From positions 1-64,000 of the forward strand of contig DATKXK010000016.1 in NCBI GenBank assembly GCA_035529075.1: a DNA stretch of 64,000 nt, read 5' to 3'. Position 1 is the first letter of the stretch. Each line of letters starts with the position of its first letter. Of the stretch, positions 1 through 64,000 are shown piece by piece. Under the pieces are notes generated by a model, which did no database searches, had not been told where the DNA came from, and saw only the letters and a program-made list of their open reading frames with translations. The translations under genes were made by a program, and so were the position numbers. The DNA is from Acidobacteriota bacterium (GTDB taxonomy: Bacteria > Zixibacteria > MSB-5A5 > GN15 > FEB-12).

Positions 1-381
1 AATCGACGGGACATCGCTGGTGAACTCCACTCTCCCGCCGTTGTAGCTCCACTGCCAGTCATCCCAGGTCTGCTTGATCGTGAGGCCCGGTGACGGATCA
101 GTCTCCGCGAGACCGGCGGTGCCCAGAGAAGACCGCGTCGAAATCCAGTTGCGTGCGGTGGCAAGCGGATCATAATCCTTGAGCCCGACCGCCCTTACAG
201 GTTCGCGATCGATGCGCGGGAAGCCGTACTGTGTGATGTTGTTGGTCCGCTTGTCAAGCACCCGGTCCCCCGAGGCCTGGTCAAAGACGGCCCTGGCTGA
301 CGCCGGACAGGTCAGCCCGACGGTCAGGACGGCCACTGAAAAAACGACTGCCGAAAGTCGTGTGCTCCGGAAAGTCATCAT
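1..381 (-). CDS. Secreted protein of unknown function, N-terminal part
   Basis: Leftward reading frame, open to the window edge, so only the first 127 residues are visible. It starts at tandem ATGs (381 and 378) preceded by a GGGGAGGG ribosome binding site. Residues 1-32 look like a Sec signal peptide: basic MTFRSTR, a hydrophobic SAVVFSVAVLTVGL core and a likely cleavage after PASARA. The mature part is polar and aromatic (DDWQWSYNGG near the edge), with no motif I recognise. It is exported; nothing more can be said from this fragment. Its probable promoter is about 270 bases upstream, divergent from the lpx operon promoter. Confidence 0.7.
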   Translation of the reverse strand, partial: MMTFRSTRLSAVVFSVAVLTVGLTCPASARAVFDQASGDRVLDKRTNNITQYGFPRIDREPVRAVGLKDYDPLATARNWISTRSSLGTAGLAETDPSPGLTIKQTWDDWQWSYNGGRVEFTSDVPSI

Positions 382-655
382 TCCCTCCCCATGGTTGTCG
401 GCCCGCGTGCGCTGCGCAAGGGGCCGCGCGAATTACGAAATATCCTCCAAGATCGGGACGCCGGGCCGTCCCGGCGGCTCGCTTCCCGGCTCTGGGCACG
501 GGAGACGGGACCGGCACGGCGCTGCTTCTAAAGGTCGGTTTCGTTGCGGATACTGATGCAGAACACAGGAGCAAAGGTCATGTAAAGCGCGGCGGAAAAC
601 CGGCCCGGGACCCTCGTGCGCGCGAGTTGCGTGGCATCGGGAACCCCTTAGGACA

Positions 656-684
656 AATATAGTGCCGGCGCTCGACTATGGCAA
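656..684 (-). promoter_or_regulatory. Predicted sigma-70-type promoter, leftward
   Basis: On the minus strand TTGCCA (684-679), a 17-bp spacer, then TATATT (661-656). It would give a leader of about 270 bases before the gene starting at 381. The TATATT box recurs at several other promoters in this window. Confidence 0.5.
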
Positions 685-739
685 GGGTGAATCGGATATC
701 AGGGGCAGGAAAAAAGCGCTTGAACCGGGCGCGGTGGTT

Positions 740-768
740 TTGTATACTTCGTGCAACCTGTTTAAACT
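740..768 (+). promoter_or_regulatory. Predicted promoter of the lpx operon, nearly leaderless
   Basis: TTGTAT (740-745), 17-bp spacer, TAAACT (763-768). Only nine bases separate the -10 box from the ATG at 778, and there is no Shine-Dalgarno sequence. Transcription would therefore begin at or within a few bases of the start codon. Confidence 0.6.
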
Positions 769-777
769 ACGCCGCTT

Positions 778-2169
778 ATGTACGAGAAACAACGCACAAT
801 CGCTCGGGAGATATCGTTTCCCGGAATCGGCCTTCACACCGGCAACGCCTGCACGATGGTTTTCAAGCCGGCCCCCCCGGACCACGGCATCAGGTTTGTC
901 AGGACGGACCTTCCCGGCTCGCCGGGGGTGATCGCCGACCTTGACCACGTGGTCGACATTTCGCGGGGCACGACGCTTCAGGACGGAGAGGCAAAGGTAT
1001 ATACGGTGGAGCACGTGCTGGCGGCCTTTGCCGGGCTGCAGATCGACAACATGATAGTGGAGTTGGACGCCAACGAGCCGCCCGTGGGTGACGGTTCGGC
1101 CAGGCCGTACGTGGACACAATCCTCGAGGCGGGCATTCAGGATCAGGACAAGGACAAGCTCTACCTGGAGATCGACCAACCGATGGCGTACAGCGAGCGT
1201 GAGCGGGGAGTGGACCTGATCGTGGCCCCGTCGGATGACCTGCGGATCACTTTCATGATCGACTACAAGAACCCGGCGCTGGGCACCCAGTACACGTCGC
1301 TGGTGGACCTGGAGAAGGAATTCGTCGAGGAGTTCGCCCCGGCCAGGACGTTTTGCTTCCTGTCCGAGGTGGAGATGCTCAAGGCGCAGGGATTGATCAA
1401 GGGGGGCGGCCTGCACAACGCGATAATCATTTACGACTCCGATCTCGGCCAGGTGGAGGTCGAACGCATCCGCAAGGCGCTTGATCTGAAGGAGCGGGCG
1501 TTCGTCGGTGAGACCGGCATCATCAACGACGTTCCGCTTCGCTTTTACAACGAACCGGTGCGGCACAAGACGCTCGATCTGCTGGGCGACCTGTTCCTGA
1601 TCGGGGTGCCGTTCAAGGGGCACGTGCTGGCGGCGCGGTCGGGCCATAAGGCGAACGTGGCCCTGGCGCGCAAGATGCGGGACCTGTACAAGAGAAAGAA
1701 GATAGCCCGGCAATACAGCACGGCCGGCAGCAAGGCTCTCCTTGACACCACGGCCATTCAGAACATCATGCCCCACCGCTACCCGTTTCTGCTGATCGAC
1801 CGCATCATCGACATGGAGCCGGAAAAGCGCCTGGTGGCGCTGAAGAACGTGACCATCAACGAGCCGTTCTTCGAGGGGCACTTTCCAAATCATCCGATCA
1901 TGCCGGGGGTGCTCATTCTCGAGGCCATGGCCCAGGCCGGCGGCGTGCTGCTACTGAGCGCCATCGAGGAGCCCCAGACAAAGCTGGTGTACTTTATGTC
2001 GATAGACAACGCCAAATTTCGGCAGCCGGTCACGCCGGGGGATCAGTTGCGTTTCGTTCTCGAAATGCACGCCTTTCGTCGCGGCACGTGCAAGATGTCG
2101 GGGCAGGCGTTCGTGGACGGCAAGGTGGTGGCCAGCGCGGACTTCATGGCCAGGGTGATGGACCGATGA
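778..2169 (+). CDS. lpxC-fabZ: Bifunctional LpxC-FabZ: UDP-3-O-acyl-GlcNAc deacetylase / 3-hydroxyacyl-ACP dehydratase
   Basis: A 463-residue fusion of the committed lipid A enzyme with a fatty-acid dehydratase, an arrangement known from Bacteroidetes and relatives. The N-terminal half (1-310) is LpxC, a cytoplasmic zinc deacetylase. TVEHVLAA carries the general base E78 and zinc ligand H79; [10 protein letters not shown] carries ligands H263 and D267. The C-terminal half (about 325-463) is a hotdog-fold FabZ with [10 protein letters not shown], the catalytic H368 in FEGHFPNHP and E382 in LEAMAQ. Both active sites are intact, so both activities are expected. First gene of the operon; it overlaps lpxA by four bases (ATGA). 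The ATG at 778 has no ribosome binding site but sits just behind a promoter. Confidence 0.96.
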
Positions 2170-2939
2170 CGGACATTCACGACAGCGCCATCGTATCTCC
2201 TTCGGCTCAAATCGGCGAGGACGTGTCCATCGGCCCTCACAGCATAGTCGAGGCCGGTGTTGTAATCGGTGACGGCTGTCGCATAGCTTCGAACGTGCTG
2301 CTGGCCGAGGGCGCGACTCTCAAGAAGAACGTCAGCGTCTCCCACGGCGCCGTGATCGGCACGAATCCTCAGGACCTGAAGTTTGCCGGGGAGAAGAGCA
2401 CGGTCGTCATCGGTGACAACACGGTCATCCGGGAATACGCTACGATCAACCGTGGTACGGAGGCACGGGGTGAGACGACGCTTGGTCACGACTGCCTGAT
2501 TATGGCGTACGCTCACGTGGCTCACGACTGCGTGATCGGCAATCACGTCATCATGGCCAACTCGGTGAACCTGGGAGGGCACATCGAGATTGACGATTAC
2601 GCCATTCTGGGCGGGGTCCTGCCGATCCACCAGTTCGTCAAGATCGGCGCTCACGTGATGATCGGCGGCGGTTTCAGGGTGCAGCAGGACGTGGTCCCTT
2701 ACAGCCTCGCGGCCGGTTATCCGCTTCGAGTAATCGGCATCAACTCAATCGGTCTGAGGCGGCGCGGTTTCACGGTCGAGACCATTCACCGGCTCGAACG
2801 CGTCTTCAAGATTCTCTTTTTCTCGAAACTGAACACGTCACAGGCGGTTGAGCGCATCAAGAGCGAGGTTGAGCTGATTCCGGAAGTCCGGACGATTCTG
2901 GATTTCCTTGATCGCTCGACGCGAGGAATCGTGAAGTAG
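2166..2939 (+). CDS. lpxA: UDP-N-acetylglucosamine acyltransferase LpxA
   Basis: 257 residues, normal for the family. LpxA transfers a 3-hydroxyacyl chain from ACP to UDP-GlcNAc (or its 3-amino analogue), the first step of lipid A synthesis, as a cytoplasmic trimer. The N-terminal 190 residues form a left-handed beta helix of hexapeptide repeats. The catalytic histidine is H120 in MAYAHVAHDCVIGNH, and the helical tail ends DFLDRSTRGIVK, as in E. coli. I chose the ATG at 2166, overlapping the lpxC-fabZ stop. A start 26 codons upstream is possible but would only read through lpxC-fabZ and adds no LpxA homology. LpxD, which usually acts with it, is not in the window. Confidence 0.95.
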   Translation: MTDIHDSAIVSPSAQIGEDVSIGPHSIVEAGVVIGDGCRIASNVLLAEGATLKKNVSVSHGAVIGTNPQDLKFAGEKSTVVIGDNTVIREYATINRGTEARGETTLGHDCLIMAYAHVAHDCVIGNHVIMANSVNLGGHIEIDDYAILGGVLPIHQFVKIGAHVMIGGGFRVQQDVVPYSLAAGYPLRVIGINSIGLRRRGFTVETIHRLERVFKILFFSKLNTSQAVERIKSEVELIPEVRTILDFLDRSTRGIVK

Positions 2940-3073
2940 GTGACCACGGCTCGGATTGCCTGGATAATGCCGGCTGATCGTTCGCCTGTCGATTCGTTCT
3001 TCCAGAGCTCCGCGCATGGTGTTACCTTGGGAACCGACGCCGTCGGTGCGGCGTGAAGAGAGATAATAACCGT

Positions 3074-4069
3074 ATGAGAAAAGTAAAGACCGGCGTAGTG
3101 GGTGTCGGGTCGCTCGGCCGCCACCACGTGAAGTGGCTCGGGCGCGCGGCCGGCTCCGAGTTGGTCGGCCTGTACGACATCGACCGCGAGAAAGCCGGCC
3201 GGCTGGCCGAGGAGCACGGCGTCAGGGTTTTTGAATCGCTCGATGAGCTGGCTGACAGCGTACAGGCAGCCTCCGTAGTGGTGCCCACCTCGGCGCACTT
3301 TCAGGTGGCCTCGCGCCTGATAGAGCGCGGCGTTAGCTGCCTGATCGAAAAGCCGCTCGCGGCGACGATGGCTGAGGCGACGGAGCTTCAGGCGCTGGCC
3401 GAGGACAGCGGGGTGAAAGTGACGGTCGGGCAGATAGAGCGTTTCAACCCCGCCGTACGTGCGCTGGCGGACGACGACGTGAGGCCGTCGTTCATCGAAG
3501 CGCATCGCCTGGCGTCGTTTGACCCGCGCGGAACCGACGTGGCGGTGGTGCTGGATCTCATGATTCACGACATCGATCTCGCGCTGATGTTCGTGCGCTC
3601 CAAGGTGGTCGACATCCGGGCATCGGCGGTGGCGGTGATATCGGACCAGGCGGACATCGCCAACGCCCGGTTGACGTTTGACAACGGGGCCGTGGCCAAT
3701 CTGACGGCCTCCCGGATATCGCTTCGGCCGATGCGAAAACTCCGCATCTTCCAGAGATCCGGCTACTACTCGCTTGACCTTGCGGCCAGACAGGCCGACC
3801 TGTACAGCCTGGCCGGCCAGGGAGACAAGATCGACGGCATGCGCGTTCCGCTCGGCAACTCGGGGCGGGAGATTGTCTATCGCAAACGGCCCGATACCGG
3901 GGAAGATATGCTGTCCGCCGAGATTGAATCGTTCCTGCATGCCGTCATCGAAGACCGGCCGGTGGCCGTGCCCTTGAGTGAAGCCGCCGAGGCCTTGAGG
4001 GTGGCGCTGGAAGTCGAGCGGATCGGGCTTGCTTCGATCAGCCCTGTAATGGAGTCCCAGCCGGAGTAG
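3074..4069 (+). CDS. Gfo/Idh/MocA-family oxidoreductase in the lipid A operon, GnnA candidate
   Basis: 331 residues. An N-terminal Rossmann fold (GVVGVGSLGRHH, residues 7-18), the Gfo/Idh EKP signature (92-94), GQIERFNPA and a catalytic-type LMIHDID segment mark an NAD(P)-dependent sugar dehydrogenase. It sits between lpxA and lpxB, stops one base before the lpxB ATG, and is surely co-transcribed. The known family member in this context is GnnA, which oxidises the 3-OH of UDP-GlcNAc so that GnnB can aminate it, giving amide-linked lipid A. No GnnB-type aminotransferase is present here, so GnnA is an inference. ATG 3074 is preferred to a GTG at 3053 because the Rossmann strand begins right after it. 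Confidence 0.8.
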   Translation: MRKVKTGVVGVGSLGRHHVKWLGRAAGSELVGLYDIDREKAGRLAEEHGVRVFESLDELADSVQAASVVVPTSAHFQVASRLIERGVSCLIEKPLAATMAEATELQALAEDSGVKVTVGQIERFNPAVRALADDDVRPSFIEAHRLASFDPRGTDVAVVLDLMIHDIDLALMFVRSKVVDIRASAVAVISDQADIANARLTFDNGAVANLTASRISLRPMRKLRIFQRSGYYSLDLAARQADLYSLAGQGDKIDGMRVPLGNSGREIVYRKRPDTGEDMLSAEIESFLHAVIEDRPVAVPLSEAAEALRVALEVERIGLASISPVMESQPE

Positions 4070-5176
4070 ATGGGCAAACCCCTGCTGTTCCTTGCTGCCG
4101 GTGACGTTTCCGGCGACAACGCCGCCGGCCGTGTAGTGGCTGCGCTCATACGGCAGCGACCCGATCTTGAGGTTTTCGGTCTCGGCGGTAGCCGCCTGAA
4201 GTCTCTCGGCCAGGAGCAACTGGCCGAGCCGGGCCGCCTGACGGTGCTCGGTTTCTGGGAGGTGGCCAAACGATATCCGTTTTTCCGCCGTTTGTTTTAC
4301 CGTTGCGTTGACGAGATAAAAGCCCGAAGACCGTCGTGCGTGTTGCTTGTCGATTATCCCGGGTTCAACCTGCGACTGGCAAGAAAGGTCAAGGCGCTGG
4401 GTATTCCGGTGGTCTATTATATCTCACCGCAGGTGTGGGCCTGGGGCAAAAGACGGATGGCGGCAATTCGCAAGTACGTTGACTTCATGCTGCTCATTCT
4501 GCCGTTCGAGGAGTCATTTTACGTAAAATCCGGGGTACCCACGCGTTTCGTGGGCCACTACCTGCTCGAGGATATTCCACGCGAGTATATCCAGTCCCGG
4601 CCCGTGCACGAACGCCAGATTGCCCTGCTTCCGGGGTCACGACCGCAGGAAATCGAGCGCATGCTGCCGGGCATGCTGAAAGCAGCCGGGCACCTGCACC
4701 GACGGCACGGCACGAGTGCGGTTGTTGCCGGCATCCGCGGCGCCTGTGATTATGAGCGTCTGCTGCAACGTGACGGTGACGGCGGCGTGACGGTCTGCTA
4801 CGACGATCCACGAACGGTCCTGTACGAATCAGGGCTGGTGCTGACGGCCTCCGGGACCGCCACGCTCGAGGCGGGTATTATCGGGCGGCCGATGGTAATA
4901 GTGTACCGGACCGGGTTCATCACGTACCACATCGCACGGCGGCTCGTCAAACTGGACATGATCGGGCTGGTCAATCTGGTGCTGGGTGAGAAAGTTGTCC
5001 CGGAGCTTGTCCAGGGCGCAGCCACGCCTGAGCGAATGGCGGTTGAACTGGAGAGGTTGCTGACCGACGATGCCTGCCGTTCCGGCGTGTGCGCGAACCT
5101 TAACCGCCTCCCGGCGCTGCTCGGCGGAGAGGGTGCCTCGCAGCGGGTGGCCGAAATAGTTGGTTCATACATATGA
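4070..5176 (+). CDS. lpxB: Lipid-A-disaccharide synthase LpxB
   Basis: 368 residues, GT19 glycosyltransferase. It joins UDP-2,3-diacylglucosamine and lipid X to make the beta-1,6 disaccharide of lipid A at the inner face of the cytoplasmic membrane. Visible signatures: D95 in VLLVDYPGFN, the block YYISPQVWAWGKRR (117-130), R191 in LLPGSRPQEIERMLP and a C-terminal nucleotide-binding ASGTATLEAG. The usual N-terminal GEASGD reads GDVSGD (11-16). The ATG directly follows the previous stop and the end overlaps waaA by four bases. Confidence 0.95.
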   Translation: MGKPLLFLAAGDVSGDNAAGRVVAALIRQRPDLEVFGLGGSRLKSLGQEQLAEPGRLTVLGFWEVAKRYPFFRRLFYRCVDEIKARRPSCVLLVDYPGFNLRLARKVKALGIPVVYYISPQVWAWGKRRMAAIRKYVDFMLLILPFEESFYVKSGVPTRFVGHYLLEDIPREYIQSRPVHERQIALLPGSRPQEIERMLPGMLKAAGHLHRRHGTSAVVAGIRGACDYERLLQRDGDGGVTVCYDDPRTVLYESGLVLTASGTATLEAGIIGRPMVIVYRTGFITYHIARRLVKLDMIGLVNLVLGEKVVPELVQGAATPERMAVELERLLTDDACRSGVCANLNRLPALLGGEGASQRVAEIVGSYI

Positions 5177-6411
5177 TCGGCATCTACAGGTTGCTGACGC
5201 GCGCGGCTTATGCCGTCATATACGTCCTGCGAAGGCACTCGGCGCTGGCCGGCAGGGAACTATGGCGCGGCCGGCTGGGACTGATTCCGGACGTGGGAGA
5301 CAAAGACGTCTGGATCCACGCAGCTTCAGTCGGGGAAACCCGGGTGGTCGGCTACCTTGTCAACTATCTGAGAGGACGCCGGGCCGGGATCAGGATTCAC
5401 GTCACCGTTGTCACCGAGGCGGGCTTTAATACCGCCGTCAAGCTGTTTCCGCCCGAGGTGACGGTATCCTATTTTCCGCTGGATGCACGCCGGGCGATGG
5501 CTCGCACCTTTGACATGATACGGCCGAAACTGCTCGCGGTGGCCGAAACCGAGATCTGGCCGAACCTGGTGCTGGAAGCGGCGGAACGCCGGGTTCCGCT
5601 CATTCTTGTTAACGGCCGTATGTCGGCCCGGGCTTATCGCCGGTACCGTCTTGTCAGAAAGAGCCTGGCCAGGCTGCTGGTCACCTATGATCGCTTCTTC
5701 CTGAAGACCGACGTGGCTCAACGCCGCTTCGCGTACTTCAGTGTATCCGCGGACAAGTCGATGGTCGCCGGCGACATGAAGTTTGACGCGCCTTTGCAGG
5801 AGCGTTCGGAAGGACGGATCAAAGAGATACGGTACCGTGTCGGAGTGGCCGACGATGAGTTCCTGGTCGTGGCCGGGTCCACGAGGTCGGGCGAGGAAGC
5901 ACACCTGCTGGGCGCGTACCGGACCCTGAAGGCGACCTGCCCCAAGCTGCGCCTGCTGTTGGCGCCGCGCCACGTGGAGCGAACGGATGAGATTACGGCG
6001 TTGCTAAAAGAGCACGACCAGCCGTATTATAGATATGGTACCAGCGGGGTACCTGAGGGCGTAATCGTGCTGGACAGGATGGGTCTGCTCAACGAACTGT
6101 ACCTGGCCGGCGACATCGCCTTTGTGGGCGGGACGCTGGTGGATCGGGGCGGTCACAATCTGCTCGAACCCGTCTGGGCCGGCCGGCCGGTGCTTTTTGG
6201 GCCGTTCGTAAGCAATGTACGGGAGGCTGCCGAGTACATCCTGGAGCACGGTTACGGTGCGCGGGTAAGTTCAGGTGACGACCTGCTGCGGACGTTGACG
6301 GCGGTCGTGCAGGGTGATCGCACGTTTCGTACCAAGACCACGGCTGACCTGGTGCATTCCGCGGCAGCGGTCGCCGGTGACTATATCCTGGAAAAGTTGC
6401 GAGATGTTTGA
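5173..6411 (+). CDS. waaA: 3-deoxy-D-manno-octulosonic acid transferase WaaA (KdtA)
   Basis: 412 residues, GT30. It transfers Kdo from CMP-Kdo to the lipid A precursor on the cytoplasmic side of the inner membrane. A short N-terminal membrane-associating stretch (about 5-20) precedes the catalytic WIHAASVGE (47-55, general base E55). AETEIWPN (125-131) and the C-terminal donor-site segment GGTLVDRGGHNLLEP follow. Whether it adds one or more Kdo residues cannot be read from sequence. Translationally coupled to lpxB (ATGA) and overlaps lpxK by eight bases. Confidence 0.95.
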   Translation: MIGIYRLLTRAAYAVIYVLRRHSALAGRELWRGRLGLIPDVGDKDVWIHAASVGETRVVGYLVNYLRGRRAGIRIHVTVVTEAGFNTAVKLFPPEVTVSYFPLDARRAMARTFDMIRPKLLAVAETEIWPNLVLEAAERRVPLILVNGRMSARAYRRYRLVRKSLARLLVTYDRFFLKTDVAQRRFAYFSVSADKSMVAGDMKFDAPLQERSEGRIKEIRYRVGVADDEFLVVAGSTRSGEEAHLLGAYRTLKATCPKLRLLLAPRHVERTDEITALLKEHDQPYYRYGTSGVPEGVIVLDRMGLLNELYLAGDIAFVGGTLVDRGGHNLLEPVWAGRPVLFGPFVSNVREAAEYILEHGYGARVSSGDDLLRTLTAVVQGDRTFRTKTTADLVHSAAAVAGDYILEKLRDV

Positions 6412-7504
6412 GACCTTTTGGAAGAAAGTCCTGCGACGTAAGCCGTATTCCTGGTTGGTGATCCCGGCGGCTGTCTTCTGGTTTGTTTCCGTGATCTACC
6501 GGCTGTTTTTTCACGTGTACCGCCTGACACGAACCAGGGCTACGCGGCTGAACGTGCCGGTCGTCTCGGTCGGCAGTATCATGATCGGCGGCGCCGGCAA
6601 GACGCCGCTGGTGGAGGTCATAGCGCGCGGACTGCAGGGCGAGGGCGTACGCGTGGGCGTTGTCTCTTCCGGCTATGGCCGTTCGTCACGGGAACCGCTG
6701 CTTCTGCCCGGGTACAAGCTGCAGCGCATCCCGGCCGACATGGCCGGCGATGAAATGCGTGAATTATCCGGCAAGCTCCCGGAAGCGATTTTTTCCATAG
6801 CCCGGTCAAAGACGGACGCGGCGCGCGCGCTGGCCGGGAGCGGGAACGTCGACGTTATCGTCGTCGACGACGGTTTTCAGCATTTCACGCTGTTCCGCGA
6901 TATCGATGTTGTCGCGTATGACGCGTCGTTCAAACCCGGGCATCTGCGTTTGTTTCCCAGCGGCGTACTTCGTGAGTCCGTCAGGGCGCTGCGCCGGGCG
7001 GATATGATAATCATGACGCGTGCCAAGTTCGCCAAGGACATAGCCAAGCTTCGCCGGCGGCTCGGCCGCGTCAATCCGGGCGCGGAAGTATACCATGCCG
7101 GGTTCGTGCCGGAGGTGCTCGTCAGCGGCGATAAGAGCCTGCCGGTGAAGTACATCGAAGACAAGTCGGTGTTTCTGTTTGCCGGGGTGGGCAACTTTTC
7201 ACCGCTGCGCAAGCAGGTGGCGGCACTTGCCGGCGACCTGGATTATGCACTGGAGTTGACGGATCACCAGGTCTATGACGAGGGCCTGCTCAGGCGCATA
7301 AAGGCGATGGCCGGGGATCACGGTTCCGACGTCATCTTGACTACCGGCAAGGACTGGGTGAAACTGGGCGATTTTGATTTTGGCCGCGAGATTTATTATC
7401 TTGGGGTTTCGGTTGACCTGGATCCGGGCGAGGAAAAACTGATCCAGCAGATCATGCAGAAAATTCAGCTTGAACGGCCGGGTAGTAATGGACAGGCGAT
7501 TTGA
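6404..7504 (+). CDS. lpxK: Tetraacyldisaccharide 4'-kinase LpxK
   Basis: 366 residues. It phosphorylates the 4' position of the lipid A disaccharide. An N-terminal membrane anchor (about 16-37) leads into the P-loop GGAGKTPLV (62-70), with the family motif DDGFQHFTLFRDID further on; both are intact. I used the ATG at 6404, inside the end of waaA, because the upstream extension is only the shifted waaA frame. The 3' end overlaps nadB by 17 bases, tying NAD synthesis into the lipid A transcript. Confidence 0.93.
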   Translation: MFETFWKKVLRRKPYSWLVIPAAVFWFVSVIYRLFFHVYRLTRTRATRLNVPVVSVGSIMIGGAGKTPLVEVIARGLQGEGVRVGVVSSGYGRSSREPLLLPGYKLQRIPADMAGDEMRELSGKLPEAIFSIARSKTDAARALAGSGNVDVIVVDDGFQHFTLFRDIDVVAYDASFKPGHLRLFPSGVLRESVRALRRADMIIMTRAKFAKDIAKLRRRLGRVNPGAEVYHAGFVPEVLVSGDKSLPVKYIEDKSVFLFAGVGNFSPLRKQVAALAGDLDYALELTDHQVYDEGLLRRIKAMAGDHGSDVILTTGKDWVKLGDFDFGREIYYLGVSVDLDPGEEKLIQQIMQKIQLERPGSNGQAI

Positions 7505-9092
7505 TTTCATAGTCATCGGCAGCGGTATCGCCGGTCTCTTCTATGCGCTCAAAGTGGCGGCTCAGGACCCGAAGGCCAGGATTGCAGTTGTCACCAAGAA
7601 GGGTGAAGCCGTCACGAGCACTAACCGAGCCCAGGGGGGAATCGCGGCGGTGCTGGCCAGGACCGACTCTTTTGAGGCCCACATCAGGGACACGTTGCAG
7701 GCGGGCGCCGGGCTGTGCCATCAAGAGGTGGTGGAACGGATTGTCGAGGCCGGTCCGGCGGCGATTCATGATCTGGTGGCCTACGGGGTTCAGTTCACCC
7801 GGATCGACGGGGAGTTTGATCTTGGCCGCGAGGGCGGCCATTCCAAGAGCCGGGTGGTACATGCGCTGGACCTGACGGGACGAGAGATCGAGCGCGCGCT
7901 CCTGTTGGCCTGCCGGGCGCAGGCGAATATCACCACTTTTCCGGACCACATGGTTCTTGACTTGGTAACGTACAGCGTCGGCGGGGAGCACCGGTGCGCC
8001 GGCGTGTTCGTCTTTTGTGAGGAGGGGCGGCAGTTCGACGTGTTCTACGCGCCGGTGACCCTGCTTGCCACCGGCGGTCTCGGCCAGGTTTACTTTCATA
8101 CGTCAAATCCCAGAATTGCGACCGGTGATGGGATTGCGATGGCCCACCGGGCGGGCGTGCCCGTGGCCAATCTCGAGTTCATACAGTTTCACCCCACCAC
8201 GGTGTACGCTCCCGGCCGGGCGCCGTTCCTGATCTCCGAGGCCGTGCGCGGCGAAGGAGGCCGGCTCAAGTCCGTGGACAACCGGTATTTCATGGACGGA
8301 GCGCACGAACTCAAGGACCTGGCACCCCGTGACGTCGTGGCCCGCGCCATCGACGCCGAACTCAAAGCGAGCGGCGAAGAGTACGTCCTGCTGGAGGTGA
8401 ATCACCTGGACGCAAAGTTTATCAGGAAGCGTTTTCCGAACATCTACAAGCGATGTCTTCGTTACGGATATGACATCACCGAGCGCGCCATCCCCGTTGT
8501 GCCCGCGGCTCACTACGCCTGCGGCGGGGTGGTCTCGACGATTCATGGCGACACGGCGCTGGCCGGTCTCTACGTGGCCGGCGAAGTGGCGATGACGGGG
8601 ATGCACGGGGCCAACCGGCTGGCCTCGAATTCACTGCTGGAGGCCGTGGTCCAGGCCGACTTCGCCGCCAGGAAGTCCTACGACTACTATCGCCACAGTG
8701 ATTTCCCCGCCTCGGTTCCCGTCGACAACGCGCTGTACTCCTCTTTGCAGTACCCGCGCGAGAAGATACTTATCACCCATGATCGCCGCCAACTGAACCG
8801 GGTCATGTCCGACTTCGTCGGCATCGTTCGCACCCAGGAGCGGCTGTCGCTGGCCCTCGAGAAAGTCAGGCAGACTAAGGAGGCGGTAGACCAGTACTAT
8901 ATGGCGACCCCGGCCACTTACAATATCGTCGAGCTTCGGGCTATTGCCACCGTCGCCGAACTTATAATCCGGTCGGCCATCTTGCGCAAGGAGTCGCGCG
9001 GCCTCCATTACCTCGGGGAATACCCGGAGACTTCCCCGGAGTTCGAGAAAGACACAGTCATTCCGGGCCTGGCGCACAAGGAGGTCTCCTGA
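7488..9092 (+). CDS. nadB: L-aspartate oxidase NadB
   Basis: 534 residues, typical for NadB. This FAD enzyme oxidises L-aspartate to iminoaspartate, first step of de novo NAD synthesis; NadA and NadC are not in the window. Evidence: dinucleotide-binding GSGIAG (11-16), NRAQGGIAAV, EGGHSKSRVVHA, FIQFHPTTVY, and the family block ANRLASNSLLEAVVQA, which separates it from most fumarate reductases. The C-terminal helical domain is present. The ATG at 7488 is preferred over a TTG six codons upstream. The last codon shares a base with the guaA ATG. Confidence 0.94.
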   Translation: MDRRFDFIVIGSGIAGLFYALKVAAQDPKARIAVVTKKGEAVTSTNRAQGGIAAVLARTDSFEAHIRDTLQAGAGLCHQEVVERIVEAGPAAIHDLVAYGVQFTRIDGEFDLGREGGHSKSRVVHALDLTGREIERALLLACRAQANITTFPDHMVLDLVTYSVGGEHRCAGVFVFCEEGRQFDVFYAPVTLLATGGLGQVYFHTSNPRIATGDGIAMAHRAGVPVANLEFIQFHPTTVYAPGRAPFLISEAVRGEGGRLKSVDNRYFMDGAHELKDLAPRDVVARAIDAELKASGEEYVLLEVNHLDAKFIRKRFPNIYKRCLRYGYDITERAIPVVPAAHYACGGVVSTIHGDTALAGLYVAGEVAMTGMHGANRLASNSLLEAVVQADFAARKSYDYYRHSDFPASVPVDNALYSSLQYPREKILITHDRRQLNRVMSDFVGIVRTQERLSLALEKVRQTKEAVDQYYMATPATYNIVELRAIATVAELIIRSAILRKESRGLHYLGEYPETSPEFEKDTVIPGLAHKEVS

Positions 9093-10633
9093 TGTCGCCG
9101 TCGCATGAGATGATTCTAATTCTCGATTTCGGTTCACAGTACACGCAGCTGATTGCGCGGCGCATCCGTGAGTCCCACGTCTACTGCGAAATCCTTCCGT
9201 TCAACGCCGATCTGAGCGCCTATTCCGACCGCAACGTGATCGGCTACGTTCTCTCGGGCGGCCCGTCTTCGCTGGCCGACGCCGACGCGCCCCGTCTTGA
9301 ACGTTCTTTCTTTGACGTGAACCGTCCGGTTCTCGGCATTTGTTACGGTATGCAACTGGTGGTGGAAATATTCGGGGGCAAGCTGGTCAAGAGCGAGAAT
9401 CGCGAGTATGGCCGGTCCTTCTTCACGGTGCGCTCGGACGGCAGGTTGCTCGAGGGCGTTTCGTCGCGGAGCCAGGTCTGGATGTCGCACGGCGACTCGA
9501 TAGTCGAACTGCCCGCCGGTTTCAGCGTTATCGGGTCGACCGATTCACTGCCGACGGCCGCCATAGCTGACGAGGACAAGGGCCTGTACGGCCTTCAGTT
9601 TCACCCCGAGGTGCACCACACGGACGAGGGCGGCCGGATCATCCGTAATTTCCTGGTGGGGATTTGCGGAGCGCGCTGCGACTGGACGACCGAGTCGTTC
9701 ATCGACGAGACCGTCAGGGGCATCCGTGATCGGGTCGGCGACGGGCGGGTGGTGCTCGGGGTGTCGGGCGGCGTGGATTCATCGGTGGCCGCAATGTTGC
9801 TTTCCAGGGCGATCGGGCAGCGGCTCTTCGGGATATTCGTGGACAACGGCCTGCTTCGAAAGAACGAATTCGCCGACGTAGTTGCCATGCTGCGCACGCT
9901 CGGTGTCAACCTGTATCCGGTCGACGCGGCCGATTTGTTCCTTGAGCGCCTGGCAGGAATTGAAGACCCGGAGCGCAAGCGCAAGATAATCGGCAATACG
10001 TTCATCGATGTTTTCGAGCGTGAGGCCGAGCGGATCGGCGACATCAGGTTTCTCGCCCAGGGTACGCTGTATCCCGACGTCATCGAATCGACGTCGTTCC
10101 GGGGACCGTCGGCGACCATCAAGTCGCACCACAACGTAGGCGGATTGAAGGACCGCATGGACCTCGAGTTGATCGAACCGCTGAGGGAACTGTTCAAGGA
10201 CGAAGTGCGGGTGCTCGGCCGGAGCCTCGAGTTGTCGCCGCAGGTAATCGGCCGTCATCCGTTTCCCGGCCCCGGCCTGGCCGTGCGGATACTCGGCGAC
10301 GTCACCCGCGAGCGGCTGGATCTTCTGCGGGAGGTCGATGCCATCTTTATCGAGGAGCTGCACCGCCACGACATTTACGACGACATCTGGCAGGCGTTTG
10401 CCGTATTGCTGCCGGTAAAGGCGGTTGGAGTAATGGGCGACGAGCGGACGTACGAGAACGTCGTGGCACTCAGGGCGGTGACGTCCGTTGACGGCATGAC
10501 CGCCGATTGGGCCCGGATCGACCACGACATCATGGCCCATGTATCCAACCGGATAATCCGCTCGGTGGCCGGGGTGAATCGCGTGACGTACGACGTGTCC
10601 TCCAAACCCCCGGCGACGATTGAGTGGGAGTGA
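9092..10633 (+). CDS. guaA: GMP synthase (glutamine-hydrolysing)
   Basis: 513 residues. It converts XMP to GMP using ATP and glutamine. The N-terminal class I amidotransferase has nucleophile C84 in GICYGMQL and H171/E173 in QFHPEVHH. Next is the ATP-pyrophosphatase with P-loop VLGVSGGVDSSV (221-232), and the C-terminal dimerisation domain ending KPPATIEWE. The start is fixed by a strong AAGGAGGT site seven bases upstream, inside nadB. Last gene of the lpx operon. Confidence 0.97.
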   Translation: MSPSHEMILILDFGSQYTQLIARRIRESHVYCEILPFNADLSAYSDRNVIGYVLSGGPSSLADADAPRLERSFFDVNRPVLGICYGMQLVVEIFGGKLVKSENREYGRSFFTVRSDGRLLEGVSSRSQVWMSHGDSIVELPAGFSVIGSTDSLPTAAIADEDKGLYGLQFHPEVHHTDEGGRIIRNFLVGICGARCDWTTESFIDETVRGIRDRVGDGRVVLGVSGGVDSSVAAMLLSRAIGQRLFGIFVDNGLLRKNEFADVVAMLRTLGVNLYPVDAADLFLERLAGIEDPERKRKIIGNTFIDVFEREAERIGDIRFLAQGTLYPDVIESTSFRGPSATIKSHHNVGGLKDRMDLELIEPLRELFKDEVRVLGRSLELSPQVIGRHPFPGPGLAVRILGDVTRERLDLLREVDAIFIEELHRHDIYDDIWQAFAVLLPVKAVGVMGDERTYENVVALRAVTSVDGMTADWARIDHDIMAHVSNRIIRSVAGVNRVTYDVSSKPPATIEWE

Positions 10634-10701
10634 GCGACCGCGCGGCTGCCTGACCGTGTAAGCACACCGCCGCGCCTCCTCCGGCCTGGCGCTGATATCG
10701 C

Positions 10702-11526
10702 ATGGTACCGAAGATTCTTAAGATGATCCTCTGGTTTGTTATCGCTCTCTGCGTCGCTTTTGCGGCTTTTGCCCTCTACCTGTATCTGAATCAGGGGCGG
10801 ATGGTATTCTTTCCCTCAAGAACGATATCGGTCACGCCGGAAAATGTGAACCTTGCCTACGAGGACGTCTACCTTGACGTCGGTGCGGGTCACAGTATCC
10901 ACGCCTGGCATTTTCCCGCCGCCGAGGGAAGAAAGACGGTGCTGTTTTGTCACGGCAACGCCGGGAACATATCGGATCGGCTCGAAACGGTGCAGATGCT
11001 CGTCGGCCTGGACGTCGGCGTCCTGCTTTTCGATTACCGCGGGTACGGGCGATCCGACGGTACGCCGAGCGAAGAGCGCATGTACGCCGATGCCACGGCG
11101 GCGTATCGCTGGCTGTGCCGTGACGGGGCCGTATCCCCGGCTGACGTTATCGTTTTCGGCCGTTCACTCGGCGGGGCTGTGGCCGTTGACCTGGCCTCCG
11201 GCGTTGAATGCGGGGGCCTCATAGTCGAATCGTCATTCACGTCGATGGCCGAGTTGGGCCGCCGCATGTATCCGTACATGCCCATTAACCTGTTGCTGCG
11301 CTTTCGATTCGACTCCCTGGCCAAGATCGGCCGGGTACGCTGTCCAATTCTGGTCACGCATTCCCCCCAGGATGAGTTGATCCCGTTTGAGATGGGGCGG
11401 CAGCTGTACGCTGCGGCCCCGGCACCAAAGCGCTTCGTAGAGTTGCAGGGCGGGCATAACGAGCACGACTACATGTCTAATTACTTGTATATAAACGGCT
11501 TGAGTGAATTCATCGGGAGTCTGTAG
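10702..11526 (+). CDS. Membrane-anchored alpha/beta hydrolase
   Basis: 274 residues. A single N-terminal transmembrane helix (about 8-29) is followed by an alpha/beta-hydrolase fold of the BEM46-like group. FCHGNAGN gives the oxyanion region, GRSLGG (153-158) the nucleophile S155, SPQDELIPF the acid D224 and GGHNEH the histidine H252: a complete triad. The catalytic domain should be tethered to the inner membrane. The substrate, an ester or thioester, is unknown. It is 68 bases after guaA with no clear terminator, so it may be read from the same transcript. Confidence 0.85.
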   Translation: MVPKILKMILWFVIALCVAFAAFALYLYLNQGRMVFFPSRTISVTPENVNLAYEDVYLDVGAGHSIHAWHFPAAEGRKTVLFCHGNAGNISDRLETVQMLVGLDVGVLLFDYRGYGRSDGTPSEERMYADATAAYRWLCRDGAVSPADVIVFGRSLGGAVAVDLASGVECGGLIVESSFTSMAELGRRMYPYMPINLLLRFRFDSLAKIGRVRCPILVTHSPQDELIPFEMGRQLYAAAPAPKRFVELQGGHNEHDYMSNYLYINGLSEFIGSL

Positions 11527-11636
11527 CCCGGTCTCACCTCTCAGTTGGAACAGTGGCGTTTGCATCAAAGCGGTTGACAAGGGGGTTCTGATCTGTTTAT
11601 TTCACGGCCTACAGGGTGGGGAGCGAGCGTTCTGTT

Positions 11637-12626
11637 ATGACAATGCTCCACAAAGACAATCTGGCCACGTATATCGAGCCCGTTAAGTCGGACCTGGATA
11701 CGTTTGACCGCAAACTAAACGACTACCTTCGCGGTGATTCCCCCCTGATAACCTCCCTGGCCCGCCACCTGCTGAAGACAAAAGGCAAGCGGATCCGCCC
11801 GGTGTTCCTGTTTCTCTCGTCGCGGGCCGCAGATACGTATTCGGATTATTCAGTTGACGCCTCACTGGCCATCGAGCTGATTCATACGGCCACTTTGCTG
11901 CACGATGACGTCGTCGACGAGTCAGACATGAGACGCGGCCAGGAGACGATCAATCACAAGTGGGCCAATCTCATATCGGTGCTTCTGGGCGATTACCTGT
12001 TCGCCAAGGCCTTCCGGATAATCCTGAGCACGGACTGCAGTGAGTTGGTCAAGGCGATATCGGTAGCCACCGAGCGCGTCTCGCTGGGGGAACTTCGGCA
12101 GATTGAGGAAACCGGCAATTACTCTTTGTCGGAGGAGGAGTATCTCGAAATCATCGCCGACAAAACCGCCTCGTTGTTTGCGGTTTCGTGTGAGACAGGC
12201 CCCATTCTGACCGAGCGAAGCGGTCGCGATCGCGCGCGGTTCGCAAGGTTCGGGGAAAAAGTCGGTACCGCCTTCCAGGTCATTGACGATCTCCTCGATT
12301 ACGTTGGGGACCCCCAGGTGACGGGCAAGGAGCCGGGCAACGACGTGCTGAACGGCAAGGTGACTATGCCGTTGATCCACTCGCTTAAGCAGGTCGGCGA
12401 GGCCGGCCGGCGGGAGATTGTCCGGTATCTGCGCGAAGATGCGGACGGAGACTCGTTTCACCGCGTTTATGATTTTGTGACCGAAAACGGCGGCATTGAC
12501 TATGCTTATCAACGGGCCGACCAGCTCTGCCGGGAGGGGCTGGAGTCCATCTCCCCGCTGGAGCAGTCGAGATACGCTGATTCGCTGCTCGATCTCGTTC
12601 GGTACACGGTGGCGCGGACCTCATAG
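11637..12626 (+). CDS. Polyprenyl diphosphate synthase (IspB/HepT type)
   Basis: 330 residues. It elongates FPP or GPP with IPP to a long trans-polyprenyl diphosphate, usually the quinone side chain. Both aspartate-rich motifs are intact: HDDVVDE (D90, D91, D94) and IDDLLD (D217, D218, D221), with KGKRIRP binding pyrophosphate. Residues before the first motif are medium-sized, consistent with a long product, but chain length cannot be fixed by eye. ATG 11637 was chosen; a GTG seven codons upstream and an ATG two codons downstream are alternatives. Confidence 0.9.
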   Translation: MTMLHKDNLATYIEPVKSDLDTFDRKLNDYLRGDSPLITSLARHLLKTKGKRIRPVFLFLSSRAADTYSDYSVDASLAIELIHTATLLHDDVVDESDMRRGQETINHKWANLISVLLGDYLFAKAFRIILSTDCSELVKAISVATERVSLGELRQIEETGNYSLSEEEYLEIIADKTASLFAVSCETGPILTERSGRDRARFARFGEKVGTAFQVIDDLLDYVGDPQVTGKEPGNDVLNGKVTMPLIHSLKQVGEAGRREIVRYLREDADGDSFHRVYDFVTENGGIDYAYQRADQLCREGLESISPLEQSRYADSLLDLVRYTVARTS

Positions 12627-12721
12627 CGGACTGTCAGCGGATGATCGCCTCCGGGATCAAGTTCTTCAATCTTTCCCCCGGTTCCGACCCTGACGATGCA
12701 TTAGAGGTATAAAGAAGCAAC

Positions 12722-14893
12722 ATGTTCGGCCTTACGGATATCTCGGTAGATTTTCTGTCGGCCAGTCCGCTGGCCGTCGGCCTGGCCCTCGTTACTCTTC
12801 TGGCCTTGTCCTTCCTTCTGTATTTCCGAACGAATCCGCCATTGCCCGTGTACCTGCGGGTTATTCTCGGTATTGTGCGCGCTGTCGCCGTGCTGGCGCT
12901 CATGGGGGCCCTTCTGGAACCGGTGATTCACTTTCGGCGCGAATACGAGCGGAAACCGCGAGTAGCCGTCCTGACGGACCGATCCGGCAGCATGGACCAT
13001 GAAGAACTCGGCAAGACGCGAATGCTTCGTCTGGACTCGCTGCGATCCACGCCGGGTTTCCGACAGTTACAGGACCGCACCGACGTGCGGACGTGGTATT
13101 TCGGGGAGACGGTCGAGGCCTCGGCCGACCGGATCAACCGCGACAAGACGGCGCTGGGTGAAGCCATTCACGAACTGGCCAGCCGTGAACTGGTTGATCC
13201 GTCTGACCTGTGGCTGCTCCTGTCTGACGGCAGGTCCAACAGCGGCCGCCGCCCGATGGACGCGGCTCGCGGGCTTACGGTACCCGTGTACGCCGTAAAC
13301 ATGGCCGGTGACGTCGGCAGTTTTGACGTGGGCCTTACTGCGGTCGATTATAACCCGGTCATGTTTGTCGGCCGGAAAACGGAGATCGGCGTCGGCCTCG
13401 ACTGGCGCGGGGCCGACAACGAGGCTTTGCAGGTACAGGTGCTGGACGATACGAAAGTCCTTGACGAGGCGCAGTATGCCCTGTCCCAGGAGGATGGACT
13501 GGGCCTGGTAACACTGGGATACGTTCCCGAACAGCCCGGACAGAAGTTGCTGCGTGTGCGCATACCGGCCCTGGAGACCGAGGAAAGCACGGGCAACAAC
13601 GAACGCACGATCGCGGTGAAAATCCTGAAAAGTCGTTTAAAGATCCTTCTGGTGACCGGCAGGCCCGACTACGAGGTGGGGTTTTTGCACCGTCACCTGC
13701 TGCAATCGGACAGGTACGACGCCGACCTGGCCGTCACCGACCCGTCGGCCGGCAACCTGTCGCGGCGTTTCCCATCCCGCCAGACGGAATTGAACCGCTA
13801 TGACCTGGTGGTGCTGCACGACCCTGATCCATCGGCGTTCGACGCTCATCAGGGGGTGATCAGATCGTACCTGGCGGAAAAGGGGGGTGCCGTCTGGGTG
13901 ATCATGGGTGAACAGTACGCGGCGAAAAGCCCCGTCGATTGGTTCAACGAACTGCTGCCGTTTGCCCAGAGTTCGCGGCAGAGACTGCAGCGGCTGGACT
14001 TTCACGGAGAACCGGCCGAGGGTCACCTGTTTCACCCGGCGATTCGCCTCGCGGACGATCGCAGCGGCATCCGTGAGGCCTGGGCGGGCGTGCCACCTTT
14101 CAAATCACTCGTCCGCTGTGATCGCGTCGACCCGAACAGCGTGGTGCTGGCGCGGGCGGCCGGGGCGGGACTTGACGCCGAGAACCTGCCCATTCTCGGT
14201 TACCGGCGGTTCGGTCCCGGTAAGTTGATTGCATCGGCGGCCCTTCCAGTCTGGCACTGGGGGTTTGTCACTCTCGGGTTCGGTGAGGATGACAGTTACT
14301 ACCGACGGTTCCTGGACGGCGTGATAAGCTGGCTGACGGTGCCGGAGGACTTCGATCCGATACGGATCGCGCCGGAAAAGGAAGTTTTCAACCGGGGCGA
14401 GGTAATCCGTTTCGCGGGCTTTGCCTTTGACCAGGGGTTTCGTCCCATTCCCGGTGTGACCGGCACCGTAAGTCTGGTCGGTCCCGGCCCGGCGGATCGG
14501 TACAGCGCCGACTTGGTCCAGATCGGAGAAGGCAGGCATGTGGCCGAGTTTACCCGCGTGCCGCCCGGCAAGTATCAGTACGAGGCTGAATTCGACAAGG
14601 GGGGACAGTTGCTCAAACGCAAGAACGGCGAGATTCTCGTGGAAGCCTTCTCACTCGAGGAATTCGACCAGCGGGGAGATCCCAACAGCCTGATGACCGT
14701 AGCGAGACTCTCGGGGGGTAACTACTATACGTACGGGCAGTTCAACCGGGCTGTGGCGGCCATAGATCCGGGGCCGATCATTGAGAGGGAAGAGGGGGAG
14801 GTGACGGTCTGGGGAAAGCTCTGGTTGCTTGCGGTTTTCGTCGGCGCGCTGGCCGTCGAATGGGTCCTGCGGAAGGTTAACCAGCTAATCTGA
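12722..14893 (+). CDS. Large membrane protein with a von Willebrand A-like domain
   Basis: 723 residues. Two N-terminal transmembrane helices (about 17-35 and 48-67) lead into a VWA domain with a MIDAS motif TDRSGSM (85-91; D86, S88, S90). A long region follows that resembles a glutamine-amidotransferase-like fold (VVLHDPDPSAF and following), then a beta-rich segment, and a last helix near 697-716 (LWLLAVFVGALAVEWVL). This is the layout of BatA-like membrane proteins with large extracytoplasmic parts. The function is not known; metal-dependent protein binding at the envelope is inferred. It converges with the HisKA gene and overlaps it by nine bases. Confidence 0.75.
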   Translation: MFGLTDISVDFLSASPLAVGLALVTLLALSFLLYFRTNPPLPVYLRVILGIVRAVAVLALMGALLEPVIHFRREYERKPRVAVLTDRSGSMDHEELGKTRMLRLDSLRSTPGFRQLQDRTDVRTWYFGETVEASADRINRDKTALGEAIHELASRELVDPSDLWLLLSDGRSNSGRRPMDAARGLTVPVYAVNMAGDVGSFDVGLTAVDYNPVMFVGRKTEIGVGLDWRGADNEALQVQVLDDTKVLDEAQYALSQEDGLGLVTLGYVPEQPGQKLLRVRIPALETEESTGNNERTIAVKILKSRLKILLVTGRPDYEVGFLHRHLLQSDRYDADLAVTDPSAGNLSRRFPSRQTELNRYDLVVLHDPDPSAFDAHQGVIRSYLAEKGGAVWVIMGEQYAAKSPVDWFNELLPFAQSSRQRLQRLDFHGEPAEGHLFHPAIRLADDRSGIREAWAGVPPFKSLVRCDRVDPNSVVLARAAGAGLDAENLPILGYRRFGPGKLIASAALPVWHWGFVTLGFGEDDSYYRRFLDGVISWLTVPEDFDPIRIAPEKEVFNRGEVIRFAGFAFDQGFRPIPGVTGTVSLVGPGPADRYSADLVQIGEGRHVAEFTRVPPGKYQYEAEFDKGGQLLKRKNGEILVEAFSLEEFDQRGDPNSLMTVARLSGGNYYTYGQFNRAVAAIDPGPIIEREEGEVTVWGKLWLLAVFVGALAVEWVLRKVNQLI

Positions 14894-15226
14894 CTTCCCG
14901 GCCGCGTTTCCGTAGGTGTCAAGTACGGAACTCAAATCGACTTTCTCATTCAAGGCGATTTTCTCATCGTGAAGCTCATCCACCAGAGCCTTTATGCGCT
15001 CTGCGCATTTCATGATCTGCTGTAAGCTCTGCTGATGCCCCGGGCTGATCTTGTCCTCGTCCATGAGTATGTATTCCACGTACCCGATGATGCCGGCCAG
15101 GGGATTATTGATGTCATGATTGAGGGTCAGGCAGCGGGCGATGTACGGCTTCAGCACCCGATAGAGCGCGATTTCTTCCTTGAGTTCGTCGCCGAGGTTT
15201 GCCTTTGACAGGGACATTTCGGGCAT
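14885..15226 (-). CDS. Stand-alone HisKA (histidine kinase dimerisation) domain protein
   Basis: 113 residues read leftward. Residues about 30-95 match a HisKA dimerisation and phosphoacceptor helix pair, with an H-box LNHDINNPL (phosphoacceptor H37) and a second helix ending in ALVDELHD. There is no ATPase (HATPase_c) domain, membrane helix or receiver, and the reading frame stops soon after. It could be a phosphotransfer or dimerising partner of another kinase, or a remnant. I used the ATG at 15226; frames extend to 15301 without a better site. Confidence 0.6.
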   Translation of the reverse strand: MPEMSLSKANLGDELKEEIALYRVLKPYIARCLTLNHDINNPLAGIIGYVEYILMDEDKISPGHQQSLQQIMKCAERIKALVDELHDEKIALNEKVDLSSVLDTYGNAAGKSD

Positions 15227-15349
15227 AGAGAACCTGCTTTCTGTGACGTCACGTCGCCGCACGTTGCCTTCACCTGATATCGGCAGAAACGGCCCGGACA
15301 TTATCGGCCGGTGGCCCCGGCGCTCGGCACCGGATCAGTGAGAATGGCC

Positions 15350-15377
15350 TTGTTCGTTTTGAATTGGCGCTTATATT
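15350..15377 (+). promoter_or_regulatory. Predicted sigma-70-type promoter
   Basis: TTGTTC (15350-15355), 16-bp spacer, TATATT (15372-15377), placed 35 bases before the dehydrogenase-like gene at 15413. Confidence 0.55.
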
Positions 15378-15412
15378 AGCGTTCATTGTTTTGAACGGAC
15401 TTGGAGAAGACG

Positions 15413-16552
15413 ATGAGAATAGCGGTCATTGGAGCGGGGCTGATGGGCAGGGCGGTGGTGTATGACCTGGCCAGGGCCGACGGTGTACAGAGCGTCGGTG
15501 TGTTTGACGTCAATGCGGATTTGGCTCGCGAGGTAGCGGAGCAATACGGAGACGGCAAGGCGACGGCCGCCCGGCTCGACGCCGGTGACATTGAAGGGGC
15601 AGTGGAGGTCCTGAGGGATTACGCGGCGGCCGTATCCTGCGTGACCTACAAACACAACGTCGATTTGACGCGTGCAGCGGTGCGGGCCGGTTGCCATCTC
15701 GTCGATCTCGGCGGCAACAACGACGTCGTTCACAGCCAGTTGGAGATGGACGGCGAGGCGGAGCAGGCAGGTGTCATTGTGATCCCCGATTGCGGTCTCG
15801 CGCCCGGAATGGTTTCGGTGATGGTGGCGGACGGAATCGCGAGACTGGACCGGACCGAATCCATCAGAATCAGGGTGGGGGGTCTGCCGCAGTCGCCCCG
15901 ACCTCCGCTGAACTACCAGATCGTGTTTTCTGCGGAAGGGTTGATCAACGAGTACTGGGAGCCGTGCGTGATCCTGGAGGACGGAAAGAAGAAGACAGTG
16001 AATCCGATGACCGGCCTGGAGCTGCTCGAGTTCGACGGTATAGGCAAACTGGAGGCGTTCTTCACTTCGGGAGGCACGTCCACTCTCCCGGACACGTACG
16101 AGGGGAAGGTCAGATCTCTGGACTACAAGACTATCCGCTACCCCGGTCACTGCCAGTTGTTCAGACCGATGCTTGAAATCGGCCTGGGTTCGCGGAGGAA
16201 GGTCGAGGTTGACGGACAGACGGCGGAACCAAGAGCGGTCTTCAAAGCCGTGCTGGAGCGTACCCTCTCATCCGGCGACCTCGATATGGTCCTGGTGCGG
16301 GTGGTCGTCGAAGGGGAAAGAGACGATGCGGCTGCGACCATCGTCTATGAGATTGTCGATCGTCAGGATATGAAAACGGGTCTGACGGCCATGATGCGCA
16401 CGACGGCTTTTCCGGCGGCGATCATAGCCTGGATGGCGGCGGCCGGTCAGATCACCGCTCGCGGAGTCAAACCACAGGAACTCGTCGTAAAACCGTCTCT
16501 CTTTTTCCCCCAGTTGAAGAAACGCAGTATCAAGCTGGTCATCAGAGAGTAG
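15413..16552 (+). CDS. Saccharopine dehydrogenase-like oxidoreductase
   Basis: 379 residues. An N-terminal Rossmann fold begins at once (MRIAVIGAGLMG, GxGxxG at 7-12). It continues with VDLGGNNDVV and DCGLAPGM, the signature block of the saccharopine dehydrogenase/LYS9 superfamily. The C-terminal substrate-domain half fits family length. Known members reduce or oxidise amino-acid adducts such as saccharopine or carboxynorspermidine; which one cannot be said. ATG 15413 follows a GGAG site; a TTG four codons upstream is the alternative. It has its own promoter and converges with the pseudopilin array. Confidence 0.82.
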   Translation: MRIAVIGAGLMGRAVVYDLARADGVQSVGVFDVNADLAREVAEQYGDGKATAARLDAGDIEGAVEVLRDYAAAVSCVTYKHNVDLTRAAVRAGCHLVDLGGNNDVVHSQLEMDGEAEQAGVIVIPDCGLAPGMVSVMVADGIARLDRTESIRIRVGGLPQSPRPPLNYQIVFSAEGLINEYWEPCVILEDGKKKTVNPMTGLELLEFDGIGKLEAFFTSGGTSTLPDTYEGKVRSLDYKTIRYPGHCQLFRPMLEIGLGSRRKVEVDGQTAEPRAVFKAVLERTLSSGDLDMVLVRVVVEGERDDAAATIVYEIVDRQDMKTGLTAMMRTTAFPAAIIAWMAAAGQITARGVKPQELVVKPSLFFPQLKKRSIKLVIRE

Positions 16553-16585
16553 CCGACCTTCGGCCTCTCGTTCACCAAAGGTCGG
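16553..16585. terminator. Inverted repeat between convergent genes
   Basis: CCGACCTT (16553-16560) and AAGGTCGG (16578-16585) form an 8-bp stem around a 17-base loop, right at the stop codons of the two convergent genes. There is no T-tract, so it is at best a weak terminator. Confidence 0.35.
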
Positions 16586-17306
16586 CGGGGAAGACGACGT
16601 CGAGTTTCACGTCGCGGCCCGGACAGACGGTGATGGCCAGGGTGACGGTATCGCTGTCGGGGATATAGATGATGCTCAGGCCGTGGTTCCCCACGGGAAC
16701 GCCGGTAAACCGGAAGTAACCGTGGGGGTCGGGAACGATCGCAGCCGTTGTCAGGCCCCCGGAACCGTCCGGGTAAATCAATCTGATCAGCAATGAGTCC
16801 CTGAAGATTTCGCCGGGCAGGCCCTGGTCGGCATCGGCAAGCGTGCCCTCGACCGTGTTCGCGAGCAGTTCAGTGGTGGAGCCGGTAATGACCCTGTCGA
16901 TGTCCGCCCCGGAGCCGGTCGACCTGATCAGGGTGCCGGCGAACACGTACTCGCTGCCCCACCCGTCCTTCTTGAAATCATCCCCGGCAATGCCGCGTGA
17001 CATGTAGGGGCCTTCCCAGGTGGCGTACAGACCGGGGTTCTGCACGAGCGCGTCCAGATTCGGCGGTAAGGCTCCGACGTCGCCGACGTACCCGAAATCG
17101 GTCCTGACACCTCCGGTGAAGACGCCCGGATTTCCGACTATAGCGTGGGTCAGCTCGTCCAGTTCCCGTTTCGTGTGTTCGTACCGGGCGGTTTGCACGG
17201 ACTGGGTCAGTGTCTTTGTGGCGACCACGGCGATGATCCCCAGCACGACGATCATCACCACCATTTCGATCAACGTGAATCCCTTATGGCGAGGCCGTGT
17301 ACTCAT
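16572..17306 (-). CDS. GspG-like pseudopilin with C-terminal beta-sandwich domain (copy 4)
   Basis: 244 residues. Short basic leader ending at KG, then a type III signal GFTLIEMVVMIVVLGIIAVVA: cleavage before F, with the conserved Glu at +5. A GspG-type globular core follows (FGYVGDVGALPPNLDAL, ATWEGPYM, FKKDGWGSEYVF). After it comes about 80 residues resembling a carboxypeptidase-regulatory or transthyretin-like sandwich (VRLIYPDGSGG, FTGVPVGNHGLSIIYIPDSDT). It is predicted to be an inner-membrane or pilus-like fibre subunit handled by a prepilin peptidase. Its ATG shares one base with the stop of copy 3 (TGATG). Last gene of the array. Confidence 0.88.
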   Translation of the reverse strand: MSTRPRHKGFTLIEMVVMIVVLGIIAVVATKTLTQSVQTARYEHTKRELDELTHAIVGNPGVFTGGVRTDFGYVGDVGALPPNLDALVQNPGLYATWEGPYMSRGIAGDDFKKDGWGSEYVFAGTLIRSTGSGADIDRVITGSTTELLANTVEGTLADADQGLPGEIFRDSLLIRLIYPDGSGGLTTAAIVPDPHGYFRFTGVPVGNHGLSIIYIPDSDTVTLAITVCPGRDVKLDVVFPADLW

Positions 17307-18487
17307 CACTGGCAGTAGTCCGCTGTAAAAGTGATAATCGAACCGTTGGAGAACTCAACGGTAAACTGTTCACCGTTCATGTCAACCCGCGGCCCGCCGC
17401 CGGGAAGACTTTGGAACGTCTCGATGCGAATCGGGATGCTGTCTCCCGGCTGGAGTACCTGTGCGCCGGTGAAAGATGCGGTATCTCCCGATCCGAGGGC
17501 GGGCGGGCCCGAACGGACGGTCTGAGTGTTCCAGATTACATTCCTGTAATACGCCGTCTGCGTGGTCCAGGTGACCCGAAGGTAACCGACGGCTATGTCT
17601 GTGGTCGACGTATTGGTGACCCAAAATCGAAGCCTGGAACAGCCCGGCGGGGACAGGGTATCGGAGCCCGGCACCAGCAGGATGCCGGCGCCGGCGGACC
17701 ATAAGTCGGCAGCCAGACGGAACTCGGCAGTTGGTGAGGCGCCGGGAGGCACGGAGACAAACCGCCTGAGCGTATCATCGCCGGGTACCCATATGATCCT
17801 TACCTCATGGTTGCCGATCGGCACGGAGTCGAACGAAAAGTATCCGCCGGCGTCGGTTGTCTGAGAGCGCGTCACGGTGCCGCCCGAACCGTCAGGCAGC
17901 GTGATCCTGACGGTGACGGAATCGCGGTACGTCTGTCCCGGCGGCGTGCCGTCGAGATCGGTAACCGCCCCGCTGATGCAGTTGCGCAGAAGATCGTCGG
18001 TGGACACGGCCAGGTGGCGAACAAGGCTGCTTCCCGATCCCGCCGAAGTAATGGTAACGTCGCCGCTGTACTGGTACGGAACGCCCCAGGCGTCTTTCAG
18101 GTAGTCGTCGGCTGCCTGGGTAAATCGGGTTTCGATGTAAGGTCCCTTCCAGGTGGTATACCCCCCGGGGTTGCCCAGAAGCGCCTGGAGATTCGGCGGC
18201 AGGGCGCCGACGTCGCCGACGTAGCCGAAGTCGAAACGCACGCCGTGGTTGCTAAGTTCGGGATTGCCTACCGAGGCTCGCGCCAGGGCGTCCATCTCCC
18301 GCCGCGTTTCCTCCATACGCGCCGTCGCAGTGATACGCCGGCCGCCGCGCATCGCGACCGTGAGCAGAATGCCCACGATTATGATCGCCAGGACAACGTC
18401 TATCATCGTGAAGCCGAGTTGGCCGGCCCTGAACGTCATCGTTGAATTGTGCCGTCGCCGCATGATTAACCTGCTGTGCCTATTCAT
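17306..18487 (-). CDS. GspG-like pseudopilin with two extra C-terminal domains (copy 3)
   Basis: 393 residues. Prepilin signal LGFTMIDVVLAIIIVG; unlike its paralogues it has Asp, not Glu, at +5. Then the GspG core (FGYVGDVGALPPNLQALL, TWKGPYI, DDYLKDAWGVPYQY) and the shared beta-sandwich (SFDSVPIGNHEVRIIWVPG). About 110 further residues look like an immunoglobulin-type domain ending FTADYCQ. The D5 change resembles minor pseudopilins that do not bridge to a preceding subunit, so it may sit at the fibre tip; that is inference. The start at 18487 overlaps copy 2; an ATG at 18463 is a fair alternative. Confidence 0.85.
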   Translation of the reverse strand: MNRHSRLIMRRRHNSTMTFRAGQLGFTMIDVVLAIIIVGILLTVAMRGGRRITATARMEETRREMDALARASVGNPELSNHGVRFDFGYVGDVGALPPNLQALLGNPGGYTTWKGPYIETRFTQAADDYLKDAWGVPYQYSGDVTITSAGSGSSLVRHLAVSTDDLLRNCISGAVTDLDGTPPGQTYRDSVTVRITLPDGSGGTVTRSQTTDAGGYFSFDSVPIGNHEVRIIWVPGDDTLRRFVSVPPGASPTAEFRLAADLWSAGAGILLVPGSDTLSPPGCSRLRFWVTNTSTTDIAVGYLRVTWTTQTAYYRNVIWNTQTVRSGPPALGSGDTASFTGAQVLQPGDSIPIRIETFQSLPGGGPRVDMNGEQFTVEFSNGSIITFTADYCQ

Positions 18488-19778
18488 ACTCAACCACCAG
18501 CCAGACCTGCGTGCAGGCGACAAACGCCGAGGAGTTTACCGACCGCATTCTGATCCCGCACTGGACCTGGCGGACGTCAGCCCACGTCCACGTGTCGCCG
18601 GTGGCCGGGTTGCTCGCCCATGTCCAGTTGTAATCGGTATAGAACCGGGCCACGGATGTCTGGTTACCGGCGTAGTCGGCACCGCCGGTGTGTATGACCA
18701 GCCGGGCAAAGGCGGACGAAGGGCGGCTTCGTCTCATGCGGGCATACACGGTCAGCCCGGTGATGGTACAGGTGGTGTCGGCCGGATCGTCGACGTTGTA
18801 CGTATCCGAGAGATATGAATTGCCGATGGTGCGCACGGTTGTGGCATCACCGTCGGTTGTCACGTCGTCGACACACTGCCAGTTGGCGGCGCAGCCGGAC
18901 CGGAGCAATTCGGTGCTGCTTCCGGAAGTATTGGGCCGCAGCGTGTCGGCTCCGCTTCCGCCGCAGCCCCCTCCGGGGCCGCCTGATGAAAAGTGAGCAG
19001 ACGCAAAGCGGTACTGCAGCACCGGCTTGTTCCGATGTCGCGGCAGAACGGTCAATGGGCGTGCCAGGGTATCAGCGGCCGGCTGGTAAATCAGTCTTAG
19101 CGGGTGCCTGCCGGCCGGAAGGGAATCGAGGATGAATGCTCCGGTGGCATCGGGATGGCATAATTTGGTGATGACACTGCCGGCACCGTCGGGAACGGTC
19201 ACGACGACGTCCACGGAATCGGCATACTGGCTGCCGGGGACCGAATCGTTGGCATCACGAATGTCACCCCTGACGGTGTTGAGCAGGTAATCACTTTGGG
19301 CATCGGCTATCTTTAGAGTGATTACCCGGCTGCCTCCCGTTGAGACAATCGTTATGCCGCCGCCGTAGGTGTAGGGTCGCCCCCACTCGTCGATCCGGAA
19401 CCCGCTGGTGTCTTCGAGGAGTCCGGGGGGCAGGTAGGGTCCTTTCCACGTTGATAAGCCGCCGGAATTGCGGTAAAGCGCGTCCAGGTCGGCGGGAAAG
19501 GCTCCAACGTCGCCGACGTAGCCGAAATCGGCGCGCCGGCCGCTTTGCATGATGGAGGGATCTCCGACGATGGATCGCGCGAGCACGTCCATCTCACGCT
19601 CGGTCCTGGCCCGACGGGCGTCCTCAATGGCTACGTTGAGCGACTGCATGGCCACCGAGGCCAGGAGGCCTACGATGATGACTACGGCCAGCAGTTCGAT
19701 CAGGCTGAAACCCGCGTTGCCGCCGGGCCGGTCATTGGCTGCCGGAGAAACGAAGAGGATGTGTCTGCGCTTGTTCAT
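18480..19778 (-). CDS. GspG-like pseudopilin with long C-terminal extension (copy 2)
   Basis: 432 residues, longest of the four. Leader of 23 residues, then GFSLIELLAVVIIVGLLASVA with Glu at +5. The GspG core has FGYVGDVGAFPADLDALY, STWKGPYL and RIDEWGRPYTYGGG. The beta-sandwich follows (LDSLPAGRHPLRLIYQP). A glycine- and cysteine-containing linker (GGPGGGCGGSG) joins a last domain of about 140 residues rich in Trp, Tyr and Thr, plausibly a ligand-binding beta domain exposed on the fibre. Three bases after copy 1, overlapping copy 3 by eight, so one transcript. Confidence 0.85.
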   Translation of the reverse strand: MNKRRHILFVSPAANDRPGGNAGFSLIELLAVVIIVGLLASVAMQSLNVAIEDARRARTEREMDVLARSIVGDPSIMQSGRRADFGYVGDVGAFPADLDALYRNSGGLSTWKGPYLPPGLLEDTSGFRIDEWGRPYTYGGGITIVSTGGSRVITLKIADAQSDYLLNTVRGDIRDANDSVPGSQYADSVDVVVTVPDGAGSVITKLCHPDATGAFILDSLPAGRHPLRLIYQPAADTLARPLTVLPRHRNKPVLQYRFASAHFSSGGPGGGCGGSGADTLRPNTSGSSTELLRSGCAANWQCVDDVTTDGDATTVRTIGNSYLSDTYNVDDPADTTCTITGLTVYARMRRSRPSSAFARLVIHTGGADYAGNQTSVARFYTDYNWTWASNPATGDTWTWADVRQVQCGIRMRSVNSSAFVACTQVWLVVEYE

Positions 19779-19781
19779 ACC

Positions 19782-20528
19782 TTACCAGTAGTTGTCGCCG
19801 TACGCGAGTTCCGCGAAATAATCCTGGCCCGGGGCAAGGCTGATGTCCCGACGCAGAGTATCTGCGGTCGGCGTAAACACCACGATCAGCGGGTGGATGC
19901 CGATCGGCACGGAGTCGAAGGCAACAGAACCGTCCGGGTCCACAGACAGGATACGGGAAGAGAGAGCGCCGGCGCCATCCGGACAAACGAGCACGCATCG
20001 GATGGAATCCCGGTATGCGTTCCCCGGCGGGGTGTGATCGAGATCGGTGATTGAACACAGCACGCGGTTAAACAGCAGGTCGTCGACCGAATTGGCGAGC
20101 TGCCGGGTCAGGGTGGTGCCGCCGCCGGACGAGATGATCGCCAGGCCGGTGTAGCTGTATGGTTTTCCCCAGGCGTCGGTTTTGAAGTTGTCGGCCGAGC
20201 CGCCCAACGTGAAATCGCGTTGGATGTACGGGCCGTTCCACGTGGTGTAACTGCCCGGGTTGGACGCCAGTGCGTCCAGGTCAGGGGGGAGCGCGCCCAC
20301 GTCCCCGACGTACCCGTAATCGGTCCGTGCCCCGTTGGATAACAACTCCGGATTGCCGACGACGGCGTCGGCCAGCCCACTGAGGCTCTTCCTGGTCTGC
20401 TCCATGCGTGCCGTGTCGGTGACCGTACCGAGCGACTTCAGGGCTATCGTGACCATCACGGCGATGATTATCAGAGCCGCAATAAGTTCGATGAGCGAAT
20501 AGCCGTTGTCTTTCTGAAGAGCGGGCAT
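19782..20528 (-). CDS. GspG-like pseudopilin with C-terminal beta-sandwich domain (copy 1)
   Basis: 248 residues, first gene of the array. Eight-residue leader, then GYSLIELIAALIIIAVMVTIA, with Tyr at +1 (Phe is usual) and Glu at +5. The core has YGYVGDVGALPPDLDALA, TTWNGPYI and FKTDAWGKPYSYTG. The beta-sandwich has FDSVPIGIHPLIVVFTP and the chain ends YGDNYW. AGAGG lies just before the ATG. It matches copy 4 in domain make-up, so the array looks like tandem duplication with C-terminal domain gain in the middle two. No secretin, ATPase or prepilin peptidase genes are nearby; the machinery must be elsewhere. Confidence 0.88.
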   Translation of the reverse strand: MPALQKDNGYSLIELIAALIIIAVMVTIALKSLGTVTDTARMEQTRKSLSGLADAVVGNPELLSNGARTDYGYVGDVGALPPDLDALASNPGSYTTWNGPYIQRDFTLGGSADNFKTDAWGKPYSYTGLAIISSGGGTTLTRQLANSVDDLLFNRVLCSITDLDHTPPGNAYRDSIRCVLVCPDGAGALSSRILSVDPDGSVAFDSVPIGIHPLIVVFTPTADTLRRDISLAPGQDYFAELAYGDNYW

Positions 20529-20656
20529 ACCTCTGCCTCTACCCGGACGGGTCCGTTTACCATTGTATCGGCAGATCCGGAGGTATCTTCGGCGGGCCGG
20601 TGGTTACCGCCGGCCAAGGTCGCCGTTTTGCAGCCTGCAGGGCCTGAGAGCCGGGT

Positions 20657-20974
20657 TCACGGGGCGTTTTCGGCCGGCTGGTCGTGTTTGGGGGGTATTC
20701 TGACAACCAGATCCTGAGTGACGCGGCACTGGCAGGCCAGGCGGGAGGTCTCGGTCAGATTCTCTGCCTCGTCGAGCATGTCTTCCTCGTCCTCTGACGG
20801 CGGATCAAGCGTCTCGTAGCCTTTTTCGACGATGATATGGCAGGTGGCGCAAGCGCAGTTGCCCCCGCAATTGTGGTCTATTCGTACGTTGTTATCCAGC
20901 GCCGCGTCAAGAACGGTGGTGCCGCTCTCGACCTCAACTTCGGCCCCGGTCGGAAGGAACAACATCTTCGGCAT
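20657..20974 (-). CDS. [2Fe-2S] ferredoxin, Isc/adrenodoxin type
   Basis: 105 residues. Ligands are C36, C42 and C45 in HNCGGNCACATCH and C81 in RLACQCRV, the C-x5-C-x2-C...C spacing of vertebrate-type and Isc ferredoxins. The fold is complete. It is an electron donor, possibly for Fe-S cluster assembly: the Rrf2 regulator divergent from it supports that link, though no isc or suf genes are in the window. ATG 20974 is chosen because GAGGGG lies at the right distance; an ATG at 20998 has none. Confidence 0.9.
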   Translation of the reverse strand: MPKMLFLPTGAEVEVESGTTVLDAALDNNVRIDHNCGGNCACATCHIIVEKGYETLDPPSEDEEDMLDEAENLTETSRLACQCRVTQDLVVRIPPKHDQPAENAP

Positions 20975-21334
20975 CGGTCGCGCCCCTCGGCAGATCATCG
21001 AAAACGGGGAGTAAGGTAACCCGGCGCCGGCGTGGAAATCAAGTCATTTTGCCTGTCTGACGGTACGTTACGGTGGAACAAGATTGTGGCCGTTTGGTTC
21101 GGTTTTTCCGGCTGACGGTCAGGTGGAGAGAAAACAGGAGTAATTTTATCGGATTGCTGGTCTGCCGGCATATCGGGAGGGGCAATGTCAGAAAAAGCGG
21201 TCGGCGGGAGAGATTTTTGTGGACTATTGGCATCTTTATTGGTATTATCCGTTGTCATAGTGGAAGACCGGGTGGATATTTCCATTTTCGCCCATGGATC
21301 AACCACAAGGAGATGAGGATACGAGGGAAGTACA
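20975..21334. other. Divergent region between ferredoxin and Rrf2 regulator
   Basis: Noticeably more AT-rich than the flanking genes. It should hold the control sites for both, and probably an operator of the Rrf2 protein, but I see no certain -35/-10 pair. The only coding signal is the short rightward frame at 21185-21316. Confidence 0.4.
21185..21316 (+). CDS. Possible 43-residue small membrane protein
   Basis: The ATG at 21185 follows a very good ribosome binding site (GGGAGG). The 43-codon frame encodes a basic N-terminus, a hydrophobic stretch (CGLLASLLVLSVVIV, about 12-26) and a polar tail, ending 18 bases before the Rrf2 gene. It could be a one-helix membrane protein or a leader peptide for the regulator. 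Codon composition alone does not prove coding. Confidence 0.3.
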   Translation: MSEKAVGGRDFCGLLASLLVLSVVIVEDRVDISIFAHGSTTRR

Positions 21335-21775
21335 ATGCAGTTGTCACGAAAAGCCGACTACGCCCTGAGAGCCATTCGCTATCTTTCCAACCAACCCAAG
21401 GGGAAGTTGGGATCGATTAACGCGGTAGCTCAGGCTGAAAAAGTCCCGCGCGAGTTTCTTGCCAAAATCCTCAAGGACCTGACCCGTAGTGGCGTCCTGT
21501 TGTCATTTCAGGGAGTGACAGGCGGTTACCGGCTGGCCCGTATGCCCAAAGAGATTTCGTTTCTGGACGTGATCGAAGCCATTGAAGGTCCCCTGCACAT
21601 CAACATCTGCACGGAAGAAGGATCCAACTGCGGGTGTGACCGGGCCGAGGATTGCAACATGCGGGAGTTCTGGGTCACGCAGGAGCAGATGTTCAAGCGG
21701 GCGTTGAGCAAACAACACTTCGGCAGGTACCGACTCAGACAGAAACCCGCCCGGAAATCAGGTCGGAGAGGGTAG
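21335..21775 (+). CDS. Rrf2/IscR-family transcription regulator
   Basis: 146 residues. An N-terminal winged helix (MQLSRKADYALRAIRYLS through LLSFQGVTGGYRLAR) is followed by the dimer helix. The cysteine cluster is C92, C99, C101 and C107 (CTEEGSNCGCDRAEDC), close to the C92-C98-C104 cluster ligands of IscR/NsrR. It should bind an Fe-S cluster and sense Fe-S, iron, O2 or NO status. The divergent ferredoxin is the likely target. The site GAGGGAAG precedes the ATG. Confidence 0.9.
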   Translation: MQLSRKADYALRAIRYLSNQPKGKLGSINAVAQAEKVPREFLAKILKDLTRSGVLLSFQGVTGGYRLARMPKEISFLDVIEAIEGPLHINICTEEGSNCGCDRAEDCNMREFWVTQEQMFKRALSKQHFGRYRLRQKPARKSGRRG

Positions 21776-21908
21776 CCGGCCCGGCCGGAATTCGATCAGA
21801 GACTCCACCAGTTCAGTCAGACGGTCCGGAGCGCGGCGGCTTGGCGTCGTGTTTCGGCGAGTCGTGGGTATGTGCCGGACCGGGTCGGGGTCAGGCCCGT
21901 GCGCGGGG

Positions 21909-21937
21909 TTGTATAATTACTCCCGTGCTGTTATATT
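21909..21937 (+). promoter_or_regulatory. Predicted promoter of pdxS
   Basis: TTGTAT (21909-21914), 17-bp spacer, TATATT (21932-21937). Transcription would start near 21944, leaving about 150 bases of leader before pdxS. Confidence 0.6.
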
Positions 21938-21943
21938 GCGGCT

Positions 21944-22094
21944 GGATGGAAGTCCCACGGCGCATCGTGCGCGCAAGGCTGTGAGCCGGGCGAGGCCGTA
22001 AGCCCTTTCACGGGGTGGCCGACTGGTTTCCGGCGGCAGTGCCGCTTGCGGCGAACGCGCTCGAGACATGGGACGGGTCACAAGGAGCAGGTAG
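21944..22094 (+). promoter_or_regulatory. Structured 5' leader of pdxS
   Basis: GC-rich, with several possible stems: GCGC/GCGC around 21962-21974, GGGC...GCCC around 21988-22005 and GCCGC/GCGGC near 22043-22055, ending in an AAGGAGCAGG ribosome binding site. It does not match a riboswitch class or structured RNA I recognise (checked by eye for TPP, cobalamin, SRP and RNase P). Possibly regulatory. Confidence 0.35.
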
Positions 22095-22979
22095 ATGACA
22101 GATTTCCAGGACGAAAAGTACCGGGTGAAGGTCGGGCTGGCCGAAATGCTCAAGGGAGGTGTCATCATGGATGTCACGTCTTCCGAGCAGGCGGAGATTG
22201 CCGCCCAGGCCGGCGCCGCTGCGGTGATGGCGCTCGAACGCGTACCGGCGGATATCCGGGCCGAGGGCGGTGTCGCGCGCATGGCCGACCTGGAAGTGAT
22301 CGAGAAGATCAAGCGTGCGGTGACAATCCCGGTGATGGCCAAATGCCGGATCGGTCACTTTATCGAAGCGCGCGCGCTCGAAGTGTTGGAGATAGACTTT
22401 ATCGATGAATCCGAAGTTCTCACGCCGGCTGACAACAAGTACCACATCGACAAATGGCCGTTCCGGGTACCGTTTGTTTGCGGCTGCCGCAACCTCGGAG
22501 AGGCGCTCAGGCGTTTAGCCGAAGGTGCCGCCATGATCCGCACCAAGGGCGAGGCCGGCACGGGGGATGTGTCGCACGCAGTGAAGCATCTGCGCGAAAT
22601 CAACTCCGCCATGAAGGCGCTGACCGTGATGTCCAACGAAGAGCTCTACGGCGCGGCCAAAGAGCACCGGGTTCCGCTTGATCTGATACGGGTGGTGGCC
22701 AAGACCGGCAAGCTGCCGGTGCCGAATTTCGCCGCCGGCGGGATCGCGACTCCGGCCGATGCCGCGCTGTGCATGCACCTGGGAGCCGAGGCGGTGTTTG
22801 TCGGGTCGGGGATTTTCAAATCATCCAATCCCGAGAAGAGGGCCAGGGCCATTGTCAGTGCCACCGCCCACTGGGAGAACTACGAGATCATTGCTCAAAG
22901 CTCGCACGGACTGGGCGAACCGATGAAAGGGATCGCCGCTGATTCAATCCCGGAAGGGCAGCAGTTGCAGACGCGGTGA
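22095..22979 (+). CDS. pdxS: Pyridoxal 5'-phosphate synthase subunit PdxS
   Basis: 294 residues. With PdxT it makes PLP from ribose 5-phosphate, glyceraldehyde 3-phosphate and ammonia. The (beta/alpha)8 barrel shows the Schiff-base lysine K83 in MAKCRIGH, the second lysine K151 in [12 protein letters not shown]26 in IMDVT and phosphate-binding [16 protein letters not shown]. It is complete. Unusually it is not adjacent to pdxT: a terminator and two unrelated genes lie between. Confidence 0.97.
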
Positions 22980-23007
22980 CAAACAGTCTGCATAACGATC
23001 AGTTGAC

Positions 23008-23035
23008 GACAGGCCGGAGACGGCCTGTCTTTTTT
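23008..23035 (+). terminator. Rho-independent terminator after pdxS
   Basis: GACAGGCCG (23008-23016), GAGA loop, CGGCCTGTC (23021-23029), followed by a T6 tract. A perfect 9-bp stem with a GNRA-type loop. Confidence 0.9.
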
Positions 23036-23126
23036 GTTTGAGTGCTTCGCTCGCAAACTCCGCTACTTCGCCTGAGCAGACGCGTAACGGAAGTAGGGGT
23101 CATCATTGGGTACGTGTTATAATGTG

Positions 23127-23155
23127 TTGTCAGGCAGACAAGCGTTGATTATAGT
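23127..23155 (+). promoter_or_regulatory. Predicted promoter of the tcmP cassette
   Basis: TTGTCA (23127-23132), 17-bp spacer, TATAGT (23150-23155), so the cassette has its own promoter. A second TATAAT (23118-23123) lacks a good -35 box. Confidence 0.65.
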
Positions 23156-23187
23156 GTAGTATAGAATTGCGGGCATAGGGGGTCGTA

Positions 23188-24315
23188 TTGGCTGAATCGG
23201 CAAGATACTGGCGGAAACCGCGGCCGCCCCATTCACGGGTAAAAAGCGAGATTGTCACGGCTTACTTCGTTGCATGGGCTGGCGTACTTAACCAGAGTAG
23301 CGAAAAGCTTGTCTATTTGGACCTATATGCTGGTCGGGGGCAGTACTGGACCGGCGAAATCTCCACGCCCCTAATGGTTCTTCGCCGTGCCGCGGAACTC
23401 CCGTTCTTAAGAGATAAGCTGTTGGCCATATTCAACGATGTCAAGCCGCTGAATTGCAGTCATCTCCGAAAACTGATTGATGACGAGAATTTCAATGTTA
23501 AGTTTAGAAATGCGCCCATTGTACTTCAGCGTGAGGTTGACGAGCCGCTGGCTCGGGTCTTGGGGACTAAGAAAAAGCCCCCTACGTTCTGTTTTATTGA
23601 TCCATATGGTTACAAAGGTGTGTCGATGCAGTTAATAGAGTCAGTGGTTAAGGACTTTGCTTGCGAATGCTTGGTGTTTTTCCATACAAGTGGCATAAAT
23701 CGCAACATGGACAGACCTGATTGCAGGCCAGACTTTGTGAGATTATTCGGGGAGGCGCGGTACAAGCGGCTATTGGGTCAATCTGCCGCCAGAGCACGTG
23801 ATCGCGAACACTGCATCCTTGATGCCTTTGCAGAGACAGCCAGAGAAGCTGGGGCTCGATATGTGCTGCCGATGCAATTCAACTTCAAGAGGACTAGGCG
23901 AATTAGTCATCACTTGGTTTTTCTCACTAAGCACCCACTAGGTTTCAGCATCATGAAGTATGTGATGGCAAAGCACTCTAGCAAAACTGACGAGGGCATC
24001 CCTTGGTACGGTGGCAGGGTTTCCTATGTCTATATCGAGGGTTACGAGGGTTGTGCGAAGCAACTGAGCTTTGGCATAGACGGCCCCATGGCAGAGCTCA
24101 AGGACTTGCTACGGAAAGAGTTTGGCGGCAGGTGGCTGAGGGTCAGAGATGTGATAGACAGCTGTGATAAGAAGCAGTATCTTTATACGTCACAGAATAT
24201 CAAGTCTGCGTTGAGCGAACTCGAGAAGGACGGGCGACTCCACGTTCGCGTGCCGCCTGCGCGCCGTCGGCGAAAAGGCACATTCGCAGATGAGCTATGG
24301 ATCAGAATATCTTGA
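23188..24315 (+). CDS. tcmP: Three-Cys-motif partner protein TcmP
   Basis: 375 residues. The N-terminal half is Rossmann and methyltransferase-like: LDLYAGRG (44-51, motif I), an acidic FNDVKP (82-87) and FIDPYGYKG (136-144, motif IV). The C-terminal part (about 298-355) looks like a winged helix (LKDLLRKEFGGRWLRVRDV...LSELEKDGRL). This is the family named for its pairing with a three-Cys-motif protein, encoded 12 bases downstream. The activity is unproven; nucleic-acid modification is a fair inference. The TTG start at 23188 has an AGGGGG site. Five sample lines counted by hand give 37-57% GC, below the neighbours, suggesting recent transfer. Confidence 0.85.
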   Translation: MAESARYWRKPRPPHSRVKSEIVTAYFVAWAGVLNQSSEKLVYLDLYAGRGQYWTGEISTPLMVLRRAAELPFLRDKLLAIFNDVKPLNCSHLRKLIDDENFNVKFRNAPIVLQREVDEPLARVLGTKKKPPTFCFIDPYGYKGVSMQLIESVVKDFACECLVFFHTSGINRNMDRPDCRPDFVRLFGEARYKRLLGQSAARARDREHCILDAFAETAREAGARYVLPMQFNFKRTRRISHHLVFLTKHPLGFSIMKYVMAKHSSKTDEGIPWYGGRVSYVYIEGYEGCAKQLSFGIDGPMAELKDLLRKEFGGRWLRVRDVIDSCDKKQYLYTSQNIKSALSELEKDGRLHVRVPPARRRRKGTFADELWIRIS

Positions 24316-24327
24316 GATCACAGCGCA

Positions 24328-25047
24328 GTGAAGAAGTCAGCGATTGAGTGGACCCATTCGACCTGGAACCCGGTCACCGGCTGTAGCGCGGTAAGCGCCG
24401 GGTGCCAGCACTGTTATGCGGCGCGAATGGCCAGGCGGCTGCAAGCCATGGGAGTGCATAAATACCGGGACGGGTTCAAGGTGACGCTCCACCCCGATGT
24501 ACTCGAGGTGCCGCTGGGCTGGAAGAAGCCGCAGGTGATATTCGTCAACTCGATGAGCGACCTGTTCCACGAACAAATCCCCTTTGAATTCCAGGCCCGG
24601 ACGTTCGACGTGATGGCGCGGGCTTCGCAGCACATATTCCAGGTGCTGACCAAGCGTTCCCGACAGCTTGTCCGGCTCCACGCGCGGCTGCCGTGGCCTT
24701 CAAACGTCTGGATGGGCGTTACGGTCGAGCATGAGCGGTATCAGTATCGTATTGACGACCTTCGGAAGACACCGGCGGCGATCAAGTATCTTTCACTCGA
24801 ACCGCTGCTTGGGCCTCTTGTGCGACTTGATCTTACCGGCATCGACTGGGTGATTGTGGGCGGTGAATCCGGCCCGGGAGCCAGACCCATGGAGAAAGAA
24901 TGGGTTCTCGATATCCAGCACCAGTGTCGGGAACAGGGGGCCGCTTTCTTCTTCAAGCAGTGGGGCGGTGTGAACCGGCGCCGTACCGGGCGTCGGCTTA
25001 ACGGCCGGACCTACGACGAGATGCCGTTGGCTCGGTCACTATTCTGA
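24328..25047 (+). CDS. Phage Gp37/Gp68 (DUF5131) family, three-Cys-motif protein
   Basis: 239 residues. WNPVTGCSAVSAGCQHCYA carries the three cysteines C19, C26 and C29 (C-x6-C-x2-C). They resemble a radical-SAM-type cluster loop, but the family's chemistry is not established. Other family blocks: VNSMSDLFHEQIPFEF, QVLTKRSRQL, NVWMGVTVE, YLSLEPLLGP, WVIVGGESGPGARP and FFFKQWGG. These proteins occur in phages and mobile islands with TcmP. A GTG start at 24328 fits the conserved KSAIEWTHSTWNP beginning. Base composition is like the host, unlike tcmP. Confidence 0.85.
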   Translation: MKKSAIEWTHSTWNPVTGCSAVSAGCQHCYAARMARRLQAMGVHKYRDGFKVTLHPDVLEVPLGWKKPQVIFVNSMSDLFHEQIPFEFQARTFDVMARASQHIFQVLTKRSRQLVRLHARLPWPSNVWMGVTVEHERYQYRIDDLRKTPAAIKYLSLEPLLGPLVRLDLTGIDWVIVGGESGPGARPMEKEWVLDIQHQCREQGAAFFFKQWGGVNRRRTGRRLNGRTYDEMPLARSLF

Positions 25048-25122
25048 CCGCTCAGAACTTTCATCCATGCCGTACTGTAACTATATTCCGGCACCGGCCG
25101 TGCGTGGGCGTGTTTAACTAAG

Positions 25123-25740
25123 ATGATGGAAAGATTCGATCAACTACAGGTGGGCGTACTGGCTCTACAGGGGGATTACGGCCTTCACCTGCGGCAGCTC
25201 CAGGGGTTGGGAGCGCCCGGCCGGTTGGTCAGGCTCCCGGCTGACCTCGAGGGGCTTGACGCGCTGATACTTCCCGGCGGCGAGTCCACTACAATGGAGG
25301 TGCTGATCGACCGGTTCGGCCTGCGGCAACCGCTTACGGCTTTCGCGCGTACGCGGCCGATTTACGGTACCTGCGCGGGCATGATCCTGCTGGCCGGGGG
25401 CATCGAAGACAACCGGGCCGGAATCAAGCCGCTGGGGCTGATCGATATCGATGTAGTCCGCAACGGGTACGGCCGGCAGGTGTTCTCTTTTGAAGAAACG
25501 TTGAGCATGGCCCTGAGTGACGGTCCCGAACCGGTCCGGGCGGCGTTTATTCGAGCGCCGAAAGTTACGCGCACCGGGCCCTCGGTGCAGACCCTGTCGG
25601 TGTATCGCGACTCGCCCGTGCTGGTGCGGAGCAGCAACATACTGGCGGCGTCATTTCACGCCGAACTGGACGGCAGCGCCAACCTGCTGCGGTATTTTCT
25701 CACGAAGTTCCTGTCGGATACCGGCCGTCCGGACGTATAG
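25123..25740 (+). CDS. pdxT: Pyridoxal 5'-phosphate synthase glutaminase subunit PdxT
   Basis: 205 residues. A class I glutamine amidotransferase that feeds ammonia to PdxS. Signature LPGGESTTM (50-58), nucleophile C84 in YGTCAGM, and H179/E181 in SFHAELD complete the triad. It is the partner of pdxS 2.1 kb upstream. There is no clear ribosome binding site before the tandem ATGs (25123, 25126). A TATATT box at 25082-25087 may serve as its own -10, as the upstream terminator and cassette break any shared transcript. Confidence 0.95.
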   Translation: MMERFDQLQVGVLALQGDYGLHLRQLQGLGAPGRLVRLPADLEGLDALILPGGESTTMEVLIDRFGLRQPLTAFARTRPIYGTCAGMILLAGGIEDNRAGIKPLGLIDIDVVRNGYGRQVFSFEETLSMALSDGPEPVRAAFIRAPKVTRTGPSVQTLSVYRDSPVLVRSSNILAASFHAELDGSANLLRYFLTKFLSDTGRPDV

Positions 25741-25752
25741 CTTAGGCAGTAA

Positions 25753-25797
25753 CATGGTCGACCATGCGGGTCGACCGCGTGATACTCCGGGTATCAC
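25753..25797. promoter_or_regulatory. Clustered palindromes between pdxT and ispH
   Basis: CATGGTCGACCATG (25753-25766) is a perfect 14-bp palindrome. Its core GGTCGACC recurs at 25769-25776, 13 bp centre to centre. A hairpin GTGATAC-TCCGG-GTATCAC (25779-25797) follows. Two identical dyads and a stem in a 78-base gap suggest an operator or a processing or attenuation site for ispH. Confidence 0.4.
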
Positions 25798-25818
25798 AAA
25801 TCGAGACCGGAAGGCAAG

Positions 25819-26751
25819 ATGATAAAAAAGATCATACTGGCTCGCAGTTACGGGTTTTGCATGGGCGTGAAGCGGGCCATAACCGTTGCCGAGGATACGG
25901 CGCGTGACGCGGACGGGCGCGTCACGATCCTGAACGAGATCGTGCACAACGAAGCGGTCGTGGAGCGGTTTCGCGATGAGGGCGTTGGTCAGGTGTTCTG
26001 TGTAGACGACGTGGAAGACGGCACGCTGATAATATCGGCGCACGGCGCCGCACCGGCGGTGATCGGTCAGGCCCGGGGAAGCGGATTGACAGTCGTCGAC
26101 GCCACCTGCCCGCTGGTCTCCCGGATCTACGATATTATCAAGCAAGTGGTGGCCAACGGGTACTATATCATCCACTTCGGGGATCCCAACCACGATGAAA
26201 CCAAGGGGGTAGTAGGGCACGCCCCGGACCGGATTGTGGTGCTGTCTGACGCCGGACAATTGGACTCGATGCCCGCGTGGCCCGACCGGAAGCTGGCGCT
26301 GACCATTCAATCGACCTCGAACATGGATGAGGCCATGGAATTCCAGAGGCTGGCCAGACGGAAGTGGCCGCAGCTTGAAGTCTTTGACACGATCTGCAAT
26401 GCCACCCACCAGCGGCAGTCGGCGATTGTCGATCTGGCGCCAAACGTGGACATGATTTTCGTCGTAGGTTCGAGGACATCGGCCAACTCCAAGCGGCTGG
26501 CCTCAATCGCCGGCGCCCTGTGCGGCCGGGGAATCCTCATCGGGTCGGCCGAGGAAATCGACCGGGAATGGTTTACGGCCGATGAAAGCGTGGAAACGAT
26601 CGGTATTTCGGCGGGGGCATCGACACCGGATTTCCTTGTCAGGGAGGTCATTGATAAGCTGGTCTGGCTTTCAGGCGGCAGTGCCGAGGTGGTGCGACAG
26701 GAGCGCCGCAGAGGGCGGGCGGAAGCACGCCCGACCGGGGATGAAGACTGA
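25819..26751 (+). CDS. ispH: 4-hydroxy-3-methylbut-2-enyl diphosphate reductase IspH
   Basis: 310 residues. Last step of the MEP isoprenoid pathway, reducing HMBPP to IPP and DMAPP with a [4Fe-4S] cluster. The three cluster cysteines are C14 (GFCMGVKRA), C97 (DATCPLV) and C193 (TICNATHQRQ); H43 and E127 of the proton-transfer network are present. The C-terminal 25 residues are a basic, low-complexity tail. GGAAGG precedes the ATG. It should supply the polyprenyl synthase encoded at 11637. Confidence 0.96.
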   Translation: MIKKIILARSYGFCMGVKRAITVAEDTARDADGRVTILNEIVHNEAVVERFRDEGVGQVFCVDDVEDGTLIISAHGAAPAVIGQARGSGLTVVDATCPLVSRIYDIIKQVVANGYYIIHFGDPNHDETKGVVGHAPDRIVVLSDAGQLDSMPAWPDRKLALTIQSTSNMDEAMEFQRLARRKWPQLEVFDTICNATHQRQSAIVDLAPNVDMIFVVGSRTSANSKRLASIAGALCGRGILIGSAEEIDREWFTADESVETIGISAGASTPDFLVREVIDKLVWLSGGSAEVVRQERRRGRAEARPTGDED

Positions 26752-27091
26752 TCGATTGAGATATCGGCGGGCCGTAACGACAGTCTGCAGGTCCGTCGGG
26801 CAGTCCGGCCTGAGGCCAGAATTGTGTTGAGTTTCCCGCCGAATGTGTTATCTTAGCAATGTCGGTCTTGTCCGGTTCCAGGAACCGGTTCAGGAGACGG
26901 GCATTGTTCTTCAGGGGATTTCGACCCGCCACTTCATTGTCTGATCCCGGAGGCCCAGCCGAAGTGTTGCATGGAAGATGACAGCGGTTGAGTTCCGGCG
27001 ACAGTGCGATGGTGGAAAACGGCCCCGCAAATGAGACAGTAGTCGCGACGCTTGGCGTCGCTGCTCGGTGAGCAGCTGGGAGTCGGCAGGC
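26752..27091. other. Non-coding gap with hairpins before the methyltransferase
   Basis: No gene seen. A weak promoter candidate is TTGAGT (26827-26832), 16 bp, TATCTT (26849-26854). Downstream are CCGGTTC-CAG-GAACCGG (near 26872-26888), and GCGACGC-TTG-GCGTCGC (27045-27061) followed by TGCTC-GGT-GAGCA, just before the ribosome binding site. The stems would lie in the methyltransferase leader. Confidence 0.35.
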
Positions 27092-27709
27092 ATGTTTGAT
27101 AGAATCCACGCATACCTATCCGAGATAACGCCGGAGCGCCCGCCGGTGTTGCGCGAGATGGAGCAGCGGGCGGCCGAGGACGGGTTTCCGATTGTCGGCC
27201 CGCTGGTCGGGCGTTTCCTGTACCAGATGGTATTGGTGATCAAGGCGCGTCGCATACTGGAACTGGGCTCCGGTTTTGGGTATTCGGCCTGCTGGTTCTC
27301 GCTGGCCGCCAGGAGCAAGGGAGAGATCACGTTGACCGATCTGGACGCGGCAAACAAGCGGCTGGCTTTCAGCTATTTCAAGCAGGCCGGCCTTCAGAGC
27401 CATTTCGATTTCAGGGTCGGCAACGCGCTCAACATCGCCAGACGTCTCAGCGGGCAGTATGATATTTTGTTGAACGACATTAACAAAGAGGACTATCCGA
27501 AAACGCTGGATCTGGCCGCTCGGCTTTTGCGCCGCGGAGGGCTGTTCATAACGGACAATATGATCTGGTCGGGACGCGTGTTAGCTGCGAACCCGGACAA
27601 GGCCAGCCGGGCCATTGTCGAGTTCACGCGAAGCCTGTATCAGGACGGCCGGTTCTTTACGACTGTTTTGCCCATCAGGGATGGTCTGGGCGTGGCGGTC
27701 CGGCTCTGA
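27092..27709 (+). CDS. SAM-dependent O-methyltransferase (COG4122-like)
   Basis: 205 residues. Motif I LELGSGFGYS (57-66), the acidic LTDLD (81-85), LLNDINKEDYP (126-136) and DNMIWSG (155-161) place it with catechol/caffeoyl-CoA-type O-methyltransferases. In the metal-binding block, usually IDADK, the second Asp is Asn (NDINK), so cation binding may be altered. The substrate is unknown. I used the ATG at 27092, which begins the conserved helical lead; a start eight codons upstream is possible. Confidence 0.83.
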   Translation: MFDRIHAYLSEITPERPPVLREMEQRAAEDGFPIVGPLVGRFLYQMVLVIKARRILELGSGFGYSACWFSLAARSKGEITLTDLDAANKRLAFSYFKQAGLQSHFDFRVGNALNIARRLSGQYDILLNDINKEDYPKTLDLAARLLRRGGLFITDNMIWSGRVLAANPDKASRAIVEFTRSLYQDGRFFTTVLPIRDGLGVAVRL

Positions 27710-28161
27710 AGACAGCAGGAACTTTTCCGAACTGAGCGCGTAGGCATTATGGAAGCAGAGACTGTTAAGATGCCGCCGGCTTTTTCCGATATATTATTCG
27801 GGGGACGTTCCTGGCAAAGTCGCTCTCGAAGAGGTGGTCTCCGGCGACAGCGTACAGGATGGCGGCACCTTCCGGGAGGTTAGACCCTAAATAGTGACCG
27901 GGGCTCGGTTCGAGCCCGTCCGGCAATCACTTGGACTCGGTCGGATCTCCGGAACTTTGAGCGCAGTTTTATGTTGACAATTTGAGTGCTCAGACGTTTA
28001 TATGTTGGCTCACGATACTAGCTGTGAAGACTCGATCTAGTGCGTGTTCCAAGCGTGATGTTCCCGTGGGCGGGAATAATCATCGATATCACCTTAATAC
28101 CTGGTAATTCTCTGCGTTCGCGTTCAGCGGCGCGGATCTTGGTCTGTCAGCAGGAGGTTGT
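27710..28161. other. Long gap with strong promoter and leader of the ArsC-like gene
   Basis: No gene seen. GGGCTCG-GTT-CGAGCCC (27901-27917) is a 7-bp hairpin without a T-tract. The promoter at 27974-28002 gives a leader of about 150 bases with a second hairpin TTCCCG-TGGG-CGGGAA (28061-28076). The leader ends in AGGAGG. Confidence 0.45.
27974..28002 (+). promoter_or_regulatory. Strong predicted promoter of the ArsC-like gene
   Basis: A consensus TTGACA (27974-27979), 17-bp spacer, TTTATA (27997-28002; TTATAT with 18 bp is the alternative). Confidence 0.65.
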
Positions 28162-28599
28162 ATGGCTCCTAAGCGAGCGCAGTTCCTCACCTATGGGGAT
28201 GACGAGCGGTGCCATGACGCCCGCAAGTTCATAGAAGACGCCGGCGTCATGTTGGACGTTCGTGATATTGCGGAAAATCCTTTGTCAGTGTACGAGTTAG
28301 ACGGTCTGCTTGGTTACTGGGATATATCGCATTTTCTGAATCGTATGTCCGAGGCGTACAGCAAGTACGGTCTGGACAAGAAACTCCCGGGCAGGGATGA
28401 GCTTCTCGATCTGATCGCGAAAGACCATACGTTGCTTCGGAGACCCATTGTCAGGAGCGGTCGCCTGATGACGGTGGGGTACGACCGGAGAAAGATATCC
28501 GAAATGTTCCGGATTAACCAGAATGGTGACCGGAATGTCGATGTGCCGCGGCGCCGCAATCGCAACGCGCGCGTTGAACAGTTCAGTACCGCTAAATAA
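28162..28599 (+). CDS. ArsC/Spx-like thioredoxin-fold protein
   Basis: 145 residues. The pattern is that of the ArsC/Spx family: strand FLTYGD, a single redox-type cysteine C17 at the head of the first helix (ERCHDARKFIEDAG), VRDIAENPLS, a helical insert, LLRRPIVRSGRLMTVGYD. ArsC proper has further catalytic arginines and cysteines that I cannot confirm. A basic tail of about 25 residues (RRRNRNAR) hints at nucleic acid or partner binding, as with Spx-like regulators. AGGAGG lies just before the ATG. Confidence 0.7.
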   Translation: MAPKRAQFLTYGDDERCHDARKFIEDAGVMLDVRDIAENPLSVYELDGLLGYWDISHFLNRMSEAYSKYGLDKKLPGRDELLDLIAKDHTLLRRPIVRSGRLMTVGYDRRKISEMFRINQNGDRNVDVPRRRNRNARVEQFSTAK

Positions 28600-28623
28600 C
28601 CACCTTACACGTCCCTGAGGACT

Positions 28624-28651
28624 TTGCAATTCCGCCGGGGTTACCTATATT
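28624..28651 (+). promoter_or_regulatory. Predicted promoter of ETF-ubiquinone oxidoreductase
   Basis: TTGCAA (28624-28629), 16-bp spacer, TATATT (28646-28651); GGGAGG follows at ribosome-binding distance from the ATG at 28682. Confidence 0.55.
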
Positions 28652-28681
28652 TGCGGTTAAAGCAACCGGGAGGTAACTGGC

Positions 28682-30358
28682 ATGGATGTGGAACGCGAAG
28701 TTCTCGAGACCGATATCCTTATCGTCGGAGCCGGACCGGCGGGACTGTCGACGGCCTACAGGCTGGCCCAGTTGGTAGCCGCTGACGACAGCATTGAAAC
28801 GCCGGAAATCATGGTGGTGGAGAAAGGCTCCTACGTTGGAGCGCATTCGCTGTCCGGGGCCGTGATGGATCCCCGCGGGCTGGCGGAGCTCATACCCGAC
28901 TTCAAAGAGAGAGGCGCTCCCCTTGAGGCGGAAGTAAGCGGCGATGCCTTCTATCTCCTGACGGAAAAACGCGGTTTCAAATCACCCTTCCTGCCTCCAG
29001 CCCTGAAGAACACGGGCAAGTACGTTATATCCTTGAACAAGCTGACCGGTTGGATGGCCCAGCAGGTTGAAGAACTGGGCATCGACATTTTCACCGGTCT
29101 CTCGGCCTATGATCTCCTGGTGGAGGACGGCCGCGTTACCGGCGTGCAGACGGCGGACCTGGGCCTTGACAAGGACGGTACGCCGAAGTCGAACTTCGAA
29201 CCCGGCTCGCTGATCAAGGCGAAAGTGACCGTGCTCTGTGAGGGAGTGCGCGGGTCTCTGGCCAGGTATGCGTGCGAGAAGATCCCGGAGTTGACGGCAG
29301 ATTCGCTGCCGCAATCGTATCTGACCGGGGTCAAGGAAGTCTGGGAGGTGCCGCCCGGACGTATCAAGGCGGGCCGGGTAATCCACACCATCGGCTGGCC
29401 GCAGCCCGGCCATGAGTACGGCGGCGGATGGGTGTACGGGATGTCGGACACTATGGTGTCCGTCGGATATGCCGTGGCCCTGGATTCTCCCGATTCGACC
29501 AACGATCCGCATATGAAGTTCCAGCGTTACAAAACGCACCCGTTATTGCGCGGAATTCTCGGTGGCGGCCGGATGCTGCACTACGGGGCCAAGACGGTAC
29601 CTGTTGCCGGGTACTATTCAATCCCCAGGGTTTACCACGATGGTCTTCTGCTGTGCGGTGATTCGGCGGGGATGCTCGACGCAAGTAAGCTCAAGGGCGT
29701 GCATATCGCCATCAAGGCCGGCATCATGGCGGCCGAGACGCTCCTTGACGCCGTCAGGGCAAAGGACTTTTCGTCGGCGACTCTCAAGACGTATGCCGAA
29801 CGGTTCGAAGGGAGCTGGGCAAGGAAGGAACTGTTCCGCAGCAGGAATTTCCATGCCGGGTTCAAGGGCGGCCTGTGGGCCGGCATGTTCCACACCGGGA
29901 TGCAGATGTTCAGCGGCGGCCGTGGGCTGTTCAATCGACGCGTCAACCGGCACGACTACGAGCACATGCTCAAAATCGGCATGTACGGGAGACGGTTCGG
30001 GCGGGAGCCGCAGAAAACGCAAGTGAAGTTTGACAACGCCTACCTGTTCGATAAAGTAACCGACGTGTACAAGTCGGGCACCAAGCACGAGGAGCACCAG
30101 CCCTCGCACCTGGTCATTTCCGATCCGGATATATGCAGTGACCGTTGCAGCGAGGAGTACGGCAACCCGTGCCAGCACTTCTGCCCCTCACAGGTCTACG
30201 AGATGGTGGACGACGAGGCTCGGGAGGGCAGGCTGAAGCTGCAACTGACTCCCTCCAACTGCGTGCACTGCAAGACGTGCGATATCGCCGATCCGTATCA
30301 GGTTATTCGATGGGTTACGCCGCAGGGAGGCGAGGGACCCAACTACACCAACTGCTGA
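28682..30358 (+). CDS. Electron transfer flavoprotein-ubiquinone oxidoreductase
   Basis: 558 residues, full family length. It passes electrons from ETF (fatty and amino acid oxidation) to the quinone pool at the membrane. N-terminal FAD site GAGPAG (16-21), VVEKGSYVGAHSLSGAV, and a second FAD contact LLCGDSAGMLDASKLKG. The membrane-associating substrate domain comes next, then a C-terminal [4Fe-4S] domain with CSDRCS...PCQHFCP and NCVHCKTCDIADP. It ends with the family tail TPQGGEGPNY. The etfA and etfB genes are not in the window. Confidence 0.93.
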   Translation: MDVEREVLETDILIVGAGPAGLSTAYRLAQLVAADDSIETPEIMVVEKGSYVGAHSLSGAVMDPRGLAELIPDFKERGAPLEAEVSGDAFYLLTEKRGFKSPFLPPALKNTGKYVISLNKLTGWMAQQVEELGIDIFTGLSAYDLLVEDGRVTGVQTADLGLDKDGTPKSNFEPGSLIKAKVTVLCEGVRGSLARYACEKIPELTADSLPQSYLTGVKEVWEVPPGRIKAGRVIHTIGWPQPGHEYGGGWVYGMSDTMVSVGYAVALDSPDSTNDPHMKFQRYKTHPLLRGILGGGRMLHYGAKTVPVAGYYSIPRVYHDGLLLCGDSAGMLDASKLKGVHIAIKAGIMAAETLLDAVRAKDFSSATLKTYAERFEGSWARKELFRSRNFHAGFKGGLWAGMFHTGMQMFSGGRGLFNRRVNRHDYEHMLKIGMYGRRFGREPQKTQVKFDNAYLFDKVTDVYKSGTKHEEHQPSHLVISDPDICSDRCSEEYGNPCQHFCPSQVYEMVDDEAREGRLKLQLTPSNCVHCKTCDIADPYQVIRWVTPQGGEGPNYTNC

Positions 30359-30523
30359 TCCGGTTCCGAGTGTTCTGCCGTGGCTGCGGCTATGGCGTCA
30401 CCGGCCCGGGCCCCGGGGGGCGGTCCCGGAATGCGCTTCGGGACGGCGCCCCGTTTTTCCGAACAGTTTCGCGCCGGCTACGTATCAAGTGACAGGACTC
30501 TCTATCCATCAGGATGACGGTGT

Positions 30524-31333
30524 ATGCTGGTAAAGATCGTGGCGGCACAGGCCCGTATGGGTCAATCTCTCACACTTGAAGAGAAGATCTACATTTTCAA
30601 GCAGCGCCCGGACTTCGTGTGCCTGCCCGAATACTATCTGCTTGACGAGAGCGTGAGGGACTACCACCGGGCGGCCCTGCGCAAAACCGAGTTCCTGCAG
30701 GATATGGAAACGCTGTCCGACCAATTGTCGACCTGCCTGGTCGGCGGTACGGTGGTCGAAGCAGAAGATGATCGACTGTACAACAGTTGTTTCGTTTTCA
30801 ACCGCGGTCTGGTGATCGGCCGTTACCGCAAGCGGTTCCCGGTGCCGGGAGAGGTAAGGAAGGGAATCGCCGCCGGATCCGAGAAGCTGGTGGTGGATGT
30901 CGAGGGGGTGAGAATCGGCGTGCTGATCTGCGGCGACGTTTTTAACCCCGCGCTGTATTCGGAACTGGGCCGGGAAAACGTCGACCTTGTTTTTGTTCCC
31001 ACGACGTCGCCCTTTCGTCCGGCCGATTCTCGGTCCAGGAAAGTGTTCCGGGATTGGAAGTACTTTGTCTGTGGCGCCGTGTCGGCCGGGGCTTATGTTG
31101 TCAAGGTGTGCGGTGTCGGGGCCATCTTCGAGACGCCGTTGCAGGGGCGCTCGCTGATCGCCGCGCCGTGGGGAATAATCACCGGCACTGACTTCGCGGC
31201 CGAGACGGAAAGACGTATCCTGAGCGTGACGCTCGATCTCGCCGAGCTGCGTGAGTTTCGTACCAAGCTCCGGGCGCGGCAGGAGCGAAAGGCCATATCA
31301 TCGAGGGTTCCGCCGAGCGGTCCGGACGGCTGA
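30524..31333 (+). CDS. Nitrilase-superfamily carbon-nitrogen hydrolase
   Basis: 269 residues. The Glu-Lys-Cys triad is visible: E36 in CLPEYYL, K103 in GRYRKRFPVPGE and C136 in GVLICGDVFNP. The family covers amidases, omega-amidases and NAD synthetase glutaminase domains; sequence alone does not pick one. The CGD after the nucleophile replaces the usual CYD. AGGATG sits before the ATG. A soluble cytoplasmic enzyme. Confidence 0.82.
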   Translation: MLVKIVAAQARMGQSLTLEEKIYIFKQRPDFVCLPEYYLLDESVRDYHRAALRKTEFLQDMETLSDQLSTCLVGGTVVEAEDDRLYNSCFVFNRGLVIGRYRKRFPVPGEVRKGIAAGSEKLVVDVEGVRIGVLICGDVFNPALYSELGRENVDLVFVPTTSPFRPADSRSRKVFRDWKYFVCGAVSAGAYVVKVCGVGAIFETPLQGRSLIAAPWGIITGTDFAAETERRILSVTLDLAELREFRTKLRARQERKAISSRVPPSGPDG

Positions 31334-31386
31334 GGGCCAGGCCGGACGCGGGGTTGGAAGGGCGGCACGGGCCGGCGCGGCGCTAC

Positions 31387-31411
31387 GAAAAACTCCCGCC
31401 GGAGCGGGAGT
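31387..31411 (-). terminator. Rho-independent terminator of the PpiD-like gene
   Basis: On the minus strand ACTCCCGC, TCCG loop (31403-31400), GCGGGAGT then TTTT: an 8-bp stem (31392-31399 with 31404-31411) followed by the T-tract at 31391-31388. It lies 26 bases after the stop codon. Confidence 0.85.
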
Positions 31412-31436
31412 CTGAGCGCGTTCGTACGTTCGGAGG

Positions 31437-33293
31437 CTACTGGGCAGCGGTCCCGGCCAGTTGGCGCTGGCGTTCCACGTTGTTCTCGATTTCAGCGTTG
31501 TTAACGAGGTCGTTAAACCAGCGGCCGTAAAGCGCCTGCTGTTTCGACTGAAGGAGCTCCGTGAAAATGGAGTCCCGTATTTCGTTAAAGACGCTCAGGT
31601 CGGCCGGGGTTCGTTCGATCAGAGAGAAAACCACCGTGCCGCTGCCATGGTCAACGGGAGGGGAAATCTGCCCGGGAGCGGTCAGGGAGAAGGCGGCCCC
31701 GATGGCCTTGGGATCACGTCCCAGGCCAGTGACGAAGTCGTTCCGCGCGAACGGCTCCGGTGTGTCTACCTCCTCATCGTGTCTTCTTGCCGCCTGTTCA
31801 AAATCGGTTCCCTGCTGGAGGTCGGCGTAGATTACTGCGGCTGAATCGTGGCTGAGCCCGGCGATGGTCATGCGGCTCAGATCCTGGCGCACTCGGATCT
31901 TGACTTCATCGTACTCGCCGGGGCCCTTGGGAATCCTGCGCGCGGCTCGTAAGACGAAATACGCCGCTTCGTTCTCAAAGATGTCTGAGACGGCGCCTGC
32001 CTCACTCTCGAACGCGAACCCGTTTGCCTCGGGGGACATGCCGATGTGCTGAATCGAGCGGTTTCGGTAGAAGGGGCTGGTCGTGAGCACCTTCACGCTG
32101 GTATCGCGGGCGGCTTCGTCAAATCCGGAGGCCGTGGCCACGCTTTGGAAATCGGCTACCTGCCGGTAAGCGGCATCCAGGGTTGACTGGGACGGTTTGG
32201 TCTCGATCAGGATATGCGAGACGTGGGCCGACGTGACCTTCTCCGGCTCAGTCTTGCCGGGAAGAATCTTATTGTCCTGTCGATACCCGTGGTGCAGGAC
32301 GACGTGCCATCCAAACCGCGTGGCGAACGGTTCGGACAGGTCACCGTCCTGCAGGCTGAAGGCGACGGAATCGAAGGCGCCTACCATCCGGCCCGGTTCA
32401 AACCAGCCGAGGTCGCCGCCGTTGGGGGCGGAACCGGCATCCTCCGAGTACCTTCTCGCCAGCTCGGCGAAGTCAGCGCCGGCCATGACGGAGTCGTAGA
32501 ACTCCTGAGCCCGGCCGTGTGAGATCTCCCAGTCGGCCGCAGTCGGCCGTTTCTCCGCCATGACGATGTCCAGCACGGCGCGTTCGTCCAGGACATAGTC
32601 CTGCTTGTGTTCCTCGTAGTAGGCCAGCAGGGCTTCGTCGGTCAGGGTGGGTGCGGGTTGTGTAAATCGGACGTAGCTGACGTTGATCATCCTGATTTTG
32701 ATCTTTTCCTCGGTGTCCAGGAAAGCCTGCCTGATTTCGTTTTCGGTGATGTTGGCAGCCTCGATAATGCGTTGCTGCATCTTCAGTTTTCTCAGATCAA
32801 GGCGCACCTGCGGTTCCATGGACGACCAGAACGGCGCCCACTGCGGATCGGCCATGGCGTTGACGTATTTCTGGTAGTCGAACTGGTCCTCGGTGAGAAA
32901 GCGCGGATACTGACGCAGATACGGCGGCGGAGAAAGGCGCAGAAACAGGTACACGTCGTCCTCGGTGACGGCAATGTTGTATTTAGCTGCTTCCTGTAGC
33001 AGCAGGCGATCCTGCAGTACCTGCTGCCAGGCTGATTTCTCGAGCTCAATGATCTTTTCTTCGGACAGTTCGTCCTCGGTTTCCCGGCTGGCTTCCTGGT
33101 ACAGGTTGCTGTAGACGGACTGGAAGGCGTCCCAGGTTACTTTCTCGCCGTTGATAAGACCGGCGTACCTGGCGGTCTGGAATTGCCGCTGGCCGGTGAT
33201 GTCGAGCCCCCACTGGAGAACGATCATGGCGACAAAGAACACGAGTACGATAATGATAATAGGCAGGATCATCTTGCGAAGGGCATCAAACAT
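31437..33293 (-). CDS. PpiD-like membrane-anchored peptidyl-prolyl isomerase / periplasmic chaperone
   Basis: 618 residues, close to PpiD length. One N-terminal helix (8-28) anchors it in the inner membrane, periplasm-facing. A SurA_N/PpiD-type helical chaperone region (about 45-215) follows. Then a parvulin domain (about 240-340: DFAELARRYSEDAGSAPNGG, DLGWFEPGRMV, GWHVVLHHG). A second, degenerate parvulin-like unit starts at HVSHILIETKPS, and a C-terminal helical arm closes. Role: folding of secreted and outer-membrane proteins near the translocon. It has its own promoter and terminator. Confidence 0.87.
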   Translation of the reverse strand: MFDALRKMILPIIIIVLVFFVAMIVLQWGLDITGQRQFQTARYAGLINGEKVTWDAFQSVYSNLYQEASRETEDELSEEKIIELEKSAWQQVLQDRLLLQEAAKYNIAVTEDDVYLFLRLSPPPYLRQYPRFLTEDQFDYQKYVNAMADPQWAPFWSSMEPQVRLDLRKLKMQQRIIEAANITENEIRQAFLDTEEKIKIRMINVSYVRFTQPAPTLTDEALLAYYEEHKQDYVLDERAVLDIVMAEKRPTAADWEISHGRAQEFYDSVMAGADFAELARRYSEDAGSAPNGGDLGWFEPGRMVGAFDSVAFSLQDGDLSEPFATRFGWHVVLHHGYRQDNKILPGKTEPEKVTSAHVSHILIETKPSQSTLDAAYRQVADFQSVATASGFDEAARDTSVKVLTTSPFYRNRSIQHIGMSPEANGFAFESEAGAVSDIFENEAAYFVLRAARRIPKGPGEYDEVKIRVRQDLSRMTIAGLSHDSAAVIYADLQQGTDFEQAARRHDEEVDTPEPFARNDFVTGLGRDPKAIGAAFSLTAPGQISPPVDHGSGTVVFSLIERTPADLSVFNEIRDSIFTELLQSKQQALYGRWFNDLVNNAEIENNVERQRQLAGTAAQ

Positions 33294-33374
33294 TCGTCAT
33301 CGCTCCTGACATGTGCTTTCGAGGCTGTGTGTCATCATGACTCAACTGTTGTTTCGGTCTTCAGATAGCTGTCA

Positions 33375-33402
33375 AATATAACAAAAAGCCCGTGCCAGGC
33401 AA
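33375..33402 (-). promoter_or_regulatory. Predicted promoter of the PpiD-like gene
   Basis: On the minus strand TTGCCT (33402-33397), 16-bp spacer, TATATT (33380-33375), 82 bases before the start codon. Confidence 0.6.
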
Positions 33403-33500
33403 TACCCGTTGCTACCGAATTTGCGCAAAAAAGCCTGTTTTTCGGACATAAACCAGCATAACTTCGGTACAATGTTTGTGCCGACACCGGCGGTGTTTCT

Positions 33501-35813
33501 ATGAGAAAGATATCGACCTTTTCCGCCTCATTGTTAGTGTTTGTAATGTACTGCATGGCAACCGGTTATGCCCAGCAATCGGCGTGGCCGCTCAGGCAGA
33601 AGGCCGATCTGTCGTCGGGTTTCGGCGATTTTCGGGAGGGCCGTTTCCATGCCGGTGTTGACATCCGCACGAGCGGCCGTATCGGGCGACGATTCTTTTC
33701 ACCGCTTGACGGTTACGTCTGGCGCGTCAAAACGTCGTATACCGGTTACGGCAAGGGCCTGTACATCATGGGGGACGACGGCCATATCTATGTCTTCGGC
33801 CATCTGAGCACGTTCGCCAAAGCGATCGACCGCCCGGTAAAGCTGGCCCAGGTCGCTGCTGAACGGTACTACGTGGACCTGTATTTCCCGGAGGATTCCA
33901 TTCGCGTGGCGAAAGGTCAGGAGCTGGGCTTGACCGGACAGACCGGGGTTGGAGCGCCGCACCTGCATTTCGAGAAGCGGACCGGCGACAATTACCCGCT
34001 CAACCCGCTGGTTCACGGGCACGACGTTCAGGACAAGCTGCGCCCGGTGCTGTCGCGAATCGGCTTTGCCATGGCTGATCAGGAGTCGCTGTTTTCCGAC
34101 GGCAGTCGGAGGGTCATAGTCGACGTGCGGCCGGCTGACAACCCGGGAGAGTACCGCCTCGACTCGGTCCTGTACTTCAATCGGCCTTTCGGACTGCTGG
34201 TCGACGGTTTTGACCTGATGCGTGACGGCGGCATGCGCCAGGCGATCTATCGGCTGACGGCCTACGTCGACGATAACCCTGTTTTCGAGGCCGTGTTCGA
34301 CACGCTCGACTTCGAAACGGGCACTTCCGTCGGTCTCGAGTATGACTACGCGCTGGCGATTCAGGATGAAGCATCGGTACGGCGGCTATACCGTCGGCCG
34401 GGGAACGAATTTGTGCGCAGCCGGGGACTGAACGGGTATGACGGGGTGGTGGGGCTGGACCCGGCGTTCCGGTTCGGTCGACATCGCGGACGAATCACGG
34501 CCGAGGATTGTTGCGGCAACACGAGCGAATTGTCGTTCGAGTTTGTCTGGGGGCCGGCTTCCGACCTGTTCACGCTCGATACGATGAGATCGGACAGCAC
34601 GCACCGGTGGGACTTCTACTTCACCCCCGTGGACGGTTATAAGGATCTTCAGATCGATTCCCTTTTTGTTCTATTGAATGCCGGTGACAGCTGGACGTCC
34701 ACGCCGAGCGTCAGGATCGTGCCGCTTGAGGACGACCGCTTGCTTCTGGAGGCGACGGCCATGTTTATTGTCCCGGCGACTCTCCGCCTGAACGCCGTCT
34801 CGCGTTACGGCTGCGTCATTGCCGACGAACCGTTCAACGGCATCATCAAGAAAGTGGGCAAGGAGGCTGAGATGGATTACTCCATTGTCGAGGACGGCCT
34901 GATCGTTACGGTGACGTCGAATTCCGGCCGGTCAAGCGAGGCGCACCTGGCTTTCTACTACCGGGACAGCCTGCTGGGCCGTGAGTTCCCGACACGGTTC
35001 TTCACGATGAGAAAGCACTGCTTCTTCGTGCCCCCGAGGCCGGAGTACCGAATGGTAGACCGGATCGACCTTGTCTGGTCAAACGACACGACGTGGCGAC
35101 CTGTGCTGTCGGTCGACGTGTGGCTGGCCGCGGTCGGTTTCGACGAACAGCAGACGGTGACGTTCGATTCCGTGCTCAGCGTGTATATTGGCCGGAAAAA
35201 CGTTTTCACTCCCCAGTACATCGGGCTGACCAGTCAAGCGATCTGGTTGAAAAGCCGTTACCGAACGAATTCCGATCTCTACGCCGTTTTTCCCCCTGCG
35301 TTCCCCACGCGGGAAGATTTCGAGGTCCGGTGCAATCTCTCACGGACGGGGCCGGAAGGCGATTTCAGCGGGCTGTGCTGGCTGGATGAGGAGGAGAACC
35401 GCTGGGTATGGCTGGAAGACAGCAGGATCGAGGACAGCGCCGTCCTGGCATCCTCACTCGGTGGCGGGACGTTTGCGGTCCTGTACGACGTCAAACCGCC
35501 CAGCATCGAAATTCTCAACCTGATCGAAGGAAGAACGGTGGAATCGCAGTATCCGACGATCGAGTTTCTGCTGGTTGACAGCCTCTCGGGCATCGCCGAC
35601 GACCGGAGTATCGACATCCGTATCGACGGCGACTGGATGATACCCGAATATGACCCCGAGGCGGAGTTGTGCAGAACGCAGCCCGTAAAGCCGCTGGCGG
35701 AAGGGGAACATCGACTCGCGATCTCCGTGGTCGACCGGGCCGGCCACAGGTCGGAAGCAGGTCTGATGTTTCGCGTCAGAGTGCCGAAGAACCGCTCGCA
35801 GTCGTCCGAATAG
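33501..35813 (+). CDS. Secreted M23-family metallopeptidase, large
   Basis: 770 residues. Signal peptide 1-24 (cleavage after GYAQ is likely). The N-terminal M23 LytM fold has zinc ligands H50 and D54 (FHAGVD) and H154-x-H156 (HLHFE), all intact, so it can act as a peptidoglycan endopeptidase. The remaining 570 residues are beta-rich, with repeated Ig or CBM-like strands (DRIDLVWSNDT, LAISVVDRAGHRSE). This tail is far longer than in typical LytM proteins and probably binds wall or outer membrane. It is divergent from the PpiD gene and may be co-transcribed with the rhomboid gene nine bases downstream. Confidence 0.88.
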   Translation: MRKISTFSASLLVFVMYCMATGYAQQSAWPLRQKADLSSGFGDFREGRFHAGVDIRTSGRIGRRFFSPLDGYVWRVKTSYTGYGKGLYIMGDDGHIYVFGHLSTFAKAIDRPVKLAQVAAERYYVDLYFPEDSIRVAKGQELGLTGQTGVGAPHLHFEKRTGDNYPLNPLVHGHDVQDKLRPVLSRIGFAMADQESLFSDGSRRVIVDVRPADNPGEYRLDSVLYFNRPFGLLVDGFDLMRDGGMRQAIYRLTAYVDDNPVFEAVFDTLDFETGTSVGLEYDYALAIQDEASVRRLYRRPGNEFVRSRGLNGYDGVVGLDPAFRFGRHRGRITAEDCCGNTSELSFEFVWGPASDLFTLDTMRSDSTHRWDFYFTPVDGYKDLQIDSLFVLLNAGDSWTSTPSVRIVPLEDDRLLLEATAMFIVPATLRLNAVSRYGCVIADEPFNGIIKKVGKEAEMDYSIVEDGLIVTVTSNSGRSSEAHLAFYYRDSLLGREFPTRFFTMRKHCFFVPPRPEYRMVDRIDLVWSNDTTWRPVLSVDVWLAAVGFDEQQTVTFDSVLSVYIGRKNVFTPQYIGLTSQAIWLKSRYRTNSDLYAVFPPAFPTREDFEVRCNLSRTGPEGDFSGLCWLDEEENRWVWLEDSRIEDSAVLASSLGGGTFAVLYDVKPPSIEILNLIEGRTVESQYPTIEFLLVDSLSGIADDRSIDIRIDGDWMIPEYDPEAELCRTQPVKPLAEGEHRLAISVVDRAGHRSEAGLMFRVRVPKNRSQSSE

Positions 35814-35822
35814 GGGAGACCA

Positions 35823-36524
35823 GTGTTTATACCGATCAGGGATGATCAGCCGACCTCTCGGACGCCGCATCTCACCATCGGGCTGATATTCATCAACACG
35901 GCGATTTTTCTCTACTCGCAGACCCTGGGCGCGCAGGGGCATTCCGTTTTCGTGACGTATTTCGGTTTCACGCCGCTGTACTACCTGAATTTCGGCACGG
36001 AGTACATCGGGCCCACGTGGTACTACGTGACGCCGCTGACGTCGATGTTTCTTCACGGGGGCTGGATACACCTGATCGGCAACATGCTCTTCCTGTGGAT
36101 TTTTGGCAACAACATCGAGGATTATCTCGGCCCGGTAAAATTCGTCTTCTTCTACGTTATATCCGGGCTGGCGGCGGTGGCGCTGTACACGCTGTTCAAC
36201 CCCAATTCACCGGTGCCGCTGGTGGGGGCCTCGGGGGCGATCGCCGGGGTCATGGGTGCCTACATGGTGCTGCACCCGAGGGCGCGGATTACGGTGCTTA
36301 TTCTGTTTGTGTTCATCTTTATCCGGCAGTTTCCGGCCAGGGTAGTCCTGGGGCTGTGGTTTTTCTACCAGATCCTCATGTGGCTGGCGGACAGCTCCAC
36401 CGGGGGCGGCGTGGCGTGGATGGCGCATGTCGGCGGCTTTATTTTCGGTTATCTGGTTCTAAAGACCATCTTCAAGATTCGCGGCGGTCCGAGACAGCGC
36501 ATCCAGCGCGTACAATGGTGGTAA
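35823..36524 (+). CDS. Rhomboid-family intramembrane serine protease
   Basis: 233 residues with about six transmembrane helices. HxxxN motif HLIGN (83-87), nucleophile S137 in GASGAIAG and H202 in AHVGGFIFG form the Ser-His dyad, so it should be active. The large loop between helices 1 and 2 (FGFTPLYY to YYVTPLTSMFLHGG) fits the common bacterial rhomboid. The GTG start at 35823 follows GGGAG. Likely shares a transcript with the M23 peptidase. Confidence 0.92.
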   Translation: MFIPIRDDQPTSRTPHLTIGLIFINTAIFLYSQTLGAQGHSVFVTYFGFTPLYYLNFGTEYIGPTWYYVTPLTSMFLHGGWIHLIGNMLFLWIFGNNIEDYLGPVKFVFFYVISGLAAVALYTLFNPNSPVPLVGASGAIAGVMGAYMVLHPRARITVLILFVFIFIRQFPARVVLGLWFFYQILMWLADSSTGGGVAWMAHVGGFIFGYLVLKTIFKIRGGPRQRIQRVQWW

Positions 36525-36754
36525 ACCGGGACCGATACGGTCCTTCCGGGCTGTCCGCCTTCAACTGCGTACAATTGCACTCCTGAACCACGTTCCGGGT
36601 ATGGGTCCCGGCCCACACGACTGTCCGTATCCCCTTGGCCGGCAACCGGCTGGGTCTGGGCGTGAGAGACGGCTGTCGGCGTTAAGAAACCGCGCCGACA
36701 GACCGATAAAACCAGAAATGGCGTAAATCCCCGGCAAGACGTAAGGAGGCCGTG

Positions 36755-37141
36755 ATGGCGAATAACAAACGGTGGCACTTTCTGAGTTTCGAAGACCTGG
36801 AGGCGAAGTACAACGACGGGTACTTCGACTGCGACGACGTCGCGGAATTCACCGATCCGATCGTTCTCGACTGGTGCGCGCGGCTTGATGACTGGGCGCC
36901 GAAAGTGGCGCTCTGCTTTAACCGGCATTCCAGCGCCGTGACGCTGGACAGGATATCGCAGCACGAGATGCCGGAACTGAGACGGCTGGTATGTTACCAC
37001 AGGAGCTGTTCGACCGAGACCATGGAGCGGCTGCTGGACGATGGCGACAAGTTTGTGCGGGACGCCGCGCTGGAGTGTCTGGAGAAGCGCGGAGTGGGCC
37101 CGACGTGGCGAAAGCAACGGCGCGTGAAGGTGAGACGTTAG
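36755..37141 (+). CDS. Small HEAT-like repeat protein, unknown function
   Basis: 128 residues, soluble and charged. I do not recognise the family. The second half looks like short paired helices (MPELRRLVCYHR, STETMERLLDD, KFVRDAALECLEKR) of the HEAT or leucine-rich-variant kind that pack with partners. The ATG at 36755 is set by a perfect AAGGAGG seven bases upstream, and a strong terminator follows, so it is a real single-gene unit. A conserved role in protein contacts is inferred. Confidence 0.65.
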   Translation: MANNKRWHFLSFEDLEAKYNDGYFDCDDVAEFTDPIVLDWCARLDDWAPKVALCFNRHSSAVTLDRISQHEMPELRRLVCYHRSCSTETMERLLDDGDKFVRDAALECLEKRGVGPTWRKQRRVKVRR

Positions 37142-37167
37142 AGAGTAGCAGCAGAAACGCCTGCTAA

Positions 37168-37198
37168 AACGGCGGCCCGCAAGGCCGCCGTTTTTTTT
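37168..37198. terminator. Bidirectional Rho-independent terminator
   Basis: AACGGCGGCC (37168-37177), CGCAA loop, GGCCGCCGTT (37183-37192) and a T-tract. On the other strand AAAA before the stem gives TTTT after it, so it can also end the leftward lipoprotein gene. Confidence 0.92.
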
Positions 37199-37251
37199 AT
37201 GTACGGCGTCGGCGGTGCACGTGAACCGGTGCCCGGAGACCACGCAAATGA

Positions 37252-38292
37252 CTATGGAAACGTCTGGCAGGTCAGATACGTGCCACAGGTTCCAAGGTCC
37301 AGGCAAATGGAAGCCGTGACGGCATCGGCCTGGAGATCATAAAGCATACCGAATGGGGAAAAGTGCTTGAATCCAATCAGGTAGCGTCCGTCTGGGGTTA
37401 TGACCAACTCCTGGCAGACAAAACCGATACGGTAACCCAAACACCGTCCCTCGGCATAGGTCGAATCTACGGTCCGGTTGGTGATATCGTATGTAAAGAA
37501 TGCCATAAAACAGGCATTGTCACTATTGAGTTGACCGGGACTCGAGAAGTAGACATAGCTGCCCTGCAGTCCAAGCGTCATCTTGCCAAAGCCCGGTATG
37601 AGAATCTTGCGGAAGACAAATGAGTCAGCGGCGACATCGTAGACATCAAACCAGAACATATCATGCATGATCCGCCGGTAAAGAAAGAGAAACTTCTCAT
37701 CTAATGAGGCCAGTATCTGGAATGTCTGATACCCATCAGGGAGGCATGTCCGGGTGACTGCGTGCGTGGTCAGATCCAACCGGTATACATACTGACAGCC
37801 CTGGTACGCACCCGTTGCATAAAAGCGTCCCCCGTCGGCGCTGAAGCATCCCGTGGTGACCGCATCGGTATCGTGATAAACGACCGCGTAGTCGCTGGTT
37901 CGCAGGAGGTAAAGGTCGCCTGTGGAAATGACCAGGTGCTGATTGTCGGGTGAAACCGTCACGGGCCCCCTGCCTGGGTACGGCAGTTCGCCAAGGACGG
38001 AGTAGTCGGAGGCATCCAGAATGGTCACCGTATCGCTCCGTCTTATGTACAGCCGCTTGCCGTCAGCCGCGACATCGAGGTCCGACGGATGTAGTGCCTC
38101 AGGTGGCAACGTGTCCAGTCTTCCTGTGGCCGCGTGGTAAGCCAAGTAGTGTGAGGCCCGATCCCACATGTACACGATGTAGTCTTTAGGCGGCGTGGTC
38201 GGAGCTGCAGGCCTGTCGTCGCCACAGCCGGCCCAGCCACCCACCAGGGCCGGCACGATTACCGCGACGAATTTGGAAGTCTTCAGTCTCAT
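37252..38292 (-). CDS. Beta-propeller lipoprotein (YncE-like)
   Basis: 346 residues. Hydrophobic N-terminus with a lipobox-like GGWAGC (Cys23), followed by a proline-rich linker (DDRPAAPTTPP); the Trp at -3 is unusual. The rest is repeated blades typical of YVTN/YncE seven-bladed propellers: DVAADGKRLYIRRSDTVTI, VTVSPDNQHLVISTGDLYLL, TGCFSADGGRFYATG, VITPDGRYLIGF. Likely a membrane-bound periplasmic or surface protein of unknown ligand. More Cys-rich than usual for the family. Confidence 0.75.
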   Translation of the reverse strand: MRLKTSKFVAVIVPALVGGWAGCGDDRPAAPTTPPKDYIVYMWDRASHYLAYHAATGRLDTLPPEALHPSDLDVAADGKRLYIRRSDTVTILDASDYSVLGELPYPGRGPVTVSPDNQHLVISTGDLYLLRTSDYAVVYHDTDAVTTGCFSADGGRFYATGAYQGCQYVYRLDLTTHAVTRTCLPDGYQTFQILASLDEKFLFLYRRIMHDMFWFDVYDVAADSFVFRKILIPGFGKMTLGLQGSYVYFSSPGQLNSDNACFMAFFTYDITNRTVDSTYAEGRCLGYRIGFVCQELVITPDGRYLIGFKHFSPFGMLYDLQADAVTASICLDLGTCGTYLTCQTFP

Positions 38293-38626
38293 AACGAAAA
38301 CAGCCCCGGTGAGAATACGTGGTGCCCACCCAGAAAGACGCAGGACGACACTTGTCCGTCAAACGGGAAATCGATATGGAATCACATTTTTCTTGCGACT
38401 GTCAGAAACTGTCAGTGAACGTTCAACTGCCGTGTGTGGGGATGTGTTAGTACATTCGTTGTGTCGTGCGGCGGGTGCGCTGATGCTGCACGTGCAGCTT
38501 GTGTGAACGCTCTTCTCCGGCTGTAACGTCCAGGTCGGTTATGTCAACGGTCGGCAGATAAAACAGAGGAGGCGGAACCCCAGGGGGGTCCCGCCTCCGG
38601 CAAGCTCATATCGAAGCTTCTCGGTA
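38293..38626. promoter_or_regulatory. Upstream region of the lipoprotein gene with repeats and palindromes
   Basis: No gene. It contains a direct repeat ACTGTCAG at 38398-38405 and 38408-38415 (10-bp period), the palindrome GAACGTTC (38417-38424) and a perfect 14-bp palindrome GCTGCACGTGCAGC (38485-38498). These look like binding sites for a regulator of the leftward lipoprotein gene. The terminator of the RRM gene occupies the right end. Confidence 0.4.
38557..38598 (-). terminator. Rho-independent terminator of the RRM gene
   Basis: A 14-bp stem (38585-38598 with 38568-38581, one G-T pair) and a three-base loop. On the minus strand it is followed by TCTGTTTTATC. It lies 28 bases after the stop codon. 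Confidence 0.88.
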
Positions 38627-38893
38627 CTAGTACCTTTGATAACCCCGATCCGCCTTGTCCTTCGGCGGCCGCGCCTCGTCGACCTTGATGGTGCGCCCGG
38701 TGAACACGGACCCGTTGAGTTCCTCTTTCGCCTTGGTGGCCTCGCCGGCGTCGGACATTTCGACAAAGCCGAAGCCTTTGCCCTCGATAATGTTGACGTC
38801 GCGGACCTGACCGTAATTGGCGAACAGTTCGGTCAACTGCTCACTGGTGACGGAATAGCTGAGGTTACCTACGTACAGTCTGTTACCTGCCAC
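38627..38893 (-). CDS. Small RRM RNA-binding protein
   Basis: 88 residues, a single RNA-recognition motif. RNP2 is LYVGNL (6-11) and RNP1 is KGFGFVEM (39-46), with the aromatic residues that stack on RNA; a short basic tail follows. Similar proteins in cyanobacteria and other bacteria are cold-induced RNA chaperones. The GTG start at 38893 has GGAGG six bases upstream, but the leader contains an inverted copy of this region that would hide it. Autoregulation or cold regulation is therefore likely (inference). Confidence 0.93.
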   Translation of the reverse strand: MAGNRLYVGNLSYSVTSEQLTELFANYGQVRDVNIIEGKGFGFVEMSDAGEATKAKEELNGSVFTGRTIKVDEARPPKDKADRGYQRY

Positions 38894-38959
38894 TTCTACC
38901 TCCGAAAACTGTTAATCCACGTCCAACAATGCTTCTGTCAGAGGTAGAAGCAGGGTAAC
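38882..38959 (-). promoter_or_regulatory. Leader RNA structure sequestering the RRM ribosome binding site
   Basis: GTTACC (38882-38887) and CTTCTACCTC (38893-38902) are matched by GAGGTAGAAG (38941-38950) and GGTAAC (38954-38959). In the mRNA the 10-bp stem covers the GGAGG site and the first base of the GTG; the 6-bp stem covers codons 3-5. An alternative stem, GCTTCT/AGAAGC (38931-38936 with 38946-38951), uses the same upstream strand and would free the site. The two folds exclude each other. Confidence 0.7.
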
Positions 38960-39023
38960 GATTCTAACCTCTCTACGGAAAACATCATCAAACACTGCTG
39001 CCCCGGCACGGGGCCTGTATACC

Positions 39024-39051
39024 AGTAAACTACTTTCCGGGAGATTGTCAA
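39024..39051 (-). promoter_or_regulatory. Predicted promoter of the RRM gene
   Basis: On the minus strand a consensus TTGACA (39051-39046), 16-bp spacer, TTTACT (39029-39024). The leader would be about 125 bases and includes CCCCG-TGC-CGGGG and the switch structure. Confidence 0.5.
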
Positions 39052-39168
39052 GTACAAACGTACTGGCGGGTTAGCTCCCGGTGGGCCCGGCCGGGGGCGG
39101 GGCAGCCGAGCCCGGTTAGGTAAACGGTAGATAAGTAGGTATATTCTGTGCCGTATTGCGCGAACCGC

Positions 39169-39196
39169 TTGACGAGCGGGAGCCAGAGCATATATT
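39169..39196 (+). promoter_or_regulatory. Predicted promoter of maeB
   Basis: TTGACG (39169-39174), 16-bp spacer, TATATT (39191-39196), 54 bases before the start codon. Confidence 0.65.
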
Positions 39197-39250
39197 GACT
39201 TTGTGAAAAAAATAACCAATTGGGAGCGCGTTTATTAGGAGCGTGAAGCT

Positions 39251-41500
39251 ATGTATACCAAGCAACAAGCCCTCGATTATCACTCGGTGGGGAAGCCGGG
39301 CAAGGTGGAAGTATGTCCCACCAAGCCTTGTGTTACCCAGCTTGACCTTTCCCTGGCGTACACCCCCGGCGTAGCCGTGCCCTGCCTGGAGATACAGAAG
39401 AACCCGGCTGAGATCTACAAGTACACGGCCAAGGGCAACCTTGTGGCGGTGATCAGCAACGGGACGGCGGTGCTCGGACTGGGCAATATCGGAGCCGCTG
39501 CGGGCAAGCCGGTGATGGAGGGCAAGGGGGTGTTGTTCAAGCGCTTTGCCGATATCGACGTGTTCGACATCGAGTTGGACACCCTGGATCCCGACGAGGT
39601 TATCAGGTGCTCCCAGCTTTTGGAGCCCACGTTCGGCGGGATCAACCTGGAGGACATCAAGGCGCCGGAGTGTTTCTATATCGAAGAAACGCTGAAGCGG
39701 ACAATGAAGATTCCGGTCTTCCATGATGACCAGCACGGCACGGCGATCATTTCGGGTGCGGCTCTCATGAACGCCATGGAGCTGGTCGGGAAGGAAATGA
39801 GCAAGGTGCGGGTGGTGTTCTCGGGTGCTGGGGCGGCCGGGATCGCGTGCGCCAAGCTGTACTGCGCTCTCGGGGTCAAGCATGAGAATCTCGTCATGGT
39901 TGATTCCAAGGGCGTGATGTACGAAGGGCGCGGCGATGAGTACAACAAGTACAAGACGGAGTTCGTTCGCAAGACGGATCTGCGCACGCTGGCGGACGCC
40001 CTGGTGGACGCCGACGTGTTTGTCGGTGTTTCGACCAAGGACGTGGTTTCGAAACAGATGGTCAAGACCATGGCCAAGGATCCGGTTATCTTCGCCATGG
40101 CCAATCCCGACCCGGAGATAACGTATCCCGACGCCGTGGAGGCGCGATCCGACGTTATTATGGCTACCGGCCGTTCGGATTATCCCAATCAGGTCAACAA
40201 CGTGCTGGGGTTCCCGTTTATTTTCCGCGGGGCGCTGGACGTGCACGCCACCGCGATCAACGAGGAGATGAAGATTGCTGCGGCCAGGGCTCTGTCAAGC
40301 CTGGCCAAGCAGGACGTGCCCGAAGAGGTCGCCAAGGCTTACGGCGGAGAGCACTTCAGGTTCGGCCGGGATTACATCATTCCCAAGCCGTTTGACCACC
40401 GTGTCCTTATCTGGGAGGCCTCGGCGGTGGCGCAGGCAGCCATGGAGACGGGCGTGGCGCAGCGTCCTGTCGACATCGAAGAGTACCGGCAGCAGCTGGA
40501 GACACGGATCGGCAAGGGCCGGGTTTTCATGAACGTCATCGCCGACAAGGCAAAGAAGGAACCGCGAACGATCGTCTTCCCGGAGGGCAACTCGAGCCGC
40601 ATCCTGCGAGCCGCGCACGTCGTCCTGGAGCATGGGATCGGCCAGCCGATAGTGCTCGGCAACCTGGAAGAGGTGCAGCGGGCGGCGAAGGAGCACGAGA
40701 TCGAACTGGACGGCATCAAGGTTGTCGATCCGGTCACGTCACCCAAGCGGCAGGAGTACGCGCAGAAGTACTACGAGAAGCGTTGCCGCAGGGGGGTCAC
40801 GCTTGACCAGGCGACCTGGAAGATGCGCGACCGCACCTATTTCGGCATAATGATGCTGGAGATGGGGGACTGCGACGCCGTGCTTTCGGGCGTGACTTCG
40901 GATTACGCGGCCACGGTTCGCCCGGCGCTGGAGATTATCGACCTGCAGGAGGGCGTGACCCGGGTTTCCGGGCTGTTCGCGATGGTGCAGAGGGACAAGC
41001 TCTACCTGTTCGCCGACACCACCGTGAATATCGACCCGACTCCCGAGGAACTGGCCGAAATCGCGATCTGCTCGGCGCGGGTGGCCCGCGGGTTCAACAT
41101 GGAGCCGCGCATAGCCATGCTCTCGTTCAGCAATTTCGGTTCGGCCAAGTACCCCGAGTCGATCAAGGTGGCGAAGGCGACCGAGATCGTGAAAAAGAGG
41201 CAGCCGGACCTGGTCGTCGAGGGTGAGATGCAGGCCGATACGGCCCTGATGCCGGAGTATATGCAGCGGCACTACCCGTTCTCCAAGCTGACAGAAGCGG
41301 CCAATGTCCTTATCTTCCCGGACCTCAACTCGGGCAACATAGCGTACAAGCTGGCGCTTCGCATGGGTGGGCTTCAGGCAATCGGCCCGATCCTGATGGG
41401 CCTTTCCAAGCCGGTGCACGTGTTGCACCGCACCCTGGACGTCAACGAGATCGTCGACATGGCGGCAATCGCAGTGGTGGCCGCCCAGCAGAAGAAGTGA
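39251..41500 (+). CDS. maeB: NADP-dependent malic enzyme with phosphotransacetylase-like domain
   Basis: 749 residues, the MaeB hybrid type. It decarboxylates malate to pyruvate, making NADPH. The malic domain (1-400) has [30 protein letters not shown] (157-165, metal site) and the NAD(P) loop GAGAAG (192-197). From about 435 a PTA-like domain follows ([48 protein letters not shown]), regulatory in known homologues, where acetyl-CoA inhibits. A clean AGGAG site and its own promoter are present. Confidence 0.95.
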
Positions 41501-42840
<1,340 letters not shown>

Positions 42841-43009
42841 CCTTGCGACCGGCGCGCTGATTCAAACGCTGCGGGCAGCAGTACAGGCCGCCAAGCTGCC
42901 GGCGCGTCCCGGCCCGGCTGACGTACCGGTGTCCGGGCGTCACCAAAAGACGACAAATCCCATTAATCCTCTTGCCGTCCGGGCTGTCATACTTGTAGAA
43001 GTTTAAATC

Positions 43010-43570
43010 ATGGCGATGTTACGTGATGCGGCACTGAATGAACTCGTAGAGCGGGCGGTCGGGGGCGATAAGGCTGCTTTCTCCCGCATCGTGAGGTCTA
43101 TGATGAAACCGGTAGTGGCACTGACATACAGAATGACTCAGGATAGAGAAAGCGCCATCGATCTTGCCCAGGATGCATTTGTGGCCGCCTGGGAGAACCT
43201 CAGGTCGTTCCGGGGTGAGGGAAAGTTCGAAAGCTGGTTGTTCGCTATCGCCTCGAAAAAGACCCTGAATTTCCTTAAACAGAAGGCCGTTCGACGATCT
43301 GAAGACCTTTACGAGGACGAGATCGAATTGACGGCCGAGGGCAATCCGGAGACGGAACTGGAGACGAAGTCCCTTCGCGAGGAAGTGCTGGCTTTCGTGA
43401 AGCTGTTGCCGCCCCGGCAGCGGCTGGCGTTCAACCTGCGGTTTTATCAACAGATGCCGTTCGACGAGATAGCCAGGGTTACCGGTGCGGCAGTCGGCAC
43501 GGTGAAGACCAATTACAGGGAAGCGGTCCGAAAGCTGCGCGACTTCGCGCTGAGAAAAGGCTGGCGATGA
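43010..43570 (+). CDS. ECF-type RNA polymerase sigma factor (first module)
   Basis: 186 residues. Region 2 (DLAQDAFVAAWENLRSFRGEGKFESWLFAIASKKTLNFLK) and region 4 (LLPPRQRLAFNLRFYQQMPFDEIARVTGAAVGTVKTNYREAVRKLRD) are complete, with a short linker. There is no clear ribosome binding site before the ATG. It overlaps the anti-sigma gene by four bases. It should direct transcription of an envelope-stress regulon; its target promoter cannot be assigned from this window. Confidence 0.93.
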   Translation: MAMLRDAALNELVERAVGGDKAAFSRIVRSMMKPVVALTYRMTQDRESAIDLAQDAFVAAWENLRSFRGEGKFESWLFAIASKKTLNFLKQKAVRRSEDLYEDEIELTAEGNPETELETKSLREEVLAFVKLLPPRQRLAFNLRFYQQMPFDEIARVTGAAVGTVKTNYREAVRKLRDFALRKGWR

Positions 43571-44133
43571 TGACCTGTCGGGAATGCCAGGACGAGATCC
43601 TGTTGCATGCGGGCGGGGGGATTTTGCCGGCTGAAGTCCTGCAGCACCTCGGTTCATGCCCGGAGTGCCTCAGGTTCCGCCAGGACGTCGCCTCGGCCGC
43701 AACTCGCCTGGTCGATGCCGGGCCGTTGCTGCCGGACGATCTTGATGAAGACAAGTTCGTGAGCGAGGTTGAAAGAAGACTTGAACAGGCGGCGTCGCGT
43801 TCGCAGACGTGGATCGGGCGGCGGCGCTACGTGGCTGCTGCTGCGGCGGTCGTGCTCGTGGTCGGCGCGTCGCTAATCGGGTTATGGATGGCTCGTTCAG
43901 GGCGCGTGGGGACGGCGGCAGGTTTTGAGGCGACCGGTGCAACGACGCAGGCCTCGCTTTCGGCCCTTTTCGAGGATGAAGTAGACCGGTTTGATAACTC
44001 CGTCTTCGAGTTGATTCTCTCTGACTTCGTGGCTGAGCGCCATTTCGAGGCAGGCGGACTGCTTCTTGATGATCTGAGCGAAGAAGAATTGAGATATCTC
44101 GAAGAGAACTTCGACGTGGGAGAATTGCTGTGA
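43567..44133 (+). CDS. Membrane anti-sigma factor, zinc-finger type (first module)
   Basis: 188 residues. The N-terminal cytoplasmic domain has the zinc-binding anti-sigma pattern C4-x2-C7...H27-x3-C31-x2-C34 (HLGSCPEC). One transmembrane helix spans about 88-109 (YVAAAAAVVLVVGASLIGLWMA), and an acidic periplasmic tail of 80 residues follows. It is expected to hold the upstream sigma factor at the membrane until an envelope signal releases it. Translationally coupled on both sides. Confidence 0.87.
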   Translation: MMTCRECQDEILLHAGGGILPAEVLQHLGSCPECLRFRQDVASAATRLVDAGPLLPDDLDEDKFVSEVERRLEQAASRSQTWIGRRRYVAAAAAVVLVVGASLIGLWMARSGRVGTAAGFEATGATTQASLSALFEDEVDRFDNSVFELILSDFVAERHFEAGGLLLDDLSEEELRYLEENFDVGELL

Positions 44134-44801
44134 TGGTGCGCGTGCTTGTAGTCGTGTTAGGCCTGCTGCTGGTGGGCGGGACATCAGCACTCGGGACCGG
44201 CGATCCGTCGTCGCCGGGTGATGGTAAACTGGAGACTCCGGATACGCTGCTGCCAGGAGAGCCGTCACCTCCGCCCGCCGAGTGGCTGTGGCAGTTCGCG
44301 CAGGAGGTCGAGGCCCAACGTGATCGCGAGGTGCAGGCCGGCCTCCAGGAAAAGCTGGCGCGACGCCAACGTGAGATGGGTAAGCGTCGCCAGCACCTCG
44401 AGCAGTTTCGCCTGCTGAAGCTGCTGGAGCTTCTCGATCTCGAGGAAAACCAGGAGGAAAAATTCATCCGCGCGTTTTCCCGAATCCGGCGCGAGATAAG
44501 CGAGGTCGACTATCGTCGACAGGAGGTAGTCGGTCGTCTGGCGCGCACCTTGGGGGAAGAAAGCCCTGATCAACGTGAGCTGGACAGACTGATCGGCGAG
44601 GTGATTCAGATAAACGAGGAGAAGCAGAAACTGGGTCAGGAATTCCTCAGGGAGAGCCGCGGGTATCTGACGGCCGTGCAGGCGGCCAAGTTCGTGATCT
44701 TCCAGGAAAGATTTGAGTACGAGTTGCTCGAGAAGGTCAAACAGTTCGAGGAGCGCACTCAGAGACGACGCAAGCAGGGGGATACGACCGGGACTCCGTG
44801 A
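44133..44801 (+). CDS. Periplasmic coiled-coil protein, Spy/CpxP-like sensor candidate
   Basis: 222 residues. Signal peptide 1-20 (VRVLVVVLGLLLVGGTSA) with a proline-rich linker. Then a long, highly charged helical region (about 48-215) with LELLDLEENQEEKF, RLARTLGEESPDQRELDRLI and LTAVQAAKFVIFQERF, the helix-turn and LTxxQ-like pattern of Spy/CpxP/CnrX proteins. In CnrX-type systems such a protein signals metal stress to the anti-sigma factor; here that is inference. The ATG shares a base with the anti-sigma stop; a GTG one codon upstream is possible. Confidence 0.7.
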   Translation: MVRVLVVVLGLLLVGGTSALGTGDPSSPGDGKLETPDTLLPGEPSPPPAEWLWQFAQEVEAQRDREVQAGLQEKLARRQREMGKRRQHLEQFRLLKLLELLDLEENQEEKFIRAFSRIRREISEVDYRRQEVVGRLARTLGEESPDQRELDRLIGEVIQINEEKQKLGQEFLRESRGYLTAVQAAKFVIFQERFEYELLEKVKQFEERTQRRRKQGDTTGTP

Positions 44802-44865
44802 GAGCAGCCGAAGAAGACACAGGCAATGATATACAACTAACACAAAGTAAAGGAGTTGGTGAACA

Positions 44866-45405
44866 ATGAAGAGAATGTTGGTGATTGTGCTGGCCCTGGC
44901 CGTGCCGGCGCTTGCCCTGGCACAGCCCGGCGGGACGACTCCCGAAGCAGCCGGACGCGGGCACGGACCGATGCATTGCCTGCAGAAGGCCGGGCCGGGT
45001 GCCCGAAGCATGGGTGCGGGGATCGGTCACCTGCTCGCGCTTGGTGACGAAATAGGTATTACCGATGAGCAGCGGGCAGGGTTGAAGGAATTACAGACGC
45101 GTTTTCAGCTTGAACGCATCGATAAGAAGGCACTAGTAGAGAAAGCACAGGTTGGGCTGCACGCCTTGATGCGTGAGAGTGACGCCGCCGAGTCCCAGGT
45201 GATGCGCGCCATAGACGAGCTCGCTCGTCTGCGCGCCGATATGCAGAAGATGCGCTACACGCACCGAAAACAGGTGGAAAGCACGCTCACCGCAGAGCAG
45301 GTCGCGAAGCTCAAGGAACTGCGACAGAAGCGGCACATGGAAGGACGCGAGAAGATGCGCAAGAAAACGGACCAGGAGCGCCGAATGCCCCATGGCGGCC
45401 GTTAG
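44866..45405 (+). CDS. Periplasmic Spy/CpxP-family protein
   Basis: 179 residues. Signal peptide 1-19 (LVIVLALAVPALALA). The mature chain starts with a Gly/His/Cys-bearing segment (GRGHGPMHC, possible metal site). The two LTxxQ-type repeats of the family follow: EIGITDEQRAGLKELQ and STLTAEQVAKLKELR. A highly basic C-terminus ends it. Family members are periplasmic chaperones or zinc-binding stress proteins. AAAGGAG lies before the ATG. It is 64 bases after the previous gene and ends at a strong terminator. Confidence 0.85.
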   Translation: MKRMLVIVLALAVPALALAQPGGTTPEAAGRGHGPMHCLQKAGPGARSMGAGIGHLLALGDEIGITDEQRAGLKELQTRFQLERIDKKALVEKAQVGLHALMRESDAAESQVMRAIDELARLRADMQKMRYTHRKQVESTLTAEQVAKLKELRQKRHMEGREKMRKKTDQERRMPHGGR

Positions 45406-45429
45406 CCTCTGCCGTACCGTAAATACCGG

Positions 45430-45456
45430 AGCCCGCCGAAAGGCGGGCTTTTTTTT
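45430..45456 (+). terminator. Rho-independent terminator of the first sigma module
   Basis: AGCCCGCC, GAAA loop (45438-45441), GGCGGGCT, then a T-run to 45456. Confidence 0.93.
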
Positions 45457-45642
45457 GCCGGTGCGGCCGGCCGGTTTGTAAGCCTGCTCCAGATACCGGG
45501 AGCGGGGCGCTGCCTGATGGGCTGGCGGACGGTGGTCCTTAGCTTTACTGTGCCACGGGAGTATGTGATCACGATAATGTCTTGTTTGAAAGCAAGTTAG
45601 ACAGATTCCTCTGCCATTGTGGCTGGATTCTGGCAGACTCGC

Positions 45643-45671
45643 TTGACGTGCGCACTTGATCTGGCTATCAT
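45643..45671 (+). promoter_or_regulatory. Predicted leaderless promoter of rnr
   Basis: TTGACG (45643-45648), 17-bp spacer, TATCAT (45666-45671). Six bases later comes the ATG at 45678, with no Shine-Dalgarno sequence, so the transcript should begin at the start codon. Confidence 0.7.
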
Positions 45672-45677
45672 TAATCC

Positions 45678-47846
45678 ATGCGCCAGGACCCTGACAGCAT
45701 ACTGCGGTTCATTCAGTCCAAGTCTGATCATCCCATGAAGGTCAAAGAGCTTGCGCGGGCACTGTCCATCGAGCAGTCCGATTATGGTCGGTTCCGGCAG
45801 GCGGTGGGAAAGCTCGTTGATTCGGGAGATCTGGTCAGATTGAAACGGGGCCGCATCGGGTTGGCGGACCAGATGAACATCGTGGTCGGAAGAATCTCGG
45901 TCAACCGATCCGGGACGGGCTTCGTCGAAAGAGAAGGGGACGAACAAGATATCCTGATCCCGAAGACGGAACTGCAGACGGCCCTGGATGGGGACAGCGT
46001 GATGGTGCGTCTTACCGGCCGGCCGGTCGGCCGCCAGGCCGGTACGGTGATCAAAGTGATGGAGCGGGTGCAGCGCAATATCGTGGGTCTGTTTCACCAC
46101 GGGCGCGGGTATCTCTACCTCAAGCCGGACAACCCGCGGATTCATCGCGACATCTATATTCACCCGGACGACAGCCTGGGCGCCAGGGACGGGGAGAAGG
46201 TGGTGGCGGTCCTGACGGAGTGGGAAGATTCGTACCTGAACCCACAAGGTAAAGTAACCGAGCGGCTGGGTTACCCGGACCAACCCGGTGTGGACATGCT
46301 TGCGGTCATCAGGAGTTACAACCTGCCGGAGAAATTCTCGCCTGAGGTGCTCAGGCAGGCCGAGCGCGCCGCGGCCGTCGACACGAGCGAGGAAGAAGCG
46401 CGAAGGCTTGATTTGACCGCGGAATGTGTCTATACGATCGACCCGGCCGACGCCCGGGATCATGACGACGCCGTATCGGTGGAACGGACGGCGACCGGCT
46501 ATCGGCTGGGCGTGCACATAGCGGACGTGTCGTTCTACGTGAAAGAAGGCACAACGCTGGATACCGAAGGCTTTGAGCGGGGCAATTCGGTTTACCTGCC
46601 GGGGATGGTCGTTCCGATGCTGCCGGAGGTACTGTCCAACGACGTATGTTCGTTAAAACCGAACCGGCGGAGGCTGGCGTATTCGGTTTTCATCGACTTC
46701 GACCACAAGGGAAAGGTGCGCGAGTGGCGGCTCGCGGACACGGTCATCCGGTCCAGGGCCAGGTTGTCGTACGACGAGGTTCAGGAGTTTTTCGACAGCG
46801 ACGTTGCCACGAAACGCATCAAGCGCGTGGCTGACAGCCTCAGAACGGCGCGTAAGCTGGCCCGTTTGCTGGCCGGGAATCGGTCGGCTGAAGGTTCGCT
46901 GGATTTCGACCTTCCGGAGGCGAAGATCATTCTGAACGAAAAAGGGCAGGTCATCGAGTTGGGCAATCGCGTGCGCCTGGAGTCACATCGACTTGTTGAA
47001 GAATTCATGCTGGCCGCCAACCGGGTTGTAGCCCTGGAAGTGTTCCGGAAGGCCCAGCCGTTTCTCTACCGTGTTCACGACCGGCCGGACCTGGAGAAGG
47101 TCCAGGCCTTTTCGGACATGATGCGCCGGCTCGGGCACCAGTTTCCGGTGTCCAAGACGATCAGGCCGGTCCAGTTCGCGAGGTTCCTGGAGAAGGTCAA
47201 GGATGCTCCGGAGGGGGATTTCATTAACGAGTTGATGCTTCGGTCCATGAAGAAGGCCGTTTACCAGCGCAAGAATATCGGGCATTTCGGGCTGGCCTTT
47301 TCGCACTACACGCATTTCACTTCCCCGATCCGCCGTTACCCGGACCTGCTCGTGCACCGCCTCCTTCGTAAGCTGAAACGGGATCGCTATCCGGTGGCCT
47401 TCGGCCGTCGGGTGGGCACGGTAATCGATCACGTCGGGCGGCAGTGTTCCGAGACGGAGCGTAACGCCGAGGCCGCCGAGCGGCAGGCGGTGAGAGTGAA
47501 GCAGGTGGCATACATGGCGCGGCACCTCGGAGAAGAGTACGCCGGCGTCATTTCGGGCACCACGCCGTACGGGTTCTTCGTTCGTCTGGACGACATGGGC
47601 GCTGAAGGAATGGTGCGGATGTCGCTGATCGACGATGACTATTACCAGTATGACGAGAAACAGTACCGCATAATCGGCCGACGCACCGGGCGCAGTTTTC
47701 GCCTCGGTGACGCCGTCCGTGTCCGCGTCGTCAAAGTCGATACGGAACGCAGCGAAATCGACCTGGAGGTCGCCCGGCCGGAAAGCAAGCCTCCGGCGAC
47801 GGCGACGAGAAAAGCGAAGGTCCGAAAGCGCCGCCGCGTGCGGTGA
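45678..47846 (+). CDS. rnr: Ribonuclease R
   Basis: 722 residues. A 3'-5' exoribonuclease able to degrade structured RNA. Domain order: winged helix (10-60), two cold-shock domains (about 65-210), RNB catalytic domain with the Asp cluster IDPADARDHDDAVS (254-267), C-terminal S1 domain (ISGTTPYGFFVRLDDMGAEGMV) and a Lys/Arg-rich tail (ATRKAKVRKRRRVR) that helps unwind RNA. All parts are present. Confidence 0.96.
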   Translation: MRQDPDSILRFIQSKSDHPMKVKELARALSIEQSDYGRFRQAVGKLVDSGDLVRLKRGRIGLADQMNIVVGRISVNRSGTGFVEREGDEQDILIPKTELQTALDGDSVMVRLTGRPVGRQAGTVIKVMERVQRNIVGLFHHGRGYLYLKPDNPRIHRDIYIHPDDSLGARDGEKVVAVLTEWEDSYLNPQGKVTERLGYPDQPGVDMLAVIRSYNLPEKFSPEVLRQAERAAAVDTSEEEARRLDLTAECVYTIDPADARDHDDAVSVERTATGYRLGVHIADVSFYVKEGTTLDTEGFERGNSVYLPGMVVPMLPEVLSNDVCSLKPNRRRLAYSVFIDFDHKGKVREWRLADTVIRSRARLSYDEVQEFFDSDVATKRIKRVADSLRTARKLARLLAGNRSAEGSLDFDLPEAKIILNEKGQVIELGNRVRLESHRLVEEFMLAANRVVALEVFRKAQPFLYRVHDRPDLEKVQAFSDMMRRLGHQFPVSKTIRPVQFARFLEKVKDAPEGDFINELMLRSMKKAVYQRKNIGHFGLAFSHYTHFTSPIRRYPDLLVHRLLRKLKRDRYPVAFGRRVGTVIDHVGRQCSETERNAEAAERQAVRVKQVAYMARHLGEEYAGVISGTTPYGFFVRLDDMGAEGMVRMSLIDDDYYQYDEKQYRIIGRRTGRSFRLGDAVRVRVVKVDTERSEIDLEVARPESKPPATATRKAKVRKRRRVR

Positions 47847-47896
47847 GCGGGGTCCGGACTTCGCAGTTGCACGGGGCCCGGAAGAGAAGAGACGCT

Positions 47897-49315
47897 ATGA
47901 TCAAGCGGGTAGTCATTCTGACGGATTCAAAGCGGGCGGGAGAACACGGCGTTGCGTGGAAGGAGATGGGGCAAGTCGTCGGGGGGCTGGCGGAGCTTTA
48001 TCGCGTCGTAAAAGAGAGCCGCGTCGACCTGATTCTCGTTGACACGTCTGAGATCACCGTTACGCAGCCGGTAGCCACGCGGATTCGACGGCAGAACGGC
48101 CTGACCGAAATATGGGAGGTCATGCATGCTGAATCGGTGAGCTGGGAGGCGGGCAGCCGCATCGACGGCGAGCTGTCCGTTCAACTCGGGCAGGACGGAA
48201 TCGAGAAAAAGATCCGCCAGATCCTTGCCGACAAGGAGCGGCTCAGCCGGTACGGAATTATCGGGCGATCGGCATCCATGAAGGCGATCGGTGAGATCAT
48301 CGAGAGGATTGCGCCTACCGACGTCTCGGTGCTGATCGTGGGGCCGTCCGGATCGGGCAAGGAGTTGGTGGCGCGCGCGTTGCACGAGGATTCATCCCGG
48401 ACGGGCCATCCGTTTGTGACTTTCAATTGCGGCGCGCTGGCCGAGGGCGTGCTCGAGTCGGAACTGTTCGGACACGAGCGGGGGGCTTTCACCGGTTCGG
48501 TGGCCAAGCGTGAAGGGTTGTTTCACAAGGCCGAGGGCGGGACGATCTTCCTGGATGAAATCGGCGAGACAAAACCGGACACGCAGGTCAAGCTGCTGCG
48601 GGTGCTCGAGGACGGCACCTACTACCCGGTAGGCTCGTCGACCCCGCAGCGGGCCGACGTTCGTGTGGTGGCGGCGACGAACCGCGACCTGAGCGAGGCC
48701 ATCGCCGAGAGACAATTTCGAGAGGATCTGTATTTCCGGGTCGGGGCCGTGAAGATCGTGGTGCCGTCGCTCCTGGAGCGCAAGGAGGACATTCAGCCGC
48801 TGCTGCAGCATTTTCTGCGGGACAGCGGTCGGCCGGACTACTCGGACTCGGCCCTGGATCTCCTGACGCGCTACGACTGGCCGGGCAATGTCCGCCAGTT
48901 GCGCAACTTCACCGACCGGATGACGGCGCTCAAACCGGGCGGTCTGGTTGAGGAAGCAGACGTAGAGCGCTTCATCTCAGAACAGCACGCCACCGCCACG
49001 CACCTGCCGGTGTCAACCGGGCGGACAGTCCAGGAAGCCGGTCAGGAGCTGATTTACCGGGCCATCCTGTCGCTGGGCAGCGAAATCAGGCTGCTGCGCG
49101 ACCTTATTACCGCGAACATTCCGAGTGAATCGTCGGCGGCCGGGCAGGAAGTCGGGCGGGCGGCGCAACCTTCCTCGACGATGGAAGACATGGAAAAGGC
49201 GATGATCGAGCAGGTCCTCGCGGAAACCGGTGGTAATCGCAAGGAGACGGCCCGTAAGCTGGGCATCGGAGAGCGAACGCTGTATCGCAAGCTCAACAAG
49301 TATAACCTGCACTGA
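47897..49315 (+). CDS. Sigma-54-dependent transcriptional activator (Fis family)
   Basis: 472 residues. The N-terminal 110 residues are receiver-like (VVILTDSK, VDLILVDTSE), but I cannot confirm the phosphorylation pocket. AAA+ domain: Walker A GPSGSGKE (149-156), L1 loop GAFTGS (196-201, Ser in place of the usual Ala), Walker B GTIFLDE (215-221) and FREDLYFRVG. The C-terminal Fis-type helix-turn-helix (ETARKLGIGERTLYRKLNKY) ends at the stop. ATG 47897 is preferred over a GTG overlapping the rnr end. No kinase partner is adjacent. Confidence 0.9.
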   Translation: MIKRVVILTDSKRAGEHGVAWKEMGQVVGGLAELYRVVKESRVDLILVDTSEITVTQPVATRIRRQNGLTEIWEVMHAESVSWEAGSRIDGELSVQLGQDGIEKKIRQILADKERLSRYGIIGRSASMKAIGEIIERIAPTDVSVLIVGPSGSGKELVARALHEDSSRTGHPFVTFNCGALAEGVLESELFGHERGAFTGSVAKREGLFHKAEGGTIFLDEIGETKPDTQVKLLRVLEDGTYYPVGSSTPQRADVRVVAATNRDLSEAIAERQFREDLYFRVGAVKIVVPSLLERKEDIQPLLQHFLRDSGRPDYSDSALDLLTRYDWPGNVRQLRNFTDRMTALKPGGLVEEADVERFISEQHATATHLPVSTGRTVQEAGQELIYRAILSLGSEIRLLRDLITANIPSESSAAGQEVGRAAQPSSTMEDMEKAMIEQVLAETGGNRKETARKLGIGERTLYRKLNKYNLH

Positions 49316-49365
49316 GCAAGGAAGGGGGCTGGGGGGCTATCAGAGTCACATTCTTATCCGTCTGC

Positions 49366-50976
49366 ATGATAGGTGTCGTGCTTTGCGCGGAGGTGTCCCT
49401 GTCGCAGGGTTTGTCCACGACGGTCTTTCCGTCTGAGGACGAATTGCGCGAGGCGCTCTTTCTGGGCGAAATAGATTACGAGGAGTTCGGGCGCCTGCAG
49501 GAAATTGCATTGCAGGGCATTGATTCCACTACCCGGTTCCTCTACGATCAGGTTCCGAACCTGTCTTACTTCGCCCCGACACGGGGATCGCTGGTGACGC
49601 CTCTTGAAGCTGAGCAGCAGGCTCCGTTTCGGGCCGGCCCGGAGCCGGCGGCGGTCGCGGGAGAGCTCCGCTACCGCTTCCTGCAACAACTGCAGAACGA
49701 CGATGCGAATTGCTATCGGCTGTCAGGTCGGCTGCGATTCGGCGAGCGCCTGAGCGTGAGTTTCAAGGTACATCGGGAGTTCTCCGGGCGAGAGCGGTTT
49801 GTCGGGCGGGCAATCAGCTACCGGGCTCGTCGCGGGTTCATTCGCAACGTGACGCTGGGCAGTTTTACGCAGCGTCTCGGCCTGGGAACAGTGTACGGTT
49901 ACCGCGGCAAACTGCTTTCCAATTCACCCCGGCTCGGCACCGAGTCGTTTCTTTTTCCGGATTACGGTGGATTCAACGGTCTGATTGTCCGTGGCGGCAC
50001 GAACGAAGTGCAATTCTGCGCCCTCGGTTCGAGCAACCGGGGTGCGACCCACAGCCTGACGACCGGGGGCGGCATGGTAGCGCGGCAGCGGGGACGTTTC
50101 AGACCCGGTGCCGTCTTCGGCATCAGCCGGCTGGAACGTCGGACGGACGGCGCCGCCGGGACGGATCGGAAACTCGCGGTCAATTCGGAGTACCGTTACA
50201 CGCAGGGTTACGGCATTCTGGAAGTGGTGGGGCAGTCCGGCGATTTTGGCGAAGCCGCCGCCGTTGTCATGGAGGGACGGCACCGGTTTGCCCGGGCCGA
50301 GTTGCGCTACGCCGGCTGGGTCTACGGGCGTGACTACGCTGATCTCACGGGAGGGAGCAAAGCAGCCAACGTGCGTCGAGCGGTGGAGATGGACGAGCTG
50401 GCGTTTGCTTACTCGACGAGGCGGTCGGGGCAGCGGGGCGCCCTCATTCGGACGTCGGCCCTGCTGGGCGAAGACGTCCAGTTCACTAGTTCTCTGCTGC
50501 ACGGGATGAGCCGGGGAGCGGCATCCACGACTCAGGTCTCGGCGGCACTGGTCAGACACCTGTCGTCCGCTCTCTCTGCTGAGCTTACTTACCTTACTCT
50601 CAGAAAGGAGACGGGGGTCGGGATAAATCGGCAAGAGCGGGTCGATCAGCGCCTGCGGGCGCAGGCTCGATTTACTTCTGGTCAGGTATCGGTGAGAAGT
50701 TATATTGCTCTTAACGCGAGTGACAGGCGCGCGAGTAACGTGTCACTCTTTGTCTATGTCAGGCTGGAGACTCAGGCCGGCGGCCGCGTTGTGCTCTGGT
50801 CGGACCTGGCCCGGTTGAACGGGGACGGAATTCAGTACTGGTACGTGTTTTTGCAGAATGAGCAGGAGTTGCACGAACGCGTTCGGCTGACCGCCAAGTT
50901 CGGCCATACTTACAGTCGAACGGCTGCGCAGACGCACCGCCCGGTCATCTCGGTGGAGTTGGTAGCGCTGTTTTGA
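49366..50976 (+). CDS. Predicted outer-membrane beta-barrel protein
   Basis: 536 residues, family unknown to me. A hydrophobic export signal (IGVVLCAEVSLSQG) begins the frame. The same frame upstream continues hydrophobic codons with no standard start, so the true start is uncertain. An acidic helical section (PSEDELREALFLGEIDYEEF, about 24-60) follows. Then about 420 residues of alternating polar/aromatic strands (LRFGERLSVSFKVHRE, SVRSYIALNASDRRASNVSLFVYVRLE), ending in aromatic VISVELVALF as outer-membrane barrels do. First of three coupled genes for surface or exported proteins. Confidence 0.65.
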   Translation: MIGVVLCAEVSLSQGLSTTVFPSEDELREALFLGEIDYEEFGRLQEIALQGIDSTTRFLYDQVPNLSYFAPTRGSLVTPLEAEQQAPFRAGPEPAAVAGELRYRFLQQLQNDDANCYRLSGRLRFGERLSVSFKVHREFSGRERFVGRAISYRARRGFIRNVTLGSFTQRLGLGTVYGYRGKLLSNSPRLGTESFLFPDYGGFNGLIVRGGTNEVQFCALGSSNRGATHSLTTGGGMVARQRGRFRPGAVFGISRLERRTDGAAGTDRKLAVNSEYRYTQGYGILEVVGQSGDFGEAAAVVMEGRHRFARAELRYAGWVYGRDYADLTGGSKAANVRRAVEMDELAFAYSTRRSGQRGALIRTSALLGEDVQFTSSLLHGMSRGAASTTQVSAALVRHLSSALSAELTYLTLRKETGVGINRQERVDQRLRAQARFTSGQVSVRSYIALNASDRRASNVSLFVYVRLETQAGGRVVLWSDLARLNGDGIQYWYVFLQNEQELHERVRLTAKFGHTYSRTAAQTHRPVISVELVALF

Positions 50977-52589
50977 AGACGGGAAACGCCATAGCCCTGG
51001 GAAGTCTGCTGTTGCTGATTGCGAGCGGCCTGACGGTCGAATCGTCGGTAGTAGTAAACGAGGCGATGGTCAACGAGCCGGGCGGCAACGTGAATCTGGA
51101 ATGGTTTGAGTTGTTTAACGACTCGGACGGTCTGGTCAACCTTGACTTCTTTCAGGCGCAGATCGGTGCCGACACGCTGAACTTTGCCGGCGGCGGCGCC
51201 ATGCTTCCGAAAACCTACGCCGTGATCTGCCGGGACTCGCTCGCTTTTGTCCAGGAATGGGTGGACAACCCGGCGGACGTCCCGTACACGATCATCCAGC
51301 GCACCTTCGGGTTGACCAATGACGGCGGCCTGATCCGGCTTTTTCGTCTGAGCAACCCGGAATCCGAGCTGCTCTGGACTGAGAGCGGGGCCGATGGCGT
51401 GTCCTGGGAACGGATACTTCCGGAATCCGGCGACTTGGCGCAATCGACGGATCCACGCGGAGCCACGCCGGGGCAGGTGAATTCGGTCACGCCGCTGCCG
51501 CTGGACCTTTCGCTGGGGAGTGTCGCGGTCGAGGCCTCCGACGATGGTGCGTTGCTGACTTTTATCGTGAGCAACGTCGGGCTCAACACCGTGACCGGCA
51601 GCAACGTGACCGTGTATTATGTTGATCCCGCCGATTCGGAGAACCGCGACAGCGTCGTGGTGGTGCTGCCGGTACCGCCGGTGGATACGGGGTTCACCAC
51701 GATCCTGCAGACGGGCGTGGCGGTGCCCGGGTACTACGTGCACCTGGGTGCGTCGGTGGACGACGACGATCGGCCTGCAAACAACCACCGGGATTTCTTC
51801 GCCCCGGGCACGGCTTATCCGCCGGTCGTTCTCAACGAGTTTCTGGCCGACCCGAAGGATCCGTTGACGTCCGAATGGGTAGAGGTGTACAATCGCAGTG
51901 ACAGCACTCTGGATATATCCGAATGGATGCTTGGTGATGAGCTGGGGTTGCACGCCATGTGCGGCCCGCCGCTGGTTGCAGGCCCGGGCGATTACGTGGT
52001 CCTGGCCGAAGACGCGGCGGCGTTCGAACGGTTCTACGGGCCGCTCGACGGGTTGCTTTGTGAGCCGCTGGGCTGGGCGAAGTTGAACGATCAGCAGGGC
52101 GATGTCGTGCGGCTGGTCGACCCGTTCGGCATAGAAGCGGACCGATTTGCGTACGTCGCCACGTTTGACAGCAACTATACGTGGAGCCTAAGTGAAGGCG
52201 GTGTCGTCGAAAGCCAGTGGGGTCGTTCATCGGTGACGGGCGGCAGCCCGGGGGAGCGTAACGACGTCTTTGTTCCGCCCAGCGCGACCGGGTTGCAGGT
52301 GGACGTGTATCCCCGGATTTTCTCTCCCGACGGCGACGGATGGCAGGACGTCACGGTAATCACGATCATCGCTCCCCCCGCCGCTGACTATACGATGAAG
52401 GTATATGACAGCGACGGCCGCGTGGTAAAAACGTTCATGGACAAGGCCGGTCCCTGGGAGGTGCGGGTGGAGTACACGTGGGACGGGCGCGCCGACTCGG
52501 GCAACCGCCTGCCGATCGGGATCTACATTCTGTATTTTGACGCCGGCGGCGTGGAGTCGAGTAAGAAGACGGTGGTGATAGCGCGATGA
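50973..52589 (+). CDS. Secreted lamin-tail domain protein with FlgD-like C-terminus
   Basis: 538 residues. Signal peptide 1-24. Two lamin-tail (LTD) domains: about 25-165 (VVVNEAMVNEPGG, LEWFELFNDS) and 285-410 (VVLNEFLADPKDP, SEWVEVYNRS), separated by a CARDB-like sandwich (VSNVGLNTVTGSNV). The C-terminal 90 residues (YPRIFSPDGDG, YTWDGRADSGNRLPIGIY) are a FlgD-type Ig module, as in many FCB exported proteins. Probably surface-bound. The TTG start overlaps the barrel gene stop and the end overlaps the next gene (ATGA), so the three are one operon. Confidence 0.85.
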   Translation: MKTGNAIALGSLLLLIASGLTVESSVVVNEAMVNEPGGNVNLEWFELFNDSDGLVNLDFFQAQIGADTLNFAGGGAMLPKTYAVICRDSLAFVQEWVDNPADVPYTIIQRTFGLTNDGGLIRLFRLSNPESELLWTESGADGVSWERILPESGDLAQSTDPRGATPGQVNSVTPLPLDLSLGSVAVEASDDGALLTFIVSNVGLNTVTGSNVTVYYVDPADSENRDSVVVVLPVPPVDTGFTTILQTGVAVPGYYVHLGASVDDDDRPANNHRDFFAPGTAYPPVVLNEFLADPKDPLTSEWVEVYNRSDSTLDISEWMLGDELGLHAMCGPPLVAGPGDYVVLAEDAAAFERFYGPLDGLLCEPLGWAKLNDQQGDVVRLVDPFGIEADRFAYVATFDSNYTWSLSEGGVVESQWGRSSVTGGSPGERNDVFVPPSATGLQVDVYPRIFSPDGDGWQDVTVITIIAPPAADYTMKVYDSDGRVVKTFMDKAGPWEVRVEYTWDGRADSGNRLPIGIYILYFDAGGVESSKKTVVIAR

Positions 52590-53440
52590 AGACCGCAGGC
52601 ATCATCGGGCTGACGTTCTTCTCGGCACTCTGCCTTTTGTCGCCGGCCGGGGCGTTTGAATTCATGACCTCCGACGGCCCGGGGATGGGGAGTTCGATTA
52701 TGCTTTCCGAATCCTCGGCCTCGGTACTGGTGAGCGTCCCGACGGGCAGCATGGTGCCGGGCGAGTGGCAGGTTCAGATGGGGGCGAGCCGGAAGTTCGA
52801 CCTGAGCGATCTTGACCGTGCCTTCATCGCGGCGGCGTACCGGTGGCGAGCGCTCACCACGAGCCTGGGATTGATGCAGTTCGGCCAGAGAGACCTGTAC
52901 GCCGAACGTACGTTAAAGTGGTCGCTGGCGGTACGGAGGGATTCCGTCTCGGTGGGGTTGTCGGTTTCGGGTATGATGGTTGACATCAGCGGGGGATACG
53001 GCCAGTTACGGGCTGCCACGATCGGTGCCGGTGCGTCCTACCGTGGCGGGAGATGGTTTGTCTGTGCGGTCGGTGACAATCTCACCAGCCCGAAGCTCTA
53101 CGAGGGGTCGGTCGCCCGGAGACCGAACTATTCGCTCTATGGCGAGTTTGTCGGCAAAGCGTCGTTTTCCGTGACGGGGCGAGCCGCCTTCCAGGATACA
53201 GAGAAACCGCAGTTTGCGCTTGCCCAGCGACTTCGTTTATCGGGCGGGTCGACGATATTCTGGGGGGTGTCGACGGCGCCGCTGACGTACGGTGCGGGTC
53301 TGGAATTGTTCGTGAAAAGGATATGGATATCTTACGCAACTTCGGTGCATCCGGTGCTGGGGTTCTCCCACACCGTTGCGCTCACGTTCGGTTCGAAGCA
53401 GTCGCGCTTGCGGGGAGACGGGTTTGATCAGCCGCGTTGA
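52586..53440 (+). CDS. Predicted small outer-membrane beta-barrel protein
   Basis: 284 residues. Signal peptide 1-23 (GIIGLTFFSALCLLSPAGA). The remainder alternates glycine/serine and aromatic strands (WQVQMGASRKFDL, SVSVGLSVSGMMVDI, IWISYATSVHPVLGFSHTVALTFGS), typical of a 10-14-strand barrel; PorV-like proteins are a loose comparison, not a match. It is coupled to the lamin-tail gene and may be its outer-membrane partner. Its 3' end overlaps dgt by 17 bases. Confidence 0.65.
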   Translation: MKTAGIIGLTFFSALCLLSPAGAFEFMTSDGPGMGSSIMLSESSASVLVSVPTGSMVPGEWQVQMGASRKFDLSDLDRAFIAAAYRWRALTTSLGLMQFGQRDLYAERTLKWSLAVRRDSVSVGLSVSGMMVDISGGYGQLRAATIGAGASYRGGRWFVCAVGDNLTSPKLYEGSVARRPNYSLYGEFVGKASFSVTGRAAFQDTEKPQFALAQRLRLSGGSTIFWGVSTAPLTYGAGLELFVKRIWISYATSVHPVLGFSHTVALTFGSKQSRLRGDGFDQPR

Positions 53441-54563
53441 CATCGAACAGCGTGAGCGGCAGACGCTGGCGCCCTTCGCGGCCTTTTCGGCCGAGACGAG
53501 GGGGCGTGGCTTTCCGCAGCACGATCATCCGCTCAGGACGGTGTACCAGCGAGATCGCGACCGCATCGTGCATTCGACCGCTTTCCGGCGCATGGAATAC
53601 AAGACGCAGGTTTTTCTCGCCCACGAAGGCGATCATTTTCGGACGCGCCTGACCCATACGATTGAAGTGGCGCAGATCAGCCGAACGCTGGCCAGAAACC
53701 TGCGCCTCAACGAAGACCTCACCGAAGCGGTGGCTCTCGTGCACGACGTCGGGCACACCCCTTTCGGGCATTCCGGAGAAGATGTGCTTGACGAGTTGCT
53801 GACGGACCGTGACGGGTTCAACCATAATCGGCAGTCGCTTCGGGTCGTGGATATCCTGGAACAGCGCTATCCCGAACACCCGGGGCTGAACCTCTCCTAC
53901 GAGGTGCGGGAGGGAATAGTCAAGCACGAGACCACCCGGGCGATCACCCATCCGGACTTTGACTCCGGCGAGTGGCCGACCCTGGAAGCCTCGCTGGTCG
54001 ATATCGCCGACGAGGTTGCCTACAACGCCCACGACATTGATGATGGGCTGAGGTCGGGTCTGATACGGCTGGATGATATCCGTGATCTGGCCATCTGGGG
54101 AGAGCAACGGGACGAGTTGTTCGGTCACGAGGAAGGCACGTCCGGCGGTGAAAACGACCAGACACGCTACCGGCTCGTGCGCTGGCTGGTTGATCGCAAG
54201 GCCAGAGACGTGCTTGACGAGACGCAACGGCGGATTGACGCTCTCGGTGTCGTCGACATGAAGACCTTGCGATCGGCTCCGAGCAGAGTATGCGCCTATT
54301 CCGAGGCCATGGCGGCGTCGGTGGACGGACTCAAGGCCTTTCTACGGTCCCGCCTGTACTGTCATCCTCAGCTCATGGCGAAGTCCGAGCGCGCCAGGCA
54401 GGTGGTGGTAACGCTGTTCAACAGTTTCAAGGCGGACCCGACGCTGATGCCGGCCCGGTTCCAGGAGATGCTGCTCACGGAACAGGCCGAGACGGTTATC
54501 GCTGATTATATCGCGGGCATGACCGACCGCTACGCTGAGCGGTTGTATGGCGACGTCAACTGA
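53424..54563 (+). CDS. dgt: Deoxyguanosinetriphosphate triphosphohydrolase-like HD protein
   Basis: 379 residues. The dGTPase/HD fold: RDRIVHSTAFRRMEYKTQVF (46-65), H78 in RLTHTIEV, the HD pair 107-108 with VGHTPFGHSGE, and D in ASLVDIADEVAYNAHDIDDG. It cleaves dNTPs to nucleoside plus triphosphate. Family members help control dNTP pools and have been tied to phage defence. The TTG start at 53424 is preferred: GGGGAG is eight bases upstream, and the upstream codons belong to the barrel gene. Confidence 0.9.
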   Translation: MISRVDIEQRERQTLAPFAAFSAETRGRGFPQHDHPLRTVYQRDRDRIVHSTAFRRMEYKTQVFLAHEGDHFRTRLTHTIEVAQISRTLARNLRLNEDLTEAVALVHDVGHTPFGHSGEDVLDELLTDRDGFNHNRQSLRVVDILEQRYPEHPGLNLSYEVREGIVKHETTRAITHPDFDSGEWPTLEASLVDIADEVAYNAHDIDDGLRSGLIRLDDIRDLAIWGEQRDELFGHEEGTSGGENDQTRYRLVRWLVDRKARDVLDETQRRIDALGVVDMKTLRSAPSRVCAYSEAMAASVDGLKAFLRSRLYCHPQLMAKSERARQVVVTLFNSFKADPTLMPARFQEMLLTEQAETVIADYIAGMTDRYAERLYGDVN

Positions 54564-54771
54564 AAACGAGGTCCGGCGTCCTCAGCTTAGGCGGTTCCTG
54601 CCGGCCTGAGGGCGGTCCGTTAGGCATATCCATACCAGTGAAATGTGAATGATAGTGCAGGGTGCCGGTCGCCGGGAGCGGTGGCCTTCTGTTAACCTGT
54701 TGAAAGACAAGGGCTGAGGTTTCCTGACGCGGGCAGATCCGGGGGGCACAGGGGTTGCTCCGAGTACCGGT

Positions 54772-55152
54772 ATGCAGTGCTTCTTCGGGACCTTCGATCT
54801 GCCTGAAACGGCTGCCGACGGCAAGTCCGCGGTGGTGACCTTCCACATACCGGACATGGGGATCAGATTCAAAGCCCCCTTTGCGGCGGTGGACAAGAAC
54901 CATTCTGGTCTGGCCTCCCTGCTGGCCCTGCTGGAGTTCATAGACTCCAACCAGAAGTACTTCTCCAATCAGACTTTTCAGATTTTCGGCAACAATCAGT
55001 CGGTTATCGACCAGGTGAACGGGCGCAAACATTCTCCCGATCAGTTTGCCCCTCTGATTGAACGAGCCTTCAGATACCGTGAGAAGTATCGGTTTTCACT
55101 TGACTGGGTGCCTCGTTCCGAGAATCCCGCCGTCGATCCGCTTTTCGATTGA
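54772..55152 (+). CDS. RNase H-like fold protein, catalytic residues replaced
   Basis: 126 residues. The second half follows the plant-type (RNase HI-like) pattern: a long helix SGLASLLALLEFIDSN, strand FQIFGNNQSVIDQVNGR where active enzymes have a DSQLV-type Asp, a helix pair, and WVPRSENPAVDPL where active enzymes have VPRxxNxxAD. The Glu and Asp expected at the first two acidic positions are Gly and Asn, so it is probably inactive and may just bind nucleic acid. It sits between dgt and holA. The start is uncertain, as no ribosome binding site is obvious. Confidence 0.55.
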   Translation: MQCFFGTFDLPETAADGKSAVVTFHIPDMGIRFKAPFAAVDKNHSGLASLLALLEFIDSNQKYFSNQTFQIFGNNQSVIDQVNGRKHSPDQFAPLIERAFRYREKYRFSLDWVPRSENPAVDPLFD

Positions 55153-55178
55153 CCTGTTTTCCAATGTCGTGGTATACT
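55149..55178 (+). promoter_or_regulatory. Predicted leaderless promoter of holA
   Basis: TTGACC (55149-55154, overlapping the previous stop), 18-bp spacer, TATACT (55173-55178). Six bases later is the ATG at 55185, without a Shine-Dalgarno sequence. Confidence 0.6.
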
Positions 55179-55184
55179 ACTGCC

Positions 55185-56183
55185 ATGACTCGCGAAAGGC
55201 GATCTTTAACCCCTAAAGCTCTATCGGACGCTGTTTCCTCGGGAAAATTCGAGCCCCTGTACTACTTCTATGGTACGGAAGACTACCGGATTGTGGAGGC
55301 GGAGAAGTTTGTGGCCCATCAGTTTCTGCCGGAGCGCCAGATACCGACGAACTACCGGAGAATGGACGGACGGCGAACAAAGTGCGTCGATATTCTCGCG
55401 GAGCTGTCGGCGTATCCCATGCTCGGCGAGCGTCAGGTGATAGCGGTCTCCGATATCCAGAGTTACAACGCCTCCGAAATAGATCGTATCCTGAAGATTC
55501 TCGATCCGCCCGACCCGAACCGGATTGTCGTGTTCAGTTCGCCGTCAGCCAGGACGCCAAGGAAGAATTCAGCGGCCAAGAACAGGCTCGCCTCGGCGGC
55601 GGTGACGGTGGAATTCACCAAGATGACGGCGCGGGAGACGGCGGGCATGATCAGCCGAAAGCTGGCCGGGCACGGCCTGGAGATTGAGCCTGATGCTCTG
55701 ACCTTGCTGACCGAACTCGTGGGTGGCAATCGCGGTGCGGTTGAGACCGAGACCGGCAAGCTCGTCGACTACGTGGGACAGGGCCGGACGGTGACGGCTG
55801 AGGATATTCGAGCGGTTTCGGCCGGGTTTCAAGTGTATTCGATTTTCACGCTGGCCGACGAGATTATCAACGGGGACAGACGGCGTGTGCTCAGACAGGT
55901 GCAGACTCTGATCGCGGACGGCAGTTCGCCCACGGGGATTCTTTTTTTCGTCGGTCAGCATTTTTTGTCCCTGTATCTTGTCAGGAACGACAAACCGCTG
56001 CCGCCGAATGTCCGCTTCCTGGCGGGGAAGTTCCGGCAGCAGGCGTCAAGGTTCGACAACCGTCAACTGGAATACTTCCTGACGGAGATTGCGGCCTGTG
56101 ACGCCATGATGCGCCGCCAGAGCATGAAACCGCGAATGGCGCTGGAGGCGCTGGTTCTGAAGCTGATGGAGTCGGCCGGATAG
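55185..56183 (+). CDS. holA: DNA polymerase III delta subunit
   Basis: 332 residues. The clamp-loader subunit that opens the beta clamp. Near its N-terminus are LYYFYGTEDYRIVEAEKFV and the AAA+-like domain without a working P-loop, as usual for delta. SAYPMLGERQVIAVSD contains the clamp-binding hydrophobic pair. The C-terminal helical collar is present (TLADEIINGDRRRVLRQVQTLI, GILFFVGQHFLSLYLVR, MKPRMALEALVLKLM). The ATG at 55185 was chosen because a promoter ends six bases upstream; a TTG at 55149 would lie in the -35 box. Confidence 0.9.
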   Translation: MTRERRSLTPKALSDAVSSGKFEPLYYFYGTEDYRIVEAEKFVAHQFLPERQIPTNYRRMDGRRTKCVDILAELSAYPMLGERQVIAVSDIQSYNASEIDRILKILDPPDPNRIVVFSSPSARTPRKNSAAKNRLASAAVTVEFTKMTARETAGMISRKLAGHGLEIEPDALTLLTELVGGNRGAVETETGKLVDYVGQGRTVTAEDIRAVSAGFQVYSIFTLADEIINGDRRRVLRQVQTLIADGSSPTGILFFVGQHFLSLYLVRNDKPLPPNVRFLAGKFRQQASRFDNRQLEYFLTEIAACDAMMRRQSMKPRMALEALVLKLMESAG

Positions 56184-56214
56184 CCGGCAAAAAGGGCAAG
56201 CTCGACGGGAAGAA

Positions 56215-56793
56215 ATGGCCGCTTTGGGAGTAGCTGAGGTAGATAACGCGGTCAGCGATCGCAAGCTGATCGAGGCCGTCCAGAACGGTGACAACAAGGC
56301 GTTTGGCCCCCTCATCCGGCGCTACCAGAAGCGGCTGTTTCGGTTCGTGTACGGACTGACCGGGTCATTCGACCAGACTGAGGACCTTGTTCAGGAGGCG
56401 TTTGTGAAAGCCTGGGGTGCCATCGGGACCTTTCGTACGGAGCACGATTTCTACCCGTGGCTGGCCACTATCGCGCGCAATCTTGCGATCAATCAAATCC
56501 ACCGGGAGCAGAAGAAGGAGTCGCTGGACAAGCTGACCGGCAAAGGGTTTGATCCGCGCTCGGCGGAGTTGGGCCCGCTGGAGAAGCTGCTGGACAAGGA
56601 GGGACAGAAGCGGTTTTATCGGGCGCTGAAGTTGATGCCGGTGGAATACCGCTCGGTGTTCGTTTTGCGGCACTTCGAGGGTATGGATTACAACGAGATT
56701 GCCAGCTTCCTGAAGATTCCGCCCGGGACAGTGGATTCTCGACTGTACCGGGCGCGGAGGTACCTGATGGCCGCGCTGCGGGATTGGCTGTAG
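56215..56793 (+). CDS. ECF-type RNA polymerase sigma factor (second module)
   Basis: 192 residues. Region 2 (DLVQEAFVKAWGAIGTFRTEHDFYPWLATIARNLAINQIHRE) and region 4 (LMPVEYRSVFVLRHFEGMDYNEIASFLKIPPGTVDSRLYRARRYL) are complete. GGGAAG precedes the ATG. The following zinc-finger protein is the likely anti-sigma. It is not close to the first ECF factor in this window (linker and region 4 differ), so the two modules probably respond to different cues. Confidence 0.93.
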   Translation: MAALGVAEVDNAVSDRKLIEAVQNGDNKAFGPLIRRYQKRLFRFVYGLTGSFDQTEDLVQEAFVKAWGAIGTFRTEHDFYPWLATIARNLAINQIHREQKKESLDKLTGKGFDPRSAELGPLEKLLDKEGQKRFYRALKLMPVEYRSVFVLRHFEGMDYNEIASFLKIPPGTVDSRLYRARRYLMAALRDWL

Positions 56794-56833
56794 AATCGTT
56801 CAGGTCGGGGATACCGGCACGAACGGAGAACCT

Positions 56834-57916
56834 ATGAATCACGAGTATTTTGAGGATCGGATTTCAGCCTACCTGGACCACGGCCTGCCGCCGATGGAGC
56901 AGGCAGCAGTAGAAGAACATCTCAAGGCATGTCAGAAGTGCCAGCAATTGCTGGCCAGATTGAAAGAGTTGGACGGGCTGGTCGACCGGCACAGCCAGCT
57001 GGGCGGGAACGGATACTGGGAGCAGTCGGCTCGCAAGATCGAGGAGCGTATCGGCATTGCCGCTACCGAGGTGACAGATGTGCAGCCGGCCGGGCGCGGC
57101 CGGGGGCCAGGCTGGAAATGGGCGACAGCGGTGGCGTCGGTGGCCATTCTGGCGGCCATCGGTCTGCGCCAGTCGGACATTGTGAGGGACGAAACGATGG
57201 TGCCGGCTGTCCGGGCGCCGCAACAACCGGCGGCCGGGGAGGAATCGGTCCCGGAAGTGAAGGAAGCGGAGGTTGAGGAGCCCTCTGGTGCCATTCAGGA
57301 GGAATTCATACCGACGCCGGCAAAGCCGACCGAGTTGCCGGACGCGGCAGATCGCCGGGAGAAGCCGGCGGCAAGTTCGGGCACGCGTGGCAGAAAAGAG
57401 GAACCGGCGCCGGTCAGCGTGCAGCCGCCCGCTGAGACTGTGTATGTTCAGGGCGGAAAGAAGGGTGAGGAAGATCACCTTGCGGGTGAGTCACTTGAGT
57501 CCCGGGATTACAAGAGTGATGTCAAAAAAGAGTCCGAGGAGGAGTTTTTTCAGCCCCAGGCAGTTGTGCCGGAACTCGCGGATCTGGAGCCGCGCGGGGC
57601 CGGTGACCTTGGCGTCTGGCGGCAGAGGCGAGATTCCCTGATGGCCTTATTTCGGGCCCCTTCGCAGCCTGACAAGTCTATCGTTGAGCGTGCCGGGTTG
57701 AAATCGGCCCTTGTCGAGAGGACGACCATGGACCGCGATTCTCAGGCACGGATCGAGGCGGGACTGCTCGAGGCCTGTTACCGGGTGGCAATCCTGAGCC
57801 CGGACAGCAGTGAGACGGCCAGGGCGGCCGCAATACTGGACAGCATAGCCGTTGACACCACCTCGCCCAGCCGTGACCTGGCTCGCCGGTATCTCGAAAG
57901 GCTGAGAAAGCAGTAG
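56834..57916 (+). CDS. Membrane anti-sigma factor with long periplasmic tail (second module)
   Basis: 360 residues. N-terminal zinc-finger anti-sigma domain with HxxxCxxC (HLKACQKC, about 29-36), a transmembrane helix about 94-112 (WATAVASVAILAAIGL), then a Pro/Glu-rich, low-complexity periplasmic region (120-230) and a helical C-terminus. The disordered tail is much longer than in the first module and could sense envelope state. GGAGAA precedes the ATG. Confidence 0.85.
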   Translation: MNHEYFEDRISAYLDHGLPPMEQAAVEEHLKACQKCQQLLARLKELDGLVDRHSQLGGNGYWEQSARKIEERIGIAATEVTDVQPAGRGRGPGWKWATAVASVAILAAIGLRQSDIVRDETMVPAVRAPQQPAAGEESVPEVKEAEVEEPSGAIQEEFIPTPAKPTELPDAADRREKPAASSGTRGRKEEPAPVSVQPPAETVYVQGGKKGEEDHLAGESLESRDYKSDVKKESEEEFFQPQAVVPELADLEPRGAGDLGVWRQRRDSLMALFRAPSQPDKSIVERAGLKSALVERTTMDRDSQARIEAGLLEACYRVAILSPDSSETARAAAILDSIAVDTTSPSRDLARRYLERLRKQ

Positions 57917-58014
57917 GTGCCCCCTGCAGATTGGCCGCAAAGCAGTGAATCTTTGGCACCGGCCTTCCGTATACCTATACCAGAGATCCGTACTGGAGAG
58001 TAGGAGGAGTCCCC

Positions 58015-58461
58015 GTGAGTAAAAGGCTTTACCGCTCGACAACTCAGAAGGTGTTCGCCGGGGTCTGCGGTGGTTTCGGCGATTACTTCGAGGTCGACCC
58101 GGTGCTTGTAAGGATCATCGCGGTTATCCTTTTCTTCGCACACGGTGTCGGATTTCTGGCCTATATGGTCGCCTGGATCGTGATGCCGAAGCGTCCGGTT
58201 GGGGAACCGGTATCTGGTGAACGGCACTATTCATCCTGGCATAAGTACCTTCCGGGGGTGATCCTGATCGCCATCGGTGCCGCCCTGCTCCTTCGTGAGT
58301 TCTGGTACTGGTTCGATTTTGGTGAGATGTGGGCTGTCCTGTTAATCCTTGCCGGACTGGGGCTCATTTTCCTCAGGAGCAGCAAGCGCAATGAAGGGAC
58401 GGAAAGTCAGCACGTAAACGGCCACAATATGAACAGTCATAACGGGATGGGATCGGTATGA
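58015..58461 (+). CDS. PspC-domain membrane protein
   Basis: 148 residues. N-terminal PspC domain (KRLYRSTTQKVFAGVCGGFGDYFEVDPVLVRII) with a membrane helix (VILFFAHGVGFLAYMVAWIVMP), then a second hairpin (LPGVILIAIGAALLLREFWYW, WAVLLILAGLGLIFL). PspC proteins sense inner-membrane stress. The GTG start at 58015 follows AGGAGGA. It overlaps the next gene by four bases, so the two act together. Confidence 0.9.
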   Translation: MSKRLYRSTTQKVFAGVCGGFGDYFEVDPVLVRIIAVILFFAHGVGFLAYMVAWIVMPKRPVGEPVSGERHYSSWHKYLPGVILIAIGAALLLREFWYWFDFGEMWAVLLILAGLGLIFLRSSKRNEGTESQHVNGHNMNSHNGMGSV

Positions 58462-59354
58462 CACCGGCACGCTTTCGATGGGGCATGCTGCTGATTCTTA
58501 TCGGCACGCTTGTTTTGTTGCGCAATTTTGACGTTCTCGAATACAACTTCTGGTGGGATTTCATAATATACTTCCCGCTTTTCCTCATAGCGGTCGGCAT
58601 TGAGAAGATCTTTACCGGCTCCCGGATGGAGTTCATTTCATATCTCACCACGGTAGCCCTGGTTGGCGGAGCAGCCTTCGTGGCGTTGGAGGGAGCCGAA
58701 AGCAGCGAAGCCAGTTTCTTCTCGCAGACAACATACACTCAGGAGGCCGATCCGTCGGCCGAGAGCCTTCGGGCCGTGCTGCACCTCGGCAGTGGGGACC
58801 TGACGATTCGTGATGCCGGAGATAACATGGTCTACGGTCGATTTCGGGAGTTCACGCGCAAGCCCAAGATCAGCTATTCGCTTAAAGGTGATCAGGCGGA
58901 GGTCGTGTTCGACAGCCGGTCGGGACGGTTCTTCAGCGGCCTTGTACAGGTGGAATCGGATGACCCCGACGACTGGTACTTGTCATTTTCCGATCACGTG
59001 CCGCTGTCGCTGGAGTGTTCCGGCGACCATTCGGATATACACATGAACCTGTCAACGACACCGCTGCGCGATTTGCGTCTCGAGGCCGACGATGCCGAAA
59101 TATACCTCAAGATCGGCGACCTGCTGCCGTTCGTGAGCGTCACGGTCAAGGGTGACGAATCGAAGCTGCGGTTGCGGGTGCCGCGAGACGTTGGGCTTCG
59201 GGTCTCCGGGGCTGAGCACCGGAATCTCCTGAAACGAATTGGTCTGAAAGAAGACAGCGGATTTTTTGTCAACGACGGCTTCGATACGTTGAAGCGGAAG
59301 ATAGAAATTGATCTGGGCGATCGGTTTCGGTCGCTATCTCTGGATTTCTACTGA
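58458..59354 (+). CDS. LiaF-like membrane protein with toast-rack-type C-terminal domain
   Basis: 298 residues. Three or four helices in the first 80 residues (LIGTLVLLRNF, FIIYFPLFLIAVGIEKIF, LTTVALVGGAAFVALEG) are LiaF/DUF5668-like. The C-terminal 200 residues are beta-helix-like (LHLGSGDLTIRDAGDN, SLECSGDHSDIHMNLS, LRLRVPRDVGLRVSG), resembling the toast-rack domain of LiaF and related stress proteins. LiaF and PspC together report membrane damage in other bacteria; here they sit behind an ECF module. Confidence 0.8.
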   Translation: MTPARFRWGMLLILIGTLVLLRNFDVLEYNFWWDFIIYFPLFLIAVGIEKIFTGSRMEFISYLTTVALVGGAAFVALEGAESSEASFFSQTTYTQEADPSAESLRAVLHLGSGDLTIRDAGDNMVYGRFREFTRKPKISYSLKGDQAEVVFDSRSGRFFSGLVQVESDDPDDWYLSFSDHVPLSLECSGDHSDIHMNLSTTPLRDLRLEADDAEIYLKIGDLLPFVSVTVKGDESKLRLRVPRDVGLRVSGAEHRNLLKRIGLKEDSGFFVNDGFDTLKRKIEIDLGDRFRSLSLDFY

Positions 59355-59384
59355 TATACTCTTCCTCCAGTACTCTTATTGCCG

Positions 59385-59419
59385 GCTGGCCCGCGGATCC
59401 CCGCGGGCCAGCTTAATTT
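59385..59419 (+). terminator. Terminator of the second sigma module
   Basis: GCTGGCCCGCGG (59385-59396), ATCC loop, CCGCGGGCCAGC (59401-59412), followed by TTAATTT. A perfect 12-bp stem. Confidence 0.85.
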
Positions 59420-59508
59420 ATGGTCAGCCGTACTTGAATGACCCGGGTGCCCGGGTGTGACTCGGCGGCTTCCTGAGCGGCGGGGGGCGGCCGCCGTGCG
59501 AATTCGGG

Positions 59509-59537
59509 TTGCACTCGGGTCGAATGCCGCCTAAATT
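59509..59537 (+). promoter_or_regulatory. Predicted leaderless promoter of cmk
   Basis: TTGCAC (59509-59514), 17-bp spacer, TAAATT (59532-59537). Seven bases later is the ATG at 59545; no Shine-Dalgarno sequence. Confidence 0.65.
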
Positions 59538-59544
59538 CGGTCAC

Positions 59545-60246
59545 ATGGCTGCGTCACGGTACAACCTTACGAAATTCAAGGGCAAGATCATCGCCATCGA
59601 CGGCCCGGCTGGATCGGGCAAGTCCACCACGGCCAGGCTGGTCGCGGCCCGGCTCGGCTACCGGTATCTGGACACGGGAGCCATGTACCGGGCCCTGACG
59701 TGGTTTGCGTTAAAACACGGTGTCTTTCCGTCTGATGCCACCCGGCTGACCGCGCTGGCGCAGAAGCTCGCCATTGAATTCGAAACCCACGAGGACGTGA
59801 ACAGGGTCCTGGTCAATGGCGAAGACGTCACGACCCGGATACGCAGCGCCGAGGTGACCCGGCACGTCTCGGAAGTGTCGGCCCACCGGGGGGTGCGCGA
59901 GGCAATGGTAGTCAAGCAGCGGGAGCTGGGCAGGGACGGTTCGATAGTGGCTGAGGGCCGTGACACCACGACGGTGGTCTTTCCGGACGCGCACCTGAAA
60001 GTTTACCTGGATGCCTCTATCCGCGAGCGAGCGCAGCGACGCCTGATAGATCTTGCAGGAATGGGTGTGGCGGCGACTATCGAGGAGCAGATTGCCGATA
60101 TCGAGCGGCGGGATGCCTACGATTCGCAGCGGCAGCACTCGCCGTTGACCAGGGCCAGGGACGCTCACATAGTAGACACCTCGAATCAGACGATCGATCA
60201 ACAGGTTGAGCAGGTCCTCGTCCTGTTCAAGGCCGTACTGAAGTGA
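59545..60246 (+). CDS. cmk: Cytidylate kinase
   Basis: 233 residues. It phosphorylates CMP and dCMP. P-loop IDGPAGSGKSTTA (18-30), the dTG-type motif YLDTGAMYRA, the CMP-binding GRDTTTVVFPDAHLKVYLDA and RRDAYDSQRQHSPL are all present. I started it at the ATG at 59545, which sits seven bases behind a -10 box; upstream ATG and TTG codons in the same frame lie inside that promoter. cmk-plsC-rpsA is a conserved order in several phyla. Confidence 0.95.
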   Translation: MAASRYNLTKFKGKIIAIDGPAGSGKSTTARLVAARLGYRYLDTGAMYRALTWFALKHGVFPSDATRLTALAQKLAIEFETHEDVNRVLVNGEDVTTRIRSAEVTRHVSEVSAHRGVREAMVVKQRELGRDGSIVAEGRDTTTVVFPDAHLKVYLDASIRERAQRRLIDLAGMGVAATIEEQIADIERRDAYDSQRQHSPLTRARDAHIVDTSNQTIDQQVEQVLVLFKAVLK

Positions 60247-60869
60247 AGGTCAAGATTCTTTATGCCATTGGCTGGTGCCTGTCGCGCTTGATTATGAGCG
60301 TGTTGTTCCGGGTCAGAATCACGGGCACCGAGCACATACCCGACCGAGGTGCTTTCATCCTGGCTTCGAACCACATCTCGTTTTATGACCCGCCGTTTCT
60401 GGGGGCGTCGGTAAGGCGGGAACTGTATTTCTTTGCCAAGAAAGAACTTTTTGACAACGCGTTGTTCGGCGCGGTGCTTCGACGCGTCAACGCTTTGCCG
60501 GCGCGTCGCGGGTCGGTTGACCGTCGGGCGCTCGATACCTCGATACGTGTCCTGGGCCAGGGGCGTGGTCTGGTCATGTTCCCTGAAGGCACGCGCTCGA
60601 TGACCGGCGACCTGCTGCCGCCGAGAGCGGGGGTGGGGTTGATCGCGGCCCGGGTGCGCTGCCCCATTGTGGTGGCCCATGTTCAGGGTTCGAACCGGCT
60701 GTTGGACTGCTTTCTGGGGCGGCAGCGCCTGTCGGTGACGTTTGGCGAGCCCATCCTGCCCGACGACTACGGGGAACTTCCCGCCGGGAAACAAGCTTAT
60801 ATCAAGATTACCGGCATGGTCATGGAGCGGATACGGCGTCTGAAGGACGGGGTCGAGCATCTCAAGTAA
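60243..60869 (+). CDS. plsC: 1-acyl-glycerol-3-phosphate acyltransferase (PlsC family)
   Basis: 208 residues. It acylates lysophosphatidic acid to phosphatidic acid. The catalytic HX4D box NHISFYD and the glycerol-phosphate-binding FPEGTRS are intact, and an N-terminal hydrophobic stretch suits membrane binding. The GTG start overlaps the cmk stop by four bases. The closing segment is SVTFGEPILPDDYGELPAGK. Confidence 0.9.
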   Translation: MKVKILYAIGWCLSRLIMSVLFRVRITGTEHIPDRGAFILASNHISFYDPPFLGASVRRELYFFAKKELFDNALFGAVLRRVNALPARRGSVDRRALDTSIRVLGQGRGLVMFPEGTRSMTGDLLPPRAGVGLIAARVRCPIVVAHVQGSNRLLDCFLGRQRLSVTFGEPILPDDYGELPAGKQAYIKITGMVMERIRRLKDGVEHLK

Positions 60870-60922
60870 TTGAGCGCACTGGCCGAAAGTGTGGATAGTG
60901 CGCAATTTCCGGGAAAAACCGC

Positions 60923-60950
60923 TTGGCAAATTTGGGATATTCGTTATACT
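60923..60950 (+). promoter_or_regulatory. Predicted promoter of rpsA
   Basis: TTGGCA (60923-60928), 16-bp spacer, TATACT (60945-60950). The leader is about 100 bases and contains TTTCCC-GCA-GGGAAA (near 61002-61016). Confidence 0.65.
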
Positions 60951-61060
60951 GTGTGGCTCTCCTCATAACGGAATCGTTTTGAAGGCGAGGTCCCCGGCAG
61001 CTTTCCCGCAGGGAAAAATCCAAAGCTTCCGGGTTTCGAAGGAGGTTCTTTTTTTCGTAC

Positions 61061-63232
61061 ATGGCTACAGCCAAAAGAACAAAGAGCACCGCCGGCCCTG
61101 CCAGGACATCCCGGCGGAAGGCGACCGGCAGTAGGAAGACCGTCAAGGTCAAGACCAAGATTACCAAGGGGGCAGTCAAGGCAGTGGAGCCTGAGGCCAT
61201 CAAGCCGCAGGAGTCGGAACTGCAAGACATGGTAATGACGGTGCGTCGTGAGCGGGTAGTCCAGCGAGCTCGCGACCGCGTCGTGCAGGTGGCGCAAACG
61301 CCCGAGGTCCAGCCGGAGATACGGGCGGTCAAGATCACTGACGTTTCCGGCGTCGTTTACGACAAGGCTGACTACGACGCGATGGTTGAGATGTATGATT
61401 CGACCATCAAGGACATCAAGGAAGGCGAGATCGTAAAAGGCCGCGTGCTTGGCGTTTCGCTGGACGACGTCATCGTAGACGTCGGTTTCAAGTCCGAGGG
61501 GATTATCCCGATCAGCGAGTTTCCTCTGCCGGTCAACATCGCGGTCGGTGACACCATCGAGGTGTTCCTGGAGCAGATCGAGAATTCGCACGGCCAGCTT
61601 ATTTTGTCCAAGCAGAAGGCCGACTTCATGCGCGTCTGGGACAGGATTCGCGACGTGCACGACGCCGGGGGGACGATTGACGGCCGGGTGTCGCGCCGGA
61701 TAAAGGGAGGTGTGGTGGTCGACATCATGGGCGTTGACGCCTTTCTGCCGGGCTCGCAGATTTCACTTCGTCAGGTGCCGGATTTCGACGCCCTCATCGC
61801 GCAGACGATGACGGTTAAGATCATCAAGCTGAACAAAAGCCGCCGTAACATTGTCGTTTCGCGCCGCATCGTGCTCGAGGAGGAGCGCGATCGGATGCGG
61901 TCGCATCTGCTGGGCGAGATCGAGGTCGGCCAGATTCGTCAGGGGACGGTCAAGAATATCACCGACTTCGGCGTTTTCATCGATATGGGCGGGGTGGACG
62001 GGCTCTTGCACATCACCGATATGTCGTGGGGCCGGATCCGCCATCCCTCGGAAATGGTTTCGCTTGGCCACAAGATTGACGTCAAGGTTCTCGATTTCGA
62101 TGAGAAAACGTCCCGTATTTCACTTGGCCTCAAGCAGATGACGCCGTACCCGTGGGAGAACATCGAAGAGAAATTCCCGATCGGCAGGAAAGTTACCGGC
62201 CGGGTCGTTTCGATAACCGACTACGGGGCGTTCGTGGAGCTGGAAAAAGGCATCGAGGGGCTGATTCACATCTCTGAGATGTCGTGGACTCAGCACATCA
62301 AGCACCCTTCCAAGATCATGAACGTTAACGATCAGGTTGACGCCATCGTGCTTTCCGTGGACAAGGAGAACGAGAAGATTTCTCTGGGAATCAAGCAGAT
62401 GGAGCCCGATCCGTGGCTGACCATCGAGCACCGGTATCCGATTAACACGGTGGTCACGGGCAAGGTGCGCAACCTTACCGCGTTTGGCGCCTTCGTGGAG
62501 CTTGAGGAGGGGATCGACGGTCTGGTGCACATTTCGGACATGTCCTGGACGCGGCGCGTTCAGCACCCTTCCGAGGTGATGAAGAAGGGGGATACGGTGG
62601 AGGTCCGGGTCATCAAGATCGACCATGACAACCGTCGCATTTCACTCGGCTTCAAGCAACTGACCGAGGATCCGTGGCCGGAACTGGCAAGGAAACTGGC
62701 CGTGGGCACCGAATCGCTCGGCACCATCGTCAAAGTGCTCGACCGCGGAGTAGTGGTTGATCTGGGTGATGGCGTCGAGGGGTTTGTTCCGGCCAGCCAG
62801 CTGGCCACGCAGGAACTGACCGATCCCACGGGCGTCTTCAGGGAAGCCGAGGAGATCCCGCTGCAGGTAATCGAATTCGACCGCAATCAGCACAAGGTAG
62901 TCCTGTCGGTTGTGGCGTACTACAAGAAGCGAGAGCGAGCTGAGTTCGACAATTACCTCACCAAGCATTCGACTCAAGCCGGTGGTTCCATGGCTGACGT
63001 GATGCCCGAGGAGATGAAGGCGAAAGCCGAGGCGGCTCCTGCGCAGGAGACGTCCGGTGAGCCGGCCTCCGAGCACGCGCCGGCTGAACGGTCCGCCGAG
63101 GAGCAGCAGGAACGGGGAATCGAACCGTCTTCGGCTCAGCCGGATGACGGTCCCGATCAGGCTGCTGGCTCCGGTGAGGCTCCGCCCGAGGCGGCAGCGG
63201 ACGATCAATCCGTGGAGGAATCCAAAGACTAA
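61061..63232 (+). CDS. rpsA: Ribosomal protein S1 with extended tails
   Basis: 723 residues, longer than the E. coli protein (557). Six S1 repeats: about 121-188, 205-272, 292-360, 378-447, 465-534 and 551-620 (for example GTVKNITDFGVFIDMGGVDG, GKVRNLTAFGAFVELEEGID). A Lys/Arg-rich N-terminal extension of about 85 residues and an acidic C-terminal tail of about 85 (PAPA, EEQQ, PDDGPDQ) flank them. It recruits mRNA to the 30S subunit. The ribosome binding site AAGGAGG lies 15 bases from the ATG across a T-rich stretch, an unusually long gap. Confidence 0.95.
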   Translation: MATAKRTKSTAGPARTSRRKATGSRKTVKVKTKITKGAVKAVEPEAIKPQESELQDMVMTVRRERVVQRARDRVVQVAQTPEVQPEIRAVKITDVSGVVYDKADYDAMVEMYDSTIKDIKEGEIVKGRVLGVSLDDVIVDVGFKSEGIIPISEFPLPVNIAVGDTIEVFLEQIENSHGQLILSKQKADFMRVWDRIRDVHDAGGTIDGRVSRRIKGGVVVDIMGVDAFLPGSQISLRQVPDFDALIAQTMTVKIIKLNKSRRNIVVSRRIVLEEERDRMRSHLLGEIEVGQIRQGTVKNITDFGVFIDMGGVDGLLHITDMSWGRIRHPSEMVSLGHKIDVKVLDFDEKTSRISLGLKQMTPYPWENIEEKFPIGRKVTGRVVSITDYGAFVELEKGIEGLIHISEMSWTQHIKHPSKIMNVNDQVDAIVLSVDKENEKISLGIKQMEPDPWLTIEHRYPINTVVTGKVRNLTAFGAFVELEEGIDGLVHISDMSWTRRVQHPSEVMKKGDTVEVRVIKIDHDNRRISLGFKQLTEDPWPELARKLAVGTESLGTIVKVLDRGVVVDLGDGVEGFVPASQLATQELTDPTGVFREAEEIPLQVIEFDRNQHKVVLSVVAYYKKRERAEFDNYLTKHSTQAGGSMADVMPEEMKAKAEAAPAQETSGEPASEHAPAERSAEEQQERGIEPSSAQPDDGPDQAAGSGEAPPEAAADDQSVEESKD

Positions 63233-63256
63233 CGGGGGCGGTCTCTTTACGATATG

Positions 63257-63293
63257 GGAGCAGCGGTCACAGGGACTGCTGCTCCTTTTTTTT
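63257..63293 (+). terminator. Rho-independent terminator of rpsA
   Basis: GGAGCAGC (63257-63264) pairs with GCTGCTCC (63278-63285); a further GTC/GAC pair extends it inward; a run of eight T follows. Confidence 0.92.
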
Positions 63294-63395
63294 ATGGTGA
63301 GCCGGGACCCGGCGGTCGGCCTGCCCGACGAACTGGCCGTAGAGGGCGCTAAAAAGGCAACTATCGAGCACGGTCTTTTCGTTATATTACTGAGA

Positions 63396-64000
63396 GTGAA
63401 GAAATCCACGTTCAAGAAATTGTCAATCCGGACGGTCGGGTGCCGTCTCAACCAGTACGAGACCGAGCGGATGGTCGCCGACCTGTACCGGTACGGCTTT
63501 CGGCGGGCTAAAAAAGGTGAGCCGGCGGATCTATACATTATAAACACCTGCACGGTCACCCATCGAGCCGACCAGAGCAGCCGCAACATGATCAGCCGGG
63601 CGGTGCGTGAAAATCCCGATGCCAGTGTCGTTGTGGCCGGTTGTTACGTGGACAGCGATCCGGACAGGATCGCCGCCATGGAAGGCGTCGATGTGCTGCT
63701 TCCGAACGCGGACAAGGAGCGAATAGGGGAGATTCTCCCGGAGCGCCTGCCGGAGTTGTTTGCAGAGCAACCGGAAACGAGCTGCGCCGCGACGTATCCG
63801 CCATTCAGTAACTACAACCGTTCCTGGCTGAAAATCTCAGACGGGTGTAACCAGAACTGCTCGTTTTGCGTCCTGCCGGCGGTTCGGGGCAGGTTGCGCA
63901 ATCGCCCGCCGCTGGAGATACTGGACGAGGTTAACGCGCTGGTCGAGAACGGATTCAATGAGGTGGTGCTAACGGGCGTTCACGTCGGGCACTACCGGTA
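63396..64000 (+). CDS. mtaB: tRNA t6A37 methylthiotransferase MtaB, N-terminal part
   Basis: The first 201 residues, running off the right edge. It is a radical-SAM enzyme that converts t6A to ms2t6A at position 37. The N-terminal UPF0004 domain carries the auxiliary-cluster cysteines in VGCRLNQYETE, NTCTV and AGCY. The radical-SAM motif CNQNCSFC (Cx3Cx2C) and RGRLRNRPP follow. The early VGCRLNQ and the spacing favour MtaB over MiaB, but this is by eye. The GTG start lies seven bases after TATATT (63383-63388), again without a Shine-Dalgarno site. Confidence 0.88.
   Translation, partial: MKKSTFKKLSIRTVGCRLNQYETERMVADLYRYGFRRAKKGEPADLYIINTCTVTHRADQSSRNMISRAVRENPDASVVVAGCYVDSDPDRIAAMEGVDVLLPNADKERIGEILPERLPELFAEQPETSCAATYPPFSNYNRSWLKISDGCNQNCSFCVLPAVRGRLRNRPPLEILDEVNALVENGFNEVVLTGVHVGHYR

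Follow-up and report, generated by a model that had tools for sequence, protein, structure and literature searches.

A conserved hairpin motif with start-region antisense in the leader of an RRM protein gene, a probable translational switch

Many bacteria encode RRM proteins of the eukaryote-like type. To our knowledge, little is known about how they are controlled. The 64,000-nucleotide stretch of DNA analysed here (the window) carries one such gene, whose leader contains a sequence complementary to the gene's own translation start region. A sequence-only reading of the window had proposed that the mRNA can form two mutually exclusive leader folds, one of which covers the Shine-Dalgarno (SD) site. 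To find out whether this is a conserved arrangement, and what might drive it, we compared the leader with those of orthologous RRM genes, 60-76% identical to the query, in related genomes. A Zixibacteria MAG was the closest named relative found for the genome that holds the window. The gene product matched Pfam RRM_1 with E=2.2e-20. It also scored 82.5 bits with NCBIfam Rbp_regulator, under that model's cut-off of 100.

Complementarity between leader and start region in the window

All six sequence blocks from which the two folds had been drawn were found at their positions when the letters were checked (Table 1). The buried start region held up with its 16 pairs, between 38941-38959 and 38882-38902, but GTTACC corresponds to codons 3-4 and not, as claimed, to codons 3-5. 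Codon 2 also pairs through CUGC/GCAG, which extends the helix, interrupted by a small bulge, to about 20 pairs. The complement of the start region (c) lies 40-60 nt upstream in the leader, and its partner (c') comprises the SD, the GTG and codons 2-4.

The fold of 38975-38860 on the minus strand had an energy of -41.5 kcal/mol (z = -3.9), which was equalled by only one of 200 dinucleotide shuffles. Genes from 400 kb of the same genome plus the window were used as background. The longest Watson-Crick run between leader and start region was 10 for the RRM gene and at most 9 for the 210 other genes, and the best two-block chain was 16 versus at most 12. Among 229 start regions of the genome, the best partner of the leader segment was its own (-33.7 kcal/mol); the others gave a mean of -16.4 and a best of -30.2 kcal/mol. 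When whole-duplex energy with loops allowed was calculated, 9 of the 210 background genes were as strong as the RRM gene. This measure was too unspecific for a genome-wide test, and contiguous complementarity was used instead.

The promoter-like site TTGACA-16-TTTACT would place the transcription start upstream of 38995, probably near 39017, and not downstream of 38941, which the sequence-only reading had named as an objection to itself. An exact TTGACA was present within 110 nt upstream of the conserved leader motif described below in 12 of 24 leaders, compared with 3% of window stretches. In these leaders the -10-like hexamers were mostly spaced by 16-18 nt and lay 16-28 nt ahead of the motif. 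The terminator-like hairpin with its T-run 3' of the gene suggests a single-gene transcript. The divergent neighbour (39251-41500, plus strand), about 200 nt from the promoter-like site, encodes a malic enzyme with a fused phosphate acetyltransferase domain. A GC-rich hairpin, GCCCCGUGCCGGGGC (38998-39013, minus strand), stands immediately upstream of P1 in the window and was not observed in orthologous leaders.

Table 1. Positions of the RRM gene, its leader elements and the complementary blocks in the window
Feature	Position	Strand	Details
RRM protein gene, 88 aa, GTG start	38627..38893	-	Pfam RRM_1 E=2.2e-20
GTG start codon of RRM gene	38893-38891	-	
Shine-Dalgarno GGAGG, 5 nt ahead of GTG	38899..38903	-	from sequence
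c', translation start region (SD, GTG, codons 2-4)	38882..38902	-	pairs with c in the closed fold
c, start-region antisense GUUACCCUGCUUCUACCUC	38941..38959	-	P2 loop plus P2 3' strand
Whole leader motif, ~77 nt (models R1, R2)	38919..38995	-	67.5 bits with R1, 75.9 bits with R2
P1 helix, 5' strand	38980..38993	-	covariation in alignments A1/A2
P1 helix, 3' strand	38921..38934	-	covariation in alignments A1/A2
P2 helix, 5' strand b, AGAGGUUAGAA	38962..38972	-	SD-region-like
P2 helix, 3' strand UUCUACCUCU	38940..38949	-	common to P2 and c
Conserved competitor, P1 and P2	38993-38980 with 38934-38921; 38972-38962 with 38949-38940	-	
Promoter-like TTGACA-16-TTTACT	39024..39051	-	putative; -35 hexamer 39051-39046, -10 hexamer 39029-39024
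Terminator-like hairpin and T-run, 3' of RRM gene	38568..38598	-	
Block GTTACC	38882-38887	+	as quoted; mRNA on minus strand
Block CTTCTACCTC	38893-38902	+	as quoted
Block GAGGTAGAAG	38941-38950		
Block GGTAAC	38954-38959		
Blocks GCTTCT and AGAAGC	38931-38936 and 38946-38951		

A conserved P1/P2 motif ahead of RRM genes

Comparison of the orthologous leaders revealed a motif in which a 14-pair basal helix, P1, encloses a hairpin, P2. The P1 consensus, GUUUAAUAAUGUUUUC with GAAACAUUAUUGGAC, was present in most orthologous leaders, and the P2 consensus was GAGAGGUnAGAA with UUCUACCUC. The competitor of the SD-covering helix was thus not the one first suggested: the letters of the stem GCTTCT/AGAAGC are real, but what is conserved is P1 together with P2.

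Both strands had changed with pairing kept at 16 of the 24 pairs in an alignment of 16 leaders, and at 17 of 24 in an alignment of 24 leaders. On the 24 leaders, 79.5% of cells were paired (P1 86.7%, P2 71.2%), compared with 38-52% after sliding, and none of 500 shuffles matched any measure. RNAalifold predicted P1 unaided. Covariance-model scores were far higher on the sense strand than on the antisense strand, which scored far lower or not at all. Because P1 of the window is rich in G-U pairs, the signal is that of the RNA of the sense strand. A DNA operator was considered for the P1 dyad and is disfavoured by the many G-U pairs, which an operator does not need, and by the sense-strand scores. 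Transcription attenuation was set aside, as no terminator-like site was present within the leader. No Rfam family matched the leader at the gathering threshold or up to E=1, and no earlier description of the motif was found in the open-access literature. The covariation and the fixed position before one gene make a solid comparative case for regarding the P1/P2 motif as a cis-acting structured RNA.

The motif occurred ahead of the same kind of RRM gene in about 29 species. Of 132 genomes from this phylum, 24 carried a covariance-model match ahead of an RRM orthologue. Model R1 gave 18 matches in 17 of these 132 genomes and recovered four leaders outside its training set (L047, L049, L051 and L056), all just before the RRM start. 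With model R2 and a limit of E<=0.05, there were 26 matches, spread over 24 genomes; six of the leaders were new (L089-L092, L095 and L096), all ahead of RRM orthologues. In total, ten leaders were recovered from outside the model that found them, each 25-45 nt before an RRM orthologue. R1 members were also found in two other phylum-level groups, in 3 of 6 and 2 of 39 genomes (through L039 and L038, respectively). None of the inspected matches stood before a non-RRM gene. By these computations, the motif and its association with the RRM gene are established.

With two exceptions, the motif occurred once per genome: in one genome it is present in tandem, and another (G119) has two loci, each before an RRM gene. 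The tandem copies precede a single RRM gene in G074 (L063, C1:1318888-1318966, and L060, C1:1318606-1318680). They are about 280 nt apart, the upstream one follows its own TTGACA, and the arrangement resembles a tandem switch. In G066 and G063 (L012 and L014), two tandem RRM genes, 64-67% identical to the query, lie about 600 nt apart, and only the downstream gene is preceded by the motif.

Start-region antisense and SD mimic across leaders

Across leaders, the P2 loop and its 3' strand had the consensus GCUAUCUUGCUUCUACCUCC. The start region had the consensus GGAGGUUAGAAUGCAAGGUAGC, with the reverse complement GCUACCUUGCAUUCUAACCUCC; by inspection, GCUAUCUUGCUUCUACCUCC and GCUACCUUGCAUUCUAACCUCC are one substitution and a few bulged bases apart. 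The P2 5' strand, GAGAGGUUAGAAUCG, resembles the start region itself, with 9-11 identical nucleotides in L049, L051 and L068. Strand b and c' therefore compete for c.

On 14 leaders, c:c' had 79.6% of cells paired, compared with 38-50% after sliding. When it was treated as a fixed-register helix on the same leaders, covariation was no higher than in shuffles, because the sequences are conserved. Of 29 leaders taken one by one, 19 had more complementarity than their dinucleotide shuffles (p<0.05), with a combined Fisher p=5e-21 over leaders that are not independent of each other. In these 19 the complementarity is kept, and its absence among relatives, which the sequence-only reading had set as its own refutation, was not observed. 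About one third of the leaders, including L008, L009, L011, L015, L019, L020 and L023, did no better than shuffles. Cognate pairs were better than permuted pairs from the SD to the AUG (p=2e-5), whereas their advantage over nearest-relative pairs was not significant (Wilcoxon p 0.06-0.37), which indicates that ancestry accounts for part of the c:c' signal. Strong cases were L089 (about 24 pairs), L056 (11 pairs) and L025 (12 pairs from SD to AUG). In L091, the GGAGG of the SD and the CCUCC of its complement were lost together. In two thirds of the leaders the complementarity does not stop at the SD but runs well beyond it, through the spacer and into codons 2-5. Computation across the leaders establishes that complementarity of c to the start region is conserved.

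Two folds can be drawn from these elements. In the open fold, P1 would close P2, and c would be held by strand b, which mimics the SD region, leaving the SD free. In the closed fold, P1/P2 would open and c would pair with the SD, the start codon and the first codons, blocking ribosome binding. Since c:c' encloses the P1 3' strand and crosses P1, the nested folds are mutually exclusive unless a pseudoknot forms. Two exclusive folds, one covering the SD, had been predicted from the window, and as computed P1/P2 and c:c' structures they recur in related genomes. Our results suggest that the leader is probably a conserved cis-acting translational switch, a judgement on the switch and not on its trigger. 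That switching occurs and controls translation we infer from the modelled folds.

Trigger, competing explanations and known systems

For the trigger, temperature is our first choice, although a tentative one: by analogy with the cspA leader, low temperature would favour the open fold. Partition functions were calculated for 29 leaders with either P1 or c:start pairing forbidden. With falling temperature, the open fold gained on the closed fold in 25 of 29 leaders; it was favoured in 20 of 29 at 10 °C and in 14 of 29 at 50 °C, values among which those of L066-L068, whose P1 strands were slightly trimmed, should not be read individually. For the window leader, the models preferred the closed fold at every temperature between 10 and 50 °C, by 5-8 kcal/mol, unlike what a simple equilibrium thermometer would show. 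The shift is weak evidence, because low temperature almost by default favours a fold with more pairs, and because the window leader is predicted to stay closed throughout. Taken together, the energy models lend mild support to a cold-on thermosensor. In leaders of the window type, the closed fold is predicted to be the more stable at all temperatures. A cold trigger would there depend either on P1/P2, the first part to be transcribed, being kinetically trapped during transcription, or on a bound factor that opens the leader; for such a factor, the RRM protein would be the obvious candidate.

In E. coli cspA mRNA, the leader and early coding region adopt one of two structures, which exclude each other and are not equally accessible to the ribosome; the protein product also acts on its own mRNA (PMC9947658). 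As in our computed model, the mRNA of an RNA-binding protein has two exclusive folds, one with an accessible start region. The cspA thermoregulator differs in that it belongs to a cold-shock-domain gene, while the gene here encodes an RRM_1 protein. Unlike cspA, the RRM leader has as its alternative structure a short hairpin domain that carries both an explicit start-region antisense and an SD mimic, and the Rfam cspA thermoregulator gave no match to it at gathering or up to E=1. ROSE and fourU thermometers also pair the SD with a leader strand. They are opened by heat, whereas the models here point to cold opening and the SD partner is UUCUACCUC, not UUUU; their Rfam family models did not match the RRM leader.

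A cold link has also been described for cyanobacterial rbp genes. PMC9333190 mentions conserved boxes in the rbpA1/rbp1 5' UTRs and a role of single-RRM proteins in the cold, and a paper by Sato and Nakamura (1998; cited in PMC6091082) connects, by its title, the 5' UTR of a cyanobacterial RRM gene with cold regulation. The computed gain of the open fold in the cold agrees with this role. The likeness to the RRM leader lies in conserved 5' UTR elements before single-RRM genes with a cold link; the phylum is a distant one. We know of no related structure or start-region antisense for the cyanobacterial rbp boxes.

Feedback without a direct role of temperature is a possible though less probable explanation. 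The RRM protein would bind its own leader, at b or the similar SD region, shift the RNA to the closed fold and limit its own synthesis. The motif stands ahead of a single kind of gene, as autoregulation would predict, the start region is mimicked by strand b, and opening of the window leader would require some factor. There is a precedent in Bacteroides: CLIP-seq placed a site bound by the RRM protein RbpB within the rbpB mRNA itself, 'implying the potential for autoregulation' (PMC11697453). Against feedback, the open fold has no strictly conserved short unpaired sequence.

It is rather unlikely that P1/P2 serves another purpose, such as mRNA stability or an RNase or ribosomal-protein site, with the SD complementarity a by-product of GAGG/CCUC in P2. 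P1/P2 is indeed far better supported than c:c', and a third of the leaders have no convincing c:c'. However, P2 alone does not require complementarity that reaches the spacer and codons 2-5, as it does in two thirds of leaders, nor the specificity of the window c for its own start region among 229.

Translational riboswitches and autoregulatory ribosomal-protein leaders keep an anti-SD bound in an upstream domain in one state and let it pair with the SD in the other. The RRM leader would likewise hold an anti-SD in one state and cover the SD with it in the other, and its 5' domain shares a strand with the SD-covering helix, which is the layout of a translational riboswitch. It differs in having a single target gene and no identified conserved ligand pocket or known protein site. 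A metabolite riboswitch, with P1/P2 as aptamer and c:c' as expression platform, is very improbable: the invariant or nearly invariant columns lie mostly in helices or are explained by c:c', leaving no conserved unpaired pocket, the associated gene encodes one RNA-binding protein and no metabolic genes are involved, and Rfam gave no match up to E=1. A functionless chance inverted repeat is scarcely credible, and the comparative data already refute it for P1/P2. In its favour, inverted repeats of short length occur often and 9 of 210 genes equal the whole-duplex energy, but the z-score of -3.9, the lack of an equal among 210 genes by contiguous pairing, the blind recovery in independent genomes and the covariation all speak against it.

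Returning to the switch, we give about even weight to its representing an undescribed family in several uncultured phyla: a hairpin with a start-region antisense and a decoy copy, dedicated to one RRM protein and responding to cold and/or that protein. A compact, conserved and computationally well-defined switch before one RRM gene would provide a testable handle on RRM control in phyla without cultured models. Self-antisense with an SD decoy would add a leader design for cold-shock and autoregulatory mRNAs, and the covariance model can be used for annotating new genomes.

A different conserved leader was observed before paralogous RRM genes, including L002, L004 and L005 of the window's own genome (G000) and L032-L035; Rfam gave no match to it. 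It lies about 120 nt before the start codon (alignment A4) and contains a near-invariant GCGC(A/G)AU..GCGC hairpin and a helix of GGUUUAUCU with GGGAUAAAC. In a further hairpin, GUAGA-AUGAACA-UCUAC, the start codon is placed in the loop.
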